From Gracilimonas tropica DSM 19535 (lineage in GTDB: Bacteria; Bacteroidota; Rhodothermia; Balneolales; Balneolaceae): DNA of 64,000 nucleotides. The notes beneath the pieces are model-generated. The model searched no databases, was not told the DNA's origin, and saw only the letters and a list, made by a program, of their open reading frames with translations. Location: contig NZ_AQXG01000003.1 of assembly GCF_000375425.1 (NCBI RefSeq), forward strand, positions 248,001-312,000, written 5' to 3'. A program made the position numbers and the translations under genes. Shown one piece after another: positions 1-64,000 of the stretch. Positions within the stretch are counted from its first letter, which is position 1, and every line of letters starts with the position of its first letter.

Positions 1-278
1 ATTACCGGTATTTCAGGGAAAGTAAATACGACCCCGAGCTTCAATTTCATTACAACGAATTTGATATCGAGGAAATGTCGGATGATGGCCTTACGGTGAT
101 CAACCGTTTCCGGGAAGTGCATAAACAGCGCATCTACTCACTTCAGGAAATGTTGTCAATTGTGGAACAAACCCCCTATCATCTGGTAGCCAAATATGAG
201 GGTTTTGATTTGGTAGATGCAGACGAAAACAGTACACGCATAACAATGGTGCTTCAATGTCAGAAACAGCGGTTATAG
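1..278 (+). CDS. Class I SAM-dependent methyltransferase, C-terminal part (5' truncated)
   Basis: This is a reading frame that enters from the left edge (first full codon at base 3) and stops with TAG at 276-278, giving about 91 residues. The segment with FREVHKQRIYSLQEM followed by a closing beta-strand (RITMVLQ) resembles the C-terminal part of small class I SAM-dependent methyltransferases, where a conserved His/Arg-rich turn precedes a helix ending in a substrate-side strand. The SAM-binding glycine motif lies outside the window, so the assignment rests on the tail only. Its end overlaps the start of ftsE by 22 bases, so the two are probably co-translated. The substrate is unknown. Confidence 0.5.
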   Translation, partial: YRYFRESKYDPELQFHYNEFDIEEMSDDGLTVINRFREVHKQRIYSLQEMLSIVEQTPYHLVAKYEGFDLVDADENSTRITMVLQCQKQRL

Positions 279-961
279 AACTTAAAAATGTATCTTTAAG
301 GTTTGATCAGCACCCGGTGCTGAGTGACGTTAATTTTAAACTCCATAACGGTGAGTTTGCTTATCTAATTGGTCCCACCGGGATTGGAAAAAGTTCATTT
401 CTAAAACTGCTGTATCGTGATCTGGTTCCTGATCAAGGAGTTGTTCGCGTAACCGATTACCCGGTCAATAAGATCAGTGACCGGGAAGTACCCATGCTTC
501 GGCGACGTTTAGGGATCGTTTTCCAGGATTTTCAATTATTGGAAGATCGCAATGTACATGATAATGTGGCTTTTGCCCTGCAAGTTACCGGAGAGAAGCC
601 CAAGTTCATTAAGCAGCGTGTACTCGAAGTATTGACGATGGTTGGGCTTAGCCACCGCCGTAAACACATGCCAAGAGATCTTTCCGGGGGTGAACAACAA
701 CGCGTGGTCATTGCCCGCGCACTTGCCAACGAACCGCGCATTCTGCTGGCTGATGAACCGACCGGGAACCTGGATCCTAAAGCAACTAAAGATATCATGG
801 AATTACTCCGAACCATCAATAATCGTGGCATGGCCGTTTTGATGGTGACTCATGACTATGCGGTTGTCAAAAAATACCGTGCCAGAACCGTTCGGATGGT
901 AAACGGAAAGACACAAAACCTTGTGTGGAAAGGGGAAAAATTGGTTCCCGAAAAATCCTGA
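257..961 (+). CDS. ftsE: Cell-division ABC transporter ATP-binding protein FtsE
   Basis: This is a 234-residue ABC ATPase with Walker A GPTGIGKS at residues 39-46, the Q-loop segment GIVFQDFQLL, signature LSGGEQQRV, Walker B ILLADEPTGNLD and a switch His in VTHDY. Length and the PTGNLD wording fit the FtsE/LolD/MacB clade; FtsE is the best match. In the cell FtsE pairs with the membrane protein FtsX to regulate peptidoglycan hydrolysis at the septum. No ftsX follows, and the next gene is the thr operon after 380 bases, so the partner must be elsewhere, as is often the case in Bacteroidota. The ATG start at 257 lies inside the upstream methyltransferase gene, which suggests translational coupling. 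LolD is the main alternative. Confidence 0.75.
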   Translation: MSETAVIELKNVSLRFDQHPVLSDVNFKLHNGEFAYLIGPTGIGKSSFLKLLYRDLVPDQGVVRVTDYPVNKISDREVPMLRRRLGIVFQDFQLLEDRNVHDNVAFALQVTGEKPKFIKQRVLEVLTMVGLSHRRKHMPRDLSGGEQQRVVIARALANEPRILLADEPTGNLDPKATKDIMELLRTINNRGMAVLMVTHDYAVVKKYRARTVRMVNGKTQNLVWKGEKLVPEKS

Positions 962-1150
962 TCCGGGCTTACGATAAATCTGAAAACTTCCATCCCACTC
1001 ACAGCATTAAGCCGAAAAGAGAAATTATTTTTTAATTCGATAGAATTAGAAGCGCTACCAATTTCACCTTTACCATTGTTAATACATACCTTAAGCATTT
1101 TTTCAGGCACAGGGTTTACTTTATTCTTGTTTTGAAATAGACTAAGGGCA

Positions 1151-1261
1151 ATGAAATTTAATATTCAACATAGCACAATGACCTCCGTGGAGCTTACCTC
1201 TGCCCGGATTGCTATGCCTATGAATATTACTATCACAACGACGATCATTACAACCCCTTAG
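1151..1261 (+). CDS. Putative thr operon leader peptide (thrL-like)
   Basis: A short frame stops 83 bases before thrA. From the ATG at 1220 it reads MNITITTTIITTP, which has six Thr and four Ile in 13 residues. A longer in-frame start at 1151 has AAGGG five bases upstream and would give 36 residues with the same tail. In Enterobacteria the thr operon is attenuated by a leader peptide built from Thr and Ile codons, so composition and position both match that mechanism. A hairpin ACCCC-TTAG-GGGGT (1253-1266) straddles the stop codon and competes with a 10-bp pairing of 1177-1186 with 1261-1270. A classic U-tailed terminator is not obvious, so the exact mechanism is open. Confidence 0.6.
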   Translation: MKFNIQHSTMTSVELTSARIAMPMNITITTTIITTP

Positions 1262-1300
1262 GGGGTCATTATTTACATATCGCCACACAGGCAAATTGCC
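1177..1300 (+). promoter_or_regulatory. Candidate threonine attenuator RNA structure
   Basis: Bases 1177-1186 (AATGACCTCC) can pair with 1261-1270 (GGGGGTCATT), with a single G-U wobble, across the Thr codons. The 3' partner alternatively forms a local hairpin with 1253-1257. A further small hairpin GGCA-AAT-TGCC lies at 1290-1300. Mutually exclusive pairings around a Thr/Ile leader are the hallmark of attenuation. The lack of a clear run of U after any hairpin leaves transcriptional versus translational control undecided. Confidence 0.4.
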
Positions 1301-1344
1301 GCTCTCTCACTTACTTTAAGTCGTTAATTTTACTCTTATAAATC

Positions 1345-3795
1345 ATGATCGTATTAAAATTTGGTGGAAGTTCTGTAGCCACTTCAAAGAATCTGAACAA
1401 AGTACAGGAGATCGTTAAAGATCATTCAAAAAATGAAAAGCTGGCTGTTGTTGTATCTGCCCTGGGGGGCGTTACTAATACACTTCAGGATTGTGCAAAG
1501 CTCGCAGCTAATGGCGATGAATCCTATAAAGATCAGTTAGCCGAAATAGAAAAAAGGCACCTTGAAATTTGCAATGAACTCTTTTCGGTAAAAAACCGCA
1601 GTGAAGTTCTTACTTCAACAAAATTACTCTTAAACGACCTGGAAGATATTTGCCGGGGCGTGTATCTCATTCGAGAACTTTCCCCAAGGTCGCTTGACCA
1701 CATTTTGAGTTATGGTGAATTACTTTCCTCAGCTATAATTGCCAAATATTTTGCATCCACCGGTTTGGATTCCGGCCTTATCGACTCAAAACATTTAGTT
1801 AAAACAGATAATCACTTTGGCCGCGCATCTGTTGATATCGCATTCACATTCAGCTCCATTCAAGAACATTTCAAGCAAGCCCCGCGGGTTGCAGTTTGTC
1901 CGGGTTTTGTGGCATCATCCAAAGAGAACGGACATGTCACTACACTTGGCCGAGGCGGATCAGATTATACCGCTGCGTTAATTGCTGCCGCATTGCAAGC
2001 CAGGGAGCTACAAATCTGGACCGATGTAAGTGGGATGATGACCGCAGACCCTCGCCTGGTTCCGAATGCTCATCCTATCAAGCATTTGTCGTATGAGGAA
2101 GCCATGGAACTTTCACATTTTGGAGCCAAGGTGATTTATCCGCCTACTATTCAGCCTGTTCTTGATGCTGATATTCCGGTTCACATCAAAAATACATTTG
2201 TCCCTCAAGAAAGCGGCACTTTGATCTCAAAAGAAGGCTCACCCAATGGAGATGTGGTTAAGGGTACCTCTTGCATTGAGGAGATCGCGCTTTGTACACT
2301 AACCGGCAGTGGGATGATTGCCGTGCCTAATATCTCCTATCGTTTGTTTCGTTCGCTCAGCCAGCAGCAAGTAAATGTGATCATGATCACCCAGGCATCC
2401 TCTGAGCATTCCATTACCGTTGGAATTTCACTGGATGATATTGAAAAGGCTCAAAAAGCTATCTCCAGGGAATTTGCCTACGAGATCGAGAATCACAAGA
2501 TCAACCCACTGGATGTAGAAACCGGACTTTCTATTGTAGCATTGGTCGGTTCACGCATGAAGAAGCAAGTTGGAGTGAGTGCTAAGTTATTTGATACACT
2601 GAGTCATAACGGAGTAAATGTAAGAGCCATAGCTCAGGGATCTACCGAATTGAATATTTCTGTGGTAATTGGCAAGAAGGATCTAAAAAAATCCCTGAAC
2701 AGTATCCATGAATCGTTCTTCCTGTCTGATCGCAAAAAATTAAACTTATTCATGATCGGTGTGGGGAATGTTGGGAAAGTGTTCATTGAGCAGATAAAAG
2801 CTCAGCAAGAATATTTAGCCAGGAAGCATAATTTGGACGTGTTTATTGGCGGCCTCGCTAATTCTCGCAAAATGCTTTTTAACGAGGAAGGCATTGACCT
2901 GGATTCCTGGCAAAGCCTGCTTGCTGATGAAGGCAAAAAAATGGATCACGACGCGTTTCTGAAAACTATGAAGGAGCTTAATCTGCGAAATACGGTATTT
3001 GTGGATTCAACTGCTTCAGCAGAAGTCGCAAAGCTATATCAAGATGTACTGGAAAGCAGTATTTCGGTAGTTACTCCAAATAAAATCGCTTGCTCCTCAG
3101 GCTATCAAACCTTCAAAAAACTGACAGATTCCGCTTTAAAATATAAATCCAAATTCTTGTATGAGACCAATGTTGGAGCCGGACTTCCGATCATTTCAAC
3201 CCTGAACGATCTGATAAAAAGTGGTGATCAGGTGCATAAAATTCAGGCCGTTCTTTCCGGTACTCTCAACTTCATCTTCAATAATTATGATGGGACCAAG
3301 AAATTCAGCGAAGTGGTGAAAGATGCCAAGGCGGCCGGATTTACCGAGCCCGATCCCCGAATCGATCTAGGCGGTGTGGATGTAATGCGCAAGATCCTGA
3401 TTCTGGCCCGTGTCAGTGGATATGAACTGGAATTGGATGAGATCACCAACAATGGATTTGTGCCTGAAGGGTGCATGGATACTGAATCCTTGGCTGATTT
3501 TTATGCCCAATTGGACGAGCATGAAGAAGTCTTTCTGAAACTTTATCAGAATGCTGAAGCTGAAGAAAAACGCCTCAAATATGTAGCCACTTTTGAAAAC
3601 GGTTCATCCCAAACCGGTTTGGAAGCTTTTGCCTCTGATCATCCTTTCTATAACTTGGGCGGGAAAGATAACATCGTACTGTTCTATACAAATCGTTACA
3701 GTGAGCAGCCGCTGGTGGTAAAAGGAGCCGGAGCCGGAGCGGCGGTAACAGCATCAGGTATTTTTGCAGATGTCATGAAAATTGCTTCTGCCTAA
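1345..3795 (+). CDS. thrA: Bifunctional aspartokinase / homoserine dehydrogenase
   Basis: This 816-residue fusion catalyses the first and third steps from aspartate to threonine. The aspartokinase half starts with KFGGSSV (residues 5-11) and carries the GRGGSDYTA loop near residue 204. Two ACT regulatory domains follow at roughly 310-460, and the homoserine dehydrogenase half opens with the NAD(P)-binding GVGNVG near residue 472 and includes TPNKIA and the DLGGVDVMRK stretch. Length matches ThrA/MetL fusions. thrB begins 17 bases downstream, and a Thr-rich leader lies upstream. Feedback inhibition by threonine through the ACT domains is expected from the family but not proven here. Confidence 0.93.
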   Translation: MIVLKFGGSSVATSKNLNKVQEIVKDHSKNEKLAVVVSALGGVTNTLQDCAKLAANGDESYKDQLAEIEKRHLEICNELFSVKNRSEVLTSTKLLLNDLEDICRGVYLIRELSPRSLDHILSYGELLSSAIIAKYFASTGLDSGLIDSKHLVKTDNHFGRASVDIAFTFSSIQEHFKQAPRVAVCPGFVASSKENGHVTTLGRGGSDYTAALIAAALQARELQIWTDVSGMMTADPRLVPNAHPIKHLSYEEAMELSHFGAKVIYPPTIQPVLDADIPVHIKNTFVPQESGTLISKEGSPNGDVVKGTSCIEEIALCTLTGSGMIAVPNISYRLFRSLSQQQVNVIMITQASSEHSITVGISLDDIEKAQKAISREFAYEIENHKINPLDVETGLSIVALVGSRMKKQVGVSAKLFDTLSHNGVNVRAIAQGSTELNISVVIGKKDLKKSLNSIHESFFLSDRKKLNLFMIGVGNVGKVFIEQIKAQQEYLARKHNLDVFIGGLANSRKMLFNEEGIDLDSWQSLLADEGKKMDHDAFLKTMKELNLRNTVFVDSTASAEVAKLYQDVLESSISVVTPNKIACSSGYQTFKKLTDSALKYKSKFLYETNVGAGLPIISTLNDLIKSGDQVHKIQAVLSGTLNFIFNNYDGTKKFSEVVKDAKAAGFTEPDPRIDLGGVDVMRKILILARVSGYELELDEITNNGFVPEGCMDTESLADFYAQLDEHEEVFLKLYQNAEAEEKRLKYVATFENGSSQTGLEAFASDHPFYNLGGKDNIVLFYTNRYSEQPLVVKGAGAGAAVTASGIFADVMKIASA

Positions 3796-3812
3796 TTGAA
3801 AATTAATTACGC

Positions 3813-4745
3813 ATGGATTCTATCAAAGTTTTTGCCCCTGCAACGGTTGCCAATGTAGCCTGCGGATACGACGTACTCGGTTTCGCACTTGATGAGATCG
3901 GTGACGAACTCATCATCTCAAAGAAAGAGACCCTCGGACTTACCATCTCAGCCATTTATGGCAGCGATCTTCTTTCCAAAGATCCCAACCGGAATGTGAT
4001 TACGGTGGCAACGCAAGCCCTGCTCAATTCGCTGGATGAAGCCCCTGAATTCGGATTCGACTTCCGGCTCACAAAAAAAGTACAACCCGGCAGTGGATTA
4101 GGGTCTAGCGCTTCCAGTTCAGCAGCCGCTGTATTTGGGGTGAACCGATTACTGGGAGAGCCTTTTTCAAAAACTAAGCTTGTACAATTTGCCATGCAGG
4201 GAGAAAAACTGGCCTCCGGCGTTCCTCATGCCGATAATGTGGCACCTTCCCTCCTTGGCGGCTTCACGCTTATTCGCAGCTACGATCCACTGGATATCAT
4301 CGAATTGGATTACCCGGACGAACTGTATGCAACGGTTGTTCATCCCAATATTGAGATCAAAACATCAGATGCGAAAAGGATGTTGAAAAAGCAGATCGAG
4401 CTTCGCGATGCCATCGTACAGTGGGGAAATTTAGCCGGATTGATCCATGGCTTGGCCAAAGAAGATTTTGCATTGATCGGCCGCTCTTTGGAAGATGTGA
4501 TCGCAGAACCGATTCGCGGGATTCTTATCCCCGGTTTTGAAGAAGCAAAAAAGCGATCTAAAAAAGCAGGAGCCCTGGGCTGCAGTATTTCGGGTTCGGG
4601 ACCTTCTATTTTTGCATTATCCGAAGGTCTCCAAACGGCGCAGAAAGTAGCCGAAACATTCCGAAGTCTGTTTGAGGAAATCGGACTCGAAAGTTACCAA
4701 CATGTGTCCGCTATCAACCCAAAAGGTACAGAGGTTATTAAATGA
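3813..4745 (+). CDS. thrB: Homoserine kinase
   Basis: This is a GHMP-superfamily kinase of 310 residues that phosphorylates homoserine with ATP. The ATP-binding motif PGSGLGSSASSSAA is at about residues 91-104, the N-terminus APATVANVACGYD is typical for ThrB, and the C-terminal GCSISGSGPSIFAL motif completes the active site. It lies second in thrA-thrB-thrC. Its stop codon overlaps the thrC start by four bases (ATGA), a sign of translational coupling. Confidence 0.93.
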   Translation: MDSIKVFAPATVANVACGYDVLGFALDEIGDELIISKKETLGLTISAIYGSDLLSKDPNRNVITVATQALLNSLDEAPEFGFDFRLTKKVQPGSGLGSSASSSAAAVFGVNRLLGEPFSKTKLVQFAMQGEKLASGVPHADNVAPSLLGGFTLIRSYDPLDIIELDYPDELYATVVHPNIEIKTSDAKRMLKKQIELRDAIVQWGNLAGLIHGLAKEDFALIGRSLEDVIAEPIRGILIPGFEEAKKRSKKAGALGCSISGSGPSIFALSEGLQTAQKVAETFRSLFEEIGLESYQHVSAINPKGTEVIK

Positions 4746-6031
4746 GATTTTATAGCACAAAGGGTCAGGCCAGACCTGTTTCTTTTCAAGAAGCTGTTTT
4801 TAAAGGATTACCGGAAGATAATGGTTTATACATGCCTGAAAAGATACCTGCACTTCCCTCCTCTTTTTTTGAAGATATAAAATCGAAATCTCTGGCAGAG
4901 ATTGGATTTGAAGTTATGCAACTCTTTGTAGAAGATGAAATTCCAGGAGAGACTCTCAAGAATATCATAAATGAAACCCTGAATTTTGATATTCCCTTAA
5001 AACAGGTTCAGGGAGATGTTTTTAGCCTGGAATTATTCCATGGCCCTACGTTTGCATTTAAAGATGTTGGAGCCCGCTTTTTAGCAAGATGCCTTAGCTA
5101 CTTCAGCCGAAAATCAAAGCAAAAGCTCACGGTATTAGTAGCCACTTCAGGAGATACAGGCAGTGCCGTTGCCCAGGGATTTTACGGCGTTCCCAATATA
5201 GAGGTAGTGATTTTATATCCCTCCGGAAAGATTAGCCGTTTCCAGGAACAGCAAATGACAACACTGGGCCAGAATATTACTGCTCTTGAAGTGGATGGTG
5301 TTTTCGATGACTGCCAGCGTATGGTAAAGCAGGCTTTTCTGGATGAGGAATTAAATGAGCACTCGAATCTAACCTCGGCAAATTCCATCAACATAGCACG
5401 AATGTTGCCGCAGAGTATATATTACTTCTATGGCTGGGCTCAAATTCCTAAAGAGAAAAGAAAGAATTTGGTGTTTTCGGTTCCAAGTGGAAATTATGGA
5501 AACCTCACTGCGGGGCTTATTGCCCAAAAGATGGGACTGCCAGTTCATCATTTTTTAGCGTGTTCCAATGCGAACGATACGGTACCAAATTACTTAGAAA
5601 CCGGAGATTATATTCCAAAACCAAGTATAAGTACTATTTCAAATGCTATGGATGTGGGTGATCCGAGTAATTTTACCCGTATGCTCGATCTTTACTCAAA
5701 TTCACATTCCAACATGAAAGAACATATTTCCGGATTTACCTTCTCTGATGAGGAAACGCGAAATACCATTAGGCAGGTGTATGAAAATACGGGCTATGTT
5801 ATGGATCCTCATGGAGCAATTGGATGGTTAGGGCTCCAAAAATACTTAGAATCGCATACAACCAACGGCATTTTTCTGGAGACGGCCCATCCCTATAAAT
5901 TCAAGGTAACTGTTGAAGGTGAAATTGAACGCTCTCTAAAGCCAGTGCTGGAATTTGATCAAAAGAAAAAACAGTCGATTTCCTTTGAAAATAATTTTGA
6001 TGCCTTGAAAAAATATTTAATAAGCCGTTAA
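4742..6031 (+). CDS. thrC: Threonine synthase
   Basis: This PLP-dependent enzyme of 429 residues converts O-phosphohomoserine to threonine. The Schiff-base lysine is K107 in HGPTFAFKDVGA. SGDTGSAVAQGF binds the cofactor phosphate and the N-terminus MRFYSTKG is typical of the bacterial long form. The ATG overlaps thrB by four bases. The gene ends one base before the convergent dedA-like gene, leaving no room for a separate terminator. Confidence 0.94.
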   Translation: MRFYSTKGQARPVSFQEAVFKGLPEDNGLYMPEKIPALPSSFFEDIKSKSLAEIGFEVMQLFVEDEIPGETLKNIINETLNFDIPLKQVQGDVFSLELFHGPTFAFKDVGARFLARCLSYFSRKSKQKLTVLVATSGDTGSAVAQGFYGVPNIEVVILYPSGKISRFQEQQMTTLGQNITALEVDGVFDDCQRMVKQAFLDEELNEHSNLTSANSINIARMLPQSIYYFYGWAQIPKEKRKNLVFSVPSGNYGNLTAGLIAQKMGLPVHHFLACSNANDTVPNYLETGDYIPKPSISTISNAMDVGDPSNFTRMLDLYSNSHSNMKEHISGFTFSDEETRNTIRQVYENTGYVMDPHGAIGWLGLQKYLESHTTNGIFLETAHPYKFKVTVEGEIERSLKPVLEFDQKKKQSISFENNFDALKKYLISR

Positions 6032-6032
6032 A

Positions 6033-6851
6033 CTACCGATTGAACCAACCCTGGATTTTTTCCCAGGCAATTTTCCGTCCCCTTTGGGTTAACAGTGGCA
6101 ACATATATTTATATAAAATAAATAACACGAATACGGCTGCGATCATGATCCATATGGCATAATCATCATACTTGTCGTAATAATTAAGGATCTCATTTCC
6201 TGCAAAAACGGAAAGCCATACGAAAATGGGCGTCCAGATAAGTACGGTAACTCCAAAATACAGGCAAAATTTCCAAAAACCTGTTTTAAGAAGTCCGGCG
6301 CTCAGGTATACGGGAAATCTGCTTCCGGGAATAAATCGACTGGCTACCAAAATTACCGGCCCTTTACTTTCAAACCATTTTTCGGCTGAAAGAACACTTT
6401 CCTTTTTTAAAAACCATTTGAAAGGAGCAATATTAAAAATGGAGGTTCCCAAAATTCTGCCGGCAAAGTAAAGCGAAAAATCCCCGAAAAATATTCCTGC
6501 AACAGCACCAAATACGGCCGGCCAAAATTCCAAAAAGCCCTGAGCCACCATCAATCCCGCTCCTATACACGCAAGGTCTTCGCTTATCAAGCTGGATAAA
6601 GCAATAACAAAAATATAGATATACGAGTAAGGAATTTTTGAGGAAGCCGTCCTCTTCTTGACATCATCGAGGTAAGGAACCAATTTTTCGAGACTGTCTT
6701 CCGAAATATCAGCCGTATCTGCTTGCACCGGTTCCAGGTAAAACAATCTTGTAGAATCTTGCGCCCAACTGAGATCGTTTGCCATTGCGATTTTAGAAAT
6801 ACACAGCAACCCGAAAATAAGTACAAAAAACTTGCGGTAATAAGGTCTCAA
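6033..6851 (-). CDS. DedA/VTT-domain inner-membrane protein
   Basis: This 272-residue membrane protein has a cleavable-looking signal (KFFVLIFGLLCISKIAMA), a short periplasmic region and the DedA/VTT core. The core includes EDLACIGAGLMVAQ, the F/Y-A-G-R segment FAGRILG, and ASRFIPGSRFPVYLSAG with the conserved R-x-x-PG-x-R. DedA proteins are implicated in lipid flipping and membrane homeostasis. The start is TTG, chosen because it gives a complete signal peptide; an ATG 22 codons later would remove it. It follows the olsB/plsC pair after 12 bases, so a role in handling lipids made by that pair is plausible but inferred. Confidence 0.8.
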   Translation of the reverse strand: MRPYYRKFFVLIFGLLCISKIAMANDLSWAQDSTRLFYLEPVQADTADISEDSLEKLVPYLDDVKKRTASSKIPYSYIYIFVIALSSLISEDLACIGAGLMVAQGFLEFWPAVFGAVAGIFFGDFSLYFAGRILGTSIFNIAPFKWFLKKESVLSAEKWFESKGPVILVASRFIPGSRFPVYLSAGLLKTGFWKFCLYFGVTVLIWTPIFVWLSVFAGNEILNYYDKYDDYAIWIMIAAVFVLFILYKYMLPLLTQRGRKIAWEKIQGWFNR

Positions 6852-6863
6852 ATCAAGATCAAT

Positions 6864-7670
6864 CTAAATAGCTAATGGTTTAAATGTGCCGTGTTTCTCG
6901 AAAAAATCAGCTTCTGAAATCACAGGCTCAAACTGTAGACTCATTTCCTGATGAATATGTTGCGCCAATAATTTTCGATCTTTATCGTGAACCGGATGTG
7001 TTGCAAAAGTGACTTTGGCCGTGCATCCTTTTTGTTTTAGGAAATTAAAAAAATGGGTCAAAAAGGACGTATCGTCCCACCAACAAACCGACTCATAAGC
7101 CGGTTTTTCGCCTTCAGGAGTGGAATAAGAGAGTGTTGCTACTGAGACCGGTAAATTTATTGCCACGGGATATTTTAGCAATGAAGTCTTAAAAGGTAAT
7201 ATTTCGTAACCAGGAGAAGTGGTCCCCTCAGGAAAAATAATGATCCCCTGGTGATCATTTACATTTTTAGATATAAGCGTATTTACGCGGGTAATATCTC
7301 TCTTTCGGTTTCTGTCGATGAAGAGGATTCCGCAGGTTCGGATAATAAAACCTACGAGCGGCCATGTTTTAACATCACTTTTGGCCACAAACAATCCTCT
7401 AACCTGGGAGAAAAGAACAAAGATATCGAGGTAGCTTAAATGGTTTGACACAAGCATAAAAGGTGGACCTGGAATTTGGCCTTGTACTTCAACATTAATC
7501 CCCAAAATGGAACAGGCAATTTGTCCCCAGGTTCGTAGTAAATACCCCCGGCATTTTTCATAATTAAGGCCAATTATGCTGCCGGCCAAACAGAGCATGA
7601 TCAAACTATACATGAAAATTGTTGCCGCCAAAAATATGATCAATTTTGATATAGCCCGTAAAGTCCGCAT
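6864..7670 (-). CDS. PlsC-family 1-acylglycerol-3-phosphate / lyso-ornithine-lipid O-acyltransferase
   Basis: This is a membrane-anchored acyltransferase of 268 residues with one or two N-terminal hydrophobic segments, the catalytic NHLSYLD box (NHx4D type), and FPEGTTSP for substrate phosphate or headgroup contact. A TTG start five codons further upstream (7685) is possible; the ATG at 7670 is preferred. The gene is 21 bases downstream of an OlsB-like gene on the same strand. OlsB/OlsA pairs make ornithine lipids, with OlsA being a PlsC homologue, so this is a candidate OlsA. A general lysophosphatidate acyltransferase remains possible, and a second PlsC homologue lies at 38.2-38.9 kb. Confidence 0.75.
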   Translation of the reverse strand: MRTLRAISKLIIFLAATIFMYSLIMLCLAGSIIGLNYEKCRGYLLRTWGQIACSILGINVEVQGQIPGPPFMLVSNHLSYLDIFVLFSQVRGLFVAKSDVKTWPLVGFIIRTCGILFIDRNRKRDITRVNTLISKNVNDHQGIIIFPEGTTSPGYEILPFKTSLLKYPVAINLPVSVATLSYSTPEGEKPAYESVCWWDDTSFLTHFFNFLKQKGCTAKVTFATHPVHDKDRKLLAQHIHQEMSLQFEPVISEADFFEKHGTFKPLAI

Positions 7671-7691
7671 GTCTGAAAGTAACAAATTCTG

Positions 7692-8474
7692 TTAGAAAAA
7701 CAGCTGTTTTGTTTCCATCGGAATGTTTTTGATATCAAGCATGATCAAAAAATCTATGGTTTTGAAATCATGATCTATGGCAGGAAGGCTATATACTTTT
7801 GCCCCAATCTCAAGATATAGTTTGAAAAGAACAGGCAGTTCTGCCGCTTTATCCTTCAGGTTTATGCTCTGCAAGCACTCAAATCCCGGTTCAACAGGAA
7901 TTAAATGATTGGTAGCTACATATCCATTATTGTTTAAATAACGATAGAAGTCCCATCCTTCTTCCATTTTCTCAGAAGGGATTGAACTACAGCCAAATAA
8001 ATATCTCCTGCCGCTATAATTTATGTATCGGGCAACGGCTTTCCACAACATATACAACACTCTCCCATTCCGATGTTCCTGGTGAATGCACGCTCTTCCT
8101 AACTCTACGGAATTTAACAGAATTTTTGAGGGAAAAAGATGAATGGAAAATTCCCGGGCAGTATAAAATCCAGTACCATATTCGGCCATTTCACAATCCT
8201 GAATACGGTATGTGCCGATAATGTTTCCGGTTAGATTGTTGATAACAATGAGATGATCGCAATAGGCATCAAATTCATCCTTATCCAATCTTAGCTGTTC
8301 GGGAGGAAGTTTGGAATTCCCCATTTCAAGATGAAAAATCTGAAAACGCAATCGAAGTGCCTCCTCCACCTCTTGTAGGTTTTGAGCAAGCCGTACCGTA
8401 TATTTTTTTGTTGAAAAGTTAACGGCTTCAAACTTTTTTGAAGTAATATCAGTTTTTACAGCTACTGAATACAT
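7692..8474 (-). CDS. olsB: OlsB-like ornithine N-acyltransferase (GNAT/hemolysin family)
   Basis: The 260-residue protein carries the OlsB pattern: VRLAQ...ALRLRFQIFHLEMG near residues 27-50, D-x-FDAYCDHLIV, then GTYR and GFYTAREFSI, and the acyl-carrier binding stretch VELGRACIHQEHRNG followed by YLFGCSSIPS. OlsB transfers a 3-hydroxyacyl chain from ACP to ornithine to give lyso-ornithine lipid in the cytoplasmic membrane. A TTG at 8504 would add ten residues; the ATG at 8474 is preferred. The adjacent PlsC homologue supports the pathway. The family is sometimes annotated as hemolysin-like, and the amino-acid specificity (ornithine, glycine or other) is not visible. Confidence 0.7.
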   Translation of the reverse strand: MYSVAVKTDITSKKFEAVNFSTKKYTVRLAQNLQEVEEALRLRFQIFHLEMGNSKLPPEQLRLDKDEFDAYCDHLIVINNLTGNIIGTYRIQDCEMAEYGTGFYTAREFSIHLFPSKILLNSVELGRACIHQEHRNGRVLYMLWKAVARYINYSGRRYLFGCSSIPSEKMEEGWDFYRYLNNNGYVATNHLIPVEPGFECLQSINLKDKAAELPVLFKLYLEIGAKVYSLPAIDHDFKTIDFLIMLDIKNIPMETKQLFF

Positions 8475-8583
8475 AATGAGATTTTGATCTTTGGTTTTGA
8501 TCAAAAGCTAAGGTGCAATCTTTACCATTATGTTGTGTTACTATTGTGTTTTTGTATGATTATTTTGAAGAAATATTTAAAGT

Positions 8584-8595
8584 CTGAACGTTCAG
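8584..8595. promoter_or_regulatory. 12-bp palindrome, candidate operator
   Basis: CTGAACGTTCAG is a perfect palindrome 11 bases before the ATG of the alpha/beta hydrolase gene and inside the divergent region shared with olsB. Sites of the TGAACGTTCA type are typical operators of TetR-family repressors. A one-mismatch copy (CTGAGCGTTCAG) sits at 15170-15181 upstream of pilT. No regulator gene is adjacent. Confidence 0.35.
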
Positions 8596-8606
8596 TATCC
8601 TGATTG

Positions 8607-9389
8607 ATGCTTTATTACAAGAAATATAAATCTTCCGAGGAAAAAGACTGGGTCGTGTTTGTCCACGGAGCCGGCGGAAGTTCCTCAATCTGGTTTAGCC
8701 AGCTTCGTGATTTCAAAAAGCATTTCAATGTGTTGATGGTAGATCTTAGAGGGCACGGGAAGTCAAAAGATCTTCTGCAAAAGTATTATGAAGAAGATTA
8801 TTCTTTTGAATTCATAAGCCGTGATGTACTGGACGTTTTGAACCATTTAGATATCGAAAAGGCTCATTTTATTGGGGTCTCTTTAGGCACTATCATCATA
8901 CGTACCTTAGCGGAAATAGCTCCTGAACGCGTCAAATCTTCTATTTTATGCGGTGCTATTACACGACTTAATGTGCGTTCAAGAGTTCTCGTTTTTCTGG
9001 GCCACATGTTCAAACGGTTCATTCCATATATGTGGCTGTACCGGCTTTTTGCATGGATCATAATGCCGAAAAAGAGACATGCCAAATCAAGAAACCTATT
9101 TATACGAGAGGCGAAAAAACTATATCAAAAGGAGTTTTTACGCTGGTTTAAGTTGACTAATGAAGTGAACCCTCTTTTGCGTTATTTCAAAGAAAAGGAA
9201 GTGAAATCACCGATGTTATATGTAATGGGCAGCGAAGATTATATGTTCCTGCCTCCGGTCAAGAGTATTGTAGAAAAGCACAAAAATTCCACATTAAAGG
9301 TCATAGAGAATTGTGGACATGTCTGCAACGTGGAAAGACCCGGCGCTTTCAACCGGATCTCTATAGAATATTTAAAATCTCAGGTTTAG
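8607..9389 (+). CDS. Alpha/beta hydrolase
   Basis: This 260-residue single-domain alpha/beta hydrolase shows the oxyanion motif VHGAGGSSSIW, the strand DLRGHGKS, the nucleophile elbow GVSLGT (Ser), an acid in the MGSEDYM region and the catalytic His in ENCGHVCNVERP near the C-terminus. No signal peptide is seen, so it is probably cytoplasmic. The ATG at 8607 is used rather than the TTG three bases earlier. The substrate cannot be told from sequence; esterase or C-C hydrolase activity are the usual options. A perfect palindrome just upstream may be its operator. Confidence 0.8.
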   Translation: MLYYKKYKSSEEKDWVVFVHGAGGSSSIWFSQLRDFKKHFNVLMVDLRGHGKSKDLLQKYYEEDYSFEFISRDVLDVLNHLDIEKAHFIGVSLGTIIIRTLAEIAPERVKSSILCGAITRLNVRSRVLVFLGHMFKRFIPYMWLYRLFAWIIMPKKRHAKSRNLFIREAKKLYQKEFLRWFKLTNEVNPLLRYFKEKEVKSPMLYVMGSEDYMFLPPVKSIVEKHKNSTLKVIENCGHVCNVERPGAFNRISIEYLKSQV

Positions 9390-9395
9390 TTAATT

Positions 9396-11255
9396 TTATT
9401 TACCTAAACCATTTCGGAGCGTAAACAACCAAGCCTCATCGTTTATCGTATTTCTCACTTCAAGTGTTCGCTCTACCGCTTTATCAAAGTTGGAGAAGCC
9501 TTCATAAGCTACATAATTAAAACGAGTTTCCGGGTTGAACAGGATTCGGGTATTATATCCCCTTTCATCAAGCATTTTTTTGAAGTTGTCGGCATTTCTG
9601 GGCACCAGAAATGATCCGCCAATCACAAAATACTTGAGATTTCCCGTTTCTTCCTGCACTGTCTCTACTTGCTCCTCATCTTTTTGGTATTCGAGATACT
9701 GATCCAGATCAAATGCTTTAGGTACCACAACCATCAGTTCGGGCTTATCTACCGGCATAGCCAGGTCTTCAGCCATCTCCTTCTGCTCGTCGGTTAGTTC
9801 TTCTTCCACAGGTTCTTCGGAAACAACGGTAGTATCCGGAACCTGAACAGGCTCTTCTTCAATCACAGGAGGCTCTTTTTCCATTGGTTCCGGTTCAGGC
9901 TCAGGCTCGGTTTCATTTGAGGATGCCTGCATAAGATCATTCTCAAAAACCTGGTCCAGATTGGTTCTCATTCCATCTCTGGTATTGTTAAGAACTTCAC
10001 GTTTAGTAAGTAAACGATCCTTAATCCGTTCCGCTACCGGGTCAACCAATTCTGCCTGTACAATAATGATTAGTTCATTTTCAGAGAAATCTTTTGAGTT
10101 GTAACCAAAAAGGTAACGAAGTCCCAGGAACCAGCCGGGAAGATCTTTCAGGATAGGAATTCCCCTGCGTACGGTAGACTGTTCTGTCCGATATAATCCG
10201 GCAACATAAGTAGCTTCTCCATCCAGTAAAATGGCAGACGTAGTAGCTTCCTGTTTATTGATGATCGTACTTACTACATCCGGTTGTACTGTTGAACGCT
10301 CTACCTGAAGATCCAAATAGATGAAAGAGGTATCTCCATGGTTTATTATTTCAGGGGTAACGGTAAGGATGGTACCGGTACTTTGGAAATTGTCCGTCAC
10401 ATTACCTGCTATATCCCGCTGTTTAATGGAAAAATCCTGACCTACCTGAATATTACCTTCCTCTCCATCAACTACTTTAATAGACGGGGTTGCCAGGATC
10501 TTACCCAGGTTATCGGCCTCAAAAGCGCTGAATAAAGCTTGAACACTTATTCCGGGCCCGAATTCGCCCAAATTCACCAATGCGTTGAAGGCATTCTGAG
10601 ATACACTTGCAGCATTATAGGAATTCACAGAAACGAACTGATCTGTAAATTCCGTAGAAGGCACGGTCTGACTGGGGTCTGCCCCTACAAAATCACCCAA
10701 TGAAGACGGGACATCACTGGTTAAGGTCGACCAGTCTATACCAATTTCTTGCAATGCACGCTTATTACCTTCAAAAAAGGTAGCATTGATTCGAACTTCT
10801 CTGGTTCTGGTATCGGCCTTGGGGAGTTCTGCCTGATCTCCTGACGCTACTGCTCGTTGCCCTGAAGAAACCTGAGCTCCACCGGGTTGTTGCTTGGGCA
10901 CAATTTCGTAATACTCTTCGAACTCATTGAGCTCGAGCCCCTGAAATCGCATAATATACTGCAGAGCATCTTTCCAGTGCATGGCGGGTAGGTTAACACC
11001 AATCGGTCCACTATACCCGGAATTATCTACAATGAATTTATTTTCATATTCCTGAGCAAAGGTATCAATGATCTGAATCGCCTCCTGGTAAGTAGTCGTT
11101 TTGTTGAACGTGACAATCTCATCCGGGTTAGTGTATTCTCTTAACGGATCTACGATTTGCCCTTCCGCCGCTCCGGATAATGCAAAGCACACCAAGAGAG
11201 TCAAATACGGGATCAATCGTCCTAATTTATATGTGGCAGCTTTTACGTTTCTCAT
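9396..11255 (-). CDS. Secretin (PilQ/GspD-type) with C-terminal SPOR domain
   Basis: The 619-residue protein has a signal peptide (to about residue 32, ending AEG), an N-terminal STN/N0-like domain (about 50-115, the YQEAIQIIDTFAQEY region), and the secretin core (about 145-410). The core includes LLDGEATYVAGLYRTE and GIPILKDLPGWFLGLRYLFG, the conserved V-P-x-L-x-x-x-P type stretch. A Pro/Glu-rich linker (EPEPEPEP) spans about 440-530 and a SPOR fold lies at 539-615 (YFVIGGSF...GYNTRI...AWLF). Secretins form the outer-membrane channel of type IV pili and type II secretion, and SPOR domains bind denuded peptidoglycan. The fusion therefore suggests peptidoglycan anchoring of the channel, which is an inference. 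It is last in the pilus operon and overlaps the upstream gene by four bases. Confidence 0.85.
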   Translation of the reverse strand: MRNVKAATYKLGRLIPYLTLLVCFALSGAAEGQIVDPLREYTNPDEIVTFNKTTTYQEAIQIIDTFAQEYENKFIVDNSGYSGPIGVNLPAMHWKDALQYIMRFQGLELNEFEEYYEIVPKQQPGGAQVSSGQRAVASGDQAELPKADTRTREVRINATFFEGNKRALQEIGIDWSTLTSDVPSSLGDFVGADPSQTVPSTEFTDQFVSVNSYNAASVSQNAFNALVNLGEFGPGISVQALFSAFEADNLGKILATPSIKVVDGEEGNIQVGQDFSIKQRDIAGNVTDNFQSTGTILTVTPEIINHGDTSFIYLDLQVERSTVQPDVVSTIINKQEATTSAILLDGEATYVAGLYRTEQSTVRRGIPILKDLPGWFLGLRYLFGYNSKDFSENELIIIVQAELVDPVAERIKDRLLTKREVLNNTRDGMRTNLDQVFENDLMQASSNETEPEPEPEPMEKEPPVIEEEPVQVPDTTVVSEEPVEEELTDEQKEMAEDLAMPVDKPELMVVVPKAFDLDQYLEYQKDEEQVETVQEETGNLKYFVIGGSFLVPRNADNFKKMLDERGYNTRILFNPETRFNYVAYEGFSNFDKAVERTLEVRNTINDEAWLFTLRNGLGK

Positions 11256-12121
11256 TGCTCTATCTCCAAGGTAACCAATTCCATGATGCCACCTTTGTTG
11301 AGGTTAAAAGTAGCGGTTTCATTATTTAGATCTATAGATGATAATTCACCAAGATAAACTTTATCTCCTTCACGCAGAGTTGTTACATCTCCATTCTGAT
11401 CCACAATAAAGATTCTGGAACCTGTTAAACCAATAAGTCGGCTCCGTTCAATATTTACCATATTATCATCATTTGGCGGGATCGTTTGTTGTATCAGCGG
11501 ATAGAATGGATTGTAGGTTGATATGCTCTCGTTGAGAGTAAGTTTTCCGGTTTGTTCAACATTCTCTTGAATGGGAATTCTTTCATAATAACTTTCCAGA
11601 GTAAAAGAAAAATTTATTTCATCATATTCTGATGCATTCCTGTTAGGAGGGGTCAAAGACAACTCTTTTACTTTATTAAGCAGCTGAGAATTCTCAATTT
11701 TGTTAATAAAGTTAACAGCATTTCTGTATGCAGCATAACCGGTGATCTCAGCTATAAGAATCCCATATTGATCCTGTGTCGTTGAATCCGCAAAAACAAA
11801 ATTAAAATACACTTTAGAGTCAGCAGTACTGTTACTAACCTTATTCAAATAATCAAAAACGAGATCGGGATCAGGATCCTTGAATAAGGACTTATCTGAA
11901 TTCTCAATGATATTCAGCGCATTTTGGTAGGTCTCATTAAGCTGAGGGAATGCATCACTCGTAGCTCTTTTAGAATTATAATCTTGTCTCAGTTCTTCCA
12001 GGGAATCCTGAAGTTCTTCTAATTCAGGTACCTGAAAAAACCGAATATAAGAGTAGGCAGCACCTACAAACAGTGAAAGTGTAACTAACAGAATAATGGT
12101 ATTTCTGACTGCGTACGACAA
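11252..12121 (-). CDS. PilO/PilP-like alignment-complex protein
   Basis: The 289-residue protein has one N-terminal transmembrane helix (about 8-26), a coiled-coil stretch (EELQDSLEELRQDY), a PilO-like ferredoxin-fold region (about 75-175), and a C-terminal stretch with RSRLIGLTGSRIFIVDQNGDVTTL-like strands (about 230-289). That tail resembles the beta-domain of PilP/GspC that contacts the secretin. It therefore appears to combine PilO and PilP roles, between the inner-membrane platform and the outer-membrane channel. The start is TTG, supported by AGGAG four bases upstream and by the absence of any nearby ATG; it begins one base after the PilMN stop. Homology is inferred from fold-like pattern and gene order, not strong identity. 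Confidence 0.65.
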   Translation of the reverse strand: MSYAVRNTIILLVTLSLFVGAAYSYIRFFQVPELEELQDSLEELRQDYNSKRATSDAFPQLNETYQNALNIIENSDKSLFKDPDPDLVFDYLNKVSNSTADSKVYFNFVFADSTTQDQYGILIAEITGYAAYRNAVNFINKIENSQLLNKVKELSLTPPNRNASEYDEINFSFTLESYYERIPIQENVEQTGKLTLNESISTYNPFYPLIQQTIPPNDDNMVNIERSRLIGLTGSRIFIVDQNGDVTTLREGDKVYLGELSSIDLNNETATFNLNKGGIMELVTLEIEQ

Positions 12122-12122
12122 T

Positions 12123-13874
12123 TTACTCCTGGTTCTGAATTAATTGCTCAATGCCCTGCACACTTTCAGGGGTATAAATGCTTTCGTCTTCAAAGAAATC
12201 CCGTATCAAATATCGGTATTCAAATACTTCTCTTTCCCTGATCTCATCGGAATTCACATTAAGCAATGTGGCTCTTGAGAAAACCCCTGCAAGTTTTGGA
12301 ATTCGGTCTTGGTAAAGTGAATAACCACTTATAAGTACAGAACCGTCATCGTTTGAACTAAGGGATGTCAACCATAATGAATTCACATCATCCACCCCGC
12401 GATTCAACTGATTTAGATTTTCTGACCAGCGAAGCGTTCCTTGATTAAGTTCAGCTAAAAGAGCTAATTTTGCCTGAATTTGTTCAAGCTCTGTACTTAT
12501 TTGATTAAACCGCTGCACTGTGGGTTCGAGATATTGGATCTGAGATTCTAACGAATTGACTTCATTTTGTAAACGATCGATCTCTGCTGCATTCCGGGTA
12601 TAGAAATGATTGGATACAATGGGTGTTAGCAGAATAAATAACAATAACATGAAGCCATGCCATTGCAGTTTAAATATCTTTTGGCGGTCTACAACATAGC
12701 CCGGCAAAAAGGAGATCTTTGGAAATTTTTCTTTATGAAATCCTGAAGCTGACCATGCTGCCCCAATTGCAGTAGTAAAGGATGAAATAGACGATTCCTG
12801 CACTTCACCGGAATCAAATACATCATCAGAAAATTTGAATTCAGAAATATCCAGATCCTGAAAGCGATCCTCAAAAAACTCGATCGCTTTTTCACCGAGA
12901 GAATTATTACACAAGATCAACCGGTCAAGGTTGGGCACTTCTCCCGTATCCAGTTGAAAAAGGATCTTTGAAAAAATTGTATTCAAAAACCGCTGATCCT
13001 TTATTCCTTCCGTAATGATAGGAGAAACGATCCAAAGTTGATCACCTTTAAGGAATAAGACGCGGCTTGCATTCTCTCCAAACTGAATGACCCCAGTGAT
13101 GGTATTAGGCTCAAACTCGTAATTAGCCCGTATAAGTCCTAAAAGAAGCGCTTCATCCGGAAGTACCTCATTTATAAAAAGTTTTCCTCTGTAAATCTCT
13201 CTGGCCCGGTTTACCAAGCCCAGCAGGTCCGGTTCATCATCGATGGATGTTAACAACAAGGCTCCATCCGCACGAACGCTATATGAATAGTAATCATCTG
13301 ATTTTGAAACCCCATGCATGGATTCAAGCCGGTCATCAACAATAACCTGCAGATCTTTCTTCTTCGTATCAGAAAAATCAACATCCCTTAAGATTTGAAA
13401 AATGGTTTGTCCTGCAGGAATACTTAATCCAAGATCAACCCGCTTACTGTCAATGGAATTAAGCAGGTTATAAAGCAATAGTTCATTAGAGGCCGGGCTC
13501 TCAGTTTCGTCCACCATATCGGTGTCCACCACATCCTCTGCTTCATCTAGGTCGTCAAAATCGAGGTCGTCCAGTTCTTCATCAAAATTTTCAAGATCAA
13601 GTTCCTCTACTTCACTTTCTTCTTCTGCCCCTTCTTCCTCAAGCCCAAAAATAATGTCTTCATCTTCAAGTTCATCGTCTATATCTCCAAAAACATCTTC
13701 AGTGGGCTTGTTAGCTTCCGGGCTAACCCCTTGCTGCTTCTTCTTCAGGCTTTCAACCAGCCTGATTTTATCCAGGCTTAACAGAGTTATTTTTTTTCCA
13801 TCAGACTGAACTTTGGCCACTTTGAGCCATTCATCGTCGACAACAATACCTGTATATATCTTATTTCCTAACAT
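12123..13874 (-). CDS. PilM-PilN fusion protein with acidic insertion
   Basis: The 583-residue protein joins a cytoplasmic PilM-like actin-fold region (about 1-390, starting KIYTGIVVDDEWLKVAKV) to a PilN-like part. The PilN-like part has a transmembrane helix at about 403-421, a coiled coil at 427-475 and a periplasmic ferredoxin-like region with SLWLTSLSSNDDGSVLISGYS. Residues 59-126 form an extremely acidic low-complexity segment (DIDDELEDEDIIFGLEEE and similar) inserted after the first PilM strands. In canonical type IV pilus systems PilM and PilN are separate and bind through the PilN N-terminal peptide; here they are one chain. It lies between pilT and the PilO/P-like gene. Confidence 0.75.
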   Translation of the reverse strand: MLGNKIYTGIVVDDEWLKVAKVQSDGKKITLLSLDKIRLVESLKKKQQGVSPEANKPTEDVFGDIDDELEDEDIIFGLEEEGAEEESEVEELDLENFDEELDDLDFDDLDEAEDVVDTDMVDETESPASNELLLYNLLNSIDSKRVDLGLSIPAGQTIFQILRDVDFSDTKKKDLQVIVDDRLESMHGVSKSDDYYSYSVRADGALLLTSIDDEPDLLGLVNRAREIYRGKLFINEVLPDEALLLGLIRANYEFEPNTITGVIQFGENASRVLFLKGDQLWIVSPIITEGIKDQRFLNTIFSKILFQLDTGEVPNLDRLILCNNSLGEKAIEFFEDRFQDLDISEFKFSDDVFDSGEVQESSISSFTTAIGAAWSASGFHKEKFPKISFLPGYVVDRQKIFKLQWHGFMLLLFILLTPIVSNHFYTRNAAEIDRLQNEVNSLESQIQYLEPTVQRFNQISTELEQIQAKLALLAELNQGTLRWSENLNQLNRGVDDVNSLWLTSLSSNDDGSVLISGYSLYQDRIPKLAGVFSRATLLNVNSDEIREREVFEYRYLIRDFFEDESIYTPESVQGIEQLIQNQE

Positions 13875-13885
13875 CTGAATAATTC

Positions 13886-15127
13886 TTAATAATTCAGCTC
13901 ACTAAGAAGCTGCATTATCTTGGTTTTGTTGTTTGCATTATTGATGGCACTTTCCTTGGAAATGACCCCTTGAGTATAAAGCCTTTTCAGATCCTGCTCC
14001 ATGGTATTCATTCCTTTGTCGCTGCCTTCCATCAGCATTTGGTAGATCTCGCTGACGTTATTATTTCTGATCGCGGCTTTAACAGAATTATTTACCAGGA
14101 GTACCTCTTTGGCTAAAACGCGTTTTCCATCGAGACTCGGGATTAGTTTTTGACTGATCACACAGGTTAATACATCAGCTAACCGCGTACGAACACGGTT
14201 TTGTTCTTCAGTAGGAACTTCTCCCAAAATACGTTCAATACTCTCCATTGCGGATGAAGTGTGAAGGGTTCCAAATGTTTTATGCCCTGAGTCGGTGATC
14301 TCCAATGCGGTCATAATAGTTTCAGGATCTCTAAGCTCTCCTATTACAATGATGTCCGGATCCTGACGAAGAGCCTGAATAGCTCCTTCTTTAAAAGATT
14401 CTACATCCCTTCCAACTTCCCTATGGCGCACTACGGATTTTACAGGAGCATGAATCAATTCCACCGGAGATGCAATGATCACGATGTGAGAGTCAACGGT
14501 ACGATTATTCGCATCAATGACGGTGTCTAAAGTTGATGATTTACCGGAACCGGTAATACCTGTGATGAGTGTCAGACCATACTTGTAATACTTTAAGCTC
14601 AAAGCTTTTGCAACTTCAGTATGGACATTCAGATTCTTAAAGGGACGGATGGTGTTATCGATCTTTCGCATATTCAAAGCGAGGTGTTCAAGATCGAAAT
14701 ACATATCCGCACGAAAACGTTGGCTTAGCTCTTCATCGATCTTTATTGAATAGGAAAAATCGAGATTTTTTTCATCTAATAGCTTTTTCCTTTGGGTTGG
14801 CAGGATTGCATTATGCAAAAGCACATCCGTTTCATCTAAAGATAGGTGTTCAGGCTTTTTTGCAGGTTTTTTGTCACCAAAAATCCGGTACCAGACATGC
14901 CCATCACAGCCGGGGCCTCCCAAATCTATATCTGACGCCTCGTTTTTAAGCATTCTTTTCAAGTAGCCTTCTAAGATCTCACCAAGTTCCTCGCGGTGTT
15001 CAACACTTAAACTTTCGACGACTTCCCCAATCTTTACATGACGGTCCAATCCCCTTGAAGTACGCGGTATCTGCTCGATTACCGGCGTTACTAATTCAGA
15101 AATGTCTTTGGTTTTTGCCGCCTCCAT
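13886..15127 (-). CDS. pilT: PilT-type retraction ATPase
   Basis: This 413-residue hexameric ATPase of the type IV pilus/type II secretion family has Walker A GITGSGKS at residues 190-197, Asp-box glutamates, Walker B DPDIIVIGELRDPET, and the His-box GHKTFGTLHT that separates PilT from PilB. The C-terminal region lacks the tetra-cysteine zinc site of PilB. It is about 60 residues longer than classic PilT because of an N-terminal extension (AKTKDISELVTPVIEQ). It would power filament retraction. It is in the middle of the pilus operon, 11 bases before PilMN. PilU is the alternative name for such paralogs. Confidence 0.85.
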   Translation of the reverse strand: MEAAKTKDISELVTPVIEQIPRTSRGLDRHVKIGEVVESLSVEHREELGEILEGYLKRMLKNEASDIDLGGPGCDGHVWYRIFGDKKPAKKPEHLSLDETDVLLHNAILPTQRKKLLDEKNLDFSYSIKIDEELSQRFRADMYFDLEHLALNMRKIDNTIRPFKNLNVHTEVAKALSLKYYKYGLTLITGITGSGKSSTLDTVIDANNRTVDSHIVIIASPVELIHAPVKSVVRHREVGRDVESFKEGAIQALRQDPDIIVIGELRDPETIMTALEITDSGHKTFGTLHTSSAMESIERILGEVPTEEQNRVRTRLADVLTCVISQKLIPSLDGKRVLAKEVLLVNNSVKAAIRNNNVSEIYQMLMEGSDKGMNTMEQDLKRLYTQGVISKESAINNANNKTKIMQLLSELNY

Positions 15128-15169
15128 AGTTGTAAAGCCAATTTTAATAGATGACAGTTAATAAGATGC

Positions 15170-15181
15170 CTGAGCGTTCAG
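15170..15181. promoter_or_regulatory. Near-palindrome matching the 8584 site
   Basis: CTGAGCGTTCAG differs by one base from the perfect palindrome CTGAACGTTCAG at 8584-8595. It lies 43 bases upstream of the pilT start in the only sizeable gap (130 bases) inside that half of the pilus operon. It could be an operator or coincidental; the shared sequence makes coincidence less likely. Confidence 0.25.
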
Positions 15182-15257
15182 TTTGTTACGAAAAAATTAA
15201 AAAAAATTAATAATCCGCAATAATGTAAGTAACTGGGCACACAATTCACATTTAAAT

Positions 15258-15764
15258 TTACCAGTTGGTATCGTTTAAGAGCCGCTTTTTTAAATTCAAT
15301 AACTGTACATTCATGTTACTGATCTTACGTTGTTGTATTTCGATGATATTTTTTGTGAAGATATTGAACAATTTTTCCGGTTTTTTTCTGAAAAAATTGA
15401 GAGCATCGTACCTTTCATATCTCAACAACACACAATCCCCTTCTGCTGTTACTTTAGCCATCCTGTTGTTCTTACTGAAAAGAAAGGTTTCACCTAAAAA
15501 ATTCCCCTCACCTAAAGTGGCTAACTGTATGTTATCCTTCCAAATACATACTTTGCCTTCTGCCACCAGATAAGCAGAATTCACATATTCTGATTCGTTA
15601 AGAATGATCTCATCCGACAAAAAACGTTCTTCTTTTCCAAGTTGAAGGAATTCCAACACATCTTCATAGTGAAAATTCTTTAAAAGCAACGGAGGCTCCT
15701 TTAAGAATTTCTTTATGTAATCCGTCATTAGTTCGTCACCGGAATTAGTAATATCGCTACTCAT
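15258..15764 (-). CDS. Cyclic-nucleotide-binding-domain protein
   Basis: The 168-residue protein consists of a single cNMP-binding fold (about 30-130) with the family strands FLSDEIILNESEYVNSAYLVAEGKVCIW and the phosphate-binding-cassette-like GEGNFLGETFLFSKNNRMAKV. It ends in a helix (IIEIQQRKISNMNVQLLNLKKR). No helix-turn-helix follows, so it is not a Crp-type transcription factor. The Arg of a classical cAMP cassette (R-A/T-A) appears as NRMAKV, so the ligand is uncertain. It sits between pilB and pilT, which suggests it couples a nucleotide or protein signal to the pilus motors (inference). Confidence 0.7.
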   Translation of the reverse strand: MSSDITNSGDELMTDYIKKFLKEPPLLLKNFHYEDVLEFLQLGKEERFLSDEIILNESEYVNSAYLVAEGKVCIWKDNIQLATLGEGNFLGETFLFSKNNRMAKVTAEGDCVLLRYERYDALNFFRKKPEKLFNIFTKNIIEIQQRKISNMNVQLLNLKKRLLNDTNW

Positions 15765-15844
15765 ATTAAACCCCTGTAATGGTTACTGCTGGTAGAAAAT
15801 TAATATGCACCAAGTTAATAGTTAATTTCAAGTTTTACCTTTTA

Positions 15845-17620
15845 TTAATCTTCGATGGTTACAGCAATGACTTCTTCAATGGAGGTTACGCCTTCTTTGA
15901 TACGTTCACGCCCGGAACCTCGCAGCGTAAGCATGCCTTGAGACATTGCCATATCTTTAATTGCACCTTCATCTATGTCGCCGCCCGCATCTAAAATCAT
16001 TTGCTTTATTTCTTTAGAAAAATATAATGCTTCGTGAATACCGGCCCGTCCCTTATATCCGGTATTGTTACATTTTTCACAGCCAACTGCCTTATAAAAG
16101 GTGGTTTCTGCAATCTCTTCATCCGTAAAGCCAATACCCTTGGCTGTTTCGGGATGAGGCTCGTATACTTCTTTACATTCTTTACATAAGGTCCTGATCA
16201 GTCGCTGTGCTACCACCAGATTAACCGCATTCGCGATCAAAAAAGGCTCAACACCCATCTTATATAATCGGGAAATCGCACTGGGGGCATCATTGGTGTG
16301 CAAGGTTGAAAACGTCAGGTGACCGGTATTTGCCAACTTGATCGCAATCTCAGCTGTTTTCAGGTCTCGAATCTCACCTACCAATACAATATCAGGGTCA
16401 TGACGTAAAATCCCTCTCATCGATTGGTCGAACGACATATGATTACTGATCTTGAGCTGCCTCGCGCCTTCAATGATATACTCCACCGGTTCCTCAACCG
16501 TAAGCACATTTTTTGTGGGATCTATCACGTAGTACAAAGCCGCTACCAAGGTCGTAGATTTACCACTTCCTGTAGGACCGGTAATGATTACGATACCGGA
16601 AGGCTTTTGGATTGATTTAACAAAATTTGCCTTGGCCACTTTCTGAAGGCCCAATTTATCCAGATCCCGGATCACATTACGGTCGTCAAGTACACGTATT
16701 ACGATCGATTCAAATTTTCGGTCGAACTGTTTCCCTACAATAGGCATTATAGAAACACGATAACGGATACCCACACCGTCAATCTGACGCTGAATAAATC
16801 CGTCCTGAGAAGCATCTCGTTCAAACCGGTCTACATTTCGGGTTTTATCCTTGATAACAGCTGATATAGCTTCCGGTTTCACATTTTTTTGCTGATACCA
16901 CAGCTGCAGTTTACCGTCAAGCCTAAACCTTATGTCGGTAGTTGTTGGTGAACTTGGAACAATGTGCATATCACTCACACCCTGCCGAACAGATTCAACC
17001 AGCATCCCCTCAATAAGAGAATTAAGCATACTTTGATTGATCTCGGCATCTATTTCCTCCTCATCGATCTCTTCCTGACTCTGATCCAGATCAGGTTCCT
17101 CATACTCAATTTCTTCAAGCAGGTCCAGAAACTCATTCTTCTGCTCATATACCTTCGAAAGAATATCCTCAATAACCTCATATTTACAGTACACCAACTC
17201 AGTTTGCTTGAAACTGATCTTATTGAGGATATTCTGAATGTTAGGATCCGAGGGGTCGGCCGCTGCTATGACGATCGAGTTCTTGGTCTTTTGGTACGGA
17301 ATGGCCTTATGGTGTACCAATTCATCGATAATTTCTTTTGGAAGTTCTTCTATGTTCTCCTTGATATGATCGAGCACCTCGCCGGGTATCTCTTCCAAAT
17401 CTTTCAGAACTTCACGAAAAGCATAGATATTGGCGATCTCCTTCATGACCTGGTGGCGATTAAGCCCCAGATCCTGGAAAAGTATCTGCCCCAGACGTCG
17501 GTTACTTTCTTTAGGTTCTTCAGATAAGATCTCTAATCCCTTCTGAAGTTGCTCCTCTGTGATCACTCCCTTATTAACAAGGATATCACCTATATGTCTT
17601 CGAATGTTGATTTTACCCAT
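15845..17620 (-). CDS. pilB: PilB/GspE-type assembly ATPase
   Basis: This 591-residue extension motor has an N-terminal MshEN-like domain (about 1-150, with RRLGQILFQDLGL and PYQKTKNSIVIAAADPSD), an acidic linker (about 170-195), the N2 domain, and a RecA-like domain with Walker A GPTGSGKS at 348-355. Walker B DPDIVLVGEIRD, the His-box TGHLTFSTLHTND and two CxxC pairs (CKEC, CEKC) of the structural zinc site follow. MshEN domains bind c-di-GMP in several homologues, so regulation by c-di-GMP is possible. Length and zinc site distinguish it from PilT. It is preceded 17 bases upstream by pilC. Confidence 0.88.
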   Translation of the reverse strand: MGKINIRRHIGDILVNKGVITEEQLQKGLEILSEEPKESNRRLGQILFQDLGLNRHQVMKEIANIYAFREVLKDLEEIPGEVLDHIKENIEELPKEIIDELVHHKAIPYQKTKNSIVIAAADPSDPNIQNILNKISFKQTELVYCKYEVIEDILSKVYEQKNEFLDLLEEIEYEEPDLDQSQEEIDEEEIDAEINQSMLNSLIEGMLVESVRQGVSDMHIVPSSPTTTDIRFRLDGKLQLWYQQKNVKPEAISAVIKDKTRNVDRFERDASQDGFIQRQIDGVGIRYRVSIMPIVGKQFDRKFESIVIRVLDDRNVIRDLDKLGLQKVAKANFVKSIQKPSGIVIITGPTGSGKSTTLVAALYYVIDPTKNVLTVEEPVEYIIEGARQLKISNHMSFDQSMRGILRHDPDIVLVGEIRDLKTAEIAIKLANTGHLTFSTLHTNDAPSAISRLYKMGVEPFLIANAVNLVVAQRLIRTLCKECKEVYEPHPETAKGIGFTDEEIAETTFYKAVGCEKCNNTGYKGRAGIHEALYFSKEIKQMILDAGGDIDEGAIKDMAMSQGMLTLRGSGRERIKEGVTSIEEVIAVTIED

Positions 17621-17637
17621 GTATTACTCTTGCCTTC

Positions 17638-18984
17638 TTACATACCTGTATTCGGTTTGATCACTGCCGACTCGGAAGAAACTACGGTGATGGCAATCAA
17701 TGCAATCATTATAAAGAGATTGATAAACAGATTAATCATATCGATCACGGATTGCATCTTATATGTAGTCTGAATTTCATAATATTCTGCTAATTGTTTG
17801 GCATTTTCACGCAAAGCACCGGATTCTGCCCCTAACCTGAAACGACTCAGTGCTGTATTGGTGAATACACCGGTCGCCTCCATCGACTCGATGAGGCCTG
17901 CCCCATCTTTCAGCATACTTCGGATAGCAACCTCTTTGATCTGTTTTTCCATGTACTTGTTACGGCAGGCTTCAGCTGCTACTTTGATCACCTCAATATT
18001 TTGTCCTGAACCGCTGTAAAGCGTATAGAAAACCCGGGCAAAGATCTCAATACTTGTCTTATGCAGAAGATCTCCCATTACCGGTAAATGAATGATGTAT
18101 TTATCGAGAAGTAATTTACCTTTAGGTGTTTTGATAAAATAGACAAAACCCGCGATAGGTATTATAAAGGAAAGCAATATCATCAACCAATTATCCTGAA
18201 GCCAGTAAGCAAGATTTAAAGTCCAGGCCGTCATCGGAGCCTGGGTTTCAAGATCAACCCCAATATCAAGGAAAACCTCTGCAGTTGCAGGAAAAATATA
18301 TCCCACATAAAAAAGAACCACACCAATCACAGCAATAACCGTGACCATTGGCATCATGAGTGCTCTTCTCAGGTTCTTCTTAAAATCAGCATCCCGCTCC
18401 ATAAATTTAGCCGTACTCTCGAAAACCAAAGACATGTTACCTGATGTTGAAGCCACACTCAGCATGTAAGCGGCAAACTTACCGAATACATCTTCATGTT
18501 TGCCATATACTTCTGAACCCTCCTTCCCATCTTTCAGGTCTTTTTGGATGGTCTTGATGACTTCCTTCATCCTTTTGTTCTGAGTATCCTCGTATAACAA
18601 ATTCAGGATCTCATCATACGGTAACTGTTGCTTCAGAAGGTCAGATGAAAGGCGAATAAAAGTCACAACTTCTTGTTGAGGCACCCCCCCTTTAAAATCA
18701 AATAGTTTTTTGTTGATGCTTTTGACCTTATAACCCAGCTTAACGAGCGCCTTTTCCAGTTCTTCTTTACTGTACGCCTCCTGTTCTCCGGATACGACCT
18801 GTTTACCGGGCCGCTGGACTTTGTACATATACATTTTTTTCTCATCCAGGGACTGGATCTTAAGACCGTTTGTCTTAGAAAGCCGGTCAACTTTTTGCTG
18901 GGCTTCTTTTTTGTTATCCGCCTCAAACTCAGTTTGCACCATTTTCCCTTTTTGTGAAATTGCTTTCAACCTGAATTGTGCCAT
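17638..18984 (-). CDS. pilC: PilC/GspF-type inner-membrane platform protein
   Basis: The 448-residue protein has two T2SSF cytoplasmic helical domains (about 105-225 and 300-415) with the phrases SVASTSGNMSLVFE and RLGAESGALRENAKQLAEYYE, and three hydrophobic segments (about 215-235, 260-285, 425-445). The N-terminal 90 residues form an extra alpha/beta region (FRLKAISQKGKMVQTE) common in PilC. It anchors the ATPases at the inner membrane. It is first in the operon, so the promoter for the whole pilus machine should lie in 18985-19285. Confidence 0.85.
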   Translation of the reverse strand: MAQFRLKAISQKGKMVQTEFEADNKKEAQQKVDRLSKTNGLKIQSLDEKKMYMYKVQRPGKQVVSGEQEAYSKEELEKALVKLGYKVKSINKKLFDFKGGVPQQEVVTFIRLSSDLLKQQLPYDEILNLLYEDTQNKRMKEVIKTIQKDLKDGKEGSEVYGKHEDVFGKFAAYMLSVASTSGNMSLVFESTAKFMERDADFKKNLRRALMMPMVTVIAVIGVVLFYVGYIFPATAEVFLDIGVDLETQAPMTAWTLNLAYWLQDNWLMILLSFIIPIAGFVYFIKTPKGKLLLDKYIIHLPVMGDLLHKTSIEIFARVFYTLYSGSGQNIEVIKVAAEACRNKYMEKQIKEVAIRSMLKDGAGLIESMEATGVFTNTALSRFRLGAESGALRENAKQLAEYYEIQTTYKMQSVIDMINLFINLFIMIALIAITVVSSESAVIKPNTGM

Positions 18985-19285
18985 TTTCCTACTGTTTGAT
19001 TTCCGTCTGAGAAACTCTGTTAAGGGTCTTTTGACTAATTTAACTAATTATAAAGAGGATGTATCAATTGAAATTTTACATCTTTCTTTTTCTACTGCAA
19101 ACTCAGGATAATTTAATCAGTCAAATGTTACAATAAACTAATTTTTTGTCAGAAGTAAGAATAAATATCCGAGGATTTTAAAAAAGATTTTGTTCTTGTA
19201 AACGTCTCAAATCCCACAGCGACCGGAATAAATTATTTACGGTTTTTTAACTTCAGCCCCTATATCTTCGTTAAAAATTTATTTG
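18985..19285. other. Divergent intergenic region between pilC and MFS gene
   Basis: This 300-base AT-rich gap separates two divergently transcribed genes and must hold both promoters. A strict TAnnTTTG element with a well-spaced TTG was not found on either strand. No RNA gene or repeat is visible. Confidence 0.3.
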
Positions 19286-20488
19286 ATGACAAAACCTCAG
19301 GACGGTAACCCTTACATTATCATCTTTTCGTTATGGATGCTGCTTTTTGCTGCCAGCAGTCAGGTAATGATCATATCTCCCATCCTCCCCCGCATCAGTG
19401 AGCAACTCGGAACCCCCGTAGAGATATTAGGAAACCTCGTTACCGTATATGCGATCATGGTTGGTTTTTTTGCCATCATCATGGGACCTTTATCCGATAA
19501 GATCGGTCGCAGGAAAATTCTTCTTATAGGTACCGGTTTCATTTCCCTATTCCTTTTTCTCCACTATTTTGTAGACTCGTTTTGGGAATTATTGACCGTT
19601 CGTGCATTTGCAGGAATGGCCGGAGGCGTGCTAAGTGGAGCAGCAGTATCATATGTAGGCGATTACTTCCCATATGAAAAACGTGGATGGGCCAATGGCT
19701 GGATCATGAGCGGCATTGCCATGGGACAAATATTAGGGATACCTATTGGAACTTACCTTGCCGATCTGTTTGGGTTCCGGGTTCCTTTTTTGATATTCGG
19801 GGTTATTATGGCTTTAACCTTTATCCTTATTTTTCTGAAAGTTCCGCAACCCAATGTAGAACTTTCTAAGGACAGAGTAACTCTGAAGGGCTCCCTTGAG
19901 AAATACTACAAATTATTACTAAGGAGTGAAGTTAGGGCCGTTGCTATTGCCTATGTGGCTATGTTTCTTAGTATCTCTATTTATGTGGTATATCTCCCAA
20001 CCTGGTTAGAAAACACCTTCAATGTAAGCGGGAAAGCCATTGCCTCGTTGTTTTTTGTGGGAGGAATTGCCAATGTAATCACCGGCCCCGTTGCCGGCAA
20101 GATCTCTGACAGGATCGGCAGAAGAAAGATCATCATCATTTCCTGTTTGGGCTTATCCATTGTGATGGTATCTACAACTTTTGTGGTCACAGAATTCTGG
20201 TTTTCATATATACTTTTCTTTTTGGTGATGGTTTTGATCGCGATGCGGATAAGCCCTTTTCAAGCTCTTTCAACGGAGTTGATCAAGTCAGATAATCGGG
20301 GTTCACTGATGAGTTTACTGGTTGCCATTGGACAAGTAGGATATGGACTAGGCGGTGCTGTTGCCGGACCATTTTACGTTCAAAGCGGATATGTTAGTAA
20401 TACCATCATCGGGATGTTCACCATTCTCATTATGGCTTATATTGTATGGCGGCATGTGCCGGAGCCGGATTTGAATAATGAAGATTAA
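19286..20488 (+). CDS. Major facilitator superfamily transporter
   Basis: This roughly 400-residue MFS protein has 12 predicted hydrophobic segments and two copies of the MFS loop motif: GPLSDKIGRRKILL after helix 2 and its second-half equivalent GKISDRIGRRKIII. The N-terminal PRISEQLGTPVEILGNLVTVYAI and the promoter-loop AGMAGGVLSGAAVSYVGDYFP point to the drug:H+ antiporter DHA1 or Bcr/CmlA-like group. The substrate is not predictable. The ATG at 19286 is used; the frame also allows a TTG three bases earlier. It is monocistronic. Confidence 0.8.
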   Translation: MTKPQDGNPYIIIFSLWMLLFAASSQVMIISPILPRISEQLGTPVEILGNLVTVYAIMVGFFAIIMGPLSDKIGRRKILLIGTGFISLFLFLHYFVDSFWELLTVRAFAGMAGGVLSGAAVSYVGDYFPYEKRGWANGWIMSGIAMGQILGIPIGTYLADLFGFRVPFLIFGVIMALTFILIFLKVPQPNVELSKDRVTLKGSLEKYYKLLLRSEVRAVAIAYVAMFLSISIYVVYLPTWLENTFNVSGKAIASLFFVGGIANVITGPVAGKISDRIGRRKIIIISCLGLSIVMVSTTFVVTEFWFSYILFFLVMVLIAMRISPFQALSTELIKSDNRGSLMSLLVAIGQVGYGLGGAVAGPFYVQSGYVSNTIIGMFTILIMAYIVWRHVPEPDLNNED

Positions 20489-20607
20489 AATCATTAAGCT
20501 TTTTTAATATTTAAATTCTTCTTTTACTTTCTAAGGGTCTGTAAAGATCATCTACCAATATTTTTTGTAACATCGTAACGGGTTACCACTCATAAATAGA
20601 AAATGCT

Positions 20608-22050
20608 ATGAAAAGGATATTTACGTTTTCAGTTCTAATAATCTCAGCGATCATTGTGTTCGGCTGTACTACAGAAGATGACTTTGTTGTGATACAAGGT
20701 AATGTGTCGGACACACAAACAGGGGACGCACTCTCAGGAGCCACTGTCCTGATAACAACTCCGGCCGAATTCAATAATGTTTTTACCAGAACCGATGAAA
20801 ATGGTAACTATAATCTTGGGGATATCGACATTTCAGAAGTCACAGACTTTACTCTATCGGCATCTGCTACGGGTTACGTTGATGCTGTAAGAACTGTTAA
20901 AATTGCCCCCGGCGATAACATCACAGGTTTTAATTTTGAACTCGAAGAAGAAGGCTCCGATGACGACCAGGGTTCAGATGACAATGGCAACGAAGTTGGC
21001 GGAGAATCCGGAGGACCTGCTCAGATTCAGTTAACAAATGTAACCAGTCCTGCAATCAATGTAGCAGAAACGGGTGGAATCACCAGTACTACATTCACTT
21101 TTGAAGTGCAGGATTCCGCAGGCAGAACCGTTGACCGAGATTATGAAGTGATGTTTGAGATCATACGCGGACCGGGCGGAGGTGAATACATTACCCCGGA
21201 AATTGGCAAGACAGACAATGATGGATTGGTAACTTCAAATCTTGTTAGTGGAGACTCTTCCGGAACAGTTAGAATGCAAGCAGTAATTGAGCGTGAAGAT
21301 ATTGGAGTTACGATCCGCTCTACCCCGGTTATAGTTTCAATCAGCAGTGGCTTTCCGCATCCGGCTAATTTTAATGTCGGTCCAAATGTCTACAATTTTG
21401 ATGCATATGGATTGATAGATGAAGATCACAAAAACAATATCACAGCAAGTGTAGGAGATCTTAAAGGAAATCCTGTTAAACAAGGAACAGCGGTTTATTT
21501 CTCCTCAAAATATGGAGGATTAGTAAATGGAAGTGCCACCACTAATGAGAATGGATTCGCTACAGTAAATCTTTCTGCCAATGGAAGCTCTCCTCAAGAT
21601 CATCCCAATGGTATAGGTTTTATAGATGTCACTGCTCAAACCGTAGATAAAGACAATAATTACATTTACGAAACATTCAGTATGCTGCTTACCACCCCCC
21701 AGGCAGTGATATCTGTGGAACCGGATGTGATGAATGTTTCTAACGGTGGCAGCCAAAACTTTGACGTAACAATTACCGACCTTAATGGCTATCCAATGGC
21801 TGCTAATACACAAATTGAAATCAATACCGGTACCGGACTTAATGCAAGTGGAGACATTGTAAGTCTTCAACTGGGAGATTATTTCCAAGCAGGTCCCGGA
21901 AGTACGGAATTTTCAGTTAGTATTTCTGATGCGGATCCGGATGAAGCCCAAACAACGGATGGCAGTTTTACCATAACAGTTACTTCTCCCTCCGGGGCTG
22001 TTACTACCAAAACCATAAAAGGTACACGTGCCAAAGTGAACGGAAATTGA
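20608..22050 (+). CDS. Lipoprotein with carboxypeptidase-regulatory-like and Ig-like domains
   Basis: The 480-residue predicted outer-membrane or surface lipoprotein has a signal with lipobox VFGC (Cys20). A CarboxypepD_reg-like beta-sandwich spans about 27-112 (GNVSDTQTGDALSGATVLI, ENGNYNLGDI). An Asp/Gly-rich flexible linker covers about 112-136 and two to three invasin/Big_1-like Ig repeats cover about 140-390 (SAGRTVDRDYEVMFEI, DNDGLVTSNLVSG, ENGFATVNLSANG). It may be structural or adhesive. A strong rho-independent terminator follows 20 bases after the stop, so it is a single-gene unit. Confidence 0.75.
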   Translation: MKRIFTFSVLIISAIIVFGCTTEDDFVVIQGNVSDTQTGDALSGATVLITTPAEFNNVFTRTDENGNYNLGDIDISEVTDFTLSASATGYVDAVRTVKIAPGDNITGFNFELEEEGSDDDQGSDDNGNEVGGESGGPAQIQLTNVTSPAINVAETGGITSTTFTFEVQDSAGRTVDRDYEVMFEIIRGPGGGEYITPEIGKTDNDGLVTSNLVSGDSSGTVRMQAVIEREDIGVTIRSTPVIVSISSGFPHPANFNVGPNVYNFDAYGLIDEDHKNNITASVGDLKGNPVKQGTAVYFSSKYGGLVNGSATTNENGFATVNLSANGSSPQDHPNGIGFIDVTAQTVDKDNNYIYETFSMLLTTPQAVISVEPDVMNVSNGGSQNFDVTITDLNGYPMAANTQIEINTGTGLNASGDIVSLQLGDYFQAGPGSTEFSVSISDADPDEAQTTDGSFTITVTSPSGAVTTKTIKGTRAKVNGN

Positions 22051-22069
22051 TTTCTAATCAGATCACCTA

Positions 22070-22101
22070 AAAAGCCTGCCCCTCCCGGCAGGCTTTTTTT
22101 A
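22070..22101 (+). terminator. Rho-independent terminator after the lipoprotein gene
   Basis: The stem AAAGCCTGCC (22071-22080) pairs with GGCAGGCTTT (22087-22096) around a CCTCCC loop and runs directly into a stretch of T to 22100. It is the clearest terminator in the window. Confidence 0.9.
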
Positions 22102-22172
22102 TATTATCCCTTTCTTACAATCCCTTTAAATCATACCTTTACGGCTCATCCAAAACGTGATCAAAATTAGCT

Positions 22173-22733
22173 ATGAACGCAGAAAATACATTTGAGTACA
22201 ACAGTCCCAAGCACAAAGATTTTTTAAAGAAATTCCGGGCTTTGGATGGCTCTGAACACATGCTGATTGTATTTGCCGGTGCTTTCTCCACAAACCGTAA
22301 TGAGGCCATTGATGAGCTTAAGCGGGAAATTATCGGAGAAGCTACTGAGATCGATTTAGCTGATGTGATCACCCCTTACGAAGAAGAAAGCTACGCCAAT
22401 CTGGATGAATGCATTCAAAGTATAGATGAAAAAGCACCTCTCGTAATTTTCCGAAATGCCGAGCAACTGAACGGCGTTTATACCGGGTTTACATCTTCTG
22501 TTGTGAAATATGCCACTCCGCAGGAGAAATATTTTTTGCGTAAGATCAAAGATGTTAAAGCTCCGGTTGTTTTGGAATTCAAAGATCAGGATCAGCTCGA
22601 CCGTACCATCACCCGTACTGCTGATGCCGTGGTTCTTTTTAAGGCACCTTCTTCCTTAATCGAAAAACTGGCCTGGAAGATGCAAAATATCCACGTACAT
22701 GGATCGCACTTCCTGTCCCCTCGCCCACATTAA
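22173..22733 (+). CDS. Hypothetical protein, resembles a degenerate AAA+ domain
   Basis: This 186-residue soluble protein is not firmly recognised. Its layout mimics a AAA+ core: a hydrophobic strand plus glycine turn (LIVFAGAFSTNRNEA, residues 31-45) sits where Walker A would be but lacks the GK[ST]. PLVIFRNAEQL (89-99) resembles Walker B without acidic residues, and APVVLEFKDQDQLD (130-143) resembles sensor 1. If this is right it is a catalytically dead ATPase relative. It ends three bases before the MATE gene, so the two are probably co-transcribed. No signal peptide or membrane helix is seen. Confidence 0.55.
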   Translation: MNAENTFEYNSPKHKDFLKKFRALDGSEHMLIVFAGAFSTNRNEAIDELKREIIGEATEIDLADVITPYEEESYANLDECIQSIDEKAPLVIFRNAEQLNGVYTGFTSSVVKYATPQEKYFLRKIKDVKAPVVLEFKDQDQLDRTITRTADAVVLFKAPSSLIEKLAWKMQNIHVHGSHFLSPRPH

Positions 22734-22736
22734 TGT

Positions 22737-24152
22737 ATGTCGAAAAACCAGTCAGTTTCTCCCCATTCCTCTACTCTTTGGAATGACATAAAAGCCTCGC
22801 TGGCTGGCACTGAACTCGATTTCACTACGGGCAGTATCACCCGGGCCATTATTATTCTCTCCATTCCAATGGTGCTGGAAATGATGATGGAATCCGTTTT
22901 TGCGGTGGTCGATATCTTCTTTGTATCCAAGTTGGGCGCTGATGCCGTTGCGGCGGTTGGAATTACTGAATCAGTCCTTACCATTGTGTATGCCATTGGC
23001 ATTGGATTTAGCATGGCTACCACGGCGATTATCTCACGCAGAATCGGTGAAAAAGATAAAGAAGAAGCCGCCCGTTCAGCTTTTCAAGCCATTCTCGTTT
23101 GTGTGATTGTCGCTCTTCCCGTTTCTGTTACAGGGATCTTTTTTGCGAAAGACATCCTGCTGTTAATGGGCGCCAATGCAAATATCATCGACAACCTTTT
23201 CATATACACGGCTATTATGCTTGGCGGAAACCTGGTGATCATGTTCTTATTTGTGATCAACGCCATCTTCCGTGGAGCCGGTGACGCTGCCATCGCCATG
23301 CGTGCTCTGTGGATCGCCAATGGAATCAACATAGTCCTCGACCCGCTACTCATCTTTGGCTACGGACCGTTTCCTGAAATGGGTATTGCCGGAGCTGCTG
23401 TGGCCACTACCATTGGTCGAGGTGTTGGAGTGACTTATCAATTCTACCGGTTGTTTTATGGAAATGGACGTATCCAACTCACCAAAGATCATTTTGTATT
23501 GGAATTGGATGTACTAAAGCGCTTGGTGCGTGTTTCATTGGGTGGCATCGGGCAATTTTTAATTGCCACCGCCAGTTGGATCGGCTTGGTTCGAATCATC
23601 GCAGAATTTGGAAGTGTTGCCCTTGCCGGATATACCATCGCGATCCGGATTCTTATTTTCTCTATCCTCCCTTCATGGGGAATGAGTAACGCTGCGGCCA
23701 CGCTTGTAGGACAAAATCTGGGTGCCAATCAACCCGAACGCGCCGAGAAATCAACCTGGATTTCAGCTTTTATCAACATGGCATTTTTGGGGATGATCGG
23801 AGTCTGCTTTTTCATTTTTGCGGAAAGTCTTGTCAGTCTTTTCACGAACGATCTTGCCATCATTGAGATCGGAGGAAACAGCTTACGCATCATGAGCTAT
23901 GGATACCTGTTTTATGCTTTCGGCATGGTGATGATCCAAGCGTTCAACGGCGCAGGCGATACGAAAACTCCGACCTTCATCAATTTAATCTGCTTCTGGA
24001 TCATCGAAATTCCGCTTGCCTACTTTCTCGCTATCACACTTCAGTGGAATGAATCCGGAGTGTTTTACGCTATTGTGATTGCGGAATCACTATTGGGAAT
24101 TATAGGCCTTATATTGTTCCGACGCGGAAATTGGAAAAAAGTAAAAGTTTAG
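22737..24152 (+). CDS. MATE-family efflux transporter
   Basis: This 471-residue protein has 12 hydrophobic helices in two pseudo-symmetric halves. Typical MATE phrases include [26 protein letters not shown], the [11 protein letters not shown] region and [18 protein letters not shown]-like text ([23 protein letters not shown]). It would export organic cations or metabolites using Na+ or H+ gradients; the substrate is unknown. It follows the degenerate AAA-like gene after three bases and slightly precedes the SUI1 gene. Confidence 0.88.
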
Positions 24153-24160
24153 CATACCAC

Positions 24161-24385
24161 ATGAAAGTAACTGTAAATATGGAAACAGCCGGAAGAAAAG
24201 GAAAACAAGTATCCGTCATCCGGGGCATCACCCACAATCCACAAGTAATTGAAAAGCTGGAGAAAAAACTCAAAACCCAGTTAGGAACCGGTGGAACCAT
24301 CAAAGGCAAAACCATCGAGATCCAGGGAGACCACGTAGAGCGCATCAAAAAAATCCTGGAAAAGGAAGGATATGAAGTAGCTTAG
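24161..24385 (+). CDS. SUI1/YciH-family translation initiation factor
   Basis: The 74-residue protein is the conserved SUI1 fold: METAGRKGKQVSVIRGI, then ELEKKLKTQLGTGGTIKGKTIEIQGDH (in part) and a C-terminal helix ending LEKEGYEVA. The bacterial YciH and archaeal/eukaryotic eIF1 family discriminates start codons. It is shorter than the usual 105-115 residues because it lacks the N-terminal extension. An upstream TTG at 24131 would add ten residues inside the MATE gene; the ATG at 24161 is preferred because SUI1 domains begin at this strand. Confidence 0.85.
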   Translation: MKVTVNMETAGRKGKQVSVIRGITHNPQVIEKLEKKLKTQLGTGGTIKGKTIEIQGDHVERIKKILEKEGYEVA

Positions 24386-24504
24386 TTACAAGAGGTTAGG
24401 CTCAAGGCGCAAGATTTATGTTCAACGTTTTGATTTTTTTTTGTAAGGATCAAAGATTTCATTGCTCTAACTAAGCAAAGTTAATCTTGATAATATCTAC
24501 CAAC

Positions 24505-24849
24505 ATGAAAAATTTCAAAAATCTTATTGTTTGGCAGCGAAGTATGGAACTTGCAGGGCAAACAACCAAAATTGTTCAAAAGTTACCTAATGAAGAAAAA
24601 TATACCTATCGAGATCAAATAGTTCGATCCTCAATATCAATCCCTTCAAATATTGCCGAAGGCAGTAGTAGAAATAGTCGCAAAGACTTCAAACGATTTC
24701 TTCAAATTTCACTTGGCTCAAGCTTTGAATTAGAAACGCAGCTATTGCTACTTGAAAAGAACGGTATTTTGAATGAGTCCATTCTCAAAACTGCATTTTC
24801 TTTAAATGAAGAAGTTCAAAAAATGCTTCAGTCCCTTCTAAAGAAATAA
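24505..24849 (+). CDS. Four-helix bundle protein (23S rRNA IVP family)
   Basis: This 114-residue protein has the family signature: FKNLIVWQRSMELA at the N-terminus, then YTYRDQIVRSSISIPSNIAEG and SRKDFKRFLQISLGSSFELETQL. Homologues are encoded in intervening sequences of 23S rRNA genes and as free-standing genes across Bacteroidota, and they form pentameric four-helix bundles. The function is unknown. No rRNA is nearby. The TTG at 24487 is an alternative start; the ATG gives the standard N-terminus. Confidence 0.85.
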   Translation: MKNFKNLIVWQRSMELAGQTTKIVQKLPNEEKYTYRDQIVRSSISIPSNIAEGSSRNSRKDFKRFLQISLGSSFELETQLLLLEKNGILNESILKTAFSLNEEVQKMLQSLLKK

Positions 24850-24884
24850 CTTGAACCTTGCACCTAACACCTTGCTATTTTTAA

Positions 24885-25376
24885 CTACAATTTCACCTTA
24901 CTCTCCTGCTTGGGATCTAAATCATACAAAGAAGAAGCCGTGGCCTGAATGGTTTTATACCACTCGTTTCCAAACTTATCGTTGATGGTGTAGAAATCAG
25001 CAAAATCAGGTTTGCGGATGGTCATTTTCCACTCTTGCGTTTTGGATTTAAACGTCGGATCCACATGTAGTAGCTCGTGATAGAGCATCATCTCCTTAGT
25101 ATCATTATCCAGCATATCCCATAATTCACCGGAAATTTCGATCAAATAATCGTTACCGGAATAATGCTTTACTTCGCGGCTGGCTTTCATGCATTTCGCT
25201 GCACGCTGCTTAGACAGATTCGGATACACTAAAAAATATCCGATTTCAGCAGGACCAAATTCCATTTTATGCTTCTCTATAACCTTTTTAGCGATGGCTT
25301 CCACTTCCGGAGATTCCATCAGTTGTTTGGTAGAATGAACCGTTGCTTCTGCTTTTAAATAATCGTTCTCTGGCAT
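24885..25376 (-). CDS. Putative zinc metallopeptidase
   Basis: The 163-residue protein has a gluzincin-like HELLH motif (in MMLYHELLHVDP) preceded by a strand-like YLIEISGELWDML. This matches small phage-type putative metallopeptidases. The two His and Glu of HExxH are intact and a likely third ligand (D or H) follows. No signal peptide is seen. It is isolated between convergent and same-strand neighbours. Whether it is a peptidase or a metal-binding relative is unknown. Confidence 0.65.
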   Translation of the reverse strand: MPENDYLKAEATVHSTKQLMESPEVEAIAKKVIEKHKMEFGPAEIGYFLVYPNLSKQRAAKCMKASREVKHYSGNDYLIEISGELWDMLDNDTKEMMLYHELLHVDPTFKSKTQEWKMTIRKPDFADFYTINDKFGNEWYKTIQATASSLYDLDPKQESKVKL

Positions 25377-25470
25377 GAATAATGGTTTTTAGATTAATAA
25401 ATTTGATTGAATGGAAAGACCTGGCAGATTTTAAAAACCTGACAGGCCTGTATAGACTTGAAATTCAGTT

Positions 25471-25962
25471 TTATGACTTCGGCACTTTAACAGAAGTAGC
25501 TACTATGGAATATTCCTTTTGAGGGCCTTTTACACTTTCAGGATCTTTGCCGGCATCTTTTGCGTAATGCTTGGCCTGATCTTCTGTGAGTTCTTTCACC
25601 TCAAAAGTTCCAACCAGGGTCACCGTTTTACCTAAGGCATCGGTGGGAATGAAAAAACCATAATCTTTAAAAGTAATTCGAGCCGAATAGCCGTCTTCAT
25701 TCGCCACAAAAAAGCAGCCCTTCTTTTGGCAAACTTCTGCTACTTCGGTTGTTAACGTGATTTCTTTCCCGGAATATTTTTCTGATTCATTTACCAGTTC
25801 AACCAAGCTTTCACTTTCGTCCCATTCGGAAACCTCTGCCCCAAAAACCTCATGAGATTCAGTCACTTGTACGGGTTCAGACAGCCGAACTACTTCAGAA
25901 TTCTGTGCAAAAGAAAGAGTTGAAATGGTAGCAAAAAGTATAAGAAATAGAGATTTTTTCAT
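25471..25962 (-). CDS. DUF4920 domain exported protein
   Basis: The 163-residue protein has a clear signal peptide (MKKSLFLILFATISTLSFAQ). It carries a DUF4920 core with GKEITLTTEVAEVCQKKGCFF and the phrase DALGKTVTLVGTFEVKELTEDQAKHYAKDAG. The CQKKGC pair recalls periplasmic metal- or redox-linked OB-fold proteins, but the family function is not established. It is probably periplasmic. Confidence 0.75.
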   Translation of the reverse strand: MKKSLFLILFATISTLSFAQNSEVVRLSEPVQVTESHEVFGAEVSEWDESESLVELVNESEKYSGKEITLTTEVAEVCQKKGCFFVANEDGYSARITFKDYGFFIPTDALGKTVTLVGTFEVKELTEDQAKHYAKDAGKDPESVKGPQKEYSIVATSVKVPKS

Positions 25963-26378
25963 GACTTAAAATTGGTTTTTAGGGAACACCAAACATACAA
26001 AGAACTACCCCAAAAGTTCATCCAATTCTTTGAAAAATTATGCCTTTTGTGTCTGCTTTTAAAACCACATTCTGCTGATCGGATGCGAAACGATGAATAA
26101 AGCTGTGAATTCCTATAAAACATCTGAATAGAACGCTGATTAAGCGGATTGAGCGAATGGTCACGAATTTTTGTTTTAATTTGGGATAGATCGAACGACC
26201 GAATTACGGATGGCGATTTTCCCTTCTCAACTCTGCCCAGATCTCCATCTGACCGATTACCGTTTGATGGATCGCTAAGGCTACGTTACTCGGACCCACC
26301 TATCGGTCAGACGGCTCAGAACCGGCAGACCGATACTCTTAAAGAAATATGCTTTTTGAAGGTCACATCACATTTAAA
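25963..26378. repeat. Gene-free region with a 10-bp inverted repeat
   Basis: This 416-base gap holds TCTGACCGAT (26248-26257) and its reverse complement ATCGGTCAGA (26302-26311), 44 bases apart, inside a stretch rich in CCGAT/ATCGG words. The TCTGAC/GTCAGA ends resemble the inverted-repeat elements near 32 kb and 50 kb, so it may be a decayed member. The small open frames here have no coding features. Confidence 0.35.
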
Positions 26379-27200
26379 CTATCCTTTCTGTCGTTGTTGG
26401 CAGAAGTAGATTTTACGTCCGCCTTTTTTTATTTCCTGAATCTCCTGACCGCATTTATAGCACGGTTTTCCAGTTCGGTTATAGGCATAGAACCGGTAAT
26501 CTTTTCGGGATGCTCCCTCCCTTTTCAACGCTTCCACCAATTCCGGTTCAACCACAATTCCTTTTGTTTTGTAAGAACGACGTGAAAGCTCCAGCGAATA
26601 ATGAGCAAGATCTTCAATCTGTTGGTCGGAACAATCTCTGGGCCTGAAATCCGGATCCACTTTGGCGCAGAACAAAATCTCACTGCGTAAATAATTTCCA
26701 ACACCACTCAGAAACCCCTGATCTAAAAGTAGTGTAGCAAGTTTTCGATTCCTGAAATTCTCATCCTGATAACGTTCAAGCATTTCTTCATAGCTCGTAT
26801 CAGGGTGAACTACATCGGGACCTAATTTCTTAATGTAATCATGGGATTCAACCTCCTCACTTTTAAGCATCTCAATTTCTGAGGCCGAATAAAGAAAAGC
26901 AGCTCCCTCCTTGGTATGAATAGCCACCCTGAGCGAGCGATTGGTATCGGGCTCATCTCCATTCTCGCTCATGATCCATTTTCCGTATAGCTGGTTATGT
27001 GAGTATAAATTCAGCCCACTATCAAAGGACGTAATAATGGCTTTTCCACGGGGAGTAACAGAGGTCACTTTTTGTCCGGTCAATTCTTCTTCAAACTTCT
27101 TCAACTTATCAAAAGCGAAGTACAGATTCGTAATTTCCTTGTTTGCAATGGTGTTACTGATCTGATCAGCGGCTCTCCAGATTTCGGGTCCTTCCGGCAT
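26379..27200 (-). CDS. Nei/Fpg-family DNA glycosylase (endonuclease VIII-like)
   Basis: The 273-residue base-excision glycosylase/AP lyase starts with PEGPEI, which supplies the catalytic Pro and Glu. It has K57-type lysine context (RGKAIIT), the helix-two-turn-helix LLDQGFLSGVGNYLRSEILF and a C-terminal zinc ribbon. The ribbon begins normally with CYKCGQEI, but the second half reads YFCQQRQ, so the fourth cysteine is replaced by Arg. Family relatives end in CPxCQ. The YAYNRTGKPCYKC context favours Nei over MutM. Repair of oxidised pyrimidines is expected. Confidence 0.8.
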   Translation of the reverse strand: MPEGPEIWRAADQISNTIANKEITNLYFAFDKLKKFEEELTGQKVTSVTPRGKAIITSFDSGLNLYSHNQLYGKWIMSENGDEPDTNRSLRVAIHTKEGAAFLYSASEIEMLKSEEVESHDYIKKLGPDVVHPDTSYEEMLERYQDENFRNRKLATLLLDQGFLSGVGNYLRSEILFCAKVDPDFRPRDCSDQQIEDLAHYSLELSRRSYKTKGIVVEPELVEALKREGASRKDYRFYAYNRTGKPCYKCGQEIQEIKKGGRKIYFCQQRQKG

Positions 27201-27270
27201 AAAATTTTATGTTCTTAAGTTATTTGTTGATAGTTTAGCATTTCTACAAAATGAAAGAAAAATACGTTTC

Positions 27271-27672
27271 ATGAAGGCCATCGTCACCCTTATCTCAGGA
27301 TTTTTTGGGATTCTTTTTTTTGAAGGATTTGCCCGGCTGATCATCACCTTTTATCATCGTATAGAATTTAGTTTTTATGGCGTATCTCATCTTCCTGCGG
27401 ATATATGGATGTATGTGATCTTCGCCTCCGTGATCACTAGTACCTGGCTAACTTCCATGCTGGTACTTACCATCTTGAAAACCGACTCTAAGAGATATGC
27501 ATTTATTTTTGGAGGGATGATTCTTTTCTGGAGAGGTTTCGAGATGAGCAATTCCTGGAATTCAGAACCCATGTATTATTTTTTTATAGTAATAGGGTTA
27601 CACATTTCGGCCGTTTATCTTGCTTATTTAGCATATTCTCGGCAAGAATCTGTTGATGAAAACAAAAATTGA
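27271..27672 (+). CDS. Small integral membrane protein, hypothetical
   Basis: The 133-residue protein has four hydrophobic segments (about 1-25, 45-67, 73-90 and 100-120) and a polar tail. No family is recognised. It is divergent from the nei gene with 70 bases between. It is followed by a gap filled with repeats. It is a possible DUF-type membrane protein with no assignable role. Confidence 0.55.
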   Translation: MKAIVTLISGFFGILFFEGFARLIITFYHRIEFSFYGVSHLPADIWMYVIFASVITSTWLTSMLVLTILKTDSKRYAFIFGGMILFWRGFEMSNSWNSEPMYYFFIVIGLHISAVYLAYLAYSRQESVDENKN

Positions 27673-27737
27673 AAACTGCTTTTTACCACCTGAATTACTC
27701 TAGTCTTTGCATCTTCAGTTAAATTAGTAAATTACAC

Positions 27738-27790
27738 CTCGTTCCGCTGCTCTGCTTCGGAATGCCTCATTGAGGCTCCGCCTCAACCTA
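27738..27790 (+). repeat. REP-like palindromic repeat, copy 1
   Basis: The unit begins CTCGTTCCGCTGCTCTGC and continues to a second small palindrome around GAGGCTCCGCCTC. It matches copies at 29244-29298, 29943-29995 (inverted) and 52051-52098 (inverted). Two of these flank the RAYT gene, so this is probably a non-autonomous REP. It is joined directly to an inverted-repeat element at 27801-27897. Confidence 0.65.
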
Positions 27791-27800
27791 CCGGCTCGTG

Positions 27801-27897
27801 CTCGTCTGAACACTGAATAGCCCTGAAATTCAAAACCATTTTGATATTTCCACCTCTTATTTTGATTATCTAACCAAGAAGTGGTCCGACGATTGAA
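27801..27897 (-). repeat. Short inverted-repeat element (family A), copy 3
   Basis: Read on the minus strand, this 97-base block runs from TCAATCGTCGGACCACTTCTT to a terminus near CAGTGTTCAGACGAG. It matches the two plus-strand copies at 32068-32177 and 32371-32477, including the internal phrase GGTGGAAATATCAAA. Its ends form an imperfect terminal inverted repeat (TCGTCTGAACACT versus AGTGGTCCGACGA). No coding capacity is seen. Confidence 0.6.
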
Positions 27898-27994
27898 ACC
27901 GGCAGTAAACTATTTCCAACTCACCATTCCTTCATAAACAAAAAAGATTTATATACATTCAGCAGAAAGTCTCAATCTTGAATTGTTATAACAC

Positions 27995-29191
27995 ATGAAA
28001 TTCATTTCACTGATTAATCTCTTACTACTTGCCTTCCTTTCATCTTGTAGCTTAAATGAGAAAACGAACATCAAAGAAATCGCATCTCCAGCCGGAGAAA
28101 ACAGCATGTATCCTCGATTGTTTACTGACAATACCGGAACTGTTTTCATGAGTTGGCTGGAGCAAAATGATAAATTATCCTCCCTAAAGTATGCCTCATT
28201 TAAAAATGGGAACTGGAGTGAACCGCAAGTGATTGCAGCCGATTCTGGATGGTTCATTAACTGGGCTGATTTCCCTTCCATCATCGCTCAAGATGGAAAC
28301 CCCATGGCCGCACATTGGCTGAATAAGTTGGCAGGCGACACTTATGCTTATGAAATAAATATGTCTGTTTTTGATGGAAGCTGGGGTGAACCGTTTACGC
28401 CACACAAAGACGGTACACCCACAGAGCACGGCTTTTTAAGTATGATTCCCACCTCCGATTCCGCCTACTTTGCCACGTGGCTGGATGGAAGAAATACCGA
28501 AAACCGCTCTGATGACGAATACGGAGATCTCCAAAAAGCCATGACTTTACGGGGAGCATTGATCAGTAAATCCGGGCAGGTCTTAGAGAAATACCTGCTG
28601 GATGACTCAGTTTGTGACTGTTGCAATACAACGGTTGCAAAAACAGAAAAAGGAATTATAGTTGCTTACAGAAACCGAACAGAGAATGAAATTCGTGATA
28701 TTTATACGGTAACGGTCAAAAACGGCATTGTTTCCGAACCTCAAAAAGTACATTCAGATAAATGGGAAATTGCGGCCTGCCCTGTTAATGGACCAGCTAT
28801 AGCCACTGATGGTAACAAGATTGCCTTAGCTTGGTTTACCGGAGCGGATGGGGAACCAAAAGTGAAAATGGCTCTTTCTGATAATGCCGGGAAAGATTTC
28901 GACTCTCCGATCATACTTGATGAACATTCAACGTTAGGAAGATTAGATATTGAAATGGTTGATGGTAAAATTTGGATTAGCCGAATCACCAAACATCAGG
29001 AAGAGAATGCCTTAAAGATCTCAATGTATGATTATACCGGTAATAAGCTCAGTGATCATATCATAGAAGAAATTTCAGGAAACAGAAATGCCGGTTTTCC
29101 TCAAATTACTAAAGCGGGAGATGGTATTTTGATTGCGAACACAAATGAAGAAAAAGGTAAAACCAAAGTAAAGGTCAGATACCTGAATTGA
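27995..29191 (+). CDS. Lipoprotein with sialidase-like beta-propeller
   Basis: This 398-residue lipoprotein has a signal with lipobox LSSC (Cys18). The rest is a repeat of short blades of the type WLEQNDKLSSLKYASFKNGNWSEP, WLDGRNTE and AWFTGADGEPKVKMALSDNAGKDFDSP. The Asp-box-like SDNAGKDF is characteristic of sialidase/BNR beta-propellers. A SVCDCCNTT cluster (about residues 206-214) is unusual and may bind metal or form disulfides. The catalytic residues of true sialidases are not evident, so a binding or structural role is as likely. Confidence 0.6.
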   Translation: MKFISLINLLLLAFLSSCSLNEKTNIKEIASPAGENSMYPRLFTDNTGTVFMSWLEQNDKLSSLKYASFKNGNWSEPQVIAADSGWFINWADFPSIIAQDGNPMAAHWLNKLAGDTYAYEINMSVFDGSWGEPFTPHKDGTPTEHGFLSMIPTSDSAYFATWLDGRNTENRSDDEYGDLQKAMTLRGALISKSGQVLEKYLLDDSVCDCCNTTVAKTEKGIIVAYRNRTENEIRDIYTVTVKNGIVSEPQKVHSDKWEIAACPVNGPAIATDGNKIALAWFTGADGEPKVKMALSDNAGKDFDSPIILDEHSTLGRLDIEMVDGKIWISRITKHQEENALKISMYDYTGNKLSDHIIEEISGNRNAGFPQITKAGDGILIANTNEEKGKTKVKVRYLN

Positions 29192-29213
29192 TCAACCAGC
29201 TGATCGCTTCTGG

Positions 29214-29239
29214 AAAGATGCTGCAGCTTTTTAACTCTT
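29214..29239 (+). repeat. 26-bp direct repeat, left copy
   Basis: A perfect 26-base direct repeat (centre TGCTGCAGC, followed by TTTTTAACTCTT) recurs at 29999-30024. The pair brackets the RAYT gene and its two REP copies. It is either a duplication created by insertion or part of a longer ancestral repeat. Confidence 0.7.
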
Positions 29240-29243
29240 AAAT

Positions 29244-29298
29244 CTCGTTCCGCCGCTCTGCTGCGGAATGCATAATTGAGGCACTGCCTCACCCTACC
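29244..29298 (+). repeat. REP-like palindromic repeat, copy 2 (left flank of RAYT)
   Basis: CTCGTTCCGCCGCTCTGC with the partner GCGGAA forms an imperfect hairpin. A second hairpin forms from GAGGCACTGCCTC. The unit is the inverse of the copy at 29943-29995 on the other side of the transposase gene. Confidence 0.7.
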
Positions 29299-29332
29299 AA
29301 TTGAACTTGAGCGACATATAACACCATAGAAA

Positions 29333-29869
29333 TCATCCCGAAAATAATATAACGGGTATTAAACCATCGCCTCCCTCATAATTAATCGCTGAAGAAAGCC
29401 GCCAATGCACTGGATTCTTAACAAAACCGGCTTTTACAGGATTAAAATGTATGTATTCCATTTTTTGACGCATCATTTTTGAAGTAAATATTTGTTTGGG
29501 ATGCAGCCCTTCCTGCCAAACCTGATGTTCACTATCCCGATGATTTCTGAGCTTCTTTGACTTTAGTTCCTTCAATAAAACTTTACTTTTCTTTTCCAAT
29601 AAATAGTCAATGATGCTTCTTCCGGTAAATGATTTAAATGCCCGTAATTTTTCTGATAATGATTCATCCTCAGCAATAAGGTGCATGTGATTGGGCATAA
29701 TGACATATCCATATAATTTTACCCCATTCTCGTTTTGCAAATAACATAATGCATCCAGGACGATCTTCGTGATATTAGGATTCATAAACACCGGCAGACC
29801 TCCCACTATAGAGTTTGTAAGGAAATACGGATGGTAGTTTTCGTGAAATTTGTAGCGACTTCGTCCCAT
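29333..29869 (-). mobile_element. REP-associated tyrosine transposase (RAYT, IS200-like Y1)
   Basis: This 178-residue protein has the HUH motif in VIMPNHMHLIAE (His61, His63), the C-terminal helix with the candidate nucleophile Tyr139 in QKMEYIHFNPVKAGFV, and the GRSIIDYL region, all diagnostic of RAYT/Y1 enzymes. These nick single-stranded DNA at REP palindromes and are generally single-copy and domesticated. It is flanked by inverted REP copies and by 26-bp direct repeats, making a compact REPtron-like module about 0.8 kb long. The frame is intact, so activity is possible. Confidence 0.85.
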
Positions 29870-29942
29870 AATTTTTGGCTTTTATTTAGTAAGAGCCGTT
29901 TGGGAGCAATTCCTTACAATTTATTTTTGTATGGGCTTTTTA

Positions 29943-29995
29943 TAGGTTGAGGCTGAGCCTCAGTAGAACATTCCGCAGCAGAGCAGCGGAACGAG
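29943..29995 (-). repeat. REP-like palindromic repeat, copy 3 (right flank of RAYT)
   Basis: This is the inverted copy of the left-flank REP: GAGGCTGAGCCTC is followed by TTCCGC-AGCAGAGCA-GCGGAA and ACGAG. The first is a 13-base near-perfect palindrome, the second a hairpin with a 6-bp outer stem. Confidence 0.7.
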
Positions 29996-29998
29996 AAT

Positions 29999-30024
29999 AA
30001 AGATGCTGCAGCTTTTTAACTCTT
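29999..30024 (+). repeat. 26-bp direct repeat, right copy
   Basis: This is identical to 29214-29239 and lies immediately outside the right REP copy. It ends six bases before the stop codon of the first pilin-like gene. Confidence 0.7.
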
Positions 30025-30030
30025 TATTTA

Positions 30031-30414
30031 CTATTCACTTTCCTCAGCACTTATAAACTCAATACGGTCAGAATAGATCACCCCAACTATATTCTCTCCG
30101 CCAGAAACAGGAACAGCTGTTAGTGTGAATGATTTGTCGCCCGGCTCCAATGAAAACTCTCCTAATTCACTATCACTGGCTTCAATGTTCAAATGATCCA
30201 GGGTAATGTTTTGATAGGTTCCCCCACCGCCACCAAGCATTTTATTTTTTCTAAAATAAGCCTGTGCTAATGTTGAGGCATCCATCATTTTTTGGCGGAG
30301 TGCTTCCTGATTCGCTTGAATGTGGCTATCCTGCATAGTATTAATTGCCAGAATTGTTGCAATTGCTACTACTACCGTGACTAAAAGAATTAATACCAGT
30401 TGTTGTTGTCCCAA
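30031..30414 (-). CDS. Pilin-like small exported protein (paralog A)
   Basis: The 127-residue protein begins MGQQQLVLILLVTVVVAIATILAINT in two stretches: a two-residue leader and one long hydrophobic helix, then a polar region with YFRKNKMLGGGGG and a beta-rich tail. This layout matches type IV pilins (Gly before a helix that packs in the filament core), but the leader is minimal and the usual Glu at mature position 5 is a Val/Leu. The start codon is TTG by alignment with the upstream paralog. It is 81 bases downstream of that paralog, after a terminator. Confidence 0.6.
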   Translation of the reverse strand: MGQQQLVLILLVTVVVAIATILAINTMQDSHIQANQEALRQKMMDASTLAQAYFRKNKMLGGGGGTYQNITLDHLNIEASDSELGEFSLEPGDKSFTLTAVPVSGGENIVGVIYSDRIEFISAEESE

Positions 30415-30441
30415 GGTTAAAGAGAAATTGTTCGTTTAAAT

Positions 30442-30477
30442 AAAAAAACCTTCTCACAAATAATGTGGGAAGGTTTA
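30442..30477 (-). terminator. Rho-independent terminator between the pilin-like genes
   Basis: On the minus strand, AAACCTTC-C-CAC pairs with GTG-A-GAAGGTTT around an ATTATTT-type loop, followed by a run of T. It would end most transcripts of the upstream gene (30496-30924) and could leave the downstream paralog at lower expression. Confidence 0.8.
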
Positions 30478-30495
30478 ATAAATAAACTTATACTT

Positions 30496-30924
30496 TTAAT
30501 TGGTTGGTGCGGTATAATCTCCCATTGAAAGATTATCAGGTGAGACAGTACCTTCAATCGTTCCACCGGCAGAAGCTGGTGTTGCAGTTACTGTAAATTC
30601 GTCGTCTGATCCACTTGCTGAAATACCAGAAAGTACATATGTACCATTAGCATTTGCTGCGGATAATCCACCGTTAAAAACGCTATCCGATGGAAATGAT
30701 ATATCATTGAAAGTTAAACCTGCAAAGCTATTGCCTCCTCCACCCATCATAGATGGCTTCATGTAATATGCTTGAGCAGAAGCTGCAATTTGACCTATAT
30801 CTTGACGAGCTGCATCTACGTTAGCTGAATCTGCGGCAGAACCGAAGGTGTTGATAGCTACAACCGTCGCGATACCTACGATGATTGTTACCAATATAAC
30901 GAGTAATAATTGTTGTTGACCCAT
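30496..30924 (-). CDS. Pilin-like small exported protein (paralog B, probable major subunit)
   Basis: The 142-residue protein starts MGQQQLLLVILVTIIVGIA, almost identical to paralog A, then AINTFGSAADS and the conserved block YYMKPSMMGGGGNSFAGL before a small Ser/Gly/Thr-rich beta domain. A strong RBS (AGGAG five to six bases before ATG) and its own promoter-like sequence suggest high expression. The helix and short leader fit an exported subunit of the type IV pilus-type machine encoded at 9.4-19 kb, which lacks a pilin of its own. A prepilin peptidase site would be Gly2/Gln3, which is unusual. Confidence 0.6.
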   Translation of the reverse strand: MGQQQLLLVILVTIIVGIATVVAINTFGSAADSANVDAARQDIGQIAASAQAYYMKPSMMGGGGNSFAGLTFNDISFPSDSVFNGGLSAANANGTYVLSGISASGSDDEFTVTATPASAGGTIEGTVSPDNLSMGDYTAPTN

Positions 30925-31109
30925 GACGATCTCCTAAGTTGTGTTTGTTTTGTTGTTTGTTAAACTGTTCGAATTTATTCTGTTGCAAAGTTTGATAATA
31001 ACTGCATCAAAATAAATTAGATTTTATTTAGTATTAATTGTTTGTTTTACGATCACAAGAGTGACCCGTTGGCTAAGTGTTACAAAATAAACTTAATTAA
31101 AAAATTTTA

Positions 31110-31146
31110 ATATTTACAAAACTATTTTGTCCTTCATTTGTAACAA
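31110..31146 (-). promoter_or_regulatory. Bacteroidota-type promoter for pilin-like gene
   Basis: On the minus strand a -33 TTG (complement of 31144-31146) is followed after exactly 19 bases by TAGTTTTG (31117-31124), which fits the Bacteroidota primary sigma consensus TTG-N19-21-TAnnTTTG. Transcription would start near 31110, leaving a leader of about 185 bases before the ATG at 30924. Confidence 0.45.
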
Positions 31147-31224
31147 GCGTTGGAGAATACGAAAATATAACATCAATGGATTGTTAATTTATTTCCAAAA
31201 ATGATGGCATTATCCCCAAAAGGA

Positions 31225-31935
31225 TCACATTGGGGATACTTCCCCACCCTGCGGCATGAGTATCAATTCTTCTACTGCACTTCTTGGGCTTAGTTGGGAG
31301 ATTGAGATAATCAACTTCCCAACATCTTCAGGATCAATCAACTTAACAGGATCAATATCTACTCCTTTCCAGGAAGTTGAATAGGTTTGCCCCAGGTTGA
31401 TGGCGGTAACGGCTACACTGGTGCCCATCAGCTCTTTTCGAAGAGAACGTGTATAACCCAAAAGAGCATGCTTTGACATGGAATAAGCCCCACTGTCGCC
31501 CAGTCCCTTCAAAGCCCCCATGGAAGAAATATTTACTATAAATCCTCTTTCCTGCTTTTTTAAAATCGGCAAGACTTTCTTAGTAAGGTTAAAAGCTCCC
31601 AACGCATTGATCTCGAACTGAGCGCGAAACTCGTCTGTCGTTGTTTCTTTTAATTTTTTAAATAGAAAAGAACCGGCGTTGTTTACGAGGATTCCGGGAT
31701 CAAAAGACTTAAAATCCAATGCTTCTATTTCTCTTTCATTCGTTATATCTGCGGTAATGATATCTACTTTAGAAGCTCCTTCCTTTAAGCATTCGCTTCG
31801 AGCTGCTTCCAATTCCTCTTCACTTCGGGCCATCAGCACCAAAGGATGATCCGTCTCCCTCGCAAATACTTTAGCTATGGACAATCCAATTCCTTTGCTG
31901 CCACCGGTGATGATTACGGATTTTTTGCTCAACAT
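31225..31935 (-). CDS. Short-chain dehydrogenase/reductase
   Basis: The 236-residue SDR has the cofactor motif TGGSKGIG (residues 10-17), the NNAG stretch at 85-88, Ser137/138 in NISSMG and the catalytic Tyr151/Lys155 pair in YSMSK. The Ala/Arg context after strand 2 (ARSEEE) suggests NADPH preference. It is a soluble oxidoreductase of unknown substrate. It is a single gene; the next gene upstream is 600 bases away in a repeat-filled gap. Confidence 0.85.
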   Translation of the reverse strand: MLSKKSVIITGGSKGIGLSIAKVFARETDHPLVLMARSEEELEAARSECLKEGASKVDIITADITNEREIEALDFKSFDPGILVNNAGSFLFKKLKETTTDEFRAQFEINALGAFNLTKKVLPILKKQERGFIVNISSMGALKGLGDSGAYSMSKHALLGYTRSLRKELMGTSVAVTAINLGQTYSTSWKGVDIDPVKLIDPEDVGKLIISISQLSPRSAVEELILMPQGGEVSPM

Positions 31936-32067
31936 CTATTTTTAGTTATCTCACTTTTTATTCATGAATCTTGATAGTAAGGCTTTATAAATAGTAAGTC
32001 CTTTTTACTCTGAGAGTCAAAATAAACTTCTACATTCTTAATTCCTTATCGAATGTTCAGCCCTTTT

Positions 32068-32177
32068 TCAATCGTCAGACCACTTCTTGCTTAATCAATC
32101 AACCTACTCGGTGGAAATACCAAAACAATAGCAAAAATTCAGAGCTTTTCAGTGGACGGACGAGGATCGGGACTTTT
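32068..32177 (+). repeat. Short inverted-repeat element (family A), copy 1
   Basis: It begins CAATCGTCAGACCACTTCTTGC, includes a GGTGGAAATA core and ends AGTGGACGGACGAG. The two ends are imperfect inverted repeats. It shows direct similarity to 32371-32477 and inverted similarity to 27801-27897. Confidence 0.7.
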
Positions 32178-32370
32178 GAAAACAACCAGAAATCGTCCGG
32201 CCACTGAATTGGTTTCAATACTTACCCAACCTAAAAAATTTCAACCGGCAGGTTTTTTGAACAATTATGAAGTGATCTGACGAATCGCGGGGGCGACATG
32301 TATTAGCTGTCAATTTTTAGTCACCGCTCGGCAAGTAAAGAATTATTGGGAGATTTTTTGCTTGCTGAGT

Positions 32371-32477
32371 TCAATCGTCAGACCACTTCTTGCTTAATTA
32401 ATCTACATATTCGGTGGAAATATCAAAGCAGTCCCTACATTGGAGCTTTTCAGTGGTCGGACGAGTATTTGGACTTT
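32371..32477 (+). repeat. Short inverted-repeat element (family A), copy 2
   Basis: The terminal inverted repeat TCGTCAGACCACT / AGTGGTCGGACGA matches in 12 of 13 positions. It carries the same start and the same internal GGTGGAAATATCAAA phrase as the 27.8-kb copy. It resembles a miniature inverted-repeat transposable element; no target duplication was identified. Confidence 0.7.
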
Positions 32478-32534
32478 AATATCCTTGGTAGTGTTGACAT
32501 TGGATCTAAAGAAAAGTCTCAGAGACTGCTCAAA

Positions 32535-33182
32535 TCATGGAACCTTCAGAAACTTGTGCGTCTGCAAGCTAATTCCCCATTCCGGATTTTCTTTCACATA
32601 ATCCACAATTAAATCTATGGATTTAGGGGTTTCCCATTCAGGTTGCAGAAGCAATCGGGTTCCTTCGGGACATTTAGCGGCGTTGTCCTCAGCCCATTTC
32701 AGATCTTTGTTGGTGAGCACCACGACTTTCAACTCATCCACATAGGCAAAAACTTCTTCGGTCGGTTTCTTAAATCTTTTGGGTGAAAGCGTGATCCAAT
32801 CGAGCTGCCCGGATAACGGAGAAGAACCACTCGTCTCGATATGAACTTTCATTCCTTCTGATTTCAACCCCAGCGTGAGCGGCAAAAGATCATGTAATAG
32901 AGGCTCTCCGCCGGTTATTACTACAAAAGGAGCTTTGCTTGCTTTGGCGGCATCCACCAATTCTCTTACGGTCATTTTAGGATGCCCTTCCTCTTCCCAA
33001 CTTTCTTTCACATCGCACCACCAGCAATTGACGTCACAACCTGCGGTTCGGATAAAATAAGAAGCGCGTCCGGTATGGGCACCTTCTCCCTGAATGGTAT
33101 AAAAATGCTCCATGATAGGATACTCAACATACCAAATATCCTGTTCCGAAATTAAATCAGACTGTTTTTCAGTTTTAAACAT
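32535..33182 (-). CDS. queE: 7-carboxy-7-deazaguanine synthase QueE
   Basis: This 215-residue radical SAM enzyme has the CxxxCxxC cluster motif at Cys49, Cys53 and Cys56 (GCDVNCWWCDV), preceded by the QGEGAHTGRASYFIRTAG entry that marks QueE. It converts 6-carboxytetrahydropterin into 7-carboxy-7-deazaguanine for queuosine. It overlaps queD by eight bases, which links consecutive steps. C-terminal residues QPEW and LQTHK fit QueE. Confidence 0.92.
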   Translation of the reverse strand: MFKTEKQSDLISEQDIWYVEYPIMEHFYTIQGEGAHTGRASYFIRTAGCDVNCWWCDVKESWEEEGHPKMTVRELVDAAKASKAPFVVITGGEPLLHDLLPLTLGLKSEGMKVHIETSGSSPLSGQLDWITLSPKRFKKPTEEVFAYVDELKVVVLTNKDLKWAEDNAAKCPEGTRLLLQPEWETPKSIDLIVDYVKENPEWGISLQTHKFLKVP

Positions 33183-33564
33183 CTTTATCGGTGTATTCTA
33201 CCCAGCTTGTTTCAGTTTCCCAAACGGTCACCGTGAGTTCAATGCCTTCCGGGATACGGCTTTTTGTTTCTTTGTGAATGTATTCTGCTATTCGCTCTGC
33301 CGTGGTATTTTCCGGCATCAATTCATTCAAGAATCCATGATCGAATCCTCCCTTTTCAGAATCTTTGGCCGCCCATTTCAACTCTTTGAAATCACATACC
33401 ATATCCGGTGATTTCAAATACTGAGAAGGATTGAGTTTGTGAGATTTTGCCGTCATTTTAACTCTGTAAGAATGGCCATGCATACGTCCGCATTTACCGT
33501 CATAACCATCTATAAAGTGAGCAGCATCAAATTTAAATTCTGTATGTAAAGTCCAGGTCGGCAT
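33175..33564 (-). CDS. queD: 6-carboxytetrahydropterin synthase QueD
   Basis: The 129-residue QueD/PTPS-family enzyme has zinc ligands His16 (FDAAHFIDG), His29 and His31 (RMHGHSY) and the catalytic Cys25 (KCGRMHGH). It makes 6-carboxytetrahydropterin from dihydroneopterin triphosphate. Its stop overlaps queE. No preQ1 riboswitch is recognisable upstream. Confidence 0.92.
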   Translation of the reverse strand: MPTWTLHTEFKFDAAHFIDGYDGKCGRMHGHSYRVKMTAKSHKLNPSQYLKSPDMVCDFKELKWAAKDSEKGGFDHGFLNELMPENTTAERIAEYIHKETKSRIPEGIELTVTVWETETSWVEYTDKDV

Positions 33565-33613
33565 TAGTGAATAAAGATTTTATCTAATAGGAGGATTTGA
33601 AAACTTCTTTCAA

Positions 33614-33636
33614 CAAAAAAAGCCACGTTTGTGGCG
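33614..33636 (-). terminator. Candidate terminator downstream of the redoxin gene
   Basis: On the minus strand GCCAC-AAAC-GTGGC is followed by seven T residues. The stem is short (5 bp) but GC-rich, and it is well placed 30 bases after the stop of the thioredoxin-like gene. Confidence 0.6.
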
Positions 33637-33666
33637 TGACCTTAAATTACAGGTTTTTCTGCAAAA

Positions 33667-34281
33667 TTACTCAGTTCGCTTTATGGAACATCCTACCACA
33701 GAGGTTTCCTTGATCAGAATCTCATTCCCACTTGAAATAGCATTGATCGCATCTTCCAGGAATTTCTTTTTTGAAGCACCGGCGTCATCCGCATTATCAT
33801 CTATGGCTCCATGATAAACGAGCTTTAAATCTCCATCAAACAAAAACACTTCAGGGGTACGGGTAGCACCAAAAGCATCCGCTATAGCATGATCTTCGTC
33901 CAAAGCGTAGGGAAAATTGTATCCCTGTTTTTGTGCTCTTCGTCGCATATCCCCCATAGATTCTCCCCTGCCTCTGATCCGCTCATTGGAGTTTAAGACG
34001 ATCATTCCAATGTTATTGAAATCCGCCATAGTTGAGATTTCATTATAACGTGACTCCCATTTTGCAACCCAAGGACACGTATTTCCACTGAATATCACCA
34101 ACAAGCCATTGCTGTCCGATATTTGGATCAGGCTCCAGTCTCTTCCCGAGGTGTCTTCAACTTCCTTATCGCCGGCCGGAAGTTCATCCCCGATCCTGAT
34201 CGATGTTTGTGCTTGTACTGAAACCACGCCGAGCATCAAGATCCAAGGTGGTAAAAATATAAGTCTCATCATTTTGATCAT
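33667..34281 (-). CDS. Exported thioredoxin-fold redoxin
   Basis: The 204-residue protein has an N-terminal signal (to about residue 25, VSVQAQ) and an AhpC/TSA-type thioredoxin fold. The fold has GNTCPWVAKWE (a single Cys69 at the CxxC position, with CPWV replacing CxxC), NSNERI and the cis-Pro loop RTPEVFLFD. A second Cys near the C-terminus (VGCSIK) could form a distal disulfide. It is periplasmic or lipoprotein-like. The electron donor is unknown. Confidence 0.75.
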   Translation of the reverse strand: MIKMMRLIFLPPWILMLGVVSVQAQTSIRIGDELPAGDKEVEDTSGRDWSLIQISDSNGLLVIFSGNTCPWVAKWESRYNEISTMADFNNIGMIVLNSNERIRGRGESMGDMRRRAQKQGYNFPYALDEDHAIADAFGATRTPEVFLFDGDLKLVYHGAIDDNADDAGASKKKFLEDAINAISSGNEILIKETSVVGCSIKRTE

Positions 34282-34339
34282 CCGCTTTCCTAAAATTGGA
34301 TTTACTTTATTATAACTATTGGCATTAGTAAGTGCACCT

Positions 34340-34699
34340 TTAGTTTTTGGGATCCGTTTCGTTTAAAAGAGCCGGATCCCAAAAATGTTTCTCCATATTT
34401 ACGGTATACTCTTCAATAAACTCGATCCCTTCTTGTTCCAGTCTTTCACGCATCGAATCTCCTTCAAAATAAGCCCGGCCGGTTAACTGTCCAAGTCGAT
34501 TAAGCACTCTGTGTGCAGGTATCTCAAATCCCAGATCTTCGGCTGTGTAGGTATTCAACGCATATCCAACCATTCGGGCACCGGATCGAACCCCCAGATA
34601 TCCTGCAATTGCCCCATACGAAGTTACCCGTCCAAATGGGATCTCTGCAACCACCTCATACACACGATTATAAAAATCCCGGGTTGAAGCTTTTGTCAT
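34340..34699 (-). CDS. Alkyltransferase-like protein (ATL)
   Basis: The 119-residue MGMT-fold DNA-binding domain has PFGRVTSYGAIAGYLG and the arginine finger GARMVG. The active-site box reads PAHRV (61-65) instead of PCHRV, so the alkyl-accepting Cys is Ala. This is the hallmark of ATL proteins, which bind O6-alkylguanine and recruit nucleotide excision repair. It overlaps the DUF2520 gene by four bases. Confidence 0.85.
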   Translation of the reverse strand: MTKASTRDFYNRVYEVVAEIPFGRVTSYGAIAGYLGVRSGARMVGYALNTYTAEDLGFEIPAHRVLNRLGQLTGRAYFEGDSMRERLEQEGIEFIEEYTVNMEKHFWDPALLNETDPKN

Positions 34700-35553
34700 G
34701 ACAACAAAGTTTCTATTTCAAGGTGATTCTCTGAAAAACGCTGATCCCGCTTGAGGATCAGAAGGGCTTGCCTTCCCAATGATTTGTAAAGCCCGAGTAA
34801 TTCTTCGTCCTCTTTCAGTCGTTCAATATGATCACGAACCGTCTCAACATCACCTCTGGCAATTGGCCCTGTTAAGGCTTCTTCTGTTCCCAATTCCCGA
34901 ACATTTTCTAAAGTGTTCTCCATAAGTGGAGCGAGTGCTTTCAGAGCTATTTTGGCCGAAATATTCCCCTTCTGAGCAATTACAGAAGCAATTTCCGCTA
35001 AGACAACTAAATAATTTGAAGCCACAACCGCAGACATATGCAAAAATGGTTTCGCTTCTTTGTCAACCCGAAACGAGTTGCTTTCCAGTTCATCGGCTAT
35101 GTTCTCTAATAAACAGAGGACTGCTTCATCCCCCTCCATATCAAACCATGTTCCTTTAAAGCTAAGCATGTTCGGGGTGACCGCTTTCATGGGATGAAAT
35201 GATGCCACCATCGCCCCGTTTTCCTTCAATGGTTTCAAGGCTTCTGAGGTAAGCGTCCCTGAACAATGCACCAAAAACTTTCCGACCAGTTCTTGTGTGT
35301 TTTCAGCTATTGTTTCTGCAACGGGAATAATGGCATCATCCGATACCGTAATAAAAATTAACTCCCCTAATTCATTAGAGTGGCTCGGCAATCCTGTTTT
35401 GAAATGTGTTTCAGGATGAGATTTGATCAGGTTTTCAGAGCAGGTGCTTCGGGAAAAAACCGTAATCACTTCAAAATTTTGATTGGAAAGAGCCTTAAGC
35501 AAGGCGGTCCCCACACGTCCAGGTCCTATGATGGAAATACGGGGTTTCTTCAT
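34696..35553 (-). CDS. DUF2520/Rossmann-like oxidoreductase-type protein
   Basis: The 285-residue protein has an NAD(P)-binding start (RISIIGPGRVGTALLKAL, residues 4-21) followed by the DUF2520 C-terminal helical region (MKAVTPNMLSFKGTWFDMEGDE, and ASNYLVVLAEIA). Relatives resemble 6-phosphogluconate/ketopantoate-type reductases, but no substrate is established. It is in a three-gene operon with ATL (4-bp overlap) and a MEMO-like protein (one base upstream). Confidence 0.75.
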   Translation of the reverse strand: MKKPRISIIGPGRVGTALLKALSNQNFEVITVFSRSTCSENLIKSHPETHFKTGLPSHSNELGELIFITVSDDAIIPVAETIAENTQELVGKFLVHCSGTLTSEALKPLKENGAMVASFHPMKAVTPNMLSFKGTWFDMEGDEAVLCLLENIADELESNSFRVDKEAKPFLHMSAVVASNYLVVLAEIASVIAQKGNISAKIALKALAPLMENTLENVRELGTEEALTGPIARGDVETVRDHIERLKEDEELLGLYKSLGRQALLILKRDQRFSENHLEIETLLS

Positions 35554-35554
35554 A

Positions 35555-36307
35555 CTACACCATTTGATGTTGTCTTCTTATGGCATATCCGCAAATGTGC
35601 TTGGCGGTTTCAATATGGTCCAAAAACTCAACATTATATCCCCAGGAACGGGCAACCATAATGCCACTCATAAATGCCCGAGCTCCTTTCACCGTTTTCT
35701 CATTGCTGTTCAGGTAATGCATCAATCCCGATTCCTTGTTGTCCAATACCAGGGATCGGATCTTCTCAAGTTCTTCAGGGCTTGAAGCAGGCACATCGCA
35801 GCAAAAAACGATCAATGCATTTTTTTGTAGGAGCAGTTCATCTAATGTAAACGCCAACTCTCGGACAATGGCCGGATCATAATCACCGATTTGCAGGCTT
35901 ACTACCTCAAAATCATCGAAACAGGCCTGCAGAAAAGGAAGCTGTGTGAACAAACTCATCTCCTTACTATAGCCTTCATCTGCAATAAAAAAATCGTCTT
36001 CTTCATCACAAAACTCATTTCTGAGGTAATCATTCACCGGAACCTTCCCAAACCGGGTTTCAAATGAAGTATTAGAAGGCATGGCCAGTTTCTTTTGTAA
36101 ATGACCGGTATAAGATTCGATAACCACCACCGTATTAAAACTCTGATTGACCACCGTTTTGTAAGCTGTGCAGACTTCGCCGAGGTTATTTTCGTCCAGA
36201 TTATTAGGCACGAATAACATGCGCACTTCCTCTTCGAGGCTATTTAAATGAGGAGCTTGTTCAATCTGCTGACGAATCTCTTTTTTAGAGAGGTTGTGAA
36301 CATCCAT
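35555..36307 (-). CDS. MEMO1-like protein (AmmeMemoRadiSam system protein B family), divergent
   Basis: The 250-residue protein keeps the MEMO scaffold: FNTVVVIESYTGH, then FETRFGKVPVND and FTQLPFLQACFDDFEVVSLQIG, and a core strand NALIVFCCDVPAS. The usual metal-type histidines are partly missing: the AHEHSLE-type segment reads EGYSKEMSLFTQ. The protein may be a degenerate or re-purposed member. It is divergent from no partner of the AMMECR1 or radical SAM type here. It heads the ATL/DUF2520 operon. Confidence 0.6.
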   Translation of the reverse strand: MDVHNLSKKEIRQQIEQAPHLNSLEEEVRMLFVPNNLDENNLGEVCTAYKTVVNQSFNTVVVIESYTGHLQKKLAMPSNTSFETRFGKVPVNDYLRNEFCDEEDDFFIADEGYSKEMSLFTQLPFLQACFDDFEVVSLQIGDYDPAIVRELAFTLDELLLQKNALIVFCCDVPASSPEELEKIRSLVLDNKESGLMHYLNSNEKTVKGARAFMSGIMVARSWGYNVEFLDHIETAKHICGYAIRRQHQMV

Positions 36308-36413
36308 AATGCTGATCTGTATCTAAGGTTCTTTAAGCTAAAAAAGCCCAAAGAAATCTTTCCCTATTCCCGAAGGAATGATTTCTCTGAGCTTCAGCGA
36401 TATTGTATCAAAT

Positions 36414-37046
36414 TTATTGGCTTTGATAAGCTAATGCTATCTGATGATTAAGTTGTTTGAAACTACAAATTTCGAAGTAATATTCATTGTTAAATCTGAC
36501 GGAAAAGCGGTTTTTTTTATTTTTGTGAATCTGAACCTCATTGAGATTGGTTCGGAGTCCCGTTCCCATGCATTTTACGGCCGCTTCTTTTATAGTCCAA
36601 AGTTGCACCGGGTTTTCGCGAAGTAAATATGCCTGTTCTTCCTCACTCAATATTCGCTTTAGCACTCTTTCATTTACCACGCGACTTTTTTGTTCTACAT
36701 CCAGCCCCATATCAATCGTTTTAGAAAGCGCACAAAAAACATGGCTTTGAGAGTGCGAAAAACTAACGAAAGCATGCTCCCCTTCAATCTCAAAAAAGGG
36801 TTTTCCCTCTTCATGTTTTGACAGTTTGATGATGGAAAGATCCAAACCTGATTGTTCGAGCAGATATCGAAACAGATGGCGAGCTGTAAGAAATTCAGCT
36901 TGCCGTTTAGGATTCAGGAAATTTGAAAACTCTATTCCCTCATGCTTACTGAGCACATTTTTTGAATACCTATCCGAGATTCGGGCATATCCCAAAATCA
37001 CTTTCTCCGGCCAGTTCTCAATCTTTGAAGTGTCAATTTTTTCCAT
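36414..37046 (-). CDS. 4'-phosphopantetheinyl transferase (Sfp-like)
   Basis: The 210-residue enzyme carries FVSFSHSQSHVFCALSKTIDMGLDVEQKSR (two pieces; the Mg-binding D-x-E in GLDVE) and WTIKEAAVKCMGTGL, the KEAxxK motif of Sfp-type transferases. It installs the phosphopantetheine arm on acyl- or peptidyl-carrier proteins. The N-terminal region differs from AcpS, so it is an Sfp-type enzyme of broad or secondary-metabolite use. No synthase cluster is in the window. Confidence 0.88.
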   Translation of the reverse strand: MEKIDTSKIENWPEKVILGYARISDRYSKNVLSKHEGIEFSNFLNPKRQAEFLTARHLFRYLLEQSGLDLSIIKLSKHEEGKPFFEIEGEHAFVSFSHSQSHVFCALSKTIDMGLDVEQKSRVVNERVLKRILSEEEQAYLLRENPVQLWTIKEAAVKCMGTGLRTNLNEVQIHKNKKNRFSVRFNNEYYFEICSFKQLNHQIALAYQSQ

Positions 37047-37242
37047 AGAGGAAAAGTATCAAATTTTGCAGGCGGATGAGAATAAAATCAATAGAAAAGC
37101 AAAAAATGACGGAGAGAAAGGTTCCACCAAAACAATCTTCGTTTCTACATTCGGAGAGAAAGCGGGACAGGCTTCTCATCCCTCCTTTCTGATATCAAAA
37201 AAATCATCCATTAGGTTTGAAAGATGGGTTTGAAAATGAATG

Positions 37243-37331
37243 CGGAGAGGGAGGGATTCGAACCCTCGGTACCCCGGAGGGGGCACACTCGCTTTCCAGG
37301 CGAGCCCATTCGACCGCTCTGGCACCTCTCC
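37243..37331 (-). tRNA. tRNA-Ser(GGA)
   Basis: On the minus strand the acceptor GGAGAGG (37331 leftwards) pairs with CCTCTCC, with discriminator G. The anticodon stem-loop CTCGCCT-GGA-AAGCGAG places GGA as the anticodon (Ser, TCC). A long variable arm (TGCCCCCTCCGGGGTAC) is present as expected for tRNA-Ser, followed by the T-loop GGTTCGAATCC. No CCA is encoded. The flanking 190-200 bases on each side are gene-free; a weak promoter-like CAAC-CC-TA complement (37386 region) cannot be confirmed. Confidence 0.95.
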
Positions 37332-37533
37332 GTTAATAATGATGAACAGCCCGTCGAAGGGCGCCTAAGATAGAAGTATTTCAACCCTATATCAACGAAA
37401 TTTGTAGTTAGTTTTTAAATAAATAACGATCCCTAAAACCTCCGAAATTTGACTTCCTTTTTCTTATTCAAATCGGCATTTCTACATACCTGGAATACAC
37501 TGTAAATAATTAAAATTTTTAGCTGCACTACAT

Positions 37534-38211
37534 TCAAAAGCCAACTCTGAAATTGTTCACAACATAACTGCGAACGGGTTGACCGTCATCTCTGGCCGGA
37601 GTAAATTTCCACTTCGAAGCCGCTTCCATGACCGCCTTCATCAGGCCATACCCAATATCGTTCACCACTTCATATTCCTCTCCCTCGTAAACCCTAATCT
37701 CCGAAATATAGAAATCTTCGACCTGACCATTCGTCCCGACCAAAAAGGTTACTTCGATCAACGCTTTTACGTTCGCGCGCTTAGCAGCTTCGGGTATGGT
37801 CGGTTCTACGATACGAACTAACCCTGCCGGCTGCTGAGGACTTCCAATGATCTCTCCTTCTCCTTCAGTTTGAGCGGTACCTTGTTCTCCGGTAGCATCA
37901 TATTTTGTGAATATATCGTCAAAATCAGGGAAGTCGATCTCTTCCTCAATAACTCTATCATTAGGTACGGGAATCGGTACGACCGGTTTTGGCGGAGCTG
38001 CAGGAGCTGTGGTTTGTTTGGTGATGATGGCATTCTCCACATAGGTTACCTCTTCAGCAAAAGTATCCACATATGCTCTTGGAGGTTTTGGCTGAACCGG
38101 CCACAGTTTAAAAACACCGATTAGGATCAACTCCGCAAATATTAAAGACAGCATGAACCGATGCTCGTGGTCAAGCTCGCCGTAATAGATATCGCGGATT
38201 TTATTGATCAA
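37534..38211 (-). CDS. Energy transducer TonB-like protein
   Basis: The 225-residue protein has a short cytoplasmic head, one transmembrane helix (about 20-38, LSLIFAELILIGVFKLWP), a Pro-rich linker with PPKPVVPIPVPNDR, and a C-terminal TonB domain (about 130-225, ALIEVTFLVGTNGQVEDFYIS and ASKWKFTPARDDGQPV). Such proteins energise outer-membrane receptors from the inner membrane. The start is TTG; an ATG 19 codons later would shorten the cytoplasmic head. It overlaps plsC by four bases as the last gene of the accC-murQ-plsC operon. Confidence 0.85.
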   Translation of the reverse strand: MINKIRDIYYGELDHEHRFMLSLIFAELILIGVFKLWPVQPKPPRAYVDTFAEEVTYVENAIITKQTTAPAAPPKPVVPIPVPNDRVIEEEIDFPDFDDIFTKYDATGEQGTAQTEGEGEIIGSPQQPAGLVRIVEPTIPEAAKRANVKALIEVTFLVGTNGQVEDFYISEIRVYEGEEYEVVNDIGYGLMKAVMEAASKWKFTPARDDGQPVRSYVVNNFRVGF

Positions 38212-38936
38212 GTTATTCTCAATTCGTTAAGCTGTTCTTCCATGATCTTACGGGTGTGATCTTTTAATGATTTCATATCATCAAATGAGTCGGGATCGAT
38301 GGCATCCAATACCTTCAGTTTGAAATTTACTTTTGGATTTAGCTTTTTTGATCCCGGTGGCATTGCCTTATATCCTCCGTTAATGACCATGGGCTGTAGT
38401 GCAAAACCATGCTCTTTTGCCAAGAGGAATGGCCCGTTCTTAAACGGTTTTAACTTCCCATCCATTGTGCGGGTGCCTTCAGGAAATATCATAACCGGAA
38501 CCAGGTCTTTTAGTGGTTTTACCAAATTATTGAGTTTCTTAAGAGCAGTTTTACTTTTTCGGTTGATGGTAAGATGGCCCGTAAGCCATACCAGCCAGCC
38601 CATCACCGGGATGTAAGTGAGACTGCGCTTGGACACCCATTTCATTTTCCAGGGAACATGATAGATCAGTGCCATATCCAAAAAGCTTTGATGATTGGAT
38701 ACAAAAACGGTAGGCTTGGATGGATCGAATTTGTCGACACCCTCAAACTGCATTTTCCAAAATGGACTGGCTTTCATCATGCATCTCGCCATAATCGAAA
38801 GGGTGAAATTTGGAGCCTTTCGGTACGGATCGAAGGGAAATGTAACCAAAAACACCAGCGATATGATCACAAAAAAGACCAGAAACAGCACTGAGAAGTA
38901 GGTAAATACAAAGATACTGAAGAGGGTGCGCAACAT
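38208..38936 (-). CDS. plsC: 1-acyl-sn-glycerol-3-phosphate acyltransferase (PlsC)
   Basis: The 242-residue integral-membrane acyltransferase has an N-terminal hydrophobic anchor (about 8-32), catalytic NHQSFLD (Hx4D) and MIFPEGTRTMDG for the phosphate site. It makes phosphatidic acid from lysophosphatidate in the inner membrane. It overlaps tonB by four bases and starts two bases after murQ. This is the more canonical of two PlsC homologues in the window. Confidence 0.85.
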   Translation of the reverse strand: MLRTLFSIFVFTYFSVLFLVFFVIISLVFLVTFPFDPYRKAPNFTLSIMARCMMKASPFWKMQFEGVDKFDPSKPTVFVSNHQSFLDMALIYHVPWKMKWVSKRSLTYIPVMGWLVWLTGHLTINRKSKTALKKLNNLVKPLKDLVPVMIFPEGTRTMDGKLKPFKNGPFLLAKEHGFALQPMVINGGYKAMPPGSKKLNPKVNFKLKVLDAIDPDSFDDMKSLKDHTRKIMEEQLNELRIT

Positions 38937-38938
38937 GG

Positions 38939-39874
38939 TTAATTCAAACTTAGAAGTGCTTTTCGAACAAAACCATCATGTTTTTTAAGATGTTCTTTTG
39001 CTTCTTCTAATGATAGATTTCCAAGAGCCATGAGCAATGCGGTTTTAACATGTCCGTTGGTAGCTTTTAGCAATTCTTCTGCTTTTTCATAATCAATTTC
39101 TGAAAAGATCATAAGTATGCGCTTAGCTCTTTCCACCAATTTTTCGTTGGTAAGCATCAGGTCAACCATCACATTTTCATAGATCTTACCCTGACGGATC
39201 ATGGCCCCGGTGGTGATCATATTCAATACCATTTTCTGAGCCGTACCGCTTTTCATACGGGTACTTCCCATGATCACTTCCGGCCCCACCGGTACATCGA
39301 TCAAATAGTCCACCTCTAAATCTATCTGCTCTGCGGGAACGGTAGTCACGAGGATGGTTTTGCATCCTCTTTTAGCGGCTTCTTTTAAAGCACCGTGCAC
39401 ATAGGGCGTTCTTCCGCTTGCAGCTAGTCCACATATAACATCAGGTGGAGCAGCATTGGCTTTATCAACGTCTTTAGCTCCAATTTTTTCGGAGTCTTCC
39501 GCCCCTTCCTGGGCTACAAACATTGCGTCTTTACCTCCTGCAATAAATCCTTCTACCTGTTCGGGGGGAGTTCCAAAAGTAGGCGGACACTCTGCTGCAT
39601 CCAGCACTCCTAATCTTCCACTTGTACCCGCTCCGAAATACAGTAAACGTCCACCCATTTGAAAAGCATCTGCCACCAATTCGATAACGTCAGCGATCAC
39701 ATCATTTCGCTTGCCAACTTGTTCTGCTACGTTCTTGTCGGCTTCATTGATCAATTGTGCGATTTGCAAAGGCGAAGCCAGATCGATCTCTAAAGTGTCC
39801 GGATTTCTCCCCTCCGTTGCCAGGTTTTCAAGTTTAGTAAATAGTTTTTTGCGCTCTGTAGAATCAGTTGTCAT
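38939..39874 (-). CDS. murQ: N-acetylmuramic acid 6-phosphate etherase MurQ
   Basis: The 311-residue SIS-domain enzyme has YFGAGTSGRLGVLDAAECPPTFGTPPEQVEG in the sugar-phosphate site (two consecutive pieces) and ANAAPPDVICGLAASGRTPYV. It cleaves the lactyl ether of MurNAc-6-P to give GlcNAc-6-P for cell-wall recycling. The C-terminal UBA-like helices (EAEELLKATNGHVKTALLM) are typical. It is ten bases downstream of accC. Confidence 0.93.
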   Translation of the reverse strand: MTTDSTERKKLFTKLENLATEGRNPDTLEIDLASPLQIAQLINEADKNVAEQVGKRNDVIADVIELVADAFQMGGRLLYFGAGTSGRLGVLDAAECPPTFGTPPEQVEGFIAGGKDAMFVAQEGAEDSEKIGAKDVDKANAAPPDVICGLAASGRTPYVHGALKEAAKRGCKTILVTTVPAEQIDLEVDYLIDVPVGPEVIMGSTRMKSGTAQKMVLNMITTGAMIRQGKIYENVMVDLMLTNEKLVERAKRILMIFSEIDYEKAEELLKATNGHVKTALLMALGNLSLEEAKEHLKKHDGFVRKALLSLN

Positions 39875-39883
39875 TGTTTATTT

Positions 39884-41380
39884 TTATTGTCTTTTTCGGT
39901 TTTTCCACCATAATGCGGTTTCTGCGGAATTTTCCATTTCATAGGATGCTTCACCATTTTCCCGGTTTATATTTTTTAGCAGTGATGCAGCCACCGCAAT
40001 GTCTTCAGCCGGTAATTCGGGCTGCATATTTTCAGGGGTGAAATGATCTTTTACGAAGTGGGTATCATATTTTGCTTCTATAAAAGCAGGATGATTAAGC
40101 GTAAATTCACAGAAAGGGATCGTAGTTCGGCAACCGGCGATCTCATATTCATCCAGCGCCCGCAACATTCTTTTTCTTGCTGTTTCGCGATCCGGCCCGT
40201 GGACGCTCAGCTTGGAGATCATGGGATCATAATTGATCGTAATCTGTTGCCCTTCTTCCACCCCTGCATCTACCCGAATGCCTGATCCGGTCGGTACTCT
40301 GTGTTTCTTAAGCAATCCCGTACTGGGTAAGAAGTTTTCTGCAGGATCTTCCGCATAAATACGGCATTCAATAGCATGCCCGTTGATTGAAAGGTCTTCT
40401 TGTTTGAAAGGCAATTCTTTTCCTTCGGCTACTAAGATCTGAAGTGCAACCAGGTCTGTTCCGGTGATCATCTCCGTTACCGGATGCTCTACCTGCAGAC
40501 GGGTATTCATTTCCAGAAAGTAAAAATTGAGATGTTTATCCACCAAAAACTCAATGGTACCTGCCCCAATATAATCACAAGCCTTGGCTGCTTTAATGGC
40601 TGCTTTTGACATCTCTTCCCGTAACTCAGGGGTCAGTAAAGCACATGGGGCTTCCTCGATCACTTTTTGATGCCGACGCTGAACCGAGCATTCCCGATCG
40701 TATACATGAAAGGTATTTCCATGAGTATCAGCGATGATCTGAAATTCCACATGACGCGGTTCTTCTAAATATTTTTCGATGTAAATGCGGTCATCTCCAA
40801 AGGCATTGCGTGCTTCCGACTTAGCGGCTTTTATGCTTGCTTCGAATTCTTCTTTCTTGTGCACAATACGCATCCCTTTTCCACCGCCGCCTGCAGCAGC
40901 CTTCACCAAAATGGGATACCCGATCTCATCGGCTACCCTCCGCGCTTCTTCAATATCCTTGAGTTCGCTCTTCAAGCCCGGAGGTGTGGGCACATTGTGC
41001 TGGCTCATCAACTCCCGGGCTTCGGTCTTATCTCCCATTAAGCTGATAGCCTTGGGTTTTGGCCCTATAAAAATGATGCCTTCTTTATCGCATCGTTCTG
41101 CAAATGCGGCATTTTCACTTAGAAATCCATAGCCCGGATGAATGGCATCTGCACCGGTTTGTTTTGCGGCATCTATGATCTTATCGATCACAAGATAGCT
41201 TTCTGAGGAGGCGGCCTCTCCAATAAATACAGATTCATCAGCATGGAGCACATGGGGAGAATGAGCATCCGGACGAGAATATACTGCTACTGTTTTAATT
41301 CCAAGTTCTTTACAGGTATGAATTACTCTGAGCGCAATTTCGCCCCTGTTAGCTATAAGAATCTTCTTTATTTGAGCCAT
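39884..41380 (-). CDS. accC: Acetyl-CoA carboxylase, biotin carboxylase subunit
   Basis: The 498-residue ATP-grasp enzyme starts with IKKILIANRGEIALRVIHT. It carries the Gly-rich ATP lid (KAAAGGGGKGMRIV), the biotin-carboxylase region with QVEHPVTEMITGTDLV and RLQVEHP, and the C-terminal B domain. A roughly 45-residue tail (after FVKDHFTPENMQ) is beyond the usual AccC length and is a weak mimic of propionyl/methylcrotonyl-type subunits. No accB neighbour is seen, so the biotin carrier must be elsewhere. Confidence 0.88.
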   Translation of the reverse strand: MAQIKKILIANRGEIALRVIHTCKELGIKTVAVYSRPDAHSPHVLHADESVFIGEAASSESYLVIDKIIDAAKQTGADAIHPGYGFLSENAAFAERCDKEGIIFIGPKPKAISLMGDKTEARELMSQHNVPTPPGLKSELKDIEEARRVADEIGYPILVKAAAGGGGKGMRIVHKKEEFEASIKAAKSEARNAFGDDRIYIEKYLEEPRHVEFQIIADTHGNTFHVYDRECSVQRRHQKVIEEAPCALLTPELREEMSKAAIKAAKACDYIGAGTIEFLVDKHLNFYFLEMNTRLQVEHPVTEMITGTDLVALQILVAEGKELPFKQEDLSINGHAIECRIYAEDPAENFLPSTGLLKKHRVPTGSGIRVDAGVEEGQQITINYDPMISKLSVHGPDRETARKRMLRALDEYEIAGCRTTIPFCEFTLNHPAFIEAKYDTHFVKDHFTPENMQPELPAEDIAVAASLLKNINRENGEASYEMENSAETALWWKNRKRQ

Positions 41381-41448
41381 AAAATCCGATTTTAGTTTTT
41401 TCTAATGATAGGACTTTACGCAATGATTCTCCACGTAGATTAGCGGTA

Positions 41449-42423
41449 TTAACTGGCTGATTTCATTTCCATAAAAACACGGGGCAGAATAGACAGCTTC
41501 TCCGTGTAATTAAGATATGCCCGGGTATCAAAAACGTTGTATTCGTTTTCTTCGATCTTGTTCAGGATGCGGCTGTAATTATGGCGAGCAAGATAAACCG
41601 GCAGCCGGCTGTCACTTGAAAGCATAGAAATTCCTATATCCGCACGTCTGTAATATTCCCGGGCACGTTCGATCTGAAACTTCATCAACTCTATAAAGTT
41701 TTCATCTTTCCGGTTTTGAAAGAGTTGCTGTTCTGAAATATCAAATTGCTTTAATTCATCCTGCGGTAAATAAATTCGGCCTCTTTGCAAATCCTCCCCA
41801 ACATCCCGGAGAATATTGGTAAGCTGCATAGCAATTCCCAAATCAACCGCATAATCAAGTGCCTTAGGATTCGTGTAGCCAAATACTTCGCTGGTCATCA
41901 GACCAACCACAGAGGCAACTTTATAGGAATAGTCATATACCTCTTCAAAATTCTCAAAACGTGATTTAACCAAATCGGTCTTTACCCCATCCATCAGCAG
42001 TAAAGGAAGTTCAATGGAAATATCATATTGAAGGAGCGTATCTGAAAATGCTTTAAGGATAGGGTCGTTTGCACATTCGCCGTTGTATACTCGAATGAGA
42101 TGATCCTTGAAGGTGCTTAATTTTTCTTCAACCTGCTCCACCGTAATAGCCTTATTAAGAATCAAGTCTTCGGCCTCATCCACCAAGTCATCGAGATATC
42201 TGCAAAGCCCATAGATCGCAAAGATCCCCCTCTGCTTTTCATTGGGAAGAAATCTCGTGGCCATGTAAAAGGTCTTGGCGTGCTCTTTTGTGATAAGCCT
42301 GCAATGCGAGTAGGCTTGCTTCAAACCATCATCCTGAAGATCTTCGATCACCGACCGGTGAAAGGAAGTCTTCTCATACAGAGGTCTTAGTAGGTGATAT
42401 GGAATACTCAGCAGGTTCGTCAT
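41449..42423 (-). CDS. Phytoene/squalene synthase family protein
   Basis: The 324-residue prenyl synthase has the first Asp-rich motif DDLVDEAED (about residues 77-85) and the second one near DVGEDLQRGRIYLPQDEL. LTNILRDVGEDL is typical of phytoene synthase (CrtB). It condenses two geranylgeranyl diphosphates to phytoene if CrtB, or farnesyl units if squalene synthase; the RGRIYLPQDEL tail favours CrtB. No crtI or other carotenoid gene is adjacent. It is divergent from the LacI gene. Confidence 0.8.
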   Translation of the reverse strand: MTNLLSIPYHLLRPLYEKTSFHRSVIEDLQDDGLKQAYSHCRLITKEHAKTFYMATRFLPNEKQRGIFAIYGLCRYLDDLVDEAEDLILNKAITVEQVEEKLSTFKDHLIRVYNGECANDPILKAFSDTLLQYDISIELPLLLMDGVKTDLVKSRFENFEEVYDYSYKVASVVGLMTSEVFGYTNPKALDYAVDLGIAMQLTNILRDVGEDLQRGRIYLPQDELKQFDISEQQLFQNRKDENFIELMKFQIERAREYYRRADIGISMLSSDSRLPVYLARHNYSRILNKIEENEYNVFDTRAYLNYTEKLSILPRVFMEMKSAS

Positions 42424-42609
42424 AATCTTGATGTCTTTTAGCTAAAGCTCAAAAACATTTAAAAACGTTCCCGGCATTTATAATTATTTGGTAATAACAT
42501 TTTCAGAAGGATATATTTATACTTGTTTATTGAAATGGTTATATTAATCGTTTAATATATCTTAATCTAATTAACCCATACAACAATTACAGCTAAATAA
42601 TTAAGCCAA
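42424..42609. promoter_or_regulatory. Divergent promoter region crtB-like / lacI-like
   Basis: This 186-base AT-rich gap between divergent genes must hold both promoters. A TATACTTG (near TAnnTTTG) and TTATTG words are present upstream of the LacI-type gene. An AAAACGTTCCCG segment at about 42459-42470 resembles half-sites of LacI-family operators but is not a palindrome. Confidence 0.2.
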
Positions 42610-43626
42610 ATGAATAAAAAAGTAACAATCTATGAGGTTGCTAAACAGGCTGAGGTCGCAATTTCTACTGTTTCGCGCGTATTGAATGGGTCAGAAAATG
42701 TATCAGAGAAGACAAAAGAGAAGGTCCAAAAAGCAATCAAGGAATTGAATTTCCGTCCCCAGGTTAGCGCCCGAAAACTGGCTAGCAAAGAGCCTCAAAT
42801 GCTGGCAATTGCTGTTCCTTCATTCACCACCCCTTATTTTAATGAAGTACTGAAAGGTGTAAAGGATGAGATCAAGAAAATGGATCTCGATATCATTATG
42901 TACAATACCGGGTCGAAAGACCCGGAGGAAGGTGTTCAAAACTTTTTTGACAGAGGCACCGCCGACGCCGTTATCCTTCTTTCCATCAATGTGAGCGACC
43001 GTGTTCATGAATTGATGCAGGCTACCCAAACACCGGCCGTGCTGGTAAACTCATCGCACCCCTCCTATAATTACTTCATGCTAAATGATTACCAGGGTGG
43101 ATACTTAGCCGGTGAACATTTGGTGAAGCAGGGATTTGAAAATCTTGGAATGATAACTACCATTGTGGAGTCTCAAAGTTCCAAAGAGCGTATGAGAGGC
43201 TTCAAAGATGCCCTCAAAAATTATAAAATGAAGATCGATGAAGAGCTTTTTATGAGTGGCGATACCACTAAGCATGGTGGCTTTACAGAAGAAGCCGGTT
43301 TCGAAGCCATCTACAAGTATGAAAAGCTGGGCAGGTTCCCGGATGCTATCTTTTGCTCTAATGATACCCAGGCCGTAGGAGCTATTTATGCGCTTTCAAA
43401 ATTAGGCATGCGCGTACCAAACGATATTGCCATTATGGGTTATGATAATATCAAGCTCAGCAAATATCTTGACCTGACTACTGTTGATCAAAAGATGTAT
43501 ACCATTGGCGTTCAAGCAACGAAAAGGTTGGCAGAAGTGATTGAAAAACCAAGTGATGAGCTTTATCAAACGACTATTAATCCGGTTCTGGTACAGCGCG
43601 GTTCAACCCAAAACATGAAGAAATAA
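42610..43626 (+). CDS. LacI-family transcriptional regulator
   Basis: The 338-residue repressor has an N-terminal helix-turn-helix (VTIYEVAKQAEVAISTVSRVLNG, residues 5-27) and a hinge helix (NFRPQVSARKLASK). The periplasmic-binding-like effector domain contains VILLSINVSDRV and DAIFCSNDTQAVGAIYAL. The effector is likely a sugar or nucleobase. It lies six bases upstream of purC, but a purine link is only suggested by position. Its own operator is not located. Confidence 0.85.
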   Translation: MNKKVTIYEVAKQAEVAISTVSRVLNGSENVSEKTKEKVQKAIKELNFRPQVSARKLASKEPQMLAIAVPSFTTPYFNEVLKGVKDEIKKMDLDIIMYNTGSKDPEEGVQNFFDRGTADAVILLSINVSDRVHELMQATQTPAVLVNSSHPSYNYFMLNDYQGGYLAGEHLVKQGFENLGMITTIVESQSSKERMRGFKDALKNYKMKIDEELFMSGDTTKHGGFTEEAGFEAIYKYEKLGRFPDAIFCSNDTQAVGAIYALSKLGMRVPNDIAIMGYDNIKLSKYLDLTTVDQKMYTIGVQATKRLAEVIEKPSDELYQTTINPVLVQRGSTQNMKK

Positions 43627-43631
43627 AAATA

Positions 43632-44597
43632 GTGAGCACCTCTTTTTCAGTTCAGGAAGCATTAGATAACTGCATCACCAAAACTTCGGTTCCCGGCTAC
43701 CCAACCCCCTATAAAGGCAAAGTTCGGGAAGTGTATGATCTGGGGAATGAGAAACTCGGGATCGTAGTAACCGATCGGATTTCCGCTTTTGACTTTATCA
43801 TGAAGCAGGCGATCCCGTTCAAAGGACAGATCCTGAATCAGCTTGCCGCCTTTTCGTTTGAGAAGATAAAGGATATTGTAGCAACGCATGTTATTGATGT
43901 GCCGCACCCAAACGTCACCATTGCCAAAAAGTGTGATACGGTTCCTATTGAAGTGGTTGTACGTGGTTACCTCACCGGACATGCCTGGCGAGAGTACAGA
44001 TCAGGCAAGCGAACCCTTTGTGGTGTTGCAATGCCTGAGGGGCTTAAAGAACATGATAAATTCCCGACTCCAATTCTAACACCGGCCACGAAAGCGGAAG
44101 AAGGTCATGACGAAGATATTTCCGAAAAAGAGATCCTCTCCCGCAAGATAGTAGACCCGGAGCTTTGGAATAAGATCAAGGATACCGCCTTTAAGCTGTT
44201 TGAACGCGGAACAAAAGTTGCCGCTGAACAAGGATTGATCCTCGTGGATACGAAGTATGAATTTGGTGTATTCAATGGAGAACTAACGCTGATAGACGAA
44301 GTTCATACCACCGATTCTTCCCGGTATTTTTACCTGAAGGGTTATGAAGAACGACAGATAAAGGGCGAGCAACAAAAACAGCTTTCCAAGGAGTTTTTAC
44401 GCGAATGGCTGATGGAGCATGACTTTCAGGGCCTTGAAGGTCAGGTCCTGCCCGATCTTCCCGACGAATTTCGTATGCAGGTTTTTGAACGGTACGCAGA
44501 ATTATTTAAGATGCTGACCGGAAAAGAATTCCAGCCTGTAGTGGAAAAAAACCTGAACGAGAAACTAATCAAGATTTTTAAACATGCTCAAAGCTAA
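43632..44597 (+). CDS. purC: Phosphoribosylaminoimidazole-succinocarboxamide synthase PurC
   Basis: The 321-residue SAICAR synthetase starts TPYKGKVREVYDLGN, with KVREVYD for ATP, and includes VTDRISAFDF, EVVVRGYLTGHAWREY and LTLIDEVHTTDSSRY. The length fits the longer eukaryote-like PurC form. It acts at step eight of purine synthesis. The start is GTG six bases after the LacI stop. It overlaps the cupin gene by 14 bases. Confidence 0.9.
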   Translation: MSTSFSVQEALDNCITKTSVPGYPTPYKGKVREVYDLGNEKLGIVVTDRISAFDFIMKQAIPFKGQILNQLAAFSFEKIKDIVATHVIDVPHPNVTIAKKCDTVPIEVVVRGYLTGHAWREYRSGKRTLCGVAMPEGLKEHDKFPTPILTPATKAEEGHDEDISEKEILSRKIVDPELWNKIKDTAFKLFERGTKVAAEQGLILVDTKYEFGVFNGELTLIDEVHTTDSSRYFYLKGYEERQIKGEQQKQLSKEFLREWLMEHDFQGLEGQVLPDLPDEFRMQVFERYAELFKMLTGKEFQPVVEKNLNEKLIKIFKHAQS

Positions 44598-44952
44598 CCT
44601 GAAAGAGAAATTTGAGCTTTTTGATGAATACTGGACTCCAAAGATCATCGGGGAATTAAATGATCAGTTTGTAAAAATCGCCAAACTGAAAGGGGAATTT
44701 ATTTGGCATGATCATGAACAAGAGGATGAGCTGTTTTATATCGTGAAAGGATCACTCCTGCTTAAATTCAGGGATAGAAATGACGTTTTACTGAAAGAGG
44801 GCGAACTATTTATCGTCCCCGCAGGAGTGGATCACCTTCCCATTGCAGAAGAAGAATGCTGGGTGATGTTGATGGAACCAAAGTCAACGCAACACACCGG
44901 TTCAGCTCAAACGGAAAACACGGTTTCCATAGAAGATCAGGAATGGATTTAA
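44584..44952 (+). CDS. Small cupin-domain protein
   Basis: The 122-residue single cupin has the metal-binding motif FIWHDHEQEDELFYIVKGSLLL (His, His and Glu ligands in two pieces) and the second cupin motif LFIVPAGVDHLPIAEEE. It is soluble. The overlap with purC and the tight spacing to a methyltransferase suggest co-expression, but the substrate is unknown. Confidence 0.8.
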   Translation: MLKANLKEKFELFDEYWTPKIIGELNDQFVKIAKLKGEFIWHDHEQEDELFYIVKGSLLLKFRDRNDVLLKEGELFIVPAGVDHLPIAEEECWVMLMEPKSTQHTGSAQTENTVSIEDQEWI

Positions 44953-44968
44953 GGAAAAGGAACTAAGC

Positions 44969-45772
44969 ATGTATGATTTTCACAAGGATAAAGACCGGTA
45001 TTTCAACATGCAGTACCAGACTTCAAAAGAATATATTCTTCCTTTTGTTAAGGATTTCCTTCCTAAAAGAAAACCTTTACGTATTCTTGAGATCGGCTGT
45101 GCGGAAGCCGGAGTTTTAAAAGCATTCACAGAACTCGGACATCACTGTGTGGGCATAGAACTTTCTCCACATCGCGTGAAACTGGCCAGGGAATTTCTTT
45201 CGGAGGAGTTTGAAAGGGGGCAAATTCGGTTTATTGCGGAGGATATCTTCAATATCGAGCCTGACAAAGAATTTGAGGAATTGTTCGACCTGGTGATCTT
45301 AAAAGATGTGATTGAACACATTCACGGGCACGAACGGTTTATTGTTGAGCTGAAGAAATTTATCAAACCTGACGGACACGTTTTCTTTGCCTTTCCACCC
45401 TGGTACATGCCTTTTGGGGGGCATCAGCAGCTGGCTGATAATAAATTTTTGAATAAGCTTCCCTACTATCATATTCTCCCGAATAGTTTATACCGGTTAA
45501 TATTGAAAGCCGGAGGCGAAAAAGATGAAAAGGTTGAAGGACTGCTCGATATCAAAAGCACCCATCTTACCATTGAAGGGTTTCATAAGATCGTTCGCAC
45601 TAATGGATGGAAGATCAATCGCAAAAAATATTGGCTCTTCAATCCCATTTATCAATGGAAGTTTGGGCTTCAACCAAAAGGATTGATAACTCCATTTCAG
45701 CATATTCCTTTCTTAAGAAATTTTTGGACTACAGCCGCATACTTCTTGATTTCAACGGATAAAAATCCATAA
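44969..45772 (+). CDS. Class I SAM-dependent methyltransferase
   Basis: The 267-residue protein contains the SAM-binding ILEIGCAEAGVLKAFTELGH (residues about 34-53) and the acidic strand IELSPHRVKLA. The LVILKDVIEHIHGHERF segment marks motif IV of methyltransferases acting on lipids, quinones or glycans. A C-terminal extension (about 180-267) includes hydrophobic turns (GFHKIVRTNGWKINRK), typical of glycan-adjacent methyltransferases. The substrate is not identified. Confidence 0.75.
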   Translation: MYDFHKDKDRYFNMQYQTSKEYILPFVKDFLPKRKPLRILEIGCAEAGVLKAFTELGHHCVGIELSPHRVKLAREFLSEEFERGQIRFIAEDIFNIEPDKEFEELFDLVILKDVIEHIHGHERFIVELKKFIKPDGHVFFAFPPWYMPFGGHQQLADNKFLNKLPYYHILPNSLYRLILKAGGEKDEKVEGLLDIKSTHLTIEGFHKIVRTNGWKINRKKYWLFNPIYQWKFGLQPKGLITPFQHIPFLRNFWTTAAYFLISTDKNP

Positions 45773-45781
45773 TTAGCCGTT

Positions 45782-46291
45782 ATGGAACAGCACATTAAGT
45801 TCAAGCGAATTCGCCCGAGAATTTATGTTGAAACTGATCTTTCAGTACAGGAGATCAACCTGCGGATCAAAGATTACCTCAATAAAGATGAATGCCGGTG
45901 TGGAGGAGAATCTACTGAAGGATATGCCACTTTTTGGCCTCCTGAAAATGAACAGCATTTTTGGTCTCCACAACTTACCATCACCTTAGATACTGAGGAA
46001 AGCTTAACCAAAGTACGTGGTCTTTATGGGCCAAAGCCTTCTGTGTGGACTATGTTTGTGTTCTTCTATGCTGTTATCGCTTTTGCGATACTCATTGTGT
46101 CTATGATCGGACTTTCTTTTTGGTCGTTAGGCCAACCCGCAACCGTCCTTTGGTTTGTTCCGATATTAACTTTGGTTTTTCTCAGCCTTTATCTTGTAGC
46201 CTACTCAGGACAAAAGTTGGGACACCGGCAAATGACCAATCTGCACCGGGCGCTGGAACATTGTCTGCAACGAGAAATAGAGCCGATCTGA
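45782..46291 (+). CDS. Hypothetical membrane protein
   Basis: The 169-residue protein has an N-terminal cytoplasmic domain of about 85 residues (with CRCGGESTEGYATFWPP) and two transmembrane helices (about 92-112 and 120-140), ending in a short polar tail. The CxCGG part recalls a zinc-binding spot but lacks the second pair. No family is recognised. It ends ten bases before the convergent metF. Confidence 0.5.
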   Translation: MEQHIKFKRIRPRIYVETDLSVQEINLRIKDYLNKDECRCGGESTEGYATFWPPENEQHFWSPQLTITLDTEESLTKVRGLYGPKPSVWTMFVFFYAVIAFAILIVSMIGLSFWSLGQPATVLWFVPILTLVFLSLYLVAYSGQKLGHRQMTNLHRALEHCLQREIEPI

Positions 46292-46301
46292 TTAGTATCT
46301 G

Positions 46302-47258
46302 CTAAAACAACTCTTTGGCTACCTCATACACCGATGCTGATTTCCCCATCGAGTAATAGTGAAGACTTGGCACTCCAAATTCCATCAACTCTTTGGATTG
46401 TTGGATAGTCCATTCTATACCAACTTGACGAACCTGATCGCGATCTTTACATTTTTCCACTTCTTTAGTGAGCTCCATCGGCAGATCCACATGAAACAGC
46501 TGAGGCAAGATCGTGAGCTGCTTGGAGGAAGTGATAGGCTTTAAGCCCGGGACGATCGGGAGTGTAATACCATTATCACGACATTTCTGTACAAAATTAA
46601 AATACTGTTGATTGTCAAAAAACATTTGGGTGACGATATAATCCGCACCCTTCTGCTGCTTTAGCTTCAGATATTTGAGATCGGTTTCCATATTGGGAGC
46701 CGCAAAATGTTTCTCGGGATAACCGGCTACGCCAATGCAAAAATCCGAAGGTTTAGCGTTCTCCAATTCTTCATCCAGATAAATGCCCTTGTTCAAGTCC
46801 ACCACTTGCTCGATCAGCTCTGAAGCATAAGCATGCCCATCCGGCTCCGGAACAAATTCCCGCTCCGGTTTTCGGGTATCCCCCTGAATTAGTAACACAT
46901 TATCGATGCCCAGGAAATTGAGATCGATGAGAGCGTTTTCGGTATCTTCTTTAGAGAATCCTCCACAGATAATATGAGGCACTGCATCCACTTTGTAGTG
47001 GTTTTGAATAGCCGCACAAATACCAACAGTCCCGGGACGTTTACGCACCGTTTTCCGCTCCAAAAGCCCGTTATCATGCTTTTTGTACACATATTCTTCC
47101 CGGTGATAAGTCACATCCACAAAAGGCGGATTGAATTCCATCAGCGGATCCATATGATCAAAAAGGGATCGAATGTTTTGTCCTTTAAGCGGCGGAAGCA
47201 CCTCGAATGAAAACAAAGTGTTGCCATTCGCTTTCTTAATGTGTTCGGTTACTTTCAT
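46302..47258 (-). CDS. metF: Methylenetetrahydrofolate reductase MetF
   Basis: The 318-residue FAD-dependent TIM-barrel enzyme has [15 protein letters not shown] at the start (Glu proton donor region) and [19 protein letters not shown] and [12 protein letters not shown] motifs. It makes 5-methyl-THF for MetH. It overlaps metH2 by four bases (ATGA), putting folate reduction in the same transcript as the methyl acceptor enzyme and under the SAM riboswitch. Confidence 0.93.
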
Positions 47259-49954
47259 GATGAATAAGGGTCGTAGTCTAAATTAGGAGAAAGCCATTTC
47301 TCGACTTCCTCTTTCGTGCATGATTTTCGTTGAGCATAATCAATCACCTGATCCTCGCCAATATTGCCAACCCGGAAATAGCGTGACTCCGGATGCGAAA
47401 AATAAAATCCGCTCACGGATGAGGCCGGGTACATCGCAAAAGATTCAGTGAGTTTGATCGATGTGTTCTTTTCTACCTCCAGCAGATCAAATAGAATGCG
47501 TTTTTCAGTGTGATCGGGACAGGCCGGATAACCCGGAGCGGGACGAATTCCGGAATATTTCTCAGCAATCAATTCTTCGTTGCTGAAACTTTCTTCATCG
47601 GAATAGCCCCAGAATTCCTTTCGGACTCGCTCATGCATGCGCTCCGCAAAAGCTTCCGCAAGTCGATCGGCCACGGCTTTCACTAATATGACGTTATAGT
47701 CATCGTTCTCTGATTCAAACCTTTCGATAAGTTTTTCGATACCAATTCCGGCCGTGACGGCAAAAAAGCCAATGTAGTCGGTAATGCCCACTTCATGAGG
47801 TGCGATATAATCACTTAAACTTGAATTTGGCTGCCCCGATCGCTTCTTCGTTTGTTGCCTTAAAAAATGAAATTTGGTCTTTATTTCGGATAGATCCGCT
47901 CCTTCAAATAGTTTTATATCATCTCCGTAAGCTGTTGCAGGATAAAACCCTATAACTGATTTAGCTTGCAATAAATCCTTCTCAATGATCTCATCCAGTA
48001 AAGCCTGCGCATCATCAAAAAGAGACTGCGCTTGCTTTCCAACTTCGTCATCCTCCAGGATATCCGGATATTTACCCGTCAGCATCCAAGTTCTGAAAAA
48101 CGGCGACCAGTCGATGTAATTTCTCAGTTCTGAGATCGGATAATCTTCAAATACCTTATTCCCAAGAAATGATGGCTTGGGCGGTTCATATCCTTCCCAC
48201 TCTATCTTTGTTTTATTTGATCTTGCTTCTTCAAAGGGCAACAATTCCTTCTTATTCTGCCGATTTTCATGCAGTTCCCGCAGTTCGGCATATTCCTTTT
48301 TGATCTCCGCTTTCACTGCTTCCCTTTTCTTCGGGTTGATGATATCACCGGCCATAGCAACCGCCCGGGAAGCATCCAGCACATGTACCACGGAGCTGTC
48401 ATATTCCGGGTCGATCTTCACAGCGGTGTGAAGTCTGGAGGTCGTGGCTCCACCGATCATGAGTGGCAGATCCATACCCCGCTTTTTCATCTCCCGTGCC
48501 ACAGTGATCATCTCATCCAGTGAGGGCGTTATCAAGCCACTGAGTCCGATGGCATCCACCTTATGCTTTTCGGCTTCATCCAGAATTTTATCGGCAGGAA
48601 CCATTACTCCAAGATCTATTACATGGTAATTGTTGCAGGCCAAAACTACGCTTACGATATTCTTTCCGATATCATGAACGTCGCCTTTCACAGTGGCCAG
48701 CAATACTTTAGGCTGATCACTTGTATCTTTATTTTGCTTCTTTTCTTCTTCTAAAAACGGAGTGAGATAGGCTACTGCCTGCTTCATCACCCGTGCACTT
48801 TTTACTACTTGGGGCAAGAACATCTTCCCGGCTCCAAACAGATCACCGACCACATTCATACCGTCCATCAGCGGACCTTCGATCACTTCCAGCGGACTCC
48901 CGATCTTCTGCCGGGCTTCCTCGGTATCTTCTTCCACAAACTCATTGATACCCTTAACCAGCGAATACTTCAAGCGCTCTTCCACCGATTTCTGCCGCCA
49001 CTCATCGTCCTGTTTCTTTTTGACGGATGAACCTTCACCTTTATACTCCTCAGCAATTTCCAGCAGTCGTTCGGTGGCATCATCCCTCTTATCAAATAAT
49101 ACATCCTCAACACGCTCAAGTAGATCTTCAGGAATATCATCGTACACTTCAAGCTGAGTCGGGTTCACAATTCCCATATCCATTCCATGCTCGATGGCGT
49201 GATACAAAAAGGCAGAGTGAATGGCTTCGCGAACGCGATTATTCCCCCGAAAGGAAAACGATACGTTACTCACTCCTCCGATCACATGTGCACCGGGTAG
49301 ATTTTCACGGATCCATTTGGCTGCCAAAAAGAAATCCAGTGCATTCCGCCGATGCTCTTCCATCCCCGTTGCCACCGGAAAAATGTTGGGATCGAGGATA
49401 ATATCAGAAGGATGAAAACCAGCTTCTTCAGTCAGCAGTTTGTAAGCTCTTCCGCAAATTTCTTTTCGTCGCGGAAGCGTGTCAGCCTGACCGTCTTCAT
49501 CAAAAGCCATGCAGATCACCGCAGCTCCAAACCGGCGAACGATCTTGGCTCGTCGCAGGAATTCCTCTTCCCCATCTTTTAAGCTAATTGAATTGACTAC
49601 GCCTTTGCCTTGCATACATTTAAGTCCGGCAAGGATCACTTCCCATTTCGAGGAATCTACCATGATCGGGATCTTAGCGATATCGGGATCTGAAGCAATG
49701 AGGTTGAGGAAATTGGTCATTTCTTCGGCACTGTCCAGCATGCCTTCGTCCATATTCACATCCAGGATCTGCGCCCCGCCCTGCACCTGATCCAGCGCGA
49801 TCTTCAACGCCTTGTCGTAATCTTTTTCTTTGATGGTATTCAGAAAGCGTTTGGAGCCGGTTACGTTGGTCCGCTCTCCCACATTCACAAAGTTCGAATC
49901 TTCGGTGATGATGAGAGGTTCAAGTCCGCTAAGCGTAAGAGGTAAAGTCTTCAT
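47255..49954 (-). CDS. metH: Methionine synthase, C-terminal modules (pterin, cobalamin, activation)
   Basis: The 899-residue protein lacks the homocysteine-binding module but has the others. The pterin-binding barrel is at about 1-300 ([22 protein letters not shown]). The B12-binding cap and Rossmann domain are at about 335-580, with the DVHDIGKNI cobalamin signature, where the axial His lies in DxHxxG. The SAM-binding activation domain is at about 610-899 ([15 protein letters not shown]). Together with the 335-residue upstream gene it reconstitutes a full-length MetH. The ATG follows directly after the TAA of the repeat-derived ORF. Confidence 0.93.
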
Positions 49955-50293
49955 TTAGTTACAACAATATTTAAAATTCCATCCCATCATCCGACGAATC
50001 CAGGTTCGTCTGACGATTTGTTGCCAAGGTCTGTGCCTTTTTGATTCATCGGACGACTTCTCGGCCTGTTCAGAATTTATGGCCTTAGCTTCAGTCGTCA
50101 GATGAAGCTCTTGGTTGTGTTTGCAATTCCAGCTCATCATCTGACGGCTCAAAGCCCCTCTGACGATTTGTTGCCACGAGCTTTGCCTTTCAAATCCATC
50201 AGACGACTCCTGCGCTTGATTCAACTTTCTTAACCTCACTTCAGTCGTCAGATGGAGAACGAAGTTTATTTCTTTTGGTTGGAAATTCATCAT
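49955..50293 (-). CDS. Repeat-derived reading frame between the two metH halves
   Basis: The 112-residue frame fills exactly the space between metH1 and metH2. Its ATG overlaps the metH1 stop by four bases (ATGATG) and its TAA abuts the metH2 ATG. It is not recognised as any family. It consists of two tandem 150-base units that stay in phase, so the peptide repeats (LHLTTE...WQQIVR...MMxWN twice). The unit DNA has inverted ends (CATCTGACG / CGTCAGATG) like a mobile palindromic element. It may be a translated linker or merely an open spacer. Confidence 0.4.
49985..50104. repeat. Palindrome-ended repeat unit (family B), unit a
   Basis: This 120-base unit begins CATCATCCGACGAATCC and ends TCAGTCGTCAGATG. 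It is similar across its length to unit b at 50135-50254, in the same orientation and with a 150-base period. The ends are imperfect inverted repeats, and the internal CGTCTGACGATTTGTTGCC is nearly shared. Confidence 0.75.
50135..50254. repeat. Palindrome-ended repeat unit (family B), unit b
   Basis: This unit repeats 49985-50104, with diverged centre and conserved ends. The inverted repeat CATCTGACG (50138-50146) / CGTCAGATG (50246-50254) bounds it. It preserves the reading frame of the 112-residue ORF although the two units have drifted in sequence. Confidence 0.75.
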
Positions 50294-51297
50294 ACCACCA
50301 TACCTTTACTTTTAACTTTTCGGGGGTCGTAATCTTTTGCCAGTTCAGCCATTTTGGTGATGTGTGCCGGCGTGGTGCCGCAACAACCGCCGAGGATATT
50401 CACCAGGCCATCTTCTAGGTATTCTTTTACCTGACTTCCCATTTCATCGGGTCCTTCATCATATTCCCCGAATTCATTCGGCAGTCCGGCATTGGGATAG
50501 GCGCTAATGAAAAATGGAGATCGATCGGATAGATTTTGCAAATATGGCTTGAGCTGCTTGGCTCCCAACGCGCAGTTGAATCCCACACTTAAAATCGGTG
50601 CATGAGAAATAGAGATCAAAAACGCCTCTACGGTCTGTCCGGAAAGAGTCCTGCCCGAGGCGTCCGTAATGGTCCCGGAAACCATGATCGGCAATTCTTC
50701 TCCCCGCTCTTCAAACAATTCCTGAATGGCGAATAGTGCGGCTTTGGCGTTTAGCGTATCGAAAATGGTTTCTACCAGCAGTACATCTGCACCGCCATCC
50801 ATCAGTCCGCGAGCCTGTTCTTTGTAGGCCTCCGCGAGTTCATCGAAGGTGACGGCGCGGTAGCCGGGATCGGTGACTTCCGGCGAGATCGAAGCCGTTT
50901 TATTTGTGGGTCCCATGGAACCGGCTACAAAGCGCGGTTTATCCGGGTTTTGCTGGGTGAATTTGTCCGTGGCTTTGCGTGCAATCTCGGCCGACTGCTT
51001 GTTCAATTCGTAGACAATGGATTCCAATCCATAATCAGCCTGAGCGATGCTCGTTCCGCTAAAGGTATTGGTCTCCACGATATCAGCTCCGGCTTCTAAA
51101 TATTCTTCATGAATAGCCTGAATGATATCGGGCCGGGTTAGGCTGAGCAGGTCGTTATTACCCTGTAGGTCGTCGGGATGATCCGTAAATCGCTCACCAC
51201 GAAAATCGGCTTCCTTAAGCTTATAGCGCTGAATCATGGTTCCCATGGCGCCATCAAGGATCAAAATGCGGTCTTGTAAAACGTCTTTAATGTTCAC
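50290..51297 (-). CDS. Homocysteine S-methyltransferase module of methionine synthase
   Basis: The 335-residue protein is the N-terminal Hcy-binding TIM barrel of MetH. It starts [17 protein letters not shown] and has the zinc ligands in [11 protein letters not shown] (Cys about 237) and [11 protein letters not shown] (two Cys near 306). In most bacteria it is fused to the pterin and B12 modules; here it is a separate polypeptide, as in many Bacteroidota. The start is GTG. It is the first gene after the SAM-I riboswitch, and its stop overlaps the repeat ORF by four bases. Confidence 0.9.
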
Positions 51298-51350
51298 TCT
51301 TTTCCGTTTGAGATTGGCTTATACAGAAAGAGTCGGTGAGGGATCAGCTC
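51298..51350 (-). promoter_or_regulatory. Candidate translational expression platform of the SAM riboswitch
   Basis: Between the aptamer and the GTG start, ACTCTTT (51327-51333) can pair with AAAGAGT (51296-51302, which includes the start codon), a 7-bp hairpin that would hide the start. A second ATAAGC (51317-51322) could compete with the aptamer P1 strand. No U-tract follows, so control of translation initiation is favoured over termination. Confidence 0.4.
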
Positions 51351-51480
51351 GCTTATCTTTCCCCGCACCTAAGTTGTTTTGTGCGGAGTGGGATTTGGCA
51401 CCTGTCCCGCCCATAAACTATTATGGCGGCATGGTTGCCAAGACGTCAAAGGGCCCATCCCTCGGTCTTTCTTTATAAGC
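51351..51480 (-). ncRNA. SAM-I riboswitch aptamer
   Basis: On the minus strand the S-box core is present: P1 GCTTAT (51480-51475) pairs with ATAAGC (51356-51351). GACCGAGGGATGGGCCC, then TTGGCAACC and GGTGCCAAATCC match the consensus. The terminal GAAAGATAAG closes the four-way junction. It precedes metH1-ORF-metH2-metF, which fits SAM repression of methionine synthesis. Confidence 0.93.
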
Positions 51481-51674
51481 ATTCAATAAATTCGATCGGA
51501 ATATAAAGCATGTAAGCACACAGAGCAACTCTTTTGAATTCCGAACACTCAATATTGAACAATGAATCTTGAACGGTTTTTGACAACGTCATTCCCGCAG
51601 AGGCTGCTTGGCGGCTAAGGCAGGGCGGGAAACTAATGGTTGGCCAAACTGAGCAACTTATATAAAACCCCAAT

Positions 51675-51826
51675 GTTGTCACTCCGAGCGGTAGATACTG
51701 ATTTGTGTTTAGAATGGTTTTCGCGAGGAGTCTCAAGAGCTAATTTAGCAAGATGTAGTAAACGTTGAGATCCCTCGTGATTGAAAGTAACTCCTTTACT
51801 ACTCACTACGCACTCGGAATGACAAC
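51675..51826. repeat. Inverted-repeat element of about 152 bp
   Basis: It is bounded by GTTGTCACTCCGAGCG (51675-51690) and the reverse-complementary GCACTCGGAATGACAAC (51810-51826). These form imperfect terminal repeats of about 16 bases. It contains CTCACTACGCACTCGGAATGAC, a wording common in intergenic repeats of Bacteroidota (by recollection, not checked). No coding sequence is seen. Confidence 0.55.
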
Positions 51827-52050
51827 TTTGGAGTTATTGGTTTGCGAATTCGGCCTTAGAGAAAAGAGCAGAATGAAGACTGCTTTAGCTTTTTTTCGAA
51901 GCCGCCCCGACTGCTCAGGGTTGGTTCTTTTGTCGGTACATAAGAATATGAATATGAAGCTGGAGCTTCCAAGACTGCATTACGAAGCCGGAGCTTCGTA
52001 ACGAGGTTAAGAAGTATGATTTGCTGGTCGTATTATCCCTGTTTGAAGTT

Positions 52051-52098
52051 TGAGGCTGAGCCTCAATTGGGCATTCCGGAGCGGAGCACCGGAACGAG
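52051..52098 (-). repeat. REP-like palindromic repeat, copy 4
   Basis: It matches the RAYT-flanking REPs (GAGGCTGAGCCTC, then a diverged CATTCCGGAGCGGAGC and GGAACGAG). It lies 22 kb from the RAYT gene and ends next to an AGCTGGAGCTTC palindrome. Confidence 0.6.
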
Positions 52099-52146
52099 AT
52101 TAAGCTGGAGCTTCAAGGACTACATTACGCCATATGAATACCCAAT

Positions 52147-53808
52147 CTACAACTCCGTCCTTATCCCAAAATGCACCTTCCCATTTGCAATGCTTTCCTC
52201 CGGAGAAACGGCATAAGTAAATTTCAGTCTACCAATGCGGGTTTGGTAGCTGAGGCCAAATCCTGTTGAGGTTAGCGTGTTTGTCGTTTGGAATTGGTTG
52301 TTGATTTCAGTCAGTAATTTAGGTCGATGATATCTTCCAACCGCACCGAAAACAAATAAGTAGGACTGCCGATCCAATAAGAATTGGTATTCTACATCTC
52401 CCCAAAGTAATTGTCCGGCCCGAAATTGTTCTTCGGCGTAGCCACGGAAGGAATTCGCCCCACCAAAGCGGATCAGGTCGTTAATAGTCACCCGGTCGGC
52501 TTCCAGCAAAAAGCCTTGCATCGACAATGCAATCACACTTTGATCAAAAATGGGAATATACTGCCGGGCTTCCAGGTGAAGGGTGTTTTGAATGAAAGAT
52601 CCGGTTGAATCTTCCTGCAGGTTTTTGTTTGCGATACCATAACTCACCGAAAGCTGATTTCCTGAAGTCGGCACATCAAACCGGTTCAGATTGGTGTATT
52701 CGAACCCGAGTCGGGCCGTGCGTTTCCGGCCGTCGGGCTCTACGATCACCGGCACATTTCCTCCCGATGTACTCGCCTGAAACCCGATACCGCCCGTCAG
52801 CTTGAATCCTCCGGAAATGCGGTAATATCCTCCCAGCTCAAAATCGCGCGATTGATAGGTGGTATCATTCTGGTAAAACTGAAAACCTGCCGAAACCCCG
52901 ACGGGAATCTCCCCGATCCAATCCTGGGAAACCCCCACTTCCAGCTCGCTGGTTTCCGGTCGCAGTCGCTGGTAGTGGAAATTGATTCCGTTCCCCTGCG
53001 TAAGCACATTCCACAACGAAAGCTCCACATCGCCCACAATTTGCCCGTTTCCGGCAGCATCGGGCACGTAGCCTAACAGTCCGTCAAACTGATTCAGCGA
53101 ACGTTCCTGAACCTCAAATACGATGACCGGCTCACCTTCCCGTAACAAGATCTGTCCCTCTCCTACGAAATTAAACAACTCAGCCGCATTCAAGTTGGAT
53201 CGCAAAAAACGCAGGTAATTCGGGGTGATGAGCTCTCCAGTCTGAAACCGTGATACTTTCTTCAAATACCTCCGGTCATTGGCTTTGGCTCCTGAAAAAT
53301 AGATATCCGTAGCCATGGCTTTCTCTCCAGTTTCAATATTTACATACACTGAAACCGAACACTCTTCATACTGCGGGTTGAACCGGAGGATCTCTGCTCT
53401 TGCAAACGGAAAGCCTTCCACTGCTAAAACATAAAGCCGCGATTCGATCTGCCGCTGTAATTGCTGCTGTGTAAATCGGATTCCGATATTTTGAGTAATC
53501 GTTGTGTCTCGCTCCCCGGAATAACGCCACTGAATTTCCTGAAGATCAAATGCACAATTTCTGTTAATATAAGCTCTGTTTTGCCGGATAGAGTCGATCG
53601 AAGCATTCAAATATCCATCTGCGAAAAGCCATTGTAACAATATGACTCGCGGGGGATCTGACTGCGCCGATAGCTTTAGCTGAACCGAGTCAGGAAGAGC
53701 GATCTTGGAATCATTTTCATAGACATGGAATCCGGTTTCCTGGGCCTGAAGAAATCCCGATGCAAAAAACATCACTCCAAAAAGTAATCCGCATAATTTG
53801 CTGTGCAT
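52147..53808 (-). CDS. Omp85/BamA-TamA-like outer-membrane protein
   Basis: This 553-residue protein has a signal peptide (MHSKLCGLLFGVMFFASGFLQA), a region with one or two POTRA-like domains (about 60-250, VNIETGEKAMATDIYFSGAK and FQTGELITPNYLRF), and a C-terminal beta-barrel of the surface-antigen type. The barrel has NSFRGYAEEQFRAGQLLWGDVEYQF, a D15-type signature, and alternating strands to GKVHFGIRTEL. It is shorter than BamA, so a TamA/ShlB-like insertase or exporter is possible. The last residue is Leu rather than the usual aromatic. Confidence 0.75.
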   Translation of the reverse strand: MHSKLCGLLFGVMFFASGFLQAQETGFHVYENDSKIALPDSVQLKLSAQSDPPRVILLQWLFADGYLNASIDSIRQNRAYINRNCAFDLQEIQWRYSGERDTTITQNIGIRFTQQQLQRQIESRLYVLAVEGFPFARAEILRFNPQYEECSVSVYVNIETGEKAMATDIYFSGAKANDRRYLKKVSRFQTGELITPNYLRFLRSNLNAAELFNFVGEGQILLREGEPVIVFEVQERSLNQFDGLLGYVPDAAGNGQIVGDVELSLWNVLTQGNGINFHYQRLRPETSELEVGVSQDWIGEIPVGVSAGFQFYQNDTTYQSRDFELGGYYRISGGFKLTGGIGFQASTSGGNVPVIVEPDGRKRTARLGFEYTNLNRFDVPTSGNQLSVSYGIANKNLQEDSTGSFIQNTLHLEARQYIPIFDQSVIALSMQGFLLEADRVTINDLIRFGGANSFRGYAEEQFRAGQLLWGDVEYQFLLDRQSYLFVFGAVGRYHRPKLLTEINNQFQTTNTLTSTGFGLSYQTRIGRLKFTYAVSPEESIANGKVHFGIRTEL

Positions 53809-54244
53809 GGTCGAAATCTACGCCGATTTTTTGTTTTGTGCAGAGAGATTGGAGTACGGATGAGGCGGATTGTGCGGATAATCACGGATTCAATTAGGTT
53901 ACTGCTCAACGAGATTGAATGCCCTGATTTTAGCTTTTGACCATCCGTATCAAAATTTCATTAGGTAAAGTAAATCGACTCTCCAGAGTCGATAGTAGTA
54001 AATAACATGCGAATCTGGAGAGATGCGCTACTTTGTTCTCTAAATCAATGATCAGAAAATACCATAAAAACCTCTATCCAGTTGTTATTTTAGTGATACT
54101 GTCTATCGGAGGTTGGGATTGGAATCACTAAAAAAAGTAGCATAAAAAATTTCACCTTACCATCAATCCATTGCAATTAACTCGTATATTTGTGTTCTTT
54201 TTAAACAATTATCTGACTAATTCCTCACGACCTATACTTATTGA
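53809..54244. other. Intergenic region upstream of the polyamine operon
   Basis: This 436-base gap holds a perfect inverted repeat CGACTCTCCAGAGTCG (53976-53991), with its core CTCTCCAGA repeated as TCTGGAGAG at 54014-54022, and a possible TATATTTG -7 element (54185-54192) before the ADC gene. A 27-codon frame lies at 54048-54131. Confidence 0.45.
54048..54131 (+). CDS. Possible 27-residue membrane peptide
   Basis: A 27-codon frame codes a short peptide with a hydrophobic middle (VVILVILSIGG) and a polar tail ending WDWNH. No Shine-Dalgarno is obvious. It lies upstream of the arginine decarboxylase gene and could be a small membrane protein or a chance frame. Confidence 0.25.
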   Translation: MIRKYHKNLYPVVILVILSIGGWDWNH

Positions 54245-55651
54245 ATGAAGAATAATTATTTCGACCTAATCGACCAGACGTACCACTTCCCTCAGAATGG
54301 TTTTGAACTGGTTGACGGAACCTTGCATTTTAACGGCGTTGACCTCCAAAAACTGATCGAAAAATACGGCACTCCTTTTAAAGTGTCCTATCTGCCTAAA
54401 ATTCGTGAAAAAATTAATAACGCACGCCAATATTTTAATAAGGCTATTCAGGAAAACAACTATTCCGGACGATATGAGTTTTGCTATTGTACGAAATGCT
54501 GTCACTTCAATCATGTGGTGCGAACGGCACTAAAGGAGAATGTATCGCTGGAAACTTCCTCCTCTTTCGACATCGACCTGATCGAAAAACTTCACCAGAA
54601 AGGTGTTTTTGATACCAGCAAAACCATCGTCCATAACGGCTACAAAACGGATGATTATATCAAAAAGATCGGCCGGTTAATAAGTAATGGATTTTCTAAT
54701 TCCATCACCGTGCTGGATAACATCCGGGAACTGGATAAACTTATGGAACTGGAAATCGATCAACCCATTAAGATCGGACTGCGAATTTCAATTGAGGAAG
54801 ACCCGCAGGCAGCATACTACACCTCAAGGCTGGGTATCAATAAGCGGGAGATCGTGGATTTTGTGAAGAAGAACATAGTGGGTAATGATCGCGTTGAACT
54901 TACCATGGTTCACTTTTTCGTGGATTCCGGAGTAAATGACACCATGTATTACTGGAATGAATTCAAGAAAGCACTAACCCAGTTTACGGCCATAAAGAAA
55001 GAATGTCCCTCGGTAACAGCCTTAAACATCGGCGGTGGATTTCCTATTCAAAACAGCCTCAATTTTGATTTTGATTACGAGTATATCACCGGGGAGATCG
55101 TGCGCAATATCCAGGAAGCTTGCAAAGATGCTAATGTCGATGAACCGGATATTTACACCGAGTTCGGGAAATTCACTGTGGGCGAAAGCGGAGCGGTGAT
55201 CTTTCAGGTGCTGGAACAGAAACAACAGAACGATACCGAGCTCTGGTACCTGGTTGACAACAGCCTGATGAACACGATACCTGATGCATGGTCTATTAAT
55301 GAGAAATTCATCCTGCTTCCGCTCAACAAATGGCAAAATCAGTATAAGCGGGTGAATATCGGAGGCATCAGCTGCGATCATTCCGATTATTACAACTCTG
55401 AAGAATTGAACCAACAAGTGCTTCTTCCTGCTTATGAGGATAATGAAGAAGAACCATTATACATCGGATTTTTCCATACAGGAGCTTACCAGGATTCCAT
55501 AAGCGGATACGGTGGAATCAAGCACTGTCTCATTCCTTCCCCAAAACACATTGTGGTCGATAAAGATGAAAACGGCAACTTATTTGATTATGTATACCGC
55601 GATGAACAAACGGTAGATAACATGCTTAACATATTGGGATACAATGACTAA
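54245..55651 (+). CDS. speA: Arginine decarboxylase (PLP fold III, Bacteroidota type)
   Basis: The 468-residue fold-III PLP decarboxylase has the likely cofactor lysine in YCTKCCHF and the Gly-rich phosphate binding region ALNIGGGFPIQ. Strands with ETSSSFDIDL fit the Orn/Arg/DAP decarboxylase group. The neighbours agmatinase (eight-base overlap) and a deoxyhypusine-synthase-like protein indicate arginine to agmatine to putrescine. It is much shorter than E. coli SpeA. Ornithine or diaminopimelate decarboxylase would be the alternatives. Confidence 0.7.
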   Translation: MKNNYFDLIDQTYHFPQNGFELVDGTLHFNGVDLQKLIEKYGTPFKVSYLPKIREKINNARQYFNKAIQENNYSGRYEFCYCTKCCHFNHVVRTALKENVSLETSSSFDIDLIEKLHQKGVFDTSKTIVHNGYKTDDYIKKIGRLISNGFSNSITVLDNIRELDKLMELEIDQPIKIGLRISIEEDPQAAYYTSRLGINKREIVDFVKKNIVGNDRVELTMVHFFVDSGVNDTMYYWNEFKKALTQFTAIKKECPSVTALNIGGGFPIQNSLNFDFDYEYITGEIVRNIQEACKDANVDEPDIYTEFGKFTVGESGAVIFQVLEQKQQNDTELWYLVDNSLMNTIPDAWSINEKFILLPLNKWQNQYKRVNIGGISCDHSDYYNSEELNQQVLLPAYEDNEEEPLYIGFFHTGAYQDSISGYGGIKHCLIPSPKHIVVDKDENGNLFDYVYRDEQTVDNMLNILGYND

Positions 55652-56507
55652 AGATAAACATATATTTGCCGGTATTGACGGTGATCATAATAAATATGAG
55701 AATGCCAAAGTTCTCCTACAATCTATCCCCTACGATGGAACCAGCACCTGGGGTAAAGGCGCGGATGAAGGATTTGAAGCCTTTCTGGATGCTTCCGAGA
55801 ATATGGAGATCTACGATATTGAAACGGACAGTGAAGTTTATAAACAGGGTGTTCATATTATCGATCCCATTTTGGAAGATGCTTCACCCGAAGCTGTATT
55901 TGAAACCGTATATAAAAACACGCAGCAACTATTAGCTTCCCACAAATTTTTGACTTTTTTTGGCGGAGAGCATTCCATCAGTATTGGGATCATCAAGGCT
56001 TTTTATGAAGCACACCCCGATATCACCATTCTGCAATTGGATGCACATACCGACCTTCGGCCGGAGTATCATGGCTCCCCATACAATCATGCTTGTGCGG
56101 TTTACGATGCCTCACAGCACGCAAATTTAATACAAGTAGGTATACGAAGCATGGATTCCGGTGAACTTGAATATCTGGATCGAGACAAATGTTACTTTGC
56201 GGAAGAGATGTTTGGTCAAACCGATTGGATGGAAGACTCCATCAGTAAAATGACCGATAAGGTATACATCACCCTGGACCTGGATGTATTTGACCCTTCC
56301 ATCATGCCTGCTACAGGAACACCCGAACCCGGAGGAATGCAATGGAATCCTATGATTCAGTATTTACGAAAAGTATTCGAACAAAAGAATGTATTGGGAT
56401 TCGACATTGTAGAACTTGCTCCTATCGAAGGTTTAAGCGCACCGCAATTTCTTGCTGCCAAACTCTACTATAAAATGCTAAGCTATAAATTTGAAATTCA
56501 TGAGTAA
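55644..56507 (+). CDS. speB: Agmatinase-family ureohydrolase
   Basis: The 287-residue protein has the ureohydrolase manganese motifs: GGEHSIS (residue about 105), DAHTDLRPEY and DLDVFDPSIMPATGTPEPGG (two pieces), which supply the His and Asp metal ligands. It would hydrolyse agmatine to putrescine and urea given the adjacent ADC gene. The frame overlaps ADC by eight bases and the following gene by eight. Confidence 0.85.
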   Translation: MTKDKHIFAGIDGDHNKYENAKVLLQSIPYDGTSTWGKGADEGFEAFLDASENMEIYDIETDSEVYKQGVHIIDPILEDASPEAVFETVYKNTQQLLASHKFLTFFGGEHSISIGIIKAFYEAHPDITILQLDAHTDLRPEYHGSPYNHACAVYDASQHANLIQVGIRSMDSGELEYLDRDKCYFAEEMFGQTDWMEDSISKMTDKVYITLDLDVFDPSIMPATGTPEPGGMQWNPMIQYLRKVFEQKNVLGFDIVELAPIEGLSAPQFLAAKLYYKMLSYKFEIHE

Positions 56508-57474
56508 AAAAGGACCTGTTTCCAATTTTATAACCCATCACTACCGACATTTTAATGCAGCTTCATTGATTGATGCCGCAAAGGCTTACGAGGATCAGCT
56601 AAATAATAATGCAAAGATGATGATCACTCTGGCCGGGGCTATGAGTTCCGCAGAGCTTGGTCTTTCTCTGGCTGAGATGATCCGGCAGGATAAGGTGCAT
56701 ATCATCACCTGCACGGGTGCCAATTTAGAAGAAGATGTGTTCAACCTGGTAGCTCATGATCATTACAAACGCATTCCAAATTATCGGGATCTGAGTCCTG
56801 AGGACGAGCAGGAATTGTTGGATAATCATTTCAATCGGGTGACCGATACCTGCATCCCTGAAGAAGAAGCCATGCGAAGAATTGAGGACCACTTGGTAAA
56901 ACGTTGGGTCAAAGCCTCCGAAAATGGTGAGCGATATTTCCCCCACGAATATTTTTATGATTTGCTTTTGAGCGGTGACCTGGAAAACGATTATCAGATC
57001 GATCCCAAAGATTCCTGGCTGCTGGCTGCTGCCAAAAAGAACATTCCTATTATTGTGCCCGGCTGGGAAGATTCTACCTGCGGCAATTTCTTTGCTTCTC
57101 ATTGTATTGAGGGAGAAACCAAACCCAACGCCATGAAATCAGGGATAGAATACATGATGTTTTTGGCAGACTGGTACGAGAAAAATTCTGAAAATGGTAT
57201 AGGATTTTTCCAGATTGGCGGCGGCATTGCCGGAGATTTCCCTATTTGTGTGGTCCCGATGATGGAGCAGGATCTTGGTAAGAAGGATACTCCTCTGTGG
57301 TCCTATTTTTGTCAGATCAGTGATTCCACCACCAGCTACGGTTCATACTCAGGAGCTGTGCCCAATGAAAAGATAACCTGGGGTAAACTGGGAATAGACA
57401 CGCCAAAGTTCATCATTGAATCGGATGCCACTATTGTAGCTCCGCTAATTTTTGCGTATCTGTTGGATTGGTAA
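56500..57474 (+). CDS. Deoxyhypusine synthase-like protein (possible homospermidine synthase)
   Basis: The 324-residue NAD-dependent enzyme has the DHS-fold phrases GAMSSAELGLSLAEMI, TCTGANLEEDVFNL, and the C-terminal GSYSGAVPNEKITWGK, where the Lys in WGK corresponds to the DHS catalytic lysine. Bacteria lack eIF5A, and some dhs-like genes encode homospermidine synthase. The operon position after ADC and agmatinase favours a role in putrescine-based polyamine synthesis. The start is ATG at 56500; a TTG at 56491 is possible. Confidence 0.75.
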   Translation: MSKKGPVSNFITHHYRHFNAASLIDAAKAYEDQLNNNAKMMITLAGAMSSAELGLSLAEMIRQDKVHIITCTGANLEEDVFNLVAHDHYKRIPNYRDLSPEDEQELLDNHFNRVTDTCIPEEEAMRRIEDHLVKRWVKASENGERYFPHEYFYDLLLSGDLENDYQIDPKDSWLLAAAKKNIPIIVPGWEDSTCGNFFASHCIEGETKPNAMKSGIEYMMFLADWYEKNSENGIGFFQIGGGIAGDFPICVVPMMEQDLGKKDTPLWSYFCQISDSTTSYGSYSGAVPNEKITWGKLGIDTPKFIIESDATIVAPLIFAYLLDW

Positions 57475-57499
57475 CATTTGAACGAATTAAAACAACAGC

Positions 57500-59482
57500 G
57501 TGGCCATTACCGAAAAAAAGATATCTACCGAACAGGCGCTTTATATATATAAGAACCTCTTACTCCCCCGGCGAATTGAAGAACGCATGCTGATGCTGCT
57601 CAGGCAGAATAAAATCAGCAAGTGGTTTTCAGGCATTGGTCAGGAAGCCGTTGGCGTAGGCGTTGCTCTTTCAACAAAGCCGGATGATTACATCTTACCA
57701 ATGCATCGTAATCTGGGAGTTTTTACCGGGCGCGAAGTCCCTCTCTATCCGCTTTTTTGTCAGCTTTTCGGAAAAGCCGATGGATTTACCCAAGGCCGTG
57801 ATCGTTCGTTTCATTTTGGTATCCCGGAACACAAGATCATAGGAATGATCTCTCACCTTGCGGCAATGATGCCTGTGGCCGATGGACTCGCACTAGCCAA
57901 AAAACTGAAAGGAGAAGACGCTGTTGCGTTTTCTTTTTGTGGGGATGGTGCCACCAGCGAAGGTGATTTCCACGAAGCACTGAATCTCGCCGCCGTCTGG
58001 AAGCTTCCGGTGGTTTTCATTATTGAGAATAATGGTTACGGACTCTCCACTCCCACTTCTGAGCAATATGCATGCGAGCATCTGTCAGACCGAGCTATAG
58101 GTTATGGTATACACGGTTTTAACATAGACGGCAACAACATTTTTGAAGTGATGGAAACCGTAAGCAAAGCACGAGAACTTGCCCTAAAGGGTGAGCCGGT
58201 GCTCATTGAAGCCAAAACTTTCCGTATGCGAGGGCACGAAGAAGCCTCCGGTACGCATTACGTCCCCGATGTCCTGTTTGAAAACTGGGCTGAAAAGGAT
58301 CCCATTCTCCGGTTTGAAAAATATATGGAGTCGGAAGGATTATTTGAAAAAGATGACTTTAAGAAGATCACCAAAGAGATCGATCAGTCCTTCAAAAAAG
58401 AACTTGATAAAGCTTTGGCTGCACCCGACCCCGAATTTGATGAAGCTCGTGAATATTCAAAAGTGTATGCTGCTGAACCTCAACAACTGCCGACACATAA
58501 GGACGGTGTGACTTACGAGCATCGTTTTGTGGATGCCATCCAAAGCTCACTCCGTCAAGCGTTTGAAGAAGAAGACCGATTCCTGATCATGGGACAGGAT
58601 ATCGCCGAATACGGTGGGGTATTTAAGATCACTGAAGGGTTTTTAGAGCAATTTGGTAAAGACCGGATTCGGAATACTCCGATCATAGAATCCGGGGCTC
58701 TTGGGGCCGCCATGGGTTTAGCTTTAGAAGGATTTAAACCTGTAGTTGAAATGCAATTTGCTGATTTCATTTCCTGCGGTTTCAATCAGATCGTGAACAA
58801 TATTGCTAAATCCCATTACCGGTGGGCTCCTCCTCTCAATATCACCATCCGCGCGCCTCACGGCGGTGGCGTTGGAGCCGGGCCTTATCACTCCCAGTCG
58901 GTGGAAGGCTGGTTCATGCAAATTCCCGGTTTAAAAGTGGTGGTTCCCGGAACCGTTGAAGATGCCATGAATCTGCTGTATAGCTCGCTTTATGATCCAA
59001 ATCCTGTGCTTTTCTTTGAGCATAAGAAACTCTATCGAAGCCTGAAATCTCAAATTCCCGATAAAGCAAACTACGAACCGCTTGGGAAAGCGAAAATCCG
59101 ACGCGAAGGAACCGATGCCACCATAATCACTTATGGAATGGGCGTACAATGGGCATTGGAGATAGCTTCAGAATATGAACAGAAAGGCATATCGCTGGAA
59201 GTTTTAGATCTTAGAACGCTGCTTCCGTTAGATAAAGAATCTATCCGAAATACGGTTCAGAAAACCGGGAAAGTACTGTTGCTTCAGGAACCTTCGCTAA
59301 CTTTAGGCCCTCTAAGTGAAATTTCTGCCATTATTTCCGAAGAATGTTTTGAGTGGCTGGATGCTCCGGTCATGCGCTGTGCCTCCATGGACACACCTAT
59401 TCCCCACGATAAAAATCTTGAAAATGGGTTCATGGCCAGTGCCAAACTTGATCAACAGCTCCAAAAGCTTTTGAATTATTGA
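57500..59482 (+). CDS. 2-oxoacid dehydrogenase E1, fused alpha and beta subunits
   Basis: This 660-residue thiamine diphosphate enzyme joins an alpha half (about 1-340; ThDP motif GDGATSEGDFHEALN, and GYGLSTPTSEQY) to a beta half (about 340-660; AEYGGVFKITEGF, ESGALGAAMGLALEG and a C-terminal transketolase-type domain). It resembles branched-chain 2-oxoacid dehydrogenase E1. E2 and E3 genes are not adjacent. The start is GTG 25 bases after the DHS-like gene. Confidence 0.85.
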   Translation: MAITEKKISTEQALYIYKNLLLPRRIEERMLMLLRQNKISKWFSGIGQEAVGVGVALSTKPDDYILPMHRNLGVFTGREVPLYPLFCQLFGKADGFTQGRDRSFHFGIPEHKIIGMISHLAAMMPVADGLALAKKLKGEDAVAFSFCGDGATSEGDFHEALNLAAVWKLPVVFIIENNGYGLSTPTSEQYACEHLSDRAIGYGIHGFNIDGNNIFEVMETVSKARELALKGEPVLIEAKTFRMRGHEEASGTHYVPDVLFENWAEKDPILRFEKYMESEGLFEKDDFKKITKEIDQSFKKELDKALAAPDPEFDEAREYSKVYAAEPQQLPTHKDGVTYEHRFVDAIQSSLRQAFEEEDRFLIMGQDIAEYGGVFKITEGFLEQFGKDRIRNTPIIESGALGAAMGLALEGFKPVVEMQFADFISCGFNQIVNNIAKSHYRWAPPLNITIRAPHGGGVGAGPYHSQSVEGWFMQIPGLKVVVPGTVEDAMNLLYSSLYDPNPVLFFEHKKLYRSLKSQIPDKANYEPLGKAKIRREGTDATIITYGMGVQWALEIASEYEQKGISLEVLDLRTLLPLDKESIRNTVQKTGKVLLLQEPSLTLGPLSEISAIISEECFEWLDAPVMRCASMDTPIPHDKNLENGFMASAKLDQQLQKLLNY

Positions 59483-59511
59483 TGTAGCAGAGATTCTGCA
59501 ACAACCTTCAT

Positions 59512-59561
59512 TGTTTCATTAATTTTGAAACATTATTATTTGTTTCATCTTTATTGAAACA
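59512..59561 (+). promoter_or_regulatory. Two tandem 21-bp inverted repeats, candidate operators
   Basis: TGTTTCA-N7-TGAAACA occurs twice in tandem (59512-59532 and 59541-59561) separated by eight bases, all four half-sites being perfect. They sit 31 bases before the ATG of the SatD-like gene. Such paired dyads are typical of a dimeric repressor or activator binding cooperatively. No regulator gene is adjacent. Confidence 0.6.
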
Positions 59562-59592
59562 TAAGTATTATCTGATAAACAAGGATAAATCA

Positions 59593-60228
59593 ATGGTTGA
59601 CAAACAGTACATATTGATGGGCGATGTAGTCTCTAGCAAAGACTACGATTCAAATATGCTCCAAAAGCAATTGAAGTTCCTGACCAATAGCTGCAATGAG
59701 ACTTTCGAAAAAGAGCTCCTCTCCCCTTACACCATCACACTTGGGGATGAATTTCAGGGCATACCGCAATCGCTGCAAACGTCCATAGAAACCTTGTTCT
59801 TTTACGAGGAAGAATGTCTGCGGCACTCGCTCGATTTCAAGCTGCACTACGTGGTTCATCATGGAGAAATTGAAACGGAAATCAACCCGGATATTGCGTA
59901 TGAAATGATGGGACCGGGTCTCACCAAAGCAAGAGAATTACTAAGTTCAAAAAAAAGAGACCGCAAACGATTTCAGTTTTTGCTGGATGACGAAACCCTT
60001 TCGCTTCAGGTGAGCCGATTATTTGAAGTACTGGATAGCATAATATTGTCATGGAAGAAAGATGATTTCCAACTAATACTGGATATGATCAACAATGAGA
60101 ACAATGCAGAAGTGGGTGAAAAGAATGACAAGAACCGGGATCAGATCTGGAAACGACGAAAAACCTTGATGATCCACGAATATAACTTATTGAAGAAAAC
60201 CATTTTTACATTAATTGAGCAAACATGA
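59593..60228 (+). CDS. SatD-family protein
   Basis: The 211-residue protein starts MVDKQYILMGDVVSSKDY, the SatD-family opening with MGDVVSSKxY, followed by YTITLGDEFQGI and HHGEIETEINPDIAYEMMGPGLTKA (two pieces). SatD belongs to acid-adaptive or regulatory loci of Gram-positive bacteria; its biochemical activity is unknown. It may resemble nucleotide cyclase-like folds. The ATG at 59593 is chosen because a TTG at 59554 would lie inside the operators. It overlaps the next gene by four bases. Confidence 0.65.
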   Translation: MVDKQYILMGDVVSSKDYDSNMLQKQLKFLTNSCNETFEKELLSPYTITLGDEFQGIPQSLQTSIETLFFYEEECLRHSLDFKLHYVVHHGEIETEINPDIAYEMMGPGLTKARELLSSKKRDRKRFQFLLDDETLSLQVSRLFEVLDSIILSWKKDDFQLILDMINNENNAEVGEKNDKNRDQIWKRRKTLMIHEYNLLKKTIFTLIEQT

Positions 60229-60560
60229 ATTGGGTCTTGCTATTTATTTTTGCTTATATAGCAATGGAATTGCTAACCAATCTTGCTTTCCATTTCATTG
60301 TGAAATGGTTAAAAGGAAGCAAAGACAGCAAAATTCAGCGCAGAAGAGAAGTTTTTAAAGGAATCTTAGAACGTTTATTCCTGATCACTGGACTACTTAC
60401 CGGCTACCCGCAAGTCATCATCGCTTTTGGGGCTTTAAAGATTGGAACGCGGTTTCAGAAAAATAACAAAGTATCCAACGACTACTTTTTGATCGGCAAC
60501 TTTATATCCTTATTGGTCGCTATTCTATTTGTGTTTCTAATCCCGAAATTGATCAGTTAA
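60225..60560 (+). CDS. Small membrane protein in SatD operon
   Basis: The 111-residue protein has three hydrophobic segments (about 2-25, 48-73 and 85-110) and a basic middle (KGSKDSKIQRRREVFK). The ATG overlaps the SatD-like stop by four bases, so they are translated together. In other bacteria SatD is paired with membrane proteins, so it may be a functional partner. No family is assigned. Confidence 0.55.
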   Translation: MNWVLLFIFAYIAMELLTNLAFHFIVKWLKGSKDSKIQRRREVFKGILERLFLITGLLTGYPQVIIAFGALKIGTRFQKNNKVSNDYFLIGNFISLLVAILFVFLIPKLIS

Positions 60561-60582
60561 AAAATGGCAAATCAATTTTTAA

Positions 60583-62301
60583 CTAAAACCCGAGAATTGG
60601 GTAAGTAAATGGATTTCCCAAGTAGGGCTTTTCTGAGATCATCTTATCATCCGGATTTAAAAAAGAATTGAATCGTATGACGTCAGCATCTCTTTTTGGA
60701 ATGGAGATTGTATAATGAACCGAATCTGCTGTGCTTCTCACATTGGAAGCCATATTTACTTCTGCGGGAACGGTAAAATGTTCGAAAAATGAAGTTATGG
60801 TCCGTACCTGAATATCAGAAATACCCCTTTGCGTAAATGGTGTCAACTGAAAGTGATCGGCTCGGGGCTCTTTGGCTTCTCCCAAATCCCATCTCATGAT
60901 CAAATCTTCAGGTTGTAGCCAGGTTTGGGTTGGATTCTCGTCATTGGTCAAAATTAGAATCCACTCCGATTTCTTTTCTAATGCCGAAGTTGATAGCACG
61001 ACATTAATTTGATTTCCGGATTCGCTAAAGGCAAGATTATAGTTACCCCAATCTACTTTAAAAGAGATGTTATACTTAGCTACAGACTGAGCGTGAGAAA
61101 CGGCTTCTTCAAAATCATTTTTTGTTTTTTCAAGGAAGGGTGACATTTCTTCTACAAATGCACTGACAAACATATTCTCGCTGAATTCTTTGGTTCTTAA
61201 TGCCTCCAGGTTAGTCTCAAACTCTTTGATGGCATTTCGAATTTTTAAGGTATCAAAATCTTTTCCGGGGGTATAGATTGGTGTAAAAACATTATCCGTC
61301 CATCCGTAATCACTATATAGATCTACCACTGATTTCACATACGTAAATGCATCTTCTCCCGCTAAAAACTGAATTGCACTTTCGAGGGACTTCTCTGGAT
61401 CATAGTTTTCAGGATCATTCCCATAATCTGCTACGGTATAAAGAGGGATCATGCTCGAGTATGGCAGATCCATGGGATTAGCAACAATTCCCTTTGCAAC
61501 ATCAGGAAGTTCCGTATCGCGGCCGGTTAACGGACCTAAGATCGGCCTCCACCCTTCATAATCATTCACAGGAAAGTTATCCCAGACCAAGGGTTTGCGG
61601 TTCATTAAATTACCCCATTCAAGTGTTTCATCTGCGGTAATTTCAGCAATTGCCACATCCTCGCCAGTCCAAAAAAGCGGAATTTCTTCTGAGATTCCTG
61701 AACCAAGTTTTTGAAGGTACTCACGACTTCCCCAAGCTGAAGTATACGTTGTAGGACAAACAACCAGCTGAATATCCTTTTCTTTCAGTCCTTCCCAAAG
61801 TTTATTAATGAGATCAACGTGAGCGTCGGCCAGGCTTCCATAATTTTGTTTATCCCGCTCATGTTGTAATTTTTGAGGAACGTCATCCAGGAAAAGTGCG
61901 ATGTGTTTCACCCCCAGCTCTGTCATGTTTTGGAGTTTATTCTGAAGGGCGGCAAAATCCGACGAATCAGAATAAACGATATCTAGTCCCGGACTGATAG
62001 CAAAGTAAAGATCTACCCCAGCTGCCTTGCTAACTTCAAGTAGCTCTCGAAATTCATTCAATTTCTCACCTTCATAAGGCTCTCTCCATTTGGAACGATG
62101 AAATGGATCATCTTTCGGAGCATAGTAATACACATTCATATCTACTTGCCCCATAAAACGGATAAGATCAAGACGAGCTTCGTGACTCCATGGATCGCCA
62201 TAAAAGCCTTCTACTACCCCAATTTGAGCAAAGTCTTTAGGCTGTTGACTACACCCGGTAATTAAGCTTAGTAAAGTGATCCAAAAAAAATGCTTGTACA
62301 T
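60583..62301 (-). CDS. GH84-type beta-N-acetylglucosaminidase lipoprotein
   Basis: This 572-residue protein has a lipobox (ITGC, about residue 17) and the GH84 catalytic region starting IGVVEGFYGDPWSHEARLD, with YYYAPKDDPFHRSKWREPY and the two catalytic Asp in ALFLDDVP. GH84 enzymes remove beta-linked GlcNAc or O-GlcNAc from glycans. It is likely outer-membrane or surface anchored. A C-terminal helical region follows the barrel, as in NagJ-type enzymes. The ATG at 62301 is used; a TTG lies three bases earlier. Confidence 0.8.
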   Translation of the reverse strand: MYKHFFWITLLSLITGCSQQPKDFAQIGVVEGFYGDPWSHEARLDLIRFMGQVDMNVYYYAPKDDPFHRSKWREPYEGEKLNEFRELLEVSKAAGVDLYFAISPGLDIVYSDSSDFAALQNKLQNMTELGVKHIALFLDDVPQKLQHERDKQNYGSLADAHVDLINKLWEGLKEKDIQLVVCPTTYTSAWGSREYLQKLGSGISEEIPLFWTGEDVAIAEITADETLEWGNLMNRKPLVWDNFPVNDYEGWRPILGPLTGRDTELPDVAKGIVANPMDLPYSSMIPLYTVADYGNDPENYDPEKSLESAIQFLAGEDAFTYVKSVVDLYSDYGWTDNVFTPIYTPGKDFDTLKIRNAIKEFETNLEALRTKEFSENMFVSAFVEEMSPFLEKTKNDFEEAVSHAQSVAKYNISFKVDWGNYNLAFSESGNQINVVLSTSALEKKSEWILILTNDENPTQTWLQPEDLIMRWDLGEAKEPRADHFQLTPFTQRGISDIQVRTITSFFEHFTVPAEVNMASNVRSTADSVHYTISIPKRDADVIRFNSFLNPDDKMISEKPYLGNPFTYPILGF

Positions 62302-62304
62302 CAA

Positions 62305-62540
62305 CGAAATTTATAGATTCAAACTCCCTAAAAATATAGTGGTTGAGTCTATAAAGATTCGTAAAAAATTAACTTAAGAAATTGTGTAATCACTTAGAGG
62401 CAAACTACTTACCGTGTCAGATCGGGTTTTCAGCGTAAGCAGATTACTTCAAAGATAAATATAATTCCTGACATGAACGCTTATGCCTGTTATGCGCTTT
62501 GTGAAGATTCTAAACTTTAAGAATGGAGTAAGTATGATGA
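62305..62540. other. Gene-free gap
   Basis: This 236-base gap between the GH84 and anti-sigma-like genes has no palindrome, RNA gene or frame that I can support. Confidence 0.3.
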
Positions 62541-62774
62541 TCAGATCTTGTCTAAGAGTCGATCGATGAACCCTTCCTTCGCTTTGATCTCACGAAATTG
62601 ATCGAGTAATTTTTTTCCTTCTTTTGCAGAAAATGCCAGTTCACGAAGATCGTCATCATGAACCAGCACTTCTTCAAAAGTATCTCTCTCGACCGAGTCC
62701 AGTTTTTCATCCACATAATCCAGAATAAAATCTTCGATCACCGGATGATATTCTTTATCTAAAAAGTTTTTCAT
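62541..62774 (-). CDS. Small putative anti-sigma factor
   Basis: The 77-residue soluble acidic protein (YHPVIEDFILDYVDEKLDSVERDTFEEVLVHDDDLRELAF in two segments) has the size and Asp/Glu-rich helices of small anti-sigma/zinc-less regulators. It follows the ECF sigma gene after 47 bases in the same direction. No zinc motif HxxxCxxC is present. The function is inferred from the neighbour. Confidence 0.5.
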   Translation of the reverse strand: MKNFLDKEYHPVIEDFILDYVDEKLDSVERDTFEEVLVHDDDLRELAFSAKEGKKLLDQFREIKAKEGFIDRLLDKI

Positions 62775-62821
62775 AAGGGGAGTTTGCTAAGTTATCCTTC
62801 ACTCCCCTTTTAGTTCGGCTT

Positions 62822-63433
62822 TTAAGATTTTGTTCCCAATTGAACATAATCTTCAATCAACGCCTGAATTTGCGCTCTGCCTCGGTTAATACGAGATTTC
62901 ACGGTACCCATTGGGATATCTGTGATCTCTGAAATTTCCTCATAGGTCAATTGTTGCAAGTCCCGAAGCACGATCACTTCCCGAAAATCTTCAGGCAACT
63001 CCATCAGAGCTTTTTCGAGCTGTTCCATGCATAATTTTTCATGGAGAGCATCATCCTGAAGGATATTCTCATCCTCCAGGAGAAGCTCTCGATCATCGGG
63101 GTCAGATTCATCTTTATGAATCGACACTTTATACATTCGCTGCTTCTTTTTGTATAAACTCTTAGCAAGGTTCAGTGCAATGGTGTACATCCACGTAGAA
63201 AACTTGGCAATACGCTCATAGGAATGCTTGCTTTTATGTACCCGCAGAAATGTTTCCTGAACCAAATCCTCACAATCCTGATGGTTGTGTGTATAACGGT
63301 ACAGAAAATTATGAAGGCGATCCTGATAGCGGTAAACTAATTCATTAAAAGCGATCTCTTTACCATTTTGGAAATACTCCATGAGATCTTCATCGCTATA
63401 ATTCTTTACTGATGCAGCTTGAAACGCATTCAT
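62822..63433 (-). CDS. ECF-type RNA polymerase sigma factor
   Basis: The 203-residue sigma-70 group 4 factor has region 2 (LVYRYQDRLHNFLYRYTHNHQDCEDLVQETFLRVHK, in two pieces) and region 4 (DLQQLTYEEISEITDIPMGTVKSRINRGRAQI) with helix-turn-helix. It probably directs an envelope or stress regulon, controlled by the adjacent anti-sigma-like protein. The promoter is not located. Confidence 0.88.
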   Translation of the reverse strand: MNAFQAASVKNYSDEDLMEYFQNGKEIAFNELVYRYQDRLHNFLYRYTHNHQDCEDLVQETFLRVHKSKHSYERIAKFSTWMYTIALNLAKSLYKKKQRMYKVSIHKDESDPDDRELLLEDENILQDDALHEKLCMEQLEKALMELPEDFREVIVLRDLQQLTYEEISEITDIPMGTVKSRINRGRAQIQALIEDYVQLGTKS

Positions 63434-63481
63434 TGTTAAACTCCAATTTTTTGATTTCGATTCTATTGGGTGCGAACCGTC

Positions 63482-64000
63482 TTACCCGATGATTCGCTTG
63501 ACGAGAAAGAATAAAATCGAAGTGGAGTCTAATGTGCTAAAGCCTTTGATGGAGCGATCTGCATCCAAAAGAGCTTCAAATATCCGGGGCATTTCCGCAT
63601 AGCGGAAATTTGAGGCATCGTCCCAAAGTTTATTGAAGTACCAATTGTTGTTGATACCCAATTCGCTCTGGACCTGATTCTTAGCAAACCCTTTCTCAGA
63701 GTACCTCAAAATCTGCCAGACATTTACAAACACACTGTTAAAGAACCCCACGGTTCGAATCAATTCTCCCGTGTCCGATTTAGTGTGTTGCAACATCTGT
63801 TCCGAGATGTAGAGTGCTTGTTCCAAATTTCGCGAAATGATGGCTTCTTTAAGCTCAATAGCCCCAAATTCGCGATATGAGCCAATTATTTTTTTTACAT
63901 CGGCTTCTGAGACGGTATCAGAAGTGTCCACAAAAGTGCACACTTTATCTATTTCAGTGGACAGTAGCTGCAAATTATTGCCCACAAATTGAGCCAGTAA
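63482..64000 (-). CDS. holA: DNA polymerase III subunit delta (HolA), N-terminally truncated by the window
   Basis: The minus-strand frame runs off the right edge; the visible C-terminal 173 residues read LAQFVGNNLQLLSTEIDKVCTF and continue with SYREFGAIELKEAIISRNLEQALY and ending helices. GNNLQLLSTEIDKL is the typical HolA phrase linking the AAA+ core to the collar domain. The delta subunit opens the sliding clamp in the clamp loader. The start codon lies outside the window. Confidence 0.75.
   Translation of the reverse strand, partial: LLAQFVGNNLQLLSTEIDKVCTFVDTSDTVSEADVKKIIGSYREFGAIELKEAIISRNLEQALYISEQMLQHTKSDTGELIRTVGFFNSVFVNVWQILRYSEKGFAKNQVQSELGINNNWYFNKLWDDASNFRYAEMPRIFEALLDADRSIKGFSTLDSTSILFFLVKRIIG

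Follow-up and report, generated by a model that had tools for sequence, protein, structure and literature searches.

Rickettsia palindromic elements (RPEs) are inserted in frame inside protein-coding genes. Some of them are CGTC-type REPs, according to the part of the source available to us (PMC3733652), and they resemble the elements described below in being palindromic repeats that can be read through; the ORF studied here, in contrast to RPEs, lies between genes and has its own start and stop codons. In mycobacteria, MIRU repeats carry an ORF that is coupled to the gene entered, for which termination-reinitiation has been proposed; as presented in the available sections of a review (PMC12548453), they form one family, insert at start codons and keep a spacing of -4. 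Overlapping gene pairs are also coupled by termination-reinitiation (PMC10666635 and PMC6728339, as far as the available extracts go). The extract of the former reports that in 3 E. coli pairs with a 38-nt gap reinitiation was cut by 80–90%, by 80–90%, and altogether, and that subunits of one complex are over-represented among gene pairs of this kind (PMC10666635). Judged by titles and the openings of abstracts, no published description of a comparable ORF in Gracilimonas or at metH was found.

The window analyzed here is a stretch of 64,000 nucleotides from Gracilimonas tropica DSM 19535, in which methionine synthase is encoded in 2 halves, metH1 and metH2, with a 112-codon ORF between them that we call the bridge. 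The relevant features are the following (R1 is the covariance model described further below):

51350..51481, minus strand: SAM-I riboswitch (RF00162) at the head of the operon, cmscan 69.7 bits (gathering threshold 44.4)
50290..51297, minus strand: metH1 (335 aa, GTG start), which supplies the homocysteine S-methyltransferase half of the enzyme, PF02574 with E 5.7e-103
49955..50293, minus strand: bridge ORF of 112 codons, running from the ATGA at the end of metH1 up to the metH2 start, where its TAA is followed by the ATG
50120..50257, minus strand: palindromic unit 1 (5' in the transcript), R1 match 50119–50216, 99.5 bits (R1 was built with unit 1); hairpin A arms 50243–50254 and 50197–50208, hairpin B arms about 50157–50168 and 50138–50149
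49970..50107, minus strand: palindromic unit 2, R1 match 49969–50066, 84.2 bits (R1 was built with unit 2); hairpin A arms 50093–50104 and 50047–50058, hairpin B arms about 50007–50018 and 49988–49999
47255..49954, minus strand: metH2 (899 aa), which supplies the pterin-binding and downstream half of the enzyme, PF00809 with E 6.1e-62 (first 300 aa)
46302..47258, minus strand: gene that we take to be metF-like, whose first 4 bases are shared with the end of metH2
26251..26350, plus strand: further element copy outside the bridge, R1 40.5 bits, E 3e-5

The bridge begins with the ATG at 50293, which forms a 4-base overlap (ATGA) with the metH1 stop codon at 50290–50292, and its TAA stop codon (49955–49957) abuts the metH2 ATG at 49954. 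An earlier note on this DNA had described a 112-codon frame that overlaps metH1 by 4 bases and ends at the metH2 start, and the coordinates 49955–50293 on the minus strand agree with it. The note had also seen 2 tandem palindromic units that stay open despite their divergence and the repeated peptides LHLTTE and WQQIVR; indeed, the units form a direct repeat of 138 nt, 72% identical and spaced by 150 nt, and each peptide occurs twice in the translation of the bridge. Both the start and the end of the bridge lie outside the repeat units. With up to 2 mismatches allowed, CATCTGACGACT is found 10 times in the window, and the bridge accounts for 8 of these matches; 3.2 are expected in the window and none of 100 shuffles reaches 10 or more. 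The predicted folding of the bridge strand is more stable than that of 100 of 100 shuffles (z -3.3), with z-scores of -1.8 and -2.8 for the units alone. The SAM-I riboswitch is also present in loci L058 and L059. Upstream of the riboswitch, at 51640–51850, the window contains a second, different palindromic repeat (GTCACTCCGAGCG ... CTCGGAATGACAAC), by eye of the TGTC/CGTC type.

The metH junction was then compared across the family, where matches were obtained in 78 of 93 genomes (79 places) and the junction between metH1 and metH2 was read at 30 loci; 41 of the other 49 places fall within frames longer than 1100 codons, as a one-piece MetH would. In other genera, the halves are separated by -4 to +2 nt at 19 of the 20 loci read, which is an arrangement that supports termination-reinitiation, and at the twentieth (L051) metH1 appears disrupted. 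In the genus of the window the gap is 63–370 nt at all 10 loci, in genomes that include Balneola sp. EAC52 (G005) and Gracilimonas amylolytica (G001); the eleventh genus genome (G008, 83% complete) gave no metH2 match. In each of the 10 genomes with the locus, an ORF of 19 to 123 codons connects the stop of metH1 with the start of metH2, without a stop codon or frameshift in any of the relatives read, which is what the earlier note would lead one to expect. Relative to the metH1 stop, these bridges start at -4 to +2 nt, with GTG in L029, TTG at +1 in L035 (ATG at +7) and TTG at -4 in L038 (ATG at -1) as the non-ATG starts, and they stop -12 to +4 nt from metH2 (-2 to +4 in 9 of the 10); one of the 10 stops forms a 4-base overlap. 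As judged by eye, the gap contains 1 or 2 element copies in L028, L029, L031, and L033, a row of related and other palindromes in L032, a sequence ending in another repeat-like stretch in L034–L036, and nothing that we recognized in L030 and L038. Because the genomes are related and the locus tree is only partly resolved, we count by eye 4 or 5 independent contents rather than 10. Other genera, and many Bacteroidota beyond the family, have a split metH that lacks this insert, which speaks against insertion of the repeat as the cause of the split; judged from these junctions, the split predates the insert. The earlier note had the repeat ORF spliced between the 2 halves of the enzyme, which fits its position but should not be taken as the origin of the split.

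Palindromic units of the same kind occur beyond the bridge. A BLAST search of the own genome at the DNA level (E<=0.001) revealed no second copy of the whole bridge, and a covariance model was therefore needed. Weak BLAST matches of one unit led to a common two-hairpin architecture, and the model, R1, was built from 8 copies, the metH units included, with only the pairs of hairpin B modeled. R1 matches (E<=0.1) were detected in all 11 genus genomes, 7 of them in the own genome (2 being the metH units), 24 in G002, 13 in G005, and at least 128 in G009, in which 150 of 586 candidates were scored; the family thus has members elsewhere in the genome, as the earlier note had supposed. In hairpin B, 5 of 10 pairs have changed on both sides, which is reached by 3 of 500 shuffles in an alignment fitted to that structure. 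In G005 (L248), a 202-aa Y1 transposase ORF with the motifs NHFH and YIHQNP 79 residues apart is flanked by related element copies on either side. This gene is the only flanked one among 37 Y1 places scanned (38 sequences, one place twice), and none is flanked in the own genome. Three of the 4 pairwise scores between the metH units and these flanking copies exceed all 300 shuffles and one does not, so that the likeness is modest. The canonical 5' GT[AG]G foot of REPs is absent, by eye, at the element hairpins. The available part of PMC6006769 describes a subclass of TnpA-REP proteins, 2.6, that is mostly found in Bacteroidetes and has atypical hairpins without this foot. The metH family agrees with REP/RAYT systems in its paired, imperfect and interspersed hairpins, and the YIHQNP of the G005 protein fits subclass 2.6; however, its HuH motif is NHFH and not the NH[LIV]H listed there for the subclass, and the metH units have diverged from the flanking copies (PMC6006769). 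Considering this modest likeness and the single flanked place among 37, we name the units REP-like members of an interspersed family, probably linked to a RAYT. They would thus be REP-like hairpin pairs within an intercistronic ORF, related to copies that flank a Y1 gene, rather than the counterparts of Rickettsia protein-coding elements seen by the earlier note. In G009 the element has expanded greatly, partly in tandem at a spacing of 145–148 nt (for example L219 12076–12506 and L226 15591–16853). In the window, a Y1 transposase match under the Pfam cut-off lies at 29582–29776 on the minus strand, about 3.3 kb from the element copy at 26251–26350.

To be counted as bridged, a gap had to contain an ORF starting at -4 to +8 and stopping at -12 to +5, limits that were set after seeing the 10 cases and applied alike to the controls. 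In 864 kb of the own genome this was found in 5 of 199 gaps of 60–400 nt, at least one of the 5 holding what is presumably a genuine small gene (PhhB-like). The figures for 397.5 kb of G009 (gaps of 60–700 nt) are 2 of 100 element-free gaps and none of the 5 element-bearing gaps besides metH. Altogether, 7 of 304 other co-directional gaps are bridged, some of the 304 lying outside operons. Outside the genus, 71 junctions were measurable among 78 metH loci, and none of the 17 gaps of at least 60 nt, 5 of them judged free of another gene, has a strict bridge, L130 being a near miss; L069, from outside the family, has a 32-nt gap with a 10-codon bridge. A comparison with G041 (1.2 Mb, one-way best hits) gave 16 shared co-directional pairs, 2 of which are tight in G041 and at least 40 nt apart here, and one of these 2, egtB-egtD, is bridged. 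One widened junction in G009 is unbridged. Junctions that are tight in the outgroup and wide in the genus of the window are therefore not all bridged. Among 8 genomes with egtB upstream, the egtB-egtD junction is bridged in one, which is also one of the 3 where the gap is at least 60 nt; this is the own genome (G000:C2:94146-94323, L328), with a 177-nt gap and a 55-codon bridging ORF that the 7 others do not have.

The comparison points, with somewhat better than even confidence on our part, to an intercistronic ORF that passes ribosomes on to metH2, for which the sequence would hardly matter and openness and tight ends would. Palindromic repeats and other sequence separate the metH halves by 63–370 nt in the genus of the window; a ribosome ending metH1 would reinitiate at the start codon of the bridge, translate it, stop at the metH2 start and reinitiate there, so that the 2 half-enzymes of methionine synthase would be kept in step. 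Coupling of this type would demand an open frame and tight contacts, because in the 3 E. coli pairs a gap of 38 nt abolished most or all reinitiation. Insertions that break the frame would be lost, the REP-like units, probably mobilized by a RAYT, would be tolerated because they can be read through, and the peptide would be a by-product. The earlier note had the frame preserving translational coupling; its preservation gains comparative support (all 10 genomes with the locus have it open, against 7 bridged cases among 304 other gaps), and the coupling itself is putative. By analogy, the bridge would work like a coupled insert of the MIRU type, although it is neither a MIRU nor an RPE, with MIRU as the nearer precedent: different repeats or plain sequence take the place of one family, within one operon and across a genus of another phylum. 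Coupled overlapping pairs share with it, in the extract available, the ATGA-type stop/start contacts and genes for parts of one enzyme (PMC10666635), but at metH the coupling, if real, would run via an intermediate ORF of changing sequence. The bridge would then be a natural experiment on a debated point, namely whether ribosomes can cross a long spacer after finishing a gene: if they did, or if metH2 started alone, no bridge would be needed, and yet every genus genome with the locus has one.

Translation start signals were considered as an argument for coupling. Pairing with the anti-Shine-Dalgarno (anti-SD) sequence is -3.1 to -7.2 kcal/mol at the bridge starts, and 0.8 to -2.9 kcal/mol at the metH2 starts in 9 of 10 genomes (-7.4 in L033). 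This contrast failed its control, since in the own genome 388 ORFs that begin with ATG (at least 200 aa, from the first 400 kb each of C1 and C2, upstream-most starts used) pair less than random sites do, with a median of -0.1 against -2.7 kcal/mol at 3000 such sites. The contrast is therefore uninformative and metH2 may start unaided; the weak pairing suggests that initiation in the own genome is mostly SD-independent. This bears on an alternative that we consider unlikely, in which ribosomes on the spacer would guard against Rho-dependent termination, or against decay of the mRNA, ahead of metH2, and metH2 would start alone from its A/T-rich upstream region, which does resemble the starts of a genome that generally lacks SD pairing. 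Protection of this kind would require an open frame just as much, but it has no need of a frame whose end lies so close to metH2 (-2 to +4 nt in 9 of the 10 genomes), and similar co-directional gaps would not be expected to be bridged as rarely as they are, even with some of them outside operons.

Somewhat less probable again is chance together with shared descent, by which stop-poor repeats would have landed in an ancestral short frame with no selection. When the ends of the gap in the window were kept and its inside was shuffled, a bridge arose in 0.95% of 2000 shuffles, and across the genomes in 0.3–37%, the 33–37% belonging to the 2 shortest bridges. Of 20 element copies elsewhere, 15 are open in at least one sense frame, indicating that the units are stop-poor by nature and that the shuffle test overstates the case; in only 4 of the 20, however, is the frame that matches the metH copies open (offset 1 from the first model position, a match that holds at the 5' end of the element because copies vary in length). 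These frames were read in 23 of 27 R1 matches, 2 partial and 2 opposite-strand overlapping ones being left out. The absence of nonsense changes (0 observed and 6.8 expected in 4 ungapped comparisons, or 3.8 expected without the unit-unit pair, which the earlier note had pointed out) restates that 10 of 10 bridges are open; since openness is part of the definition of a bridge, it adds no independent evidence. The genomes are related, but their gaps, all of them bridged, are filled differently in the element-bearing group, in L030, in L032, in L034–L036, and in L038, and chance alone is rejected or at least weakened by the backgrounds (5 of 199 gaps in the own genome; 2 of 100 and 0 of 5 in G009).

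A functional bridge peptide, or an N-terminal extension of MetH2 by readthrough, is highly improbable, for although the frame is open and peptide motifs are repeated, the peptide of the window has no Pfam match at E<=1, dN/dS over 7 comparisons is 0.41–1.62, the peptides differ between species, and the bridge shares the frame of metH2 in only 4 of 10 genomes, so that it is not simply an extension of, or fused to, MetH2. With dN/dS around 1 and peptides that are not conserved, what seems to be kept is the open frame with its contacts to the neighbors and not the peptide. In its strongest form, the reading as a ribosome-passing bridge would make this a gene without content, that is, a genus-wide open frame with fixed neighbor contacts that is rebuilt from different selfish palindromes and solely passes ribosomes between enzyme halves, a proposal for and against which we see the case as evenly balanced. 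If true, it would illustrate how an operon can accommodate selfish repeats, and it would caution against assuming that every conserved small ORF has a useful peptide as its product.

In other Bacteroidota, the metH1/metH2 junction contains an ORF of 110–120 codons in L067, L081, L090, L097, and L113, and also in L086, L098, and L104; in the first 5 it ends -13 to +4 nt from metH2. These ORFs resemble, on our assumption, four-helix-bundle (S23-type) proteins. The junction looks like an insertion hotspot. MetH2 of L105 has an in-frame insert of more than 100 residues, which resembles a DUF559-type endonuclease domain, and MetH2 proteins of Winogradskyella (L103, L107, and possibly L105) contain in-frame peptides that resemble translated repeats (CHAEPAEASQ and SSRAQSRDL).
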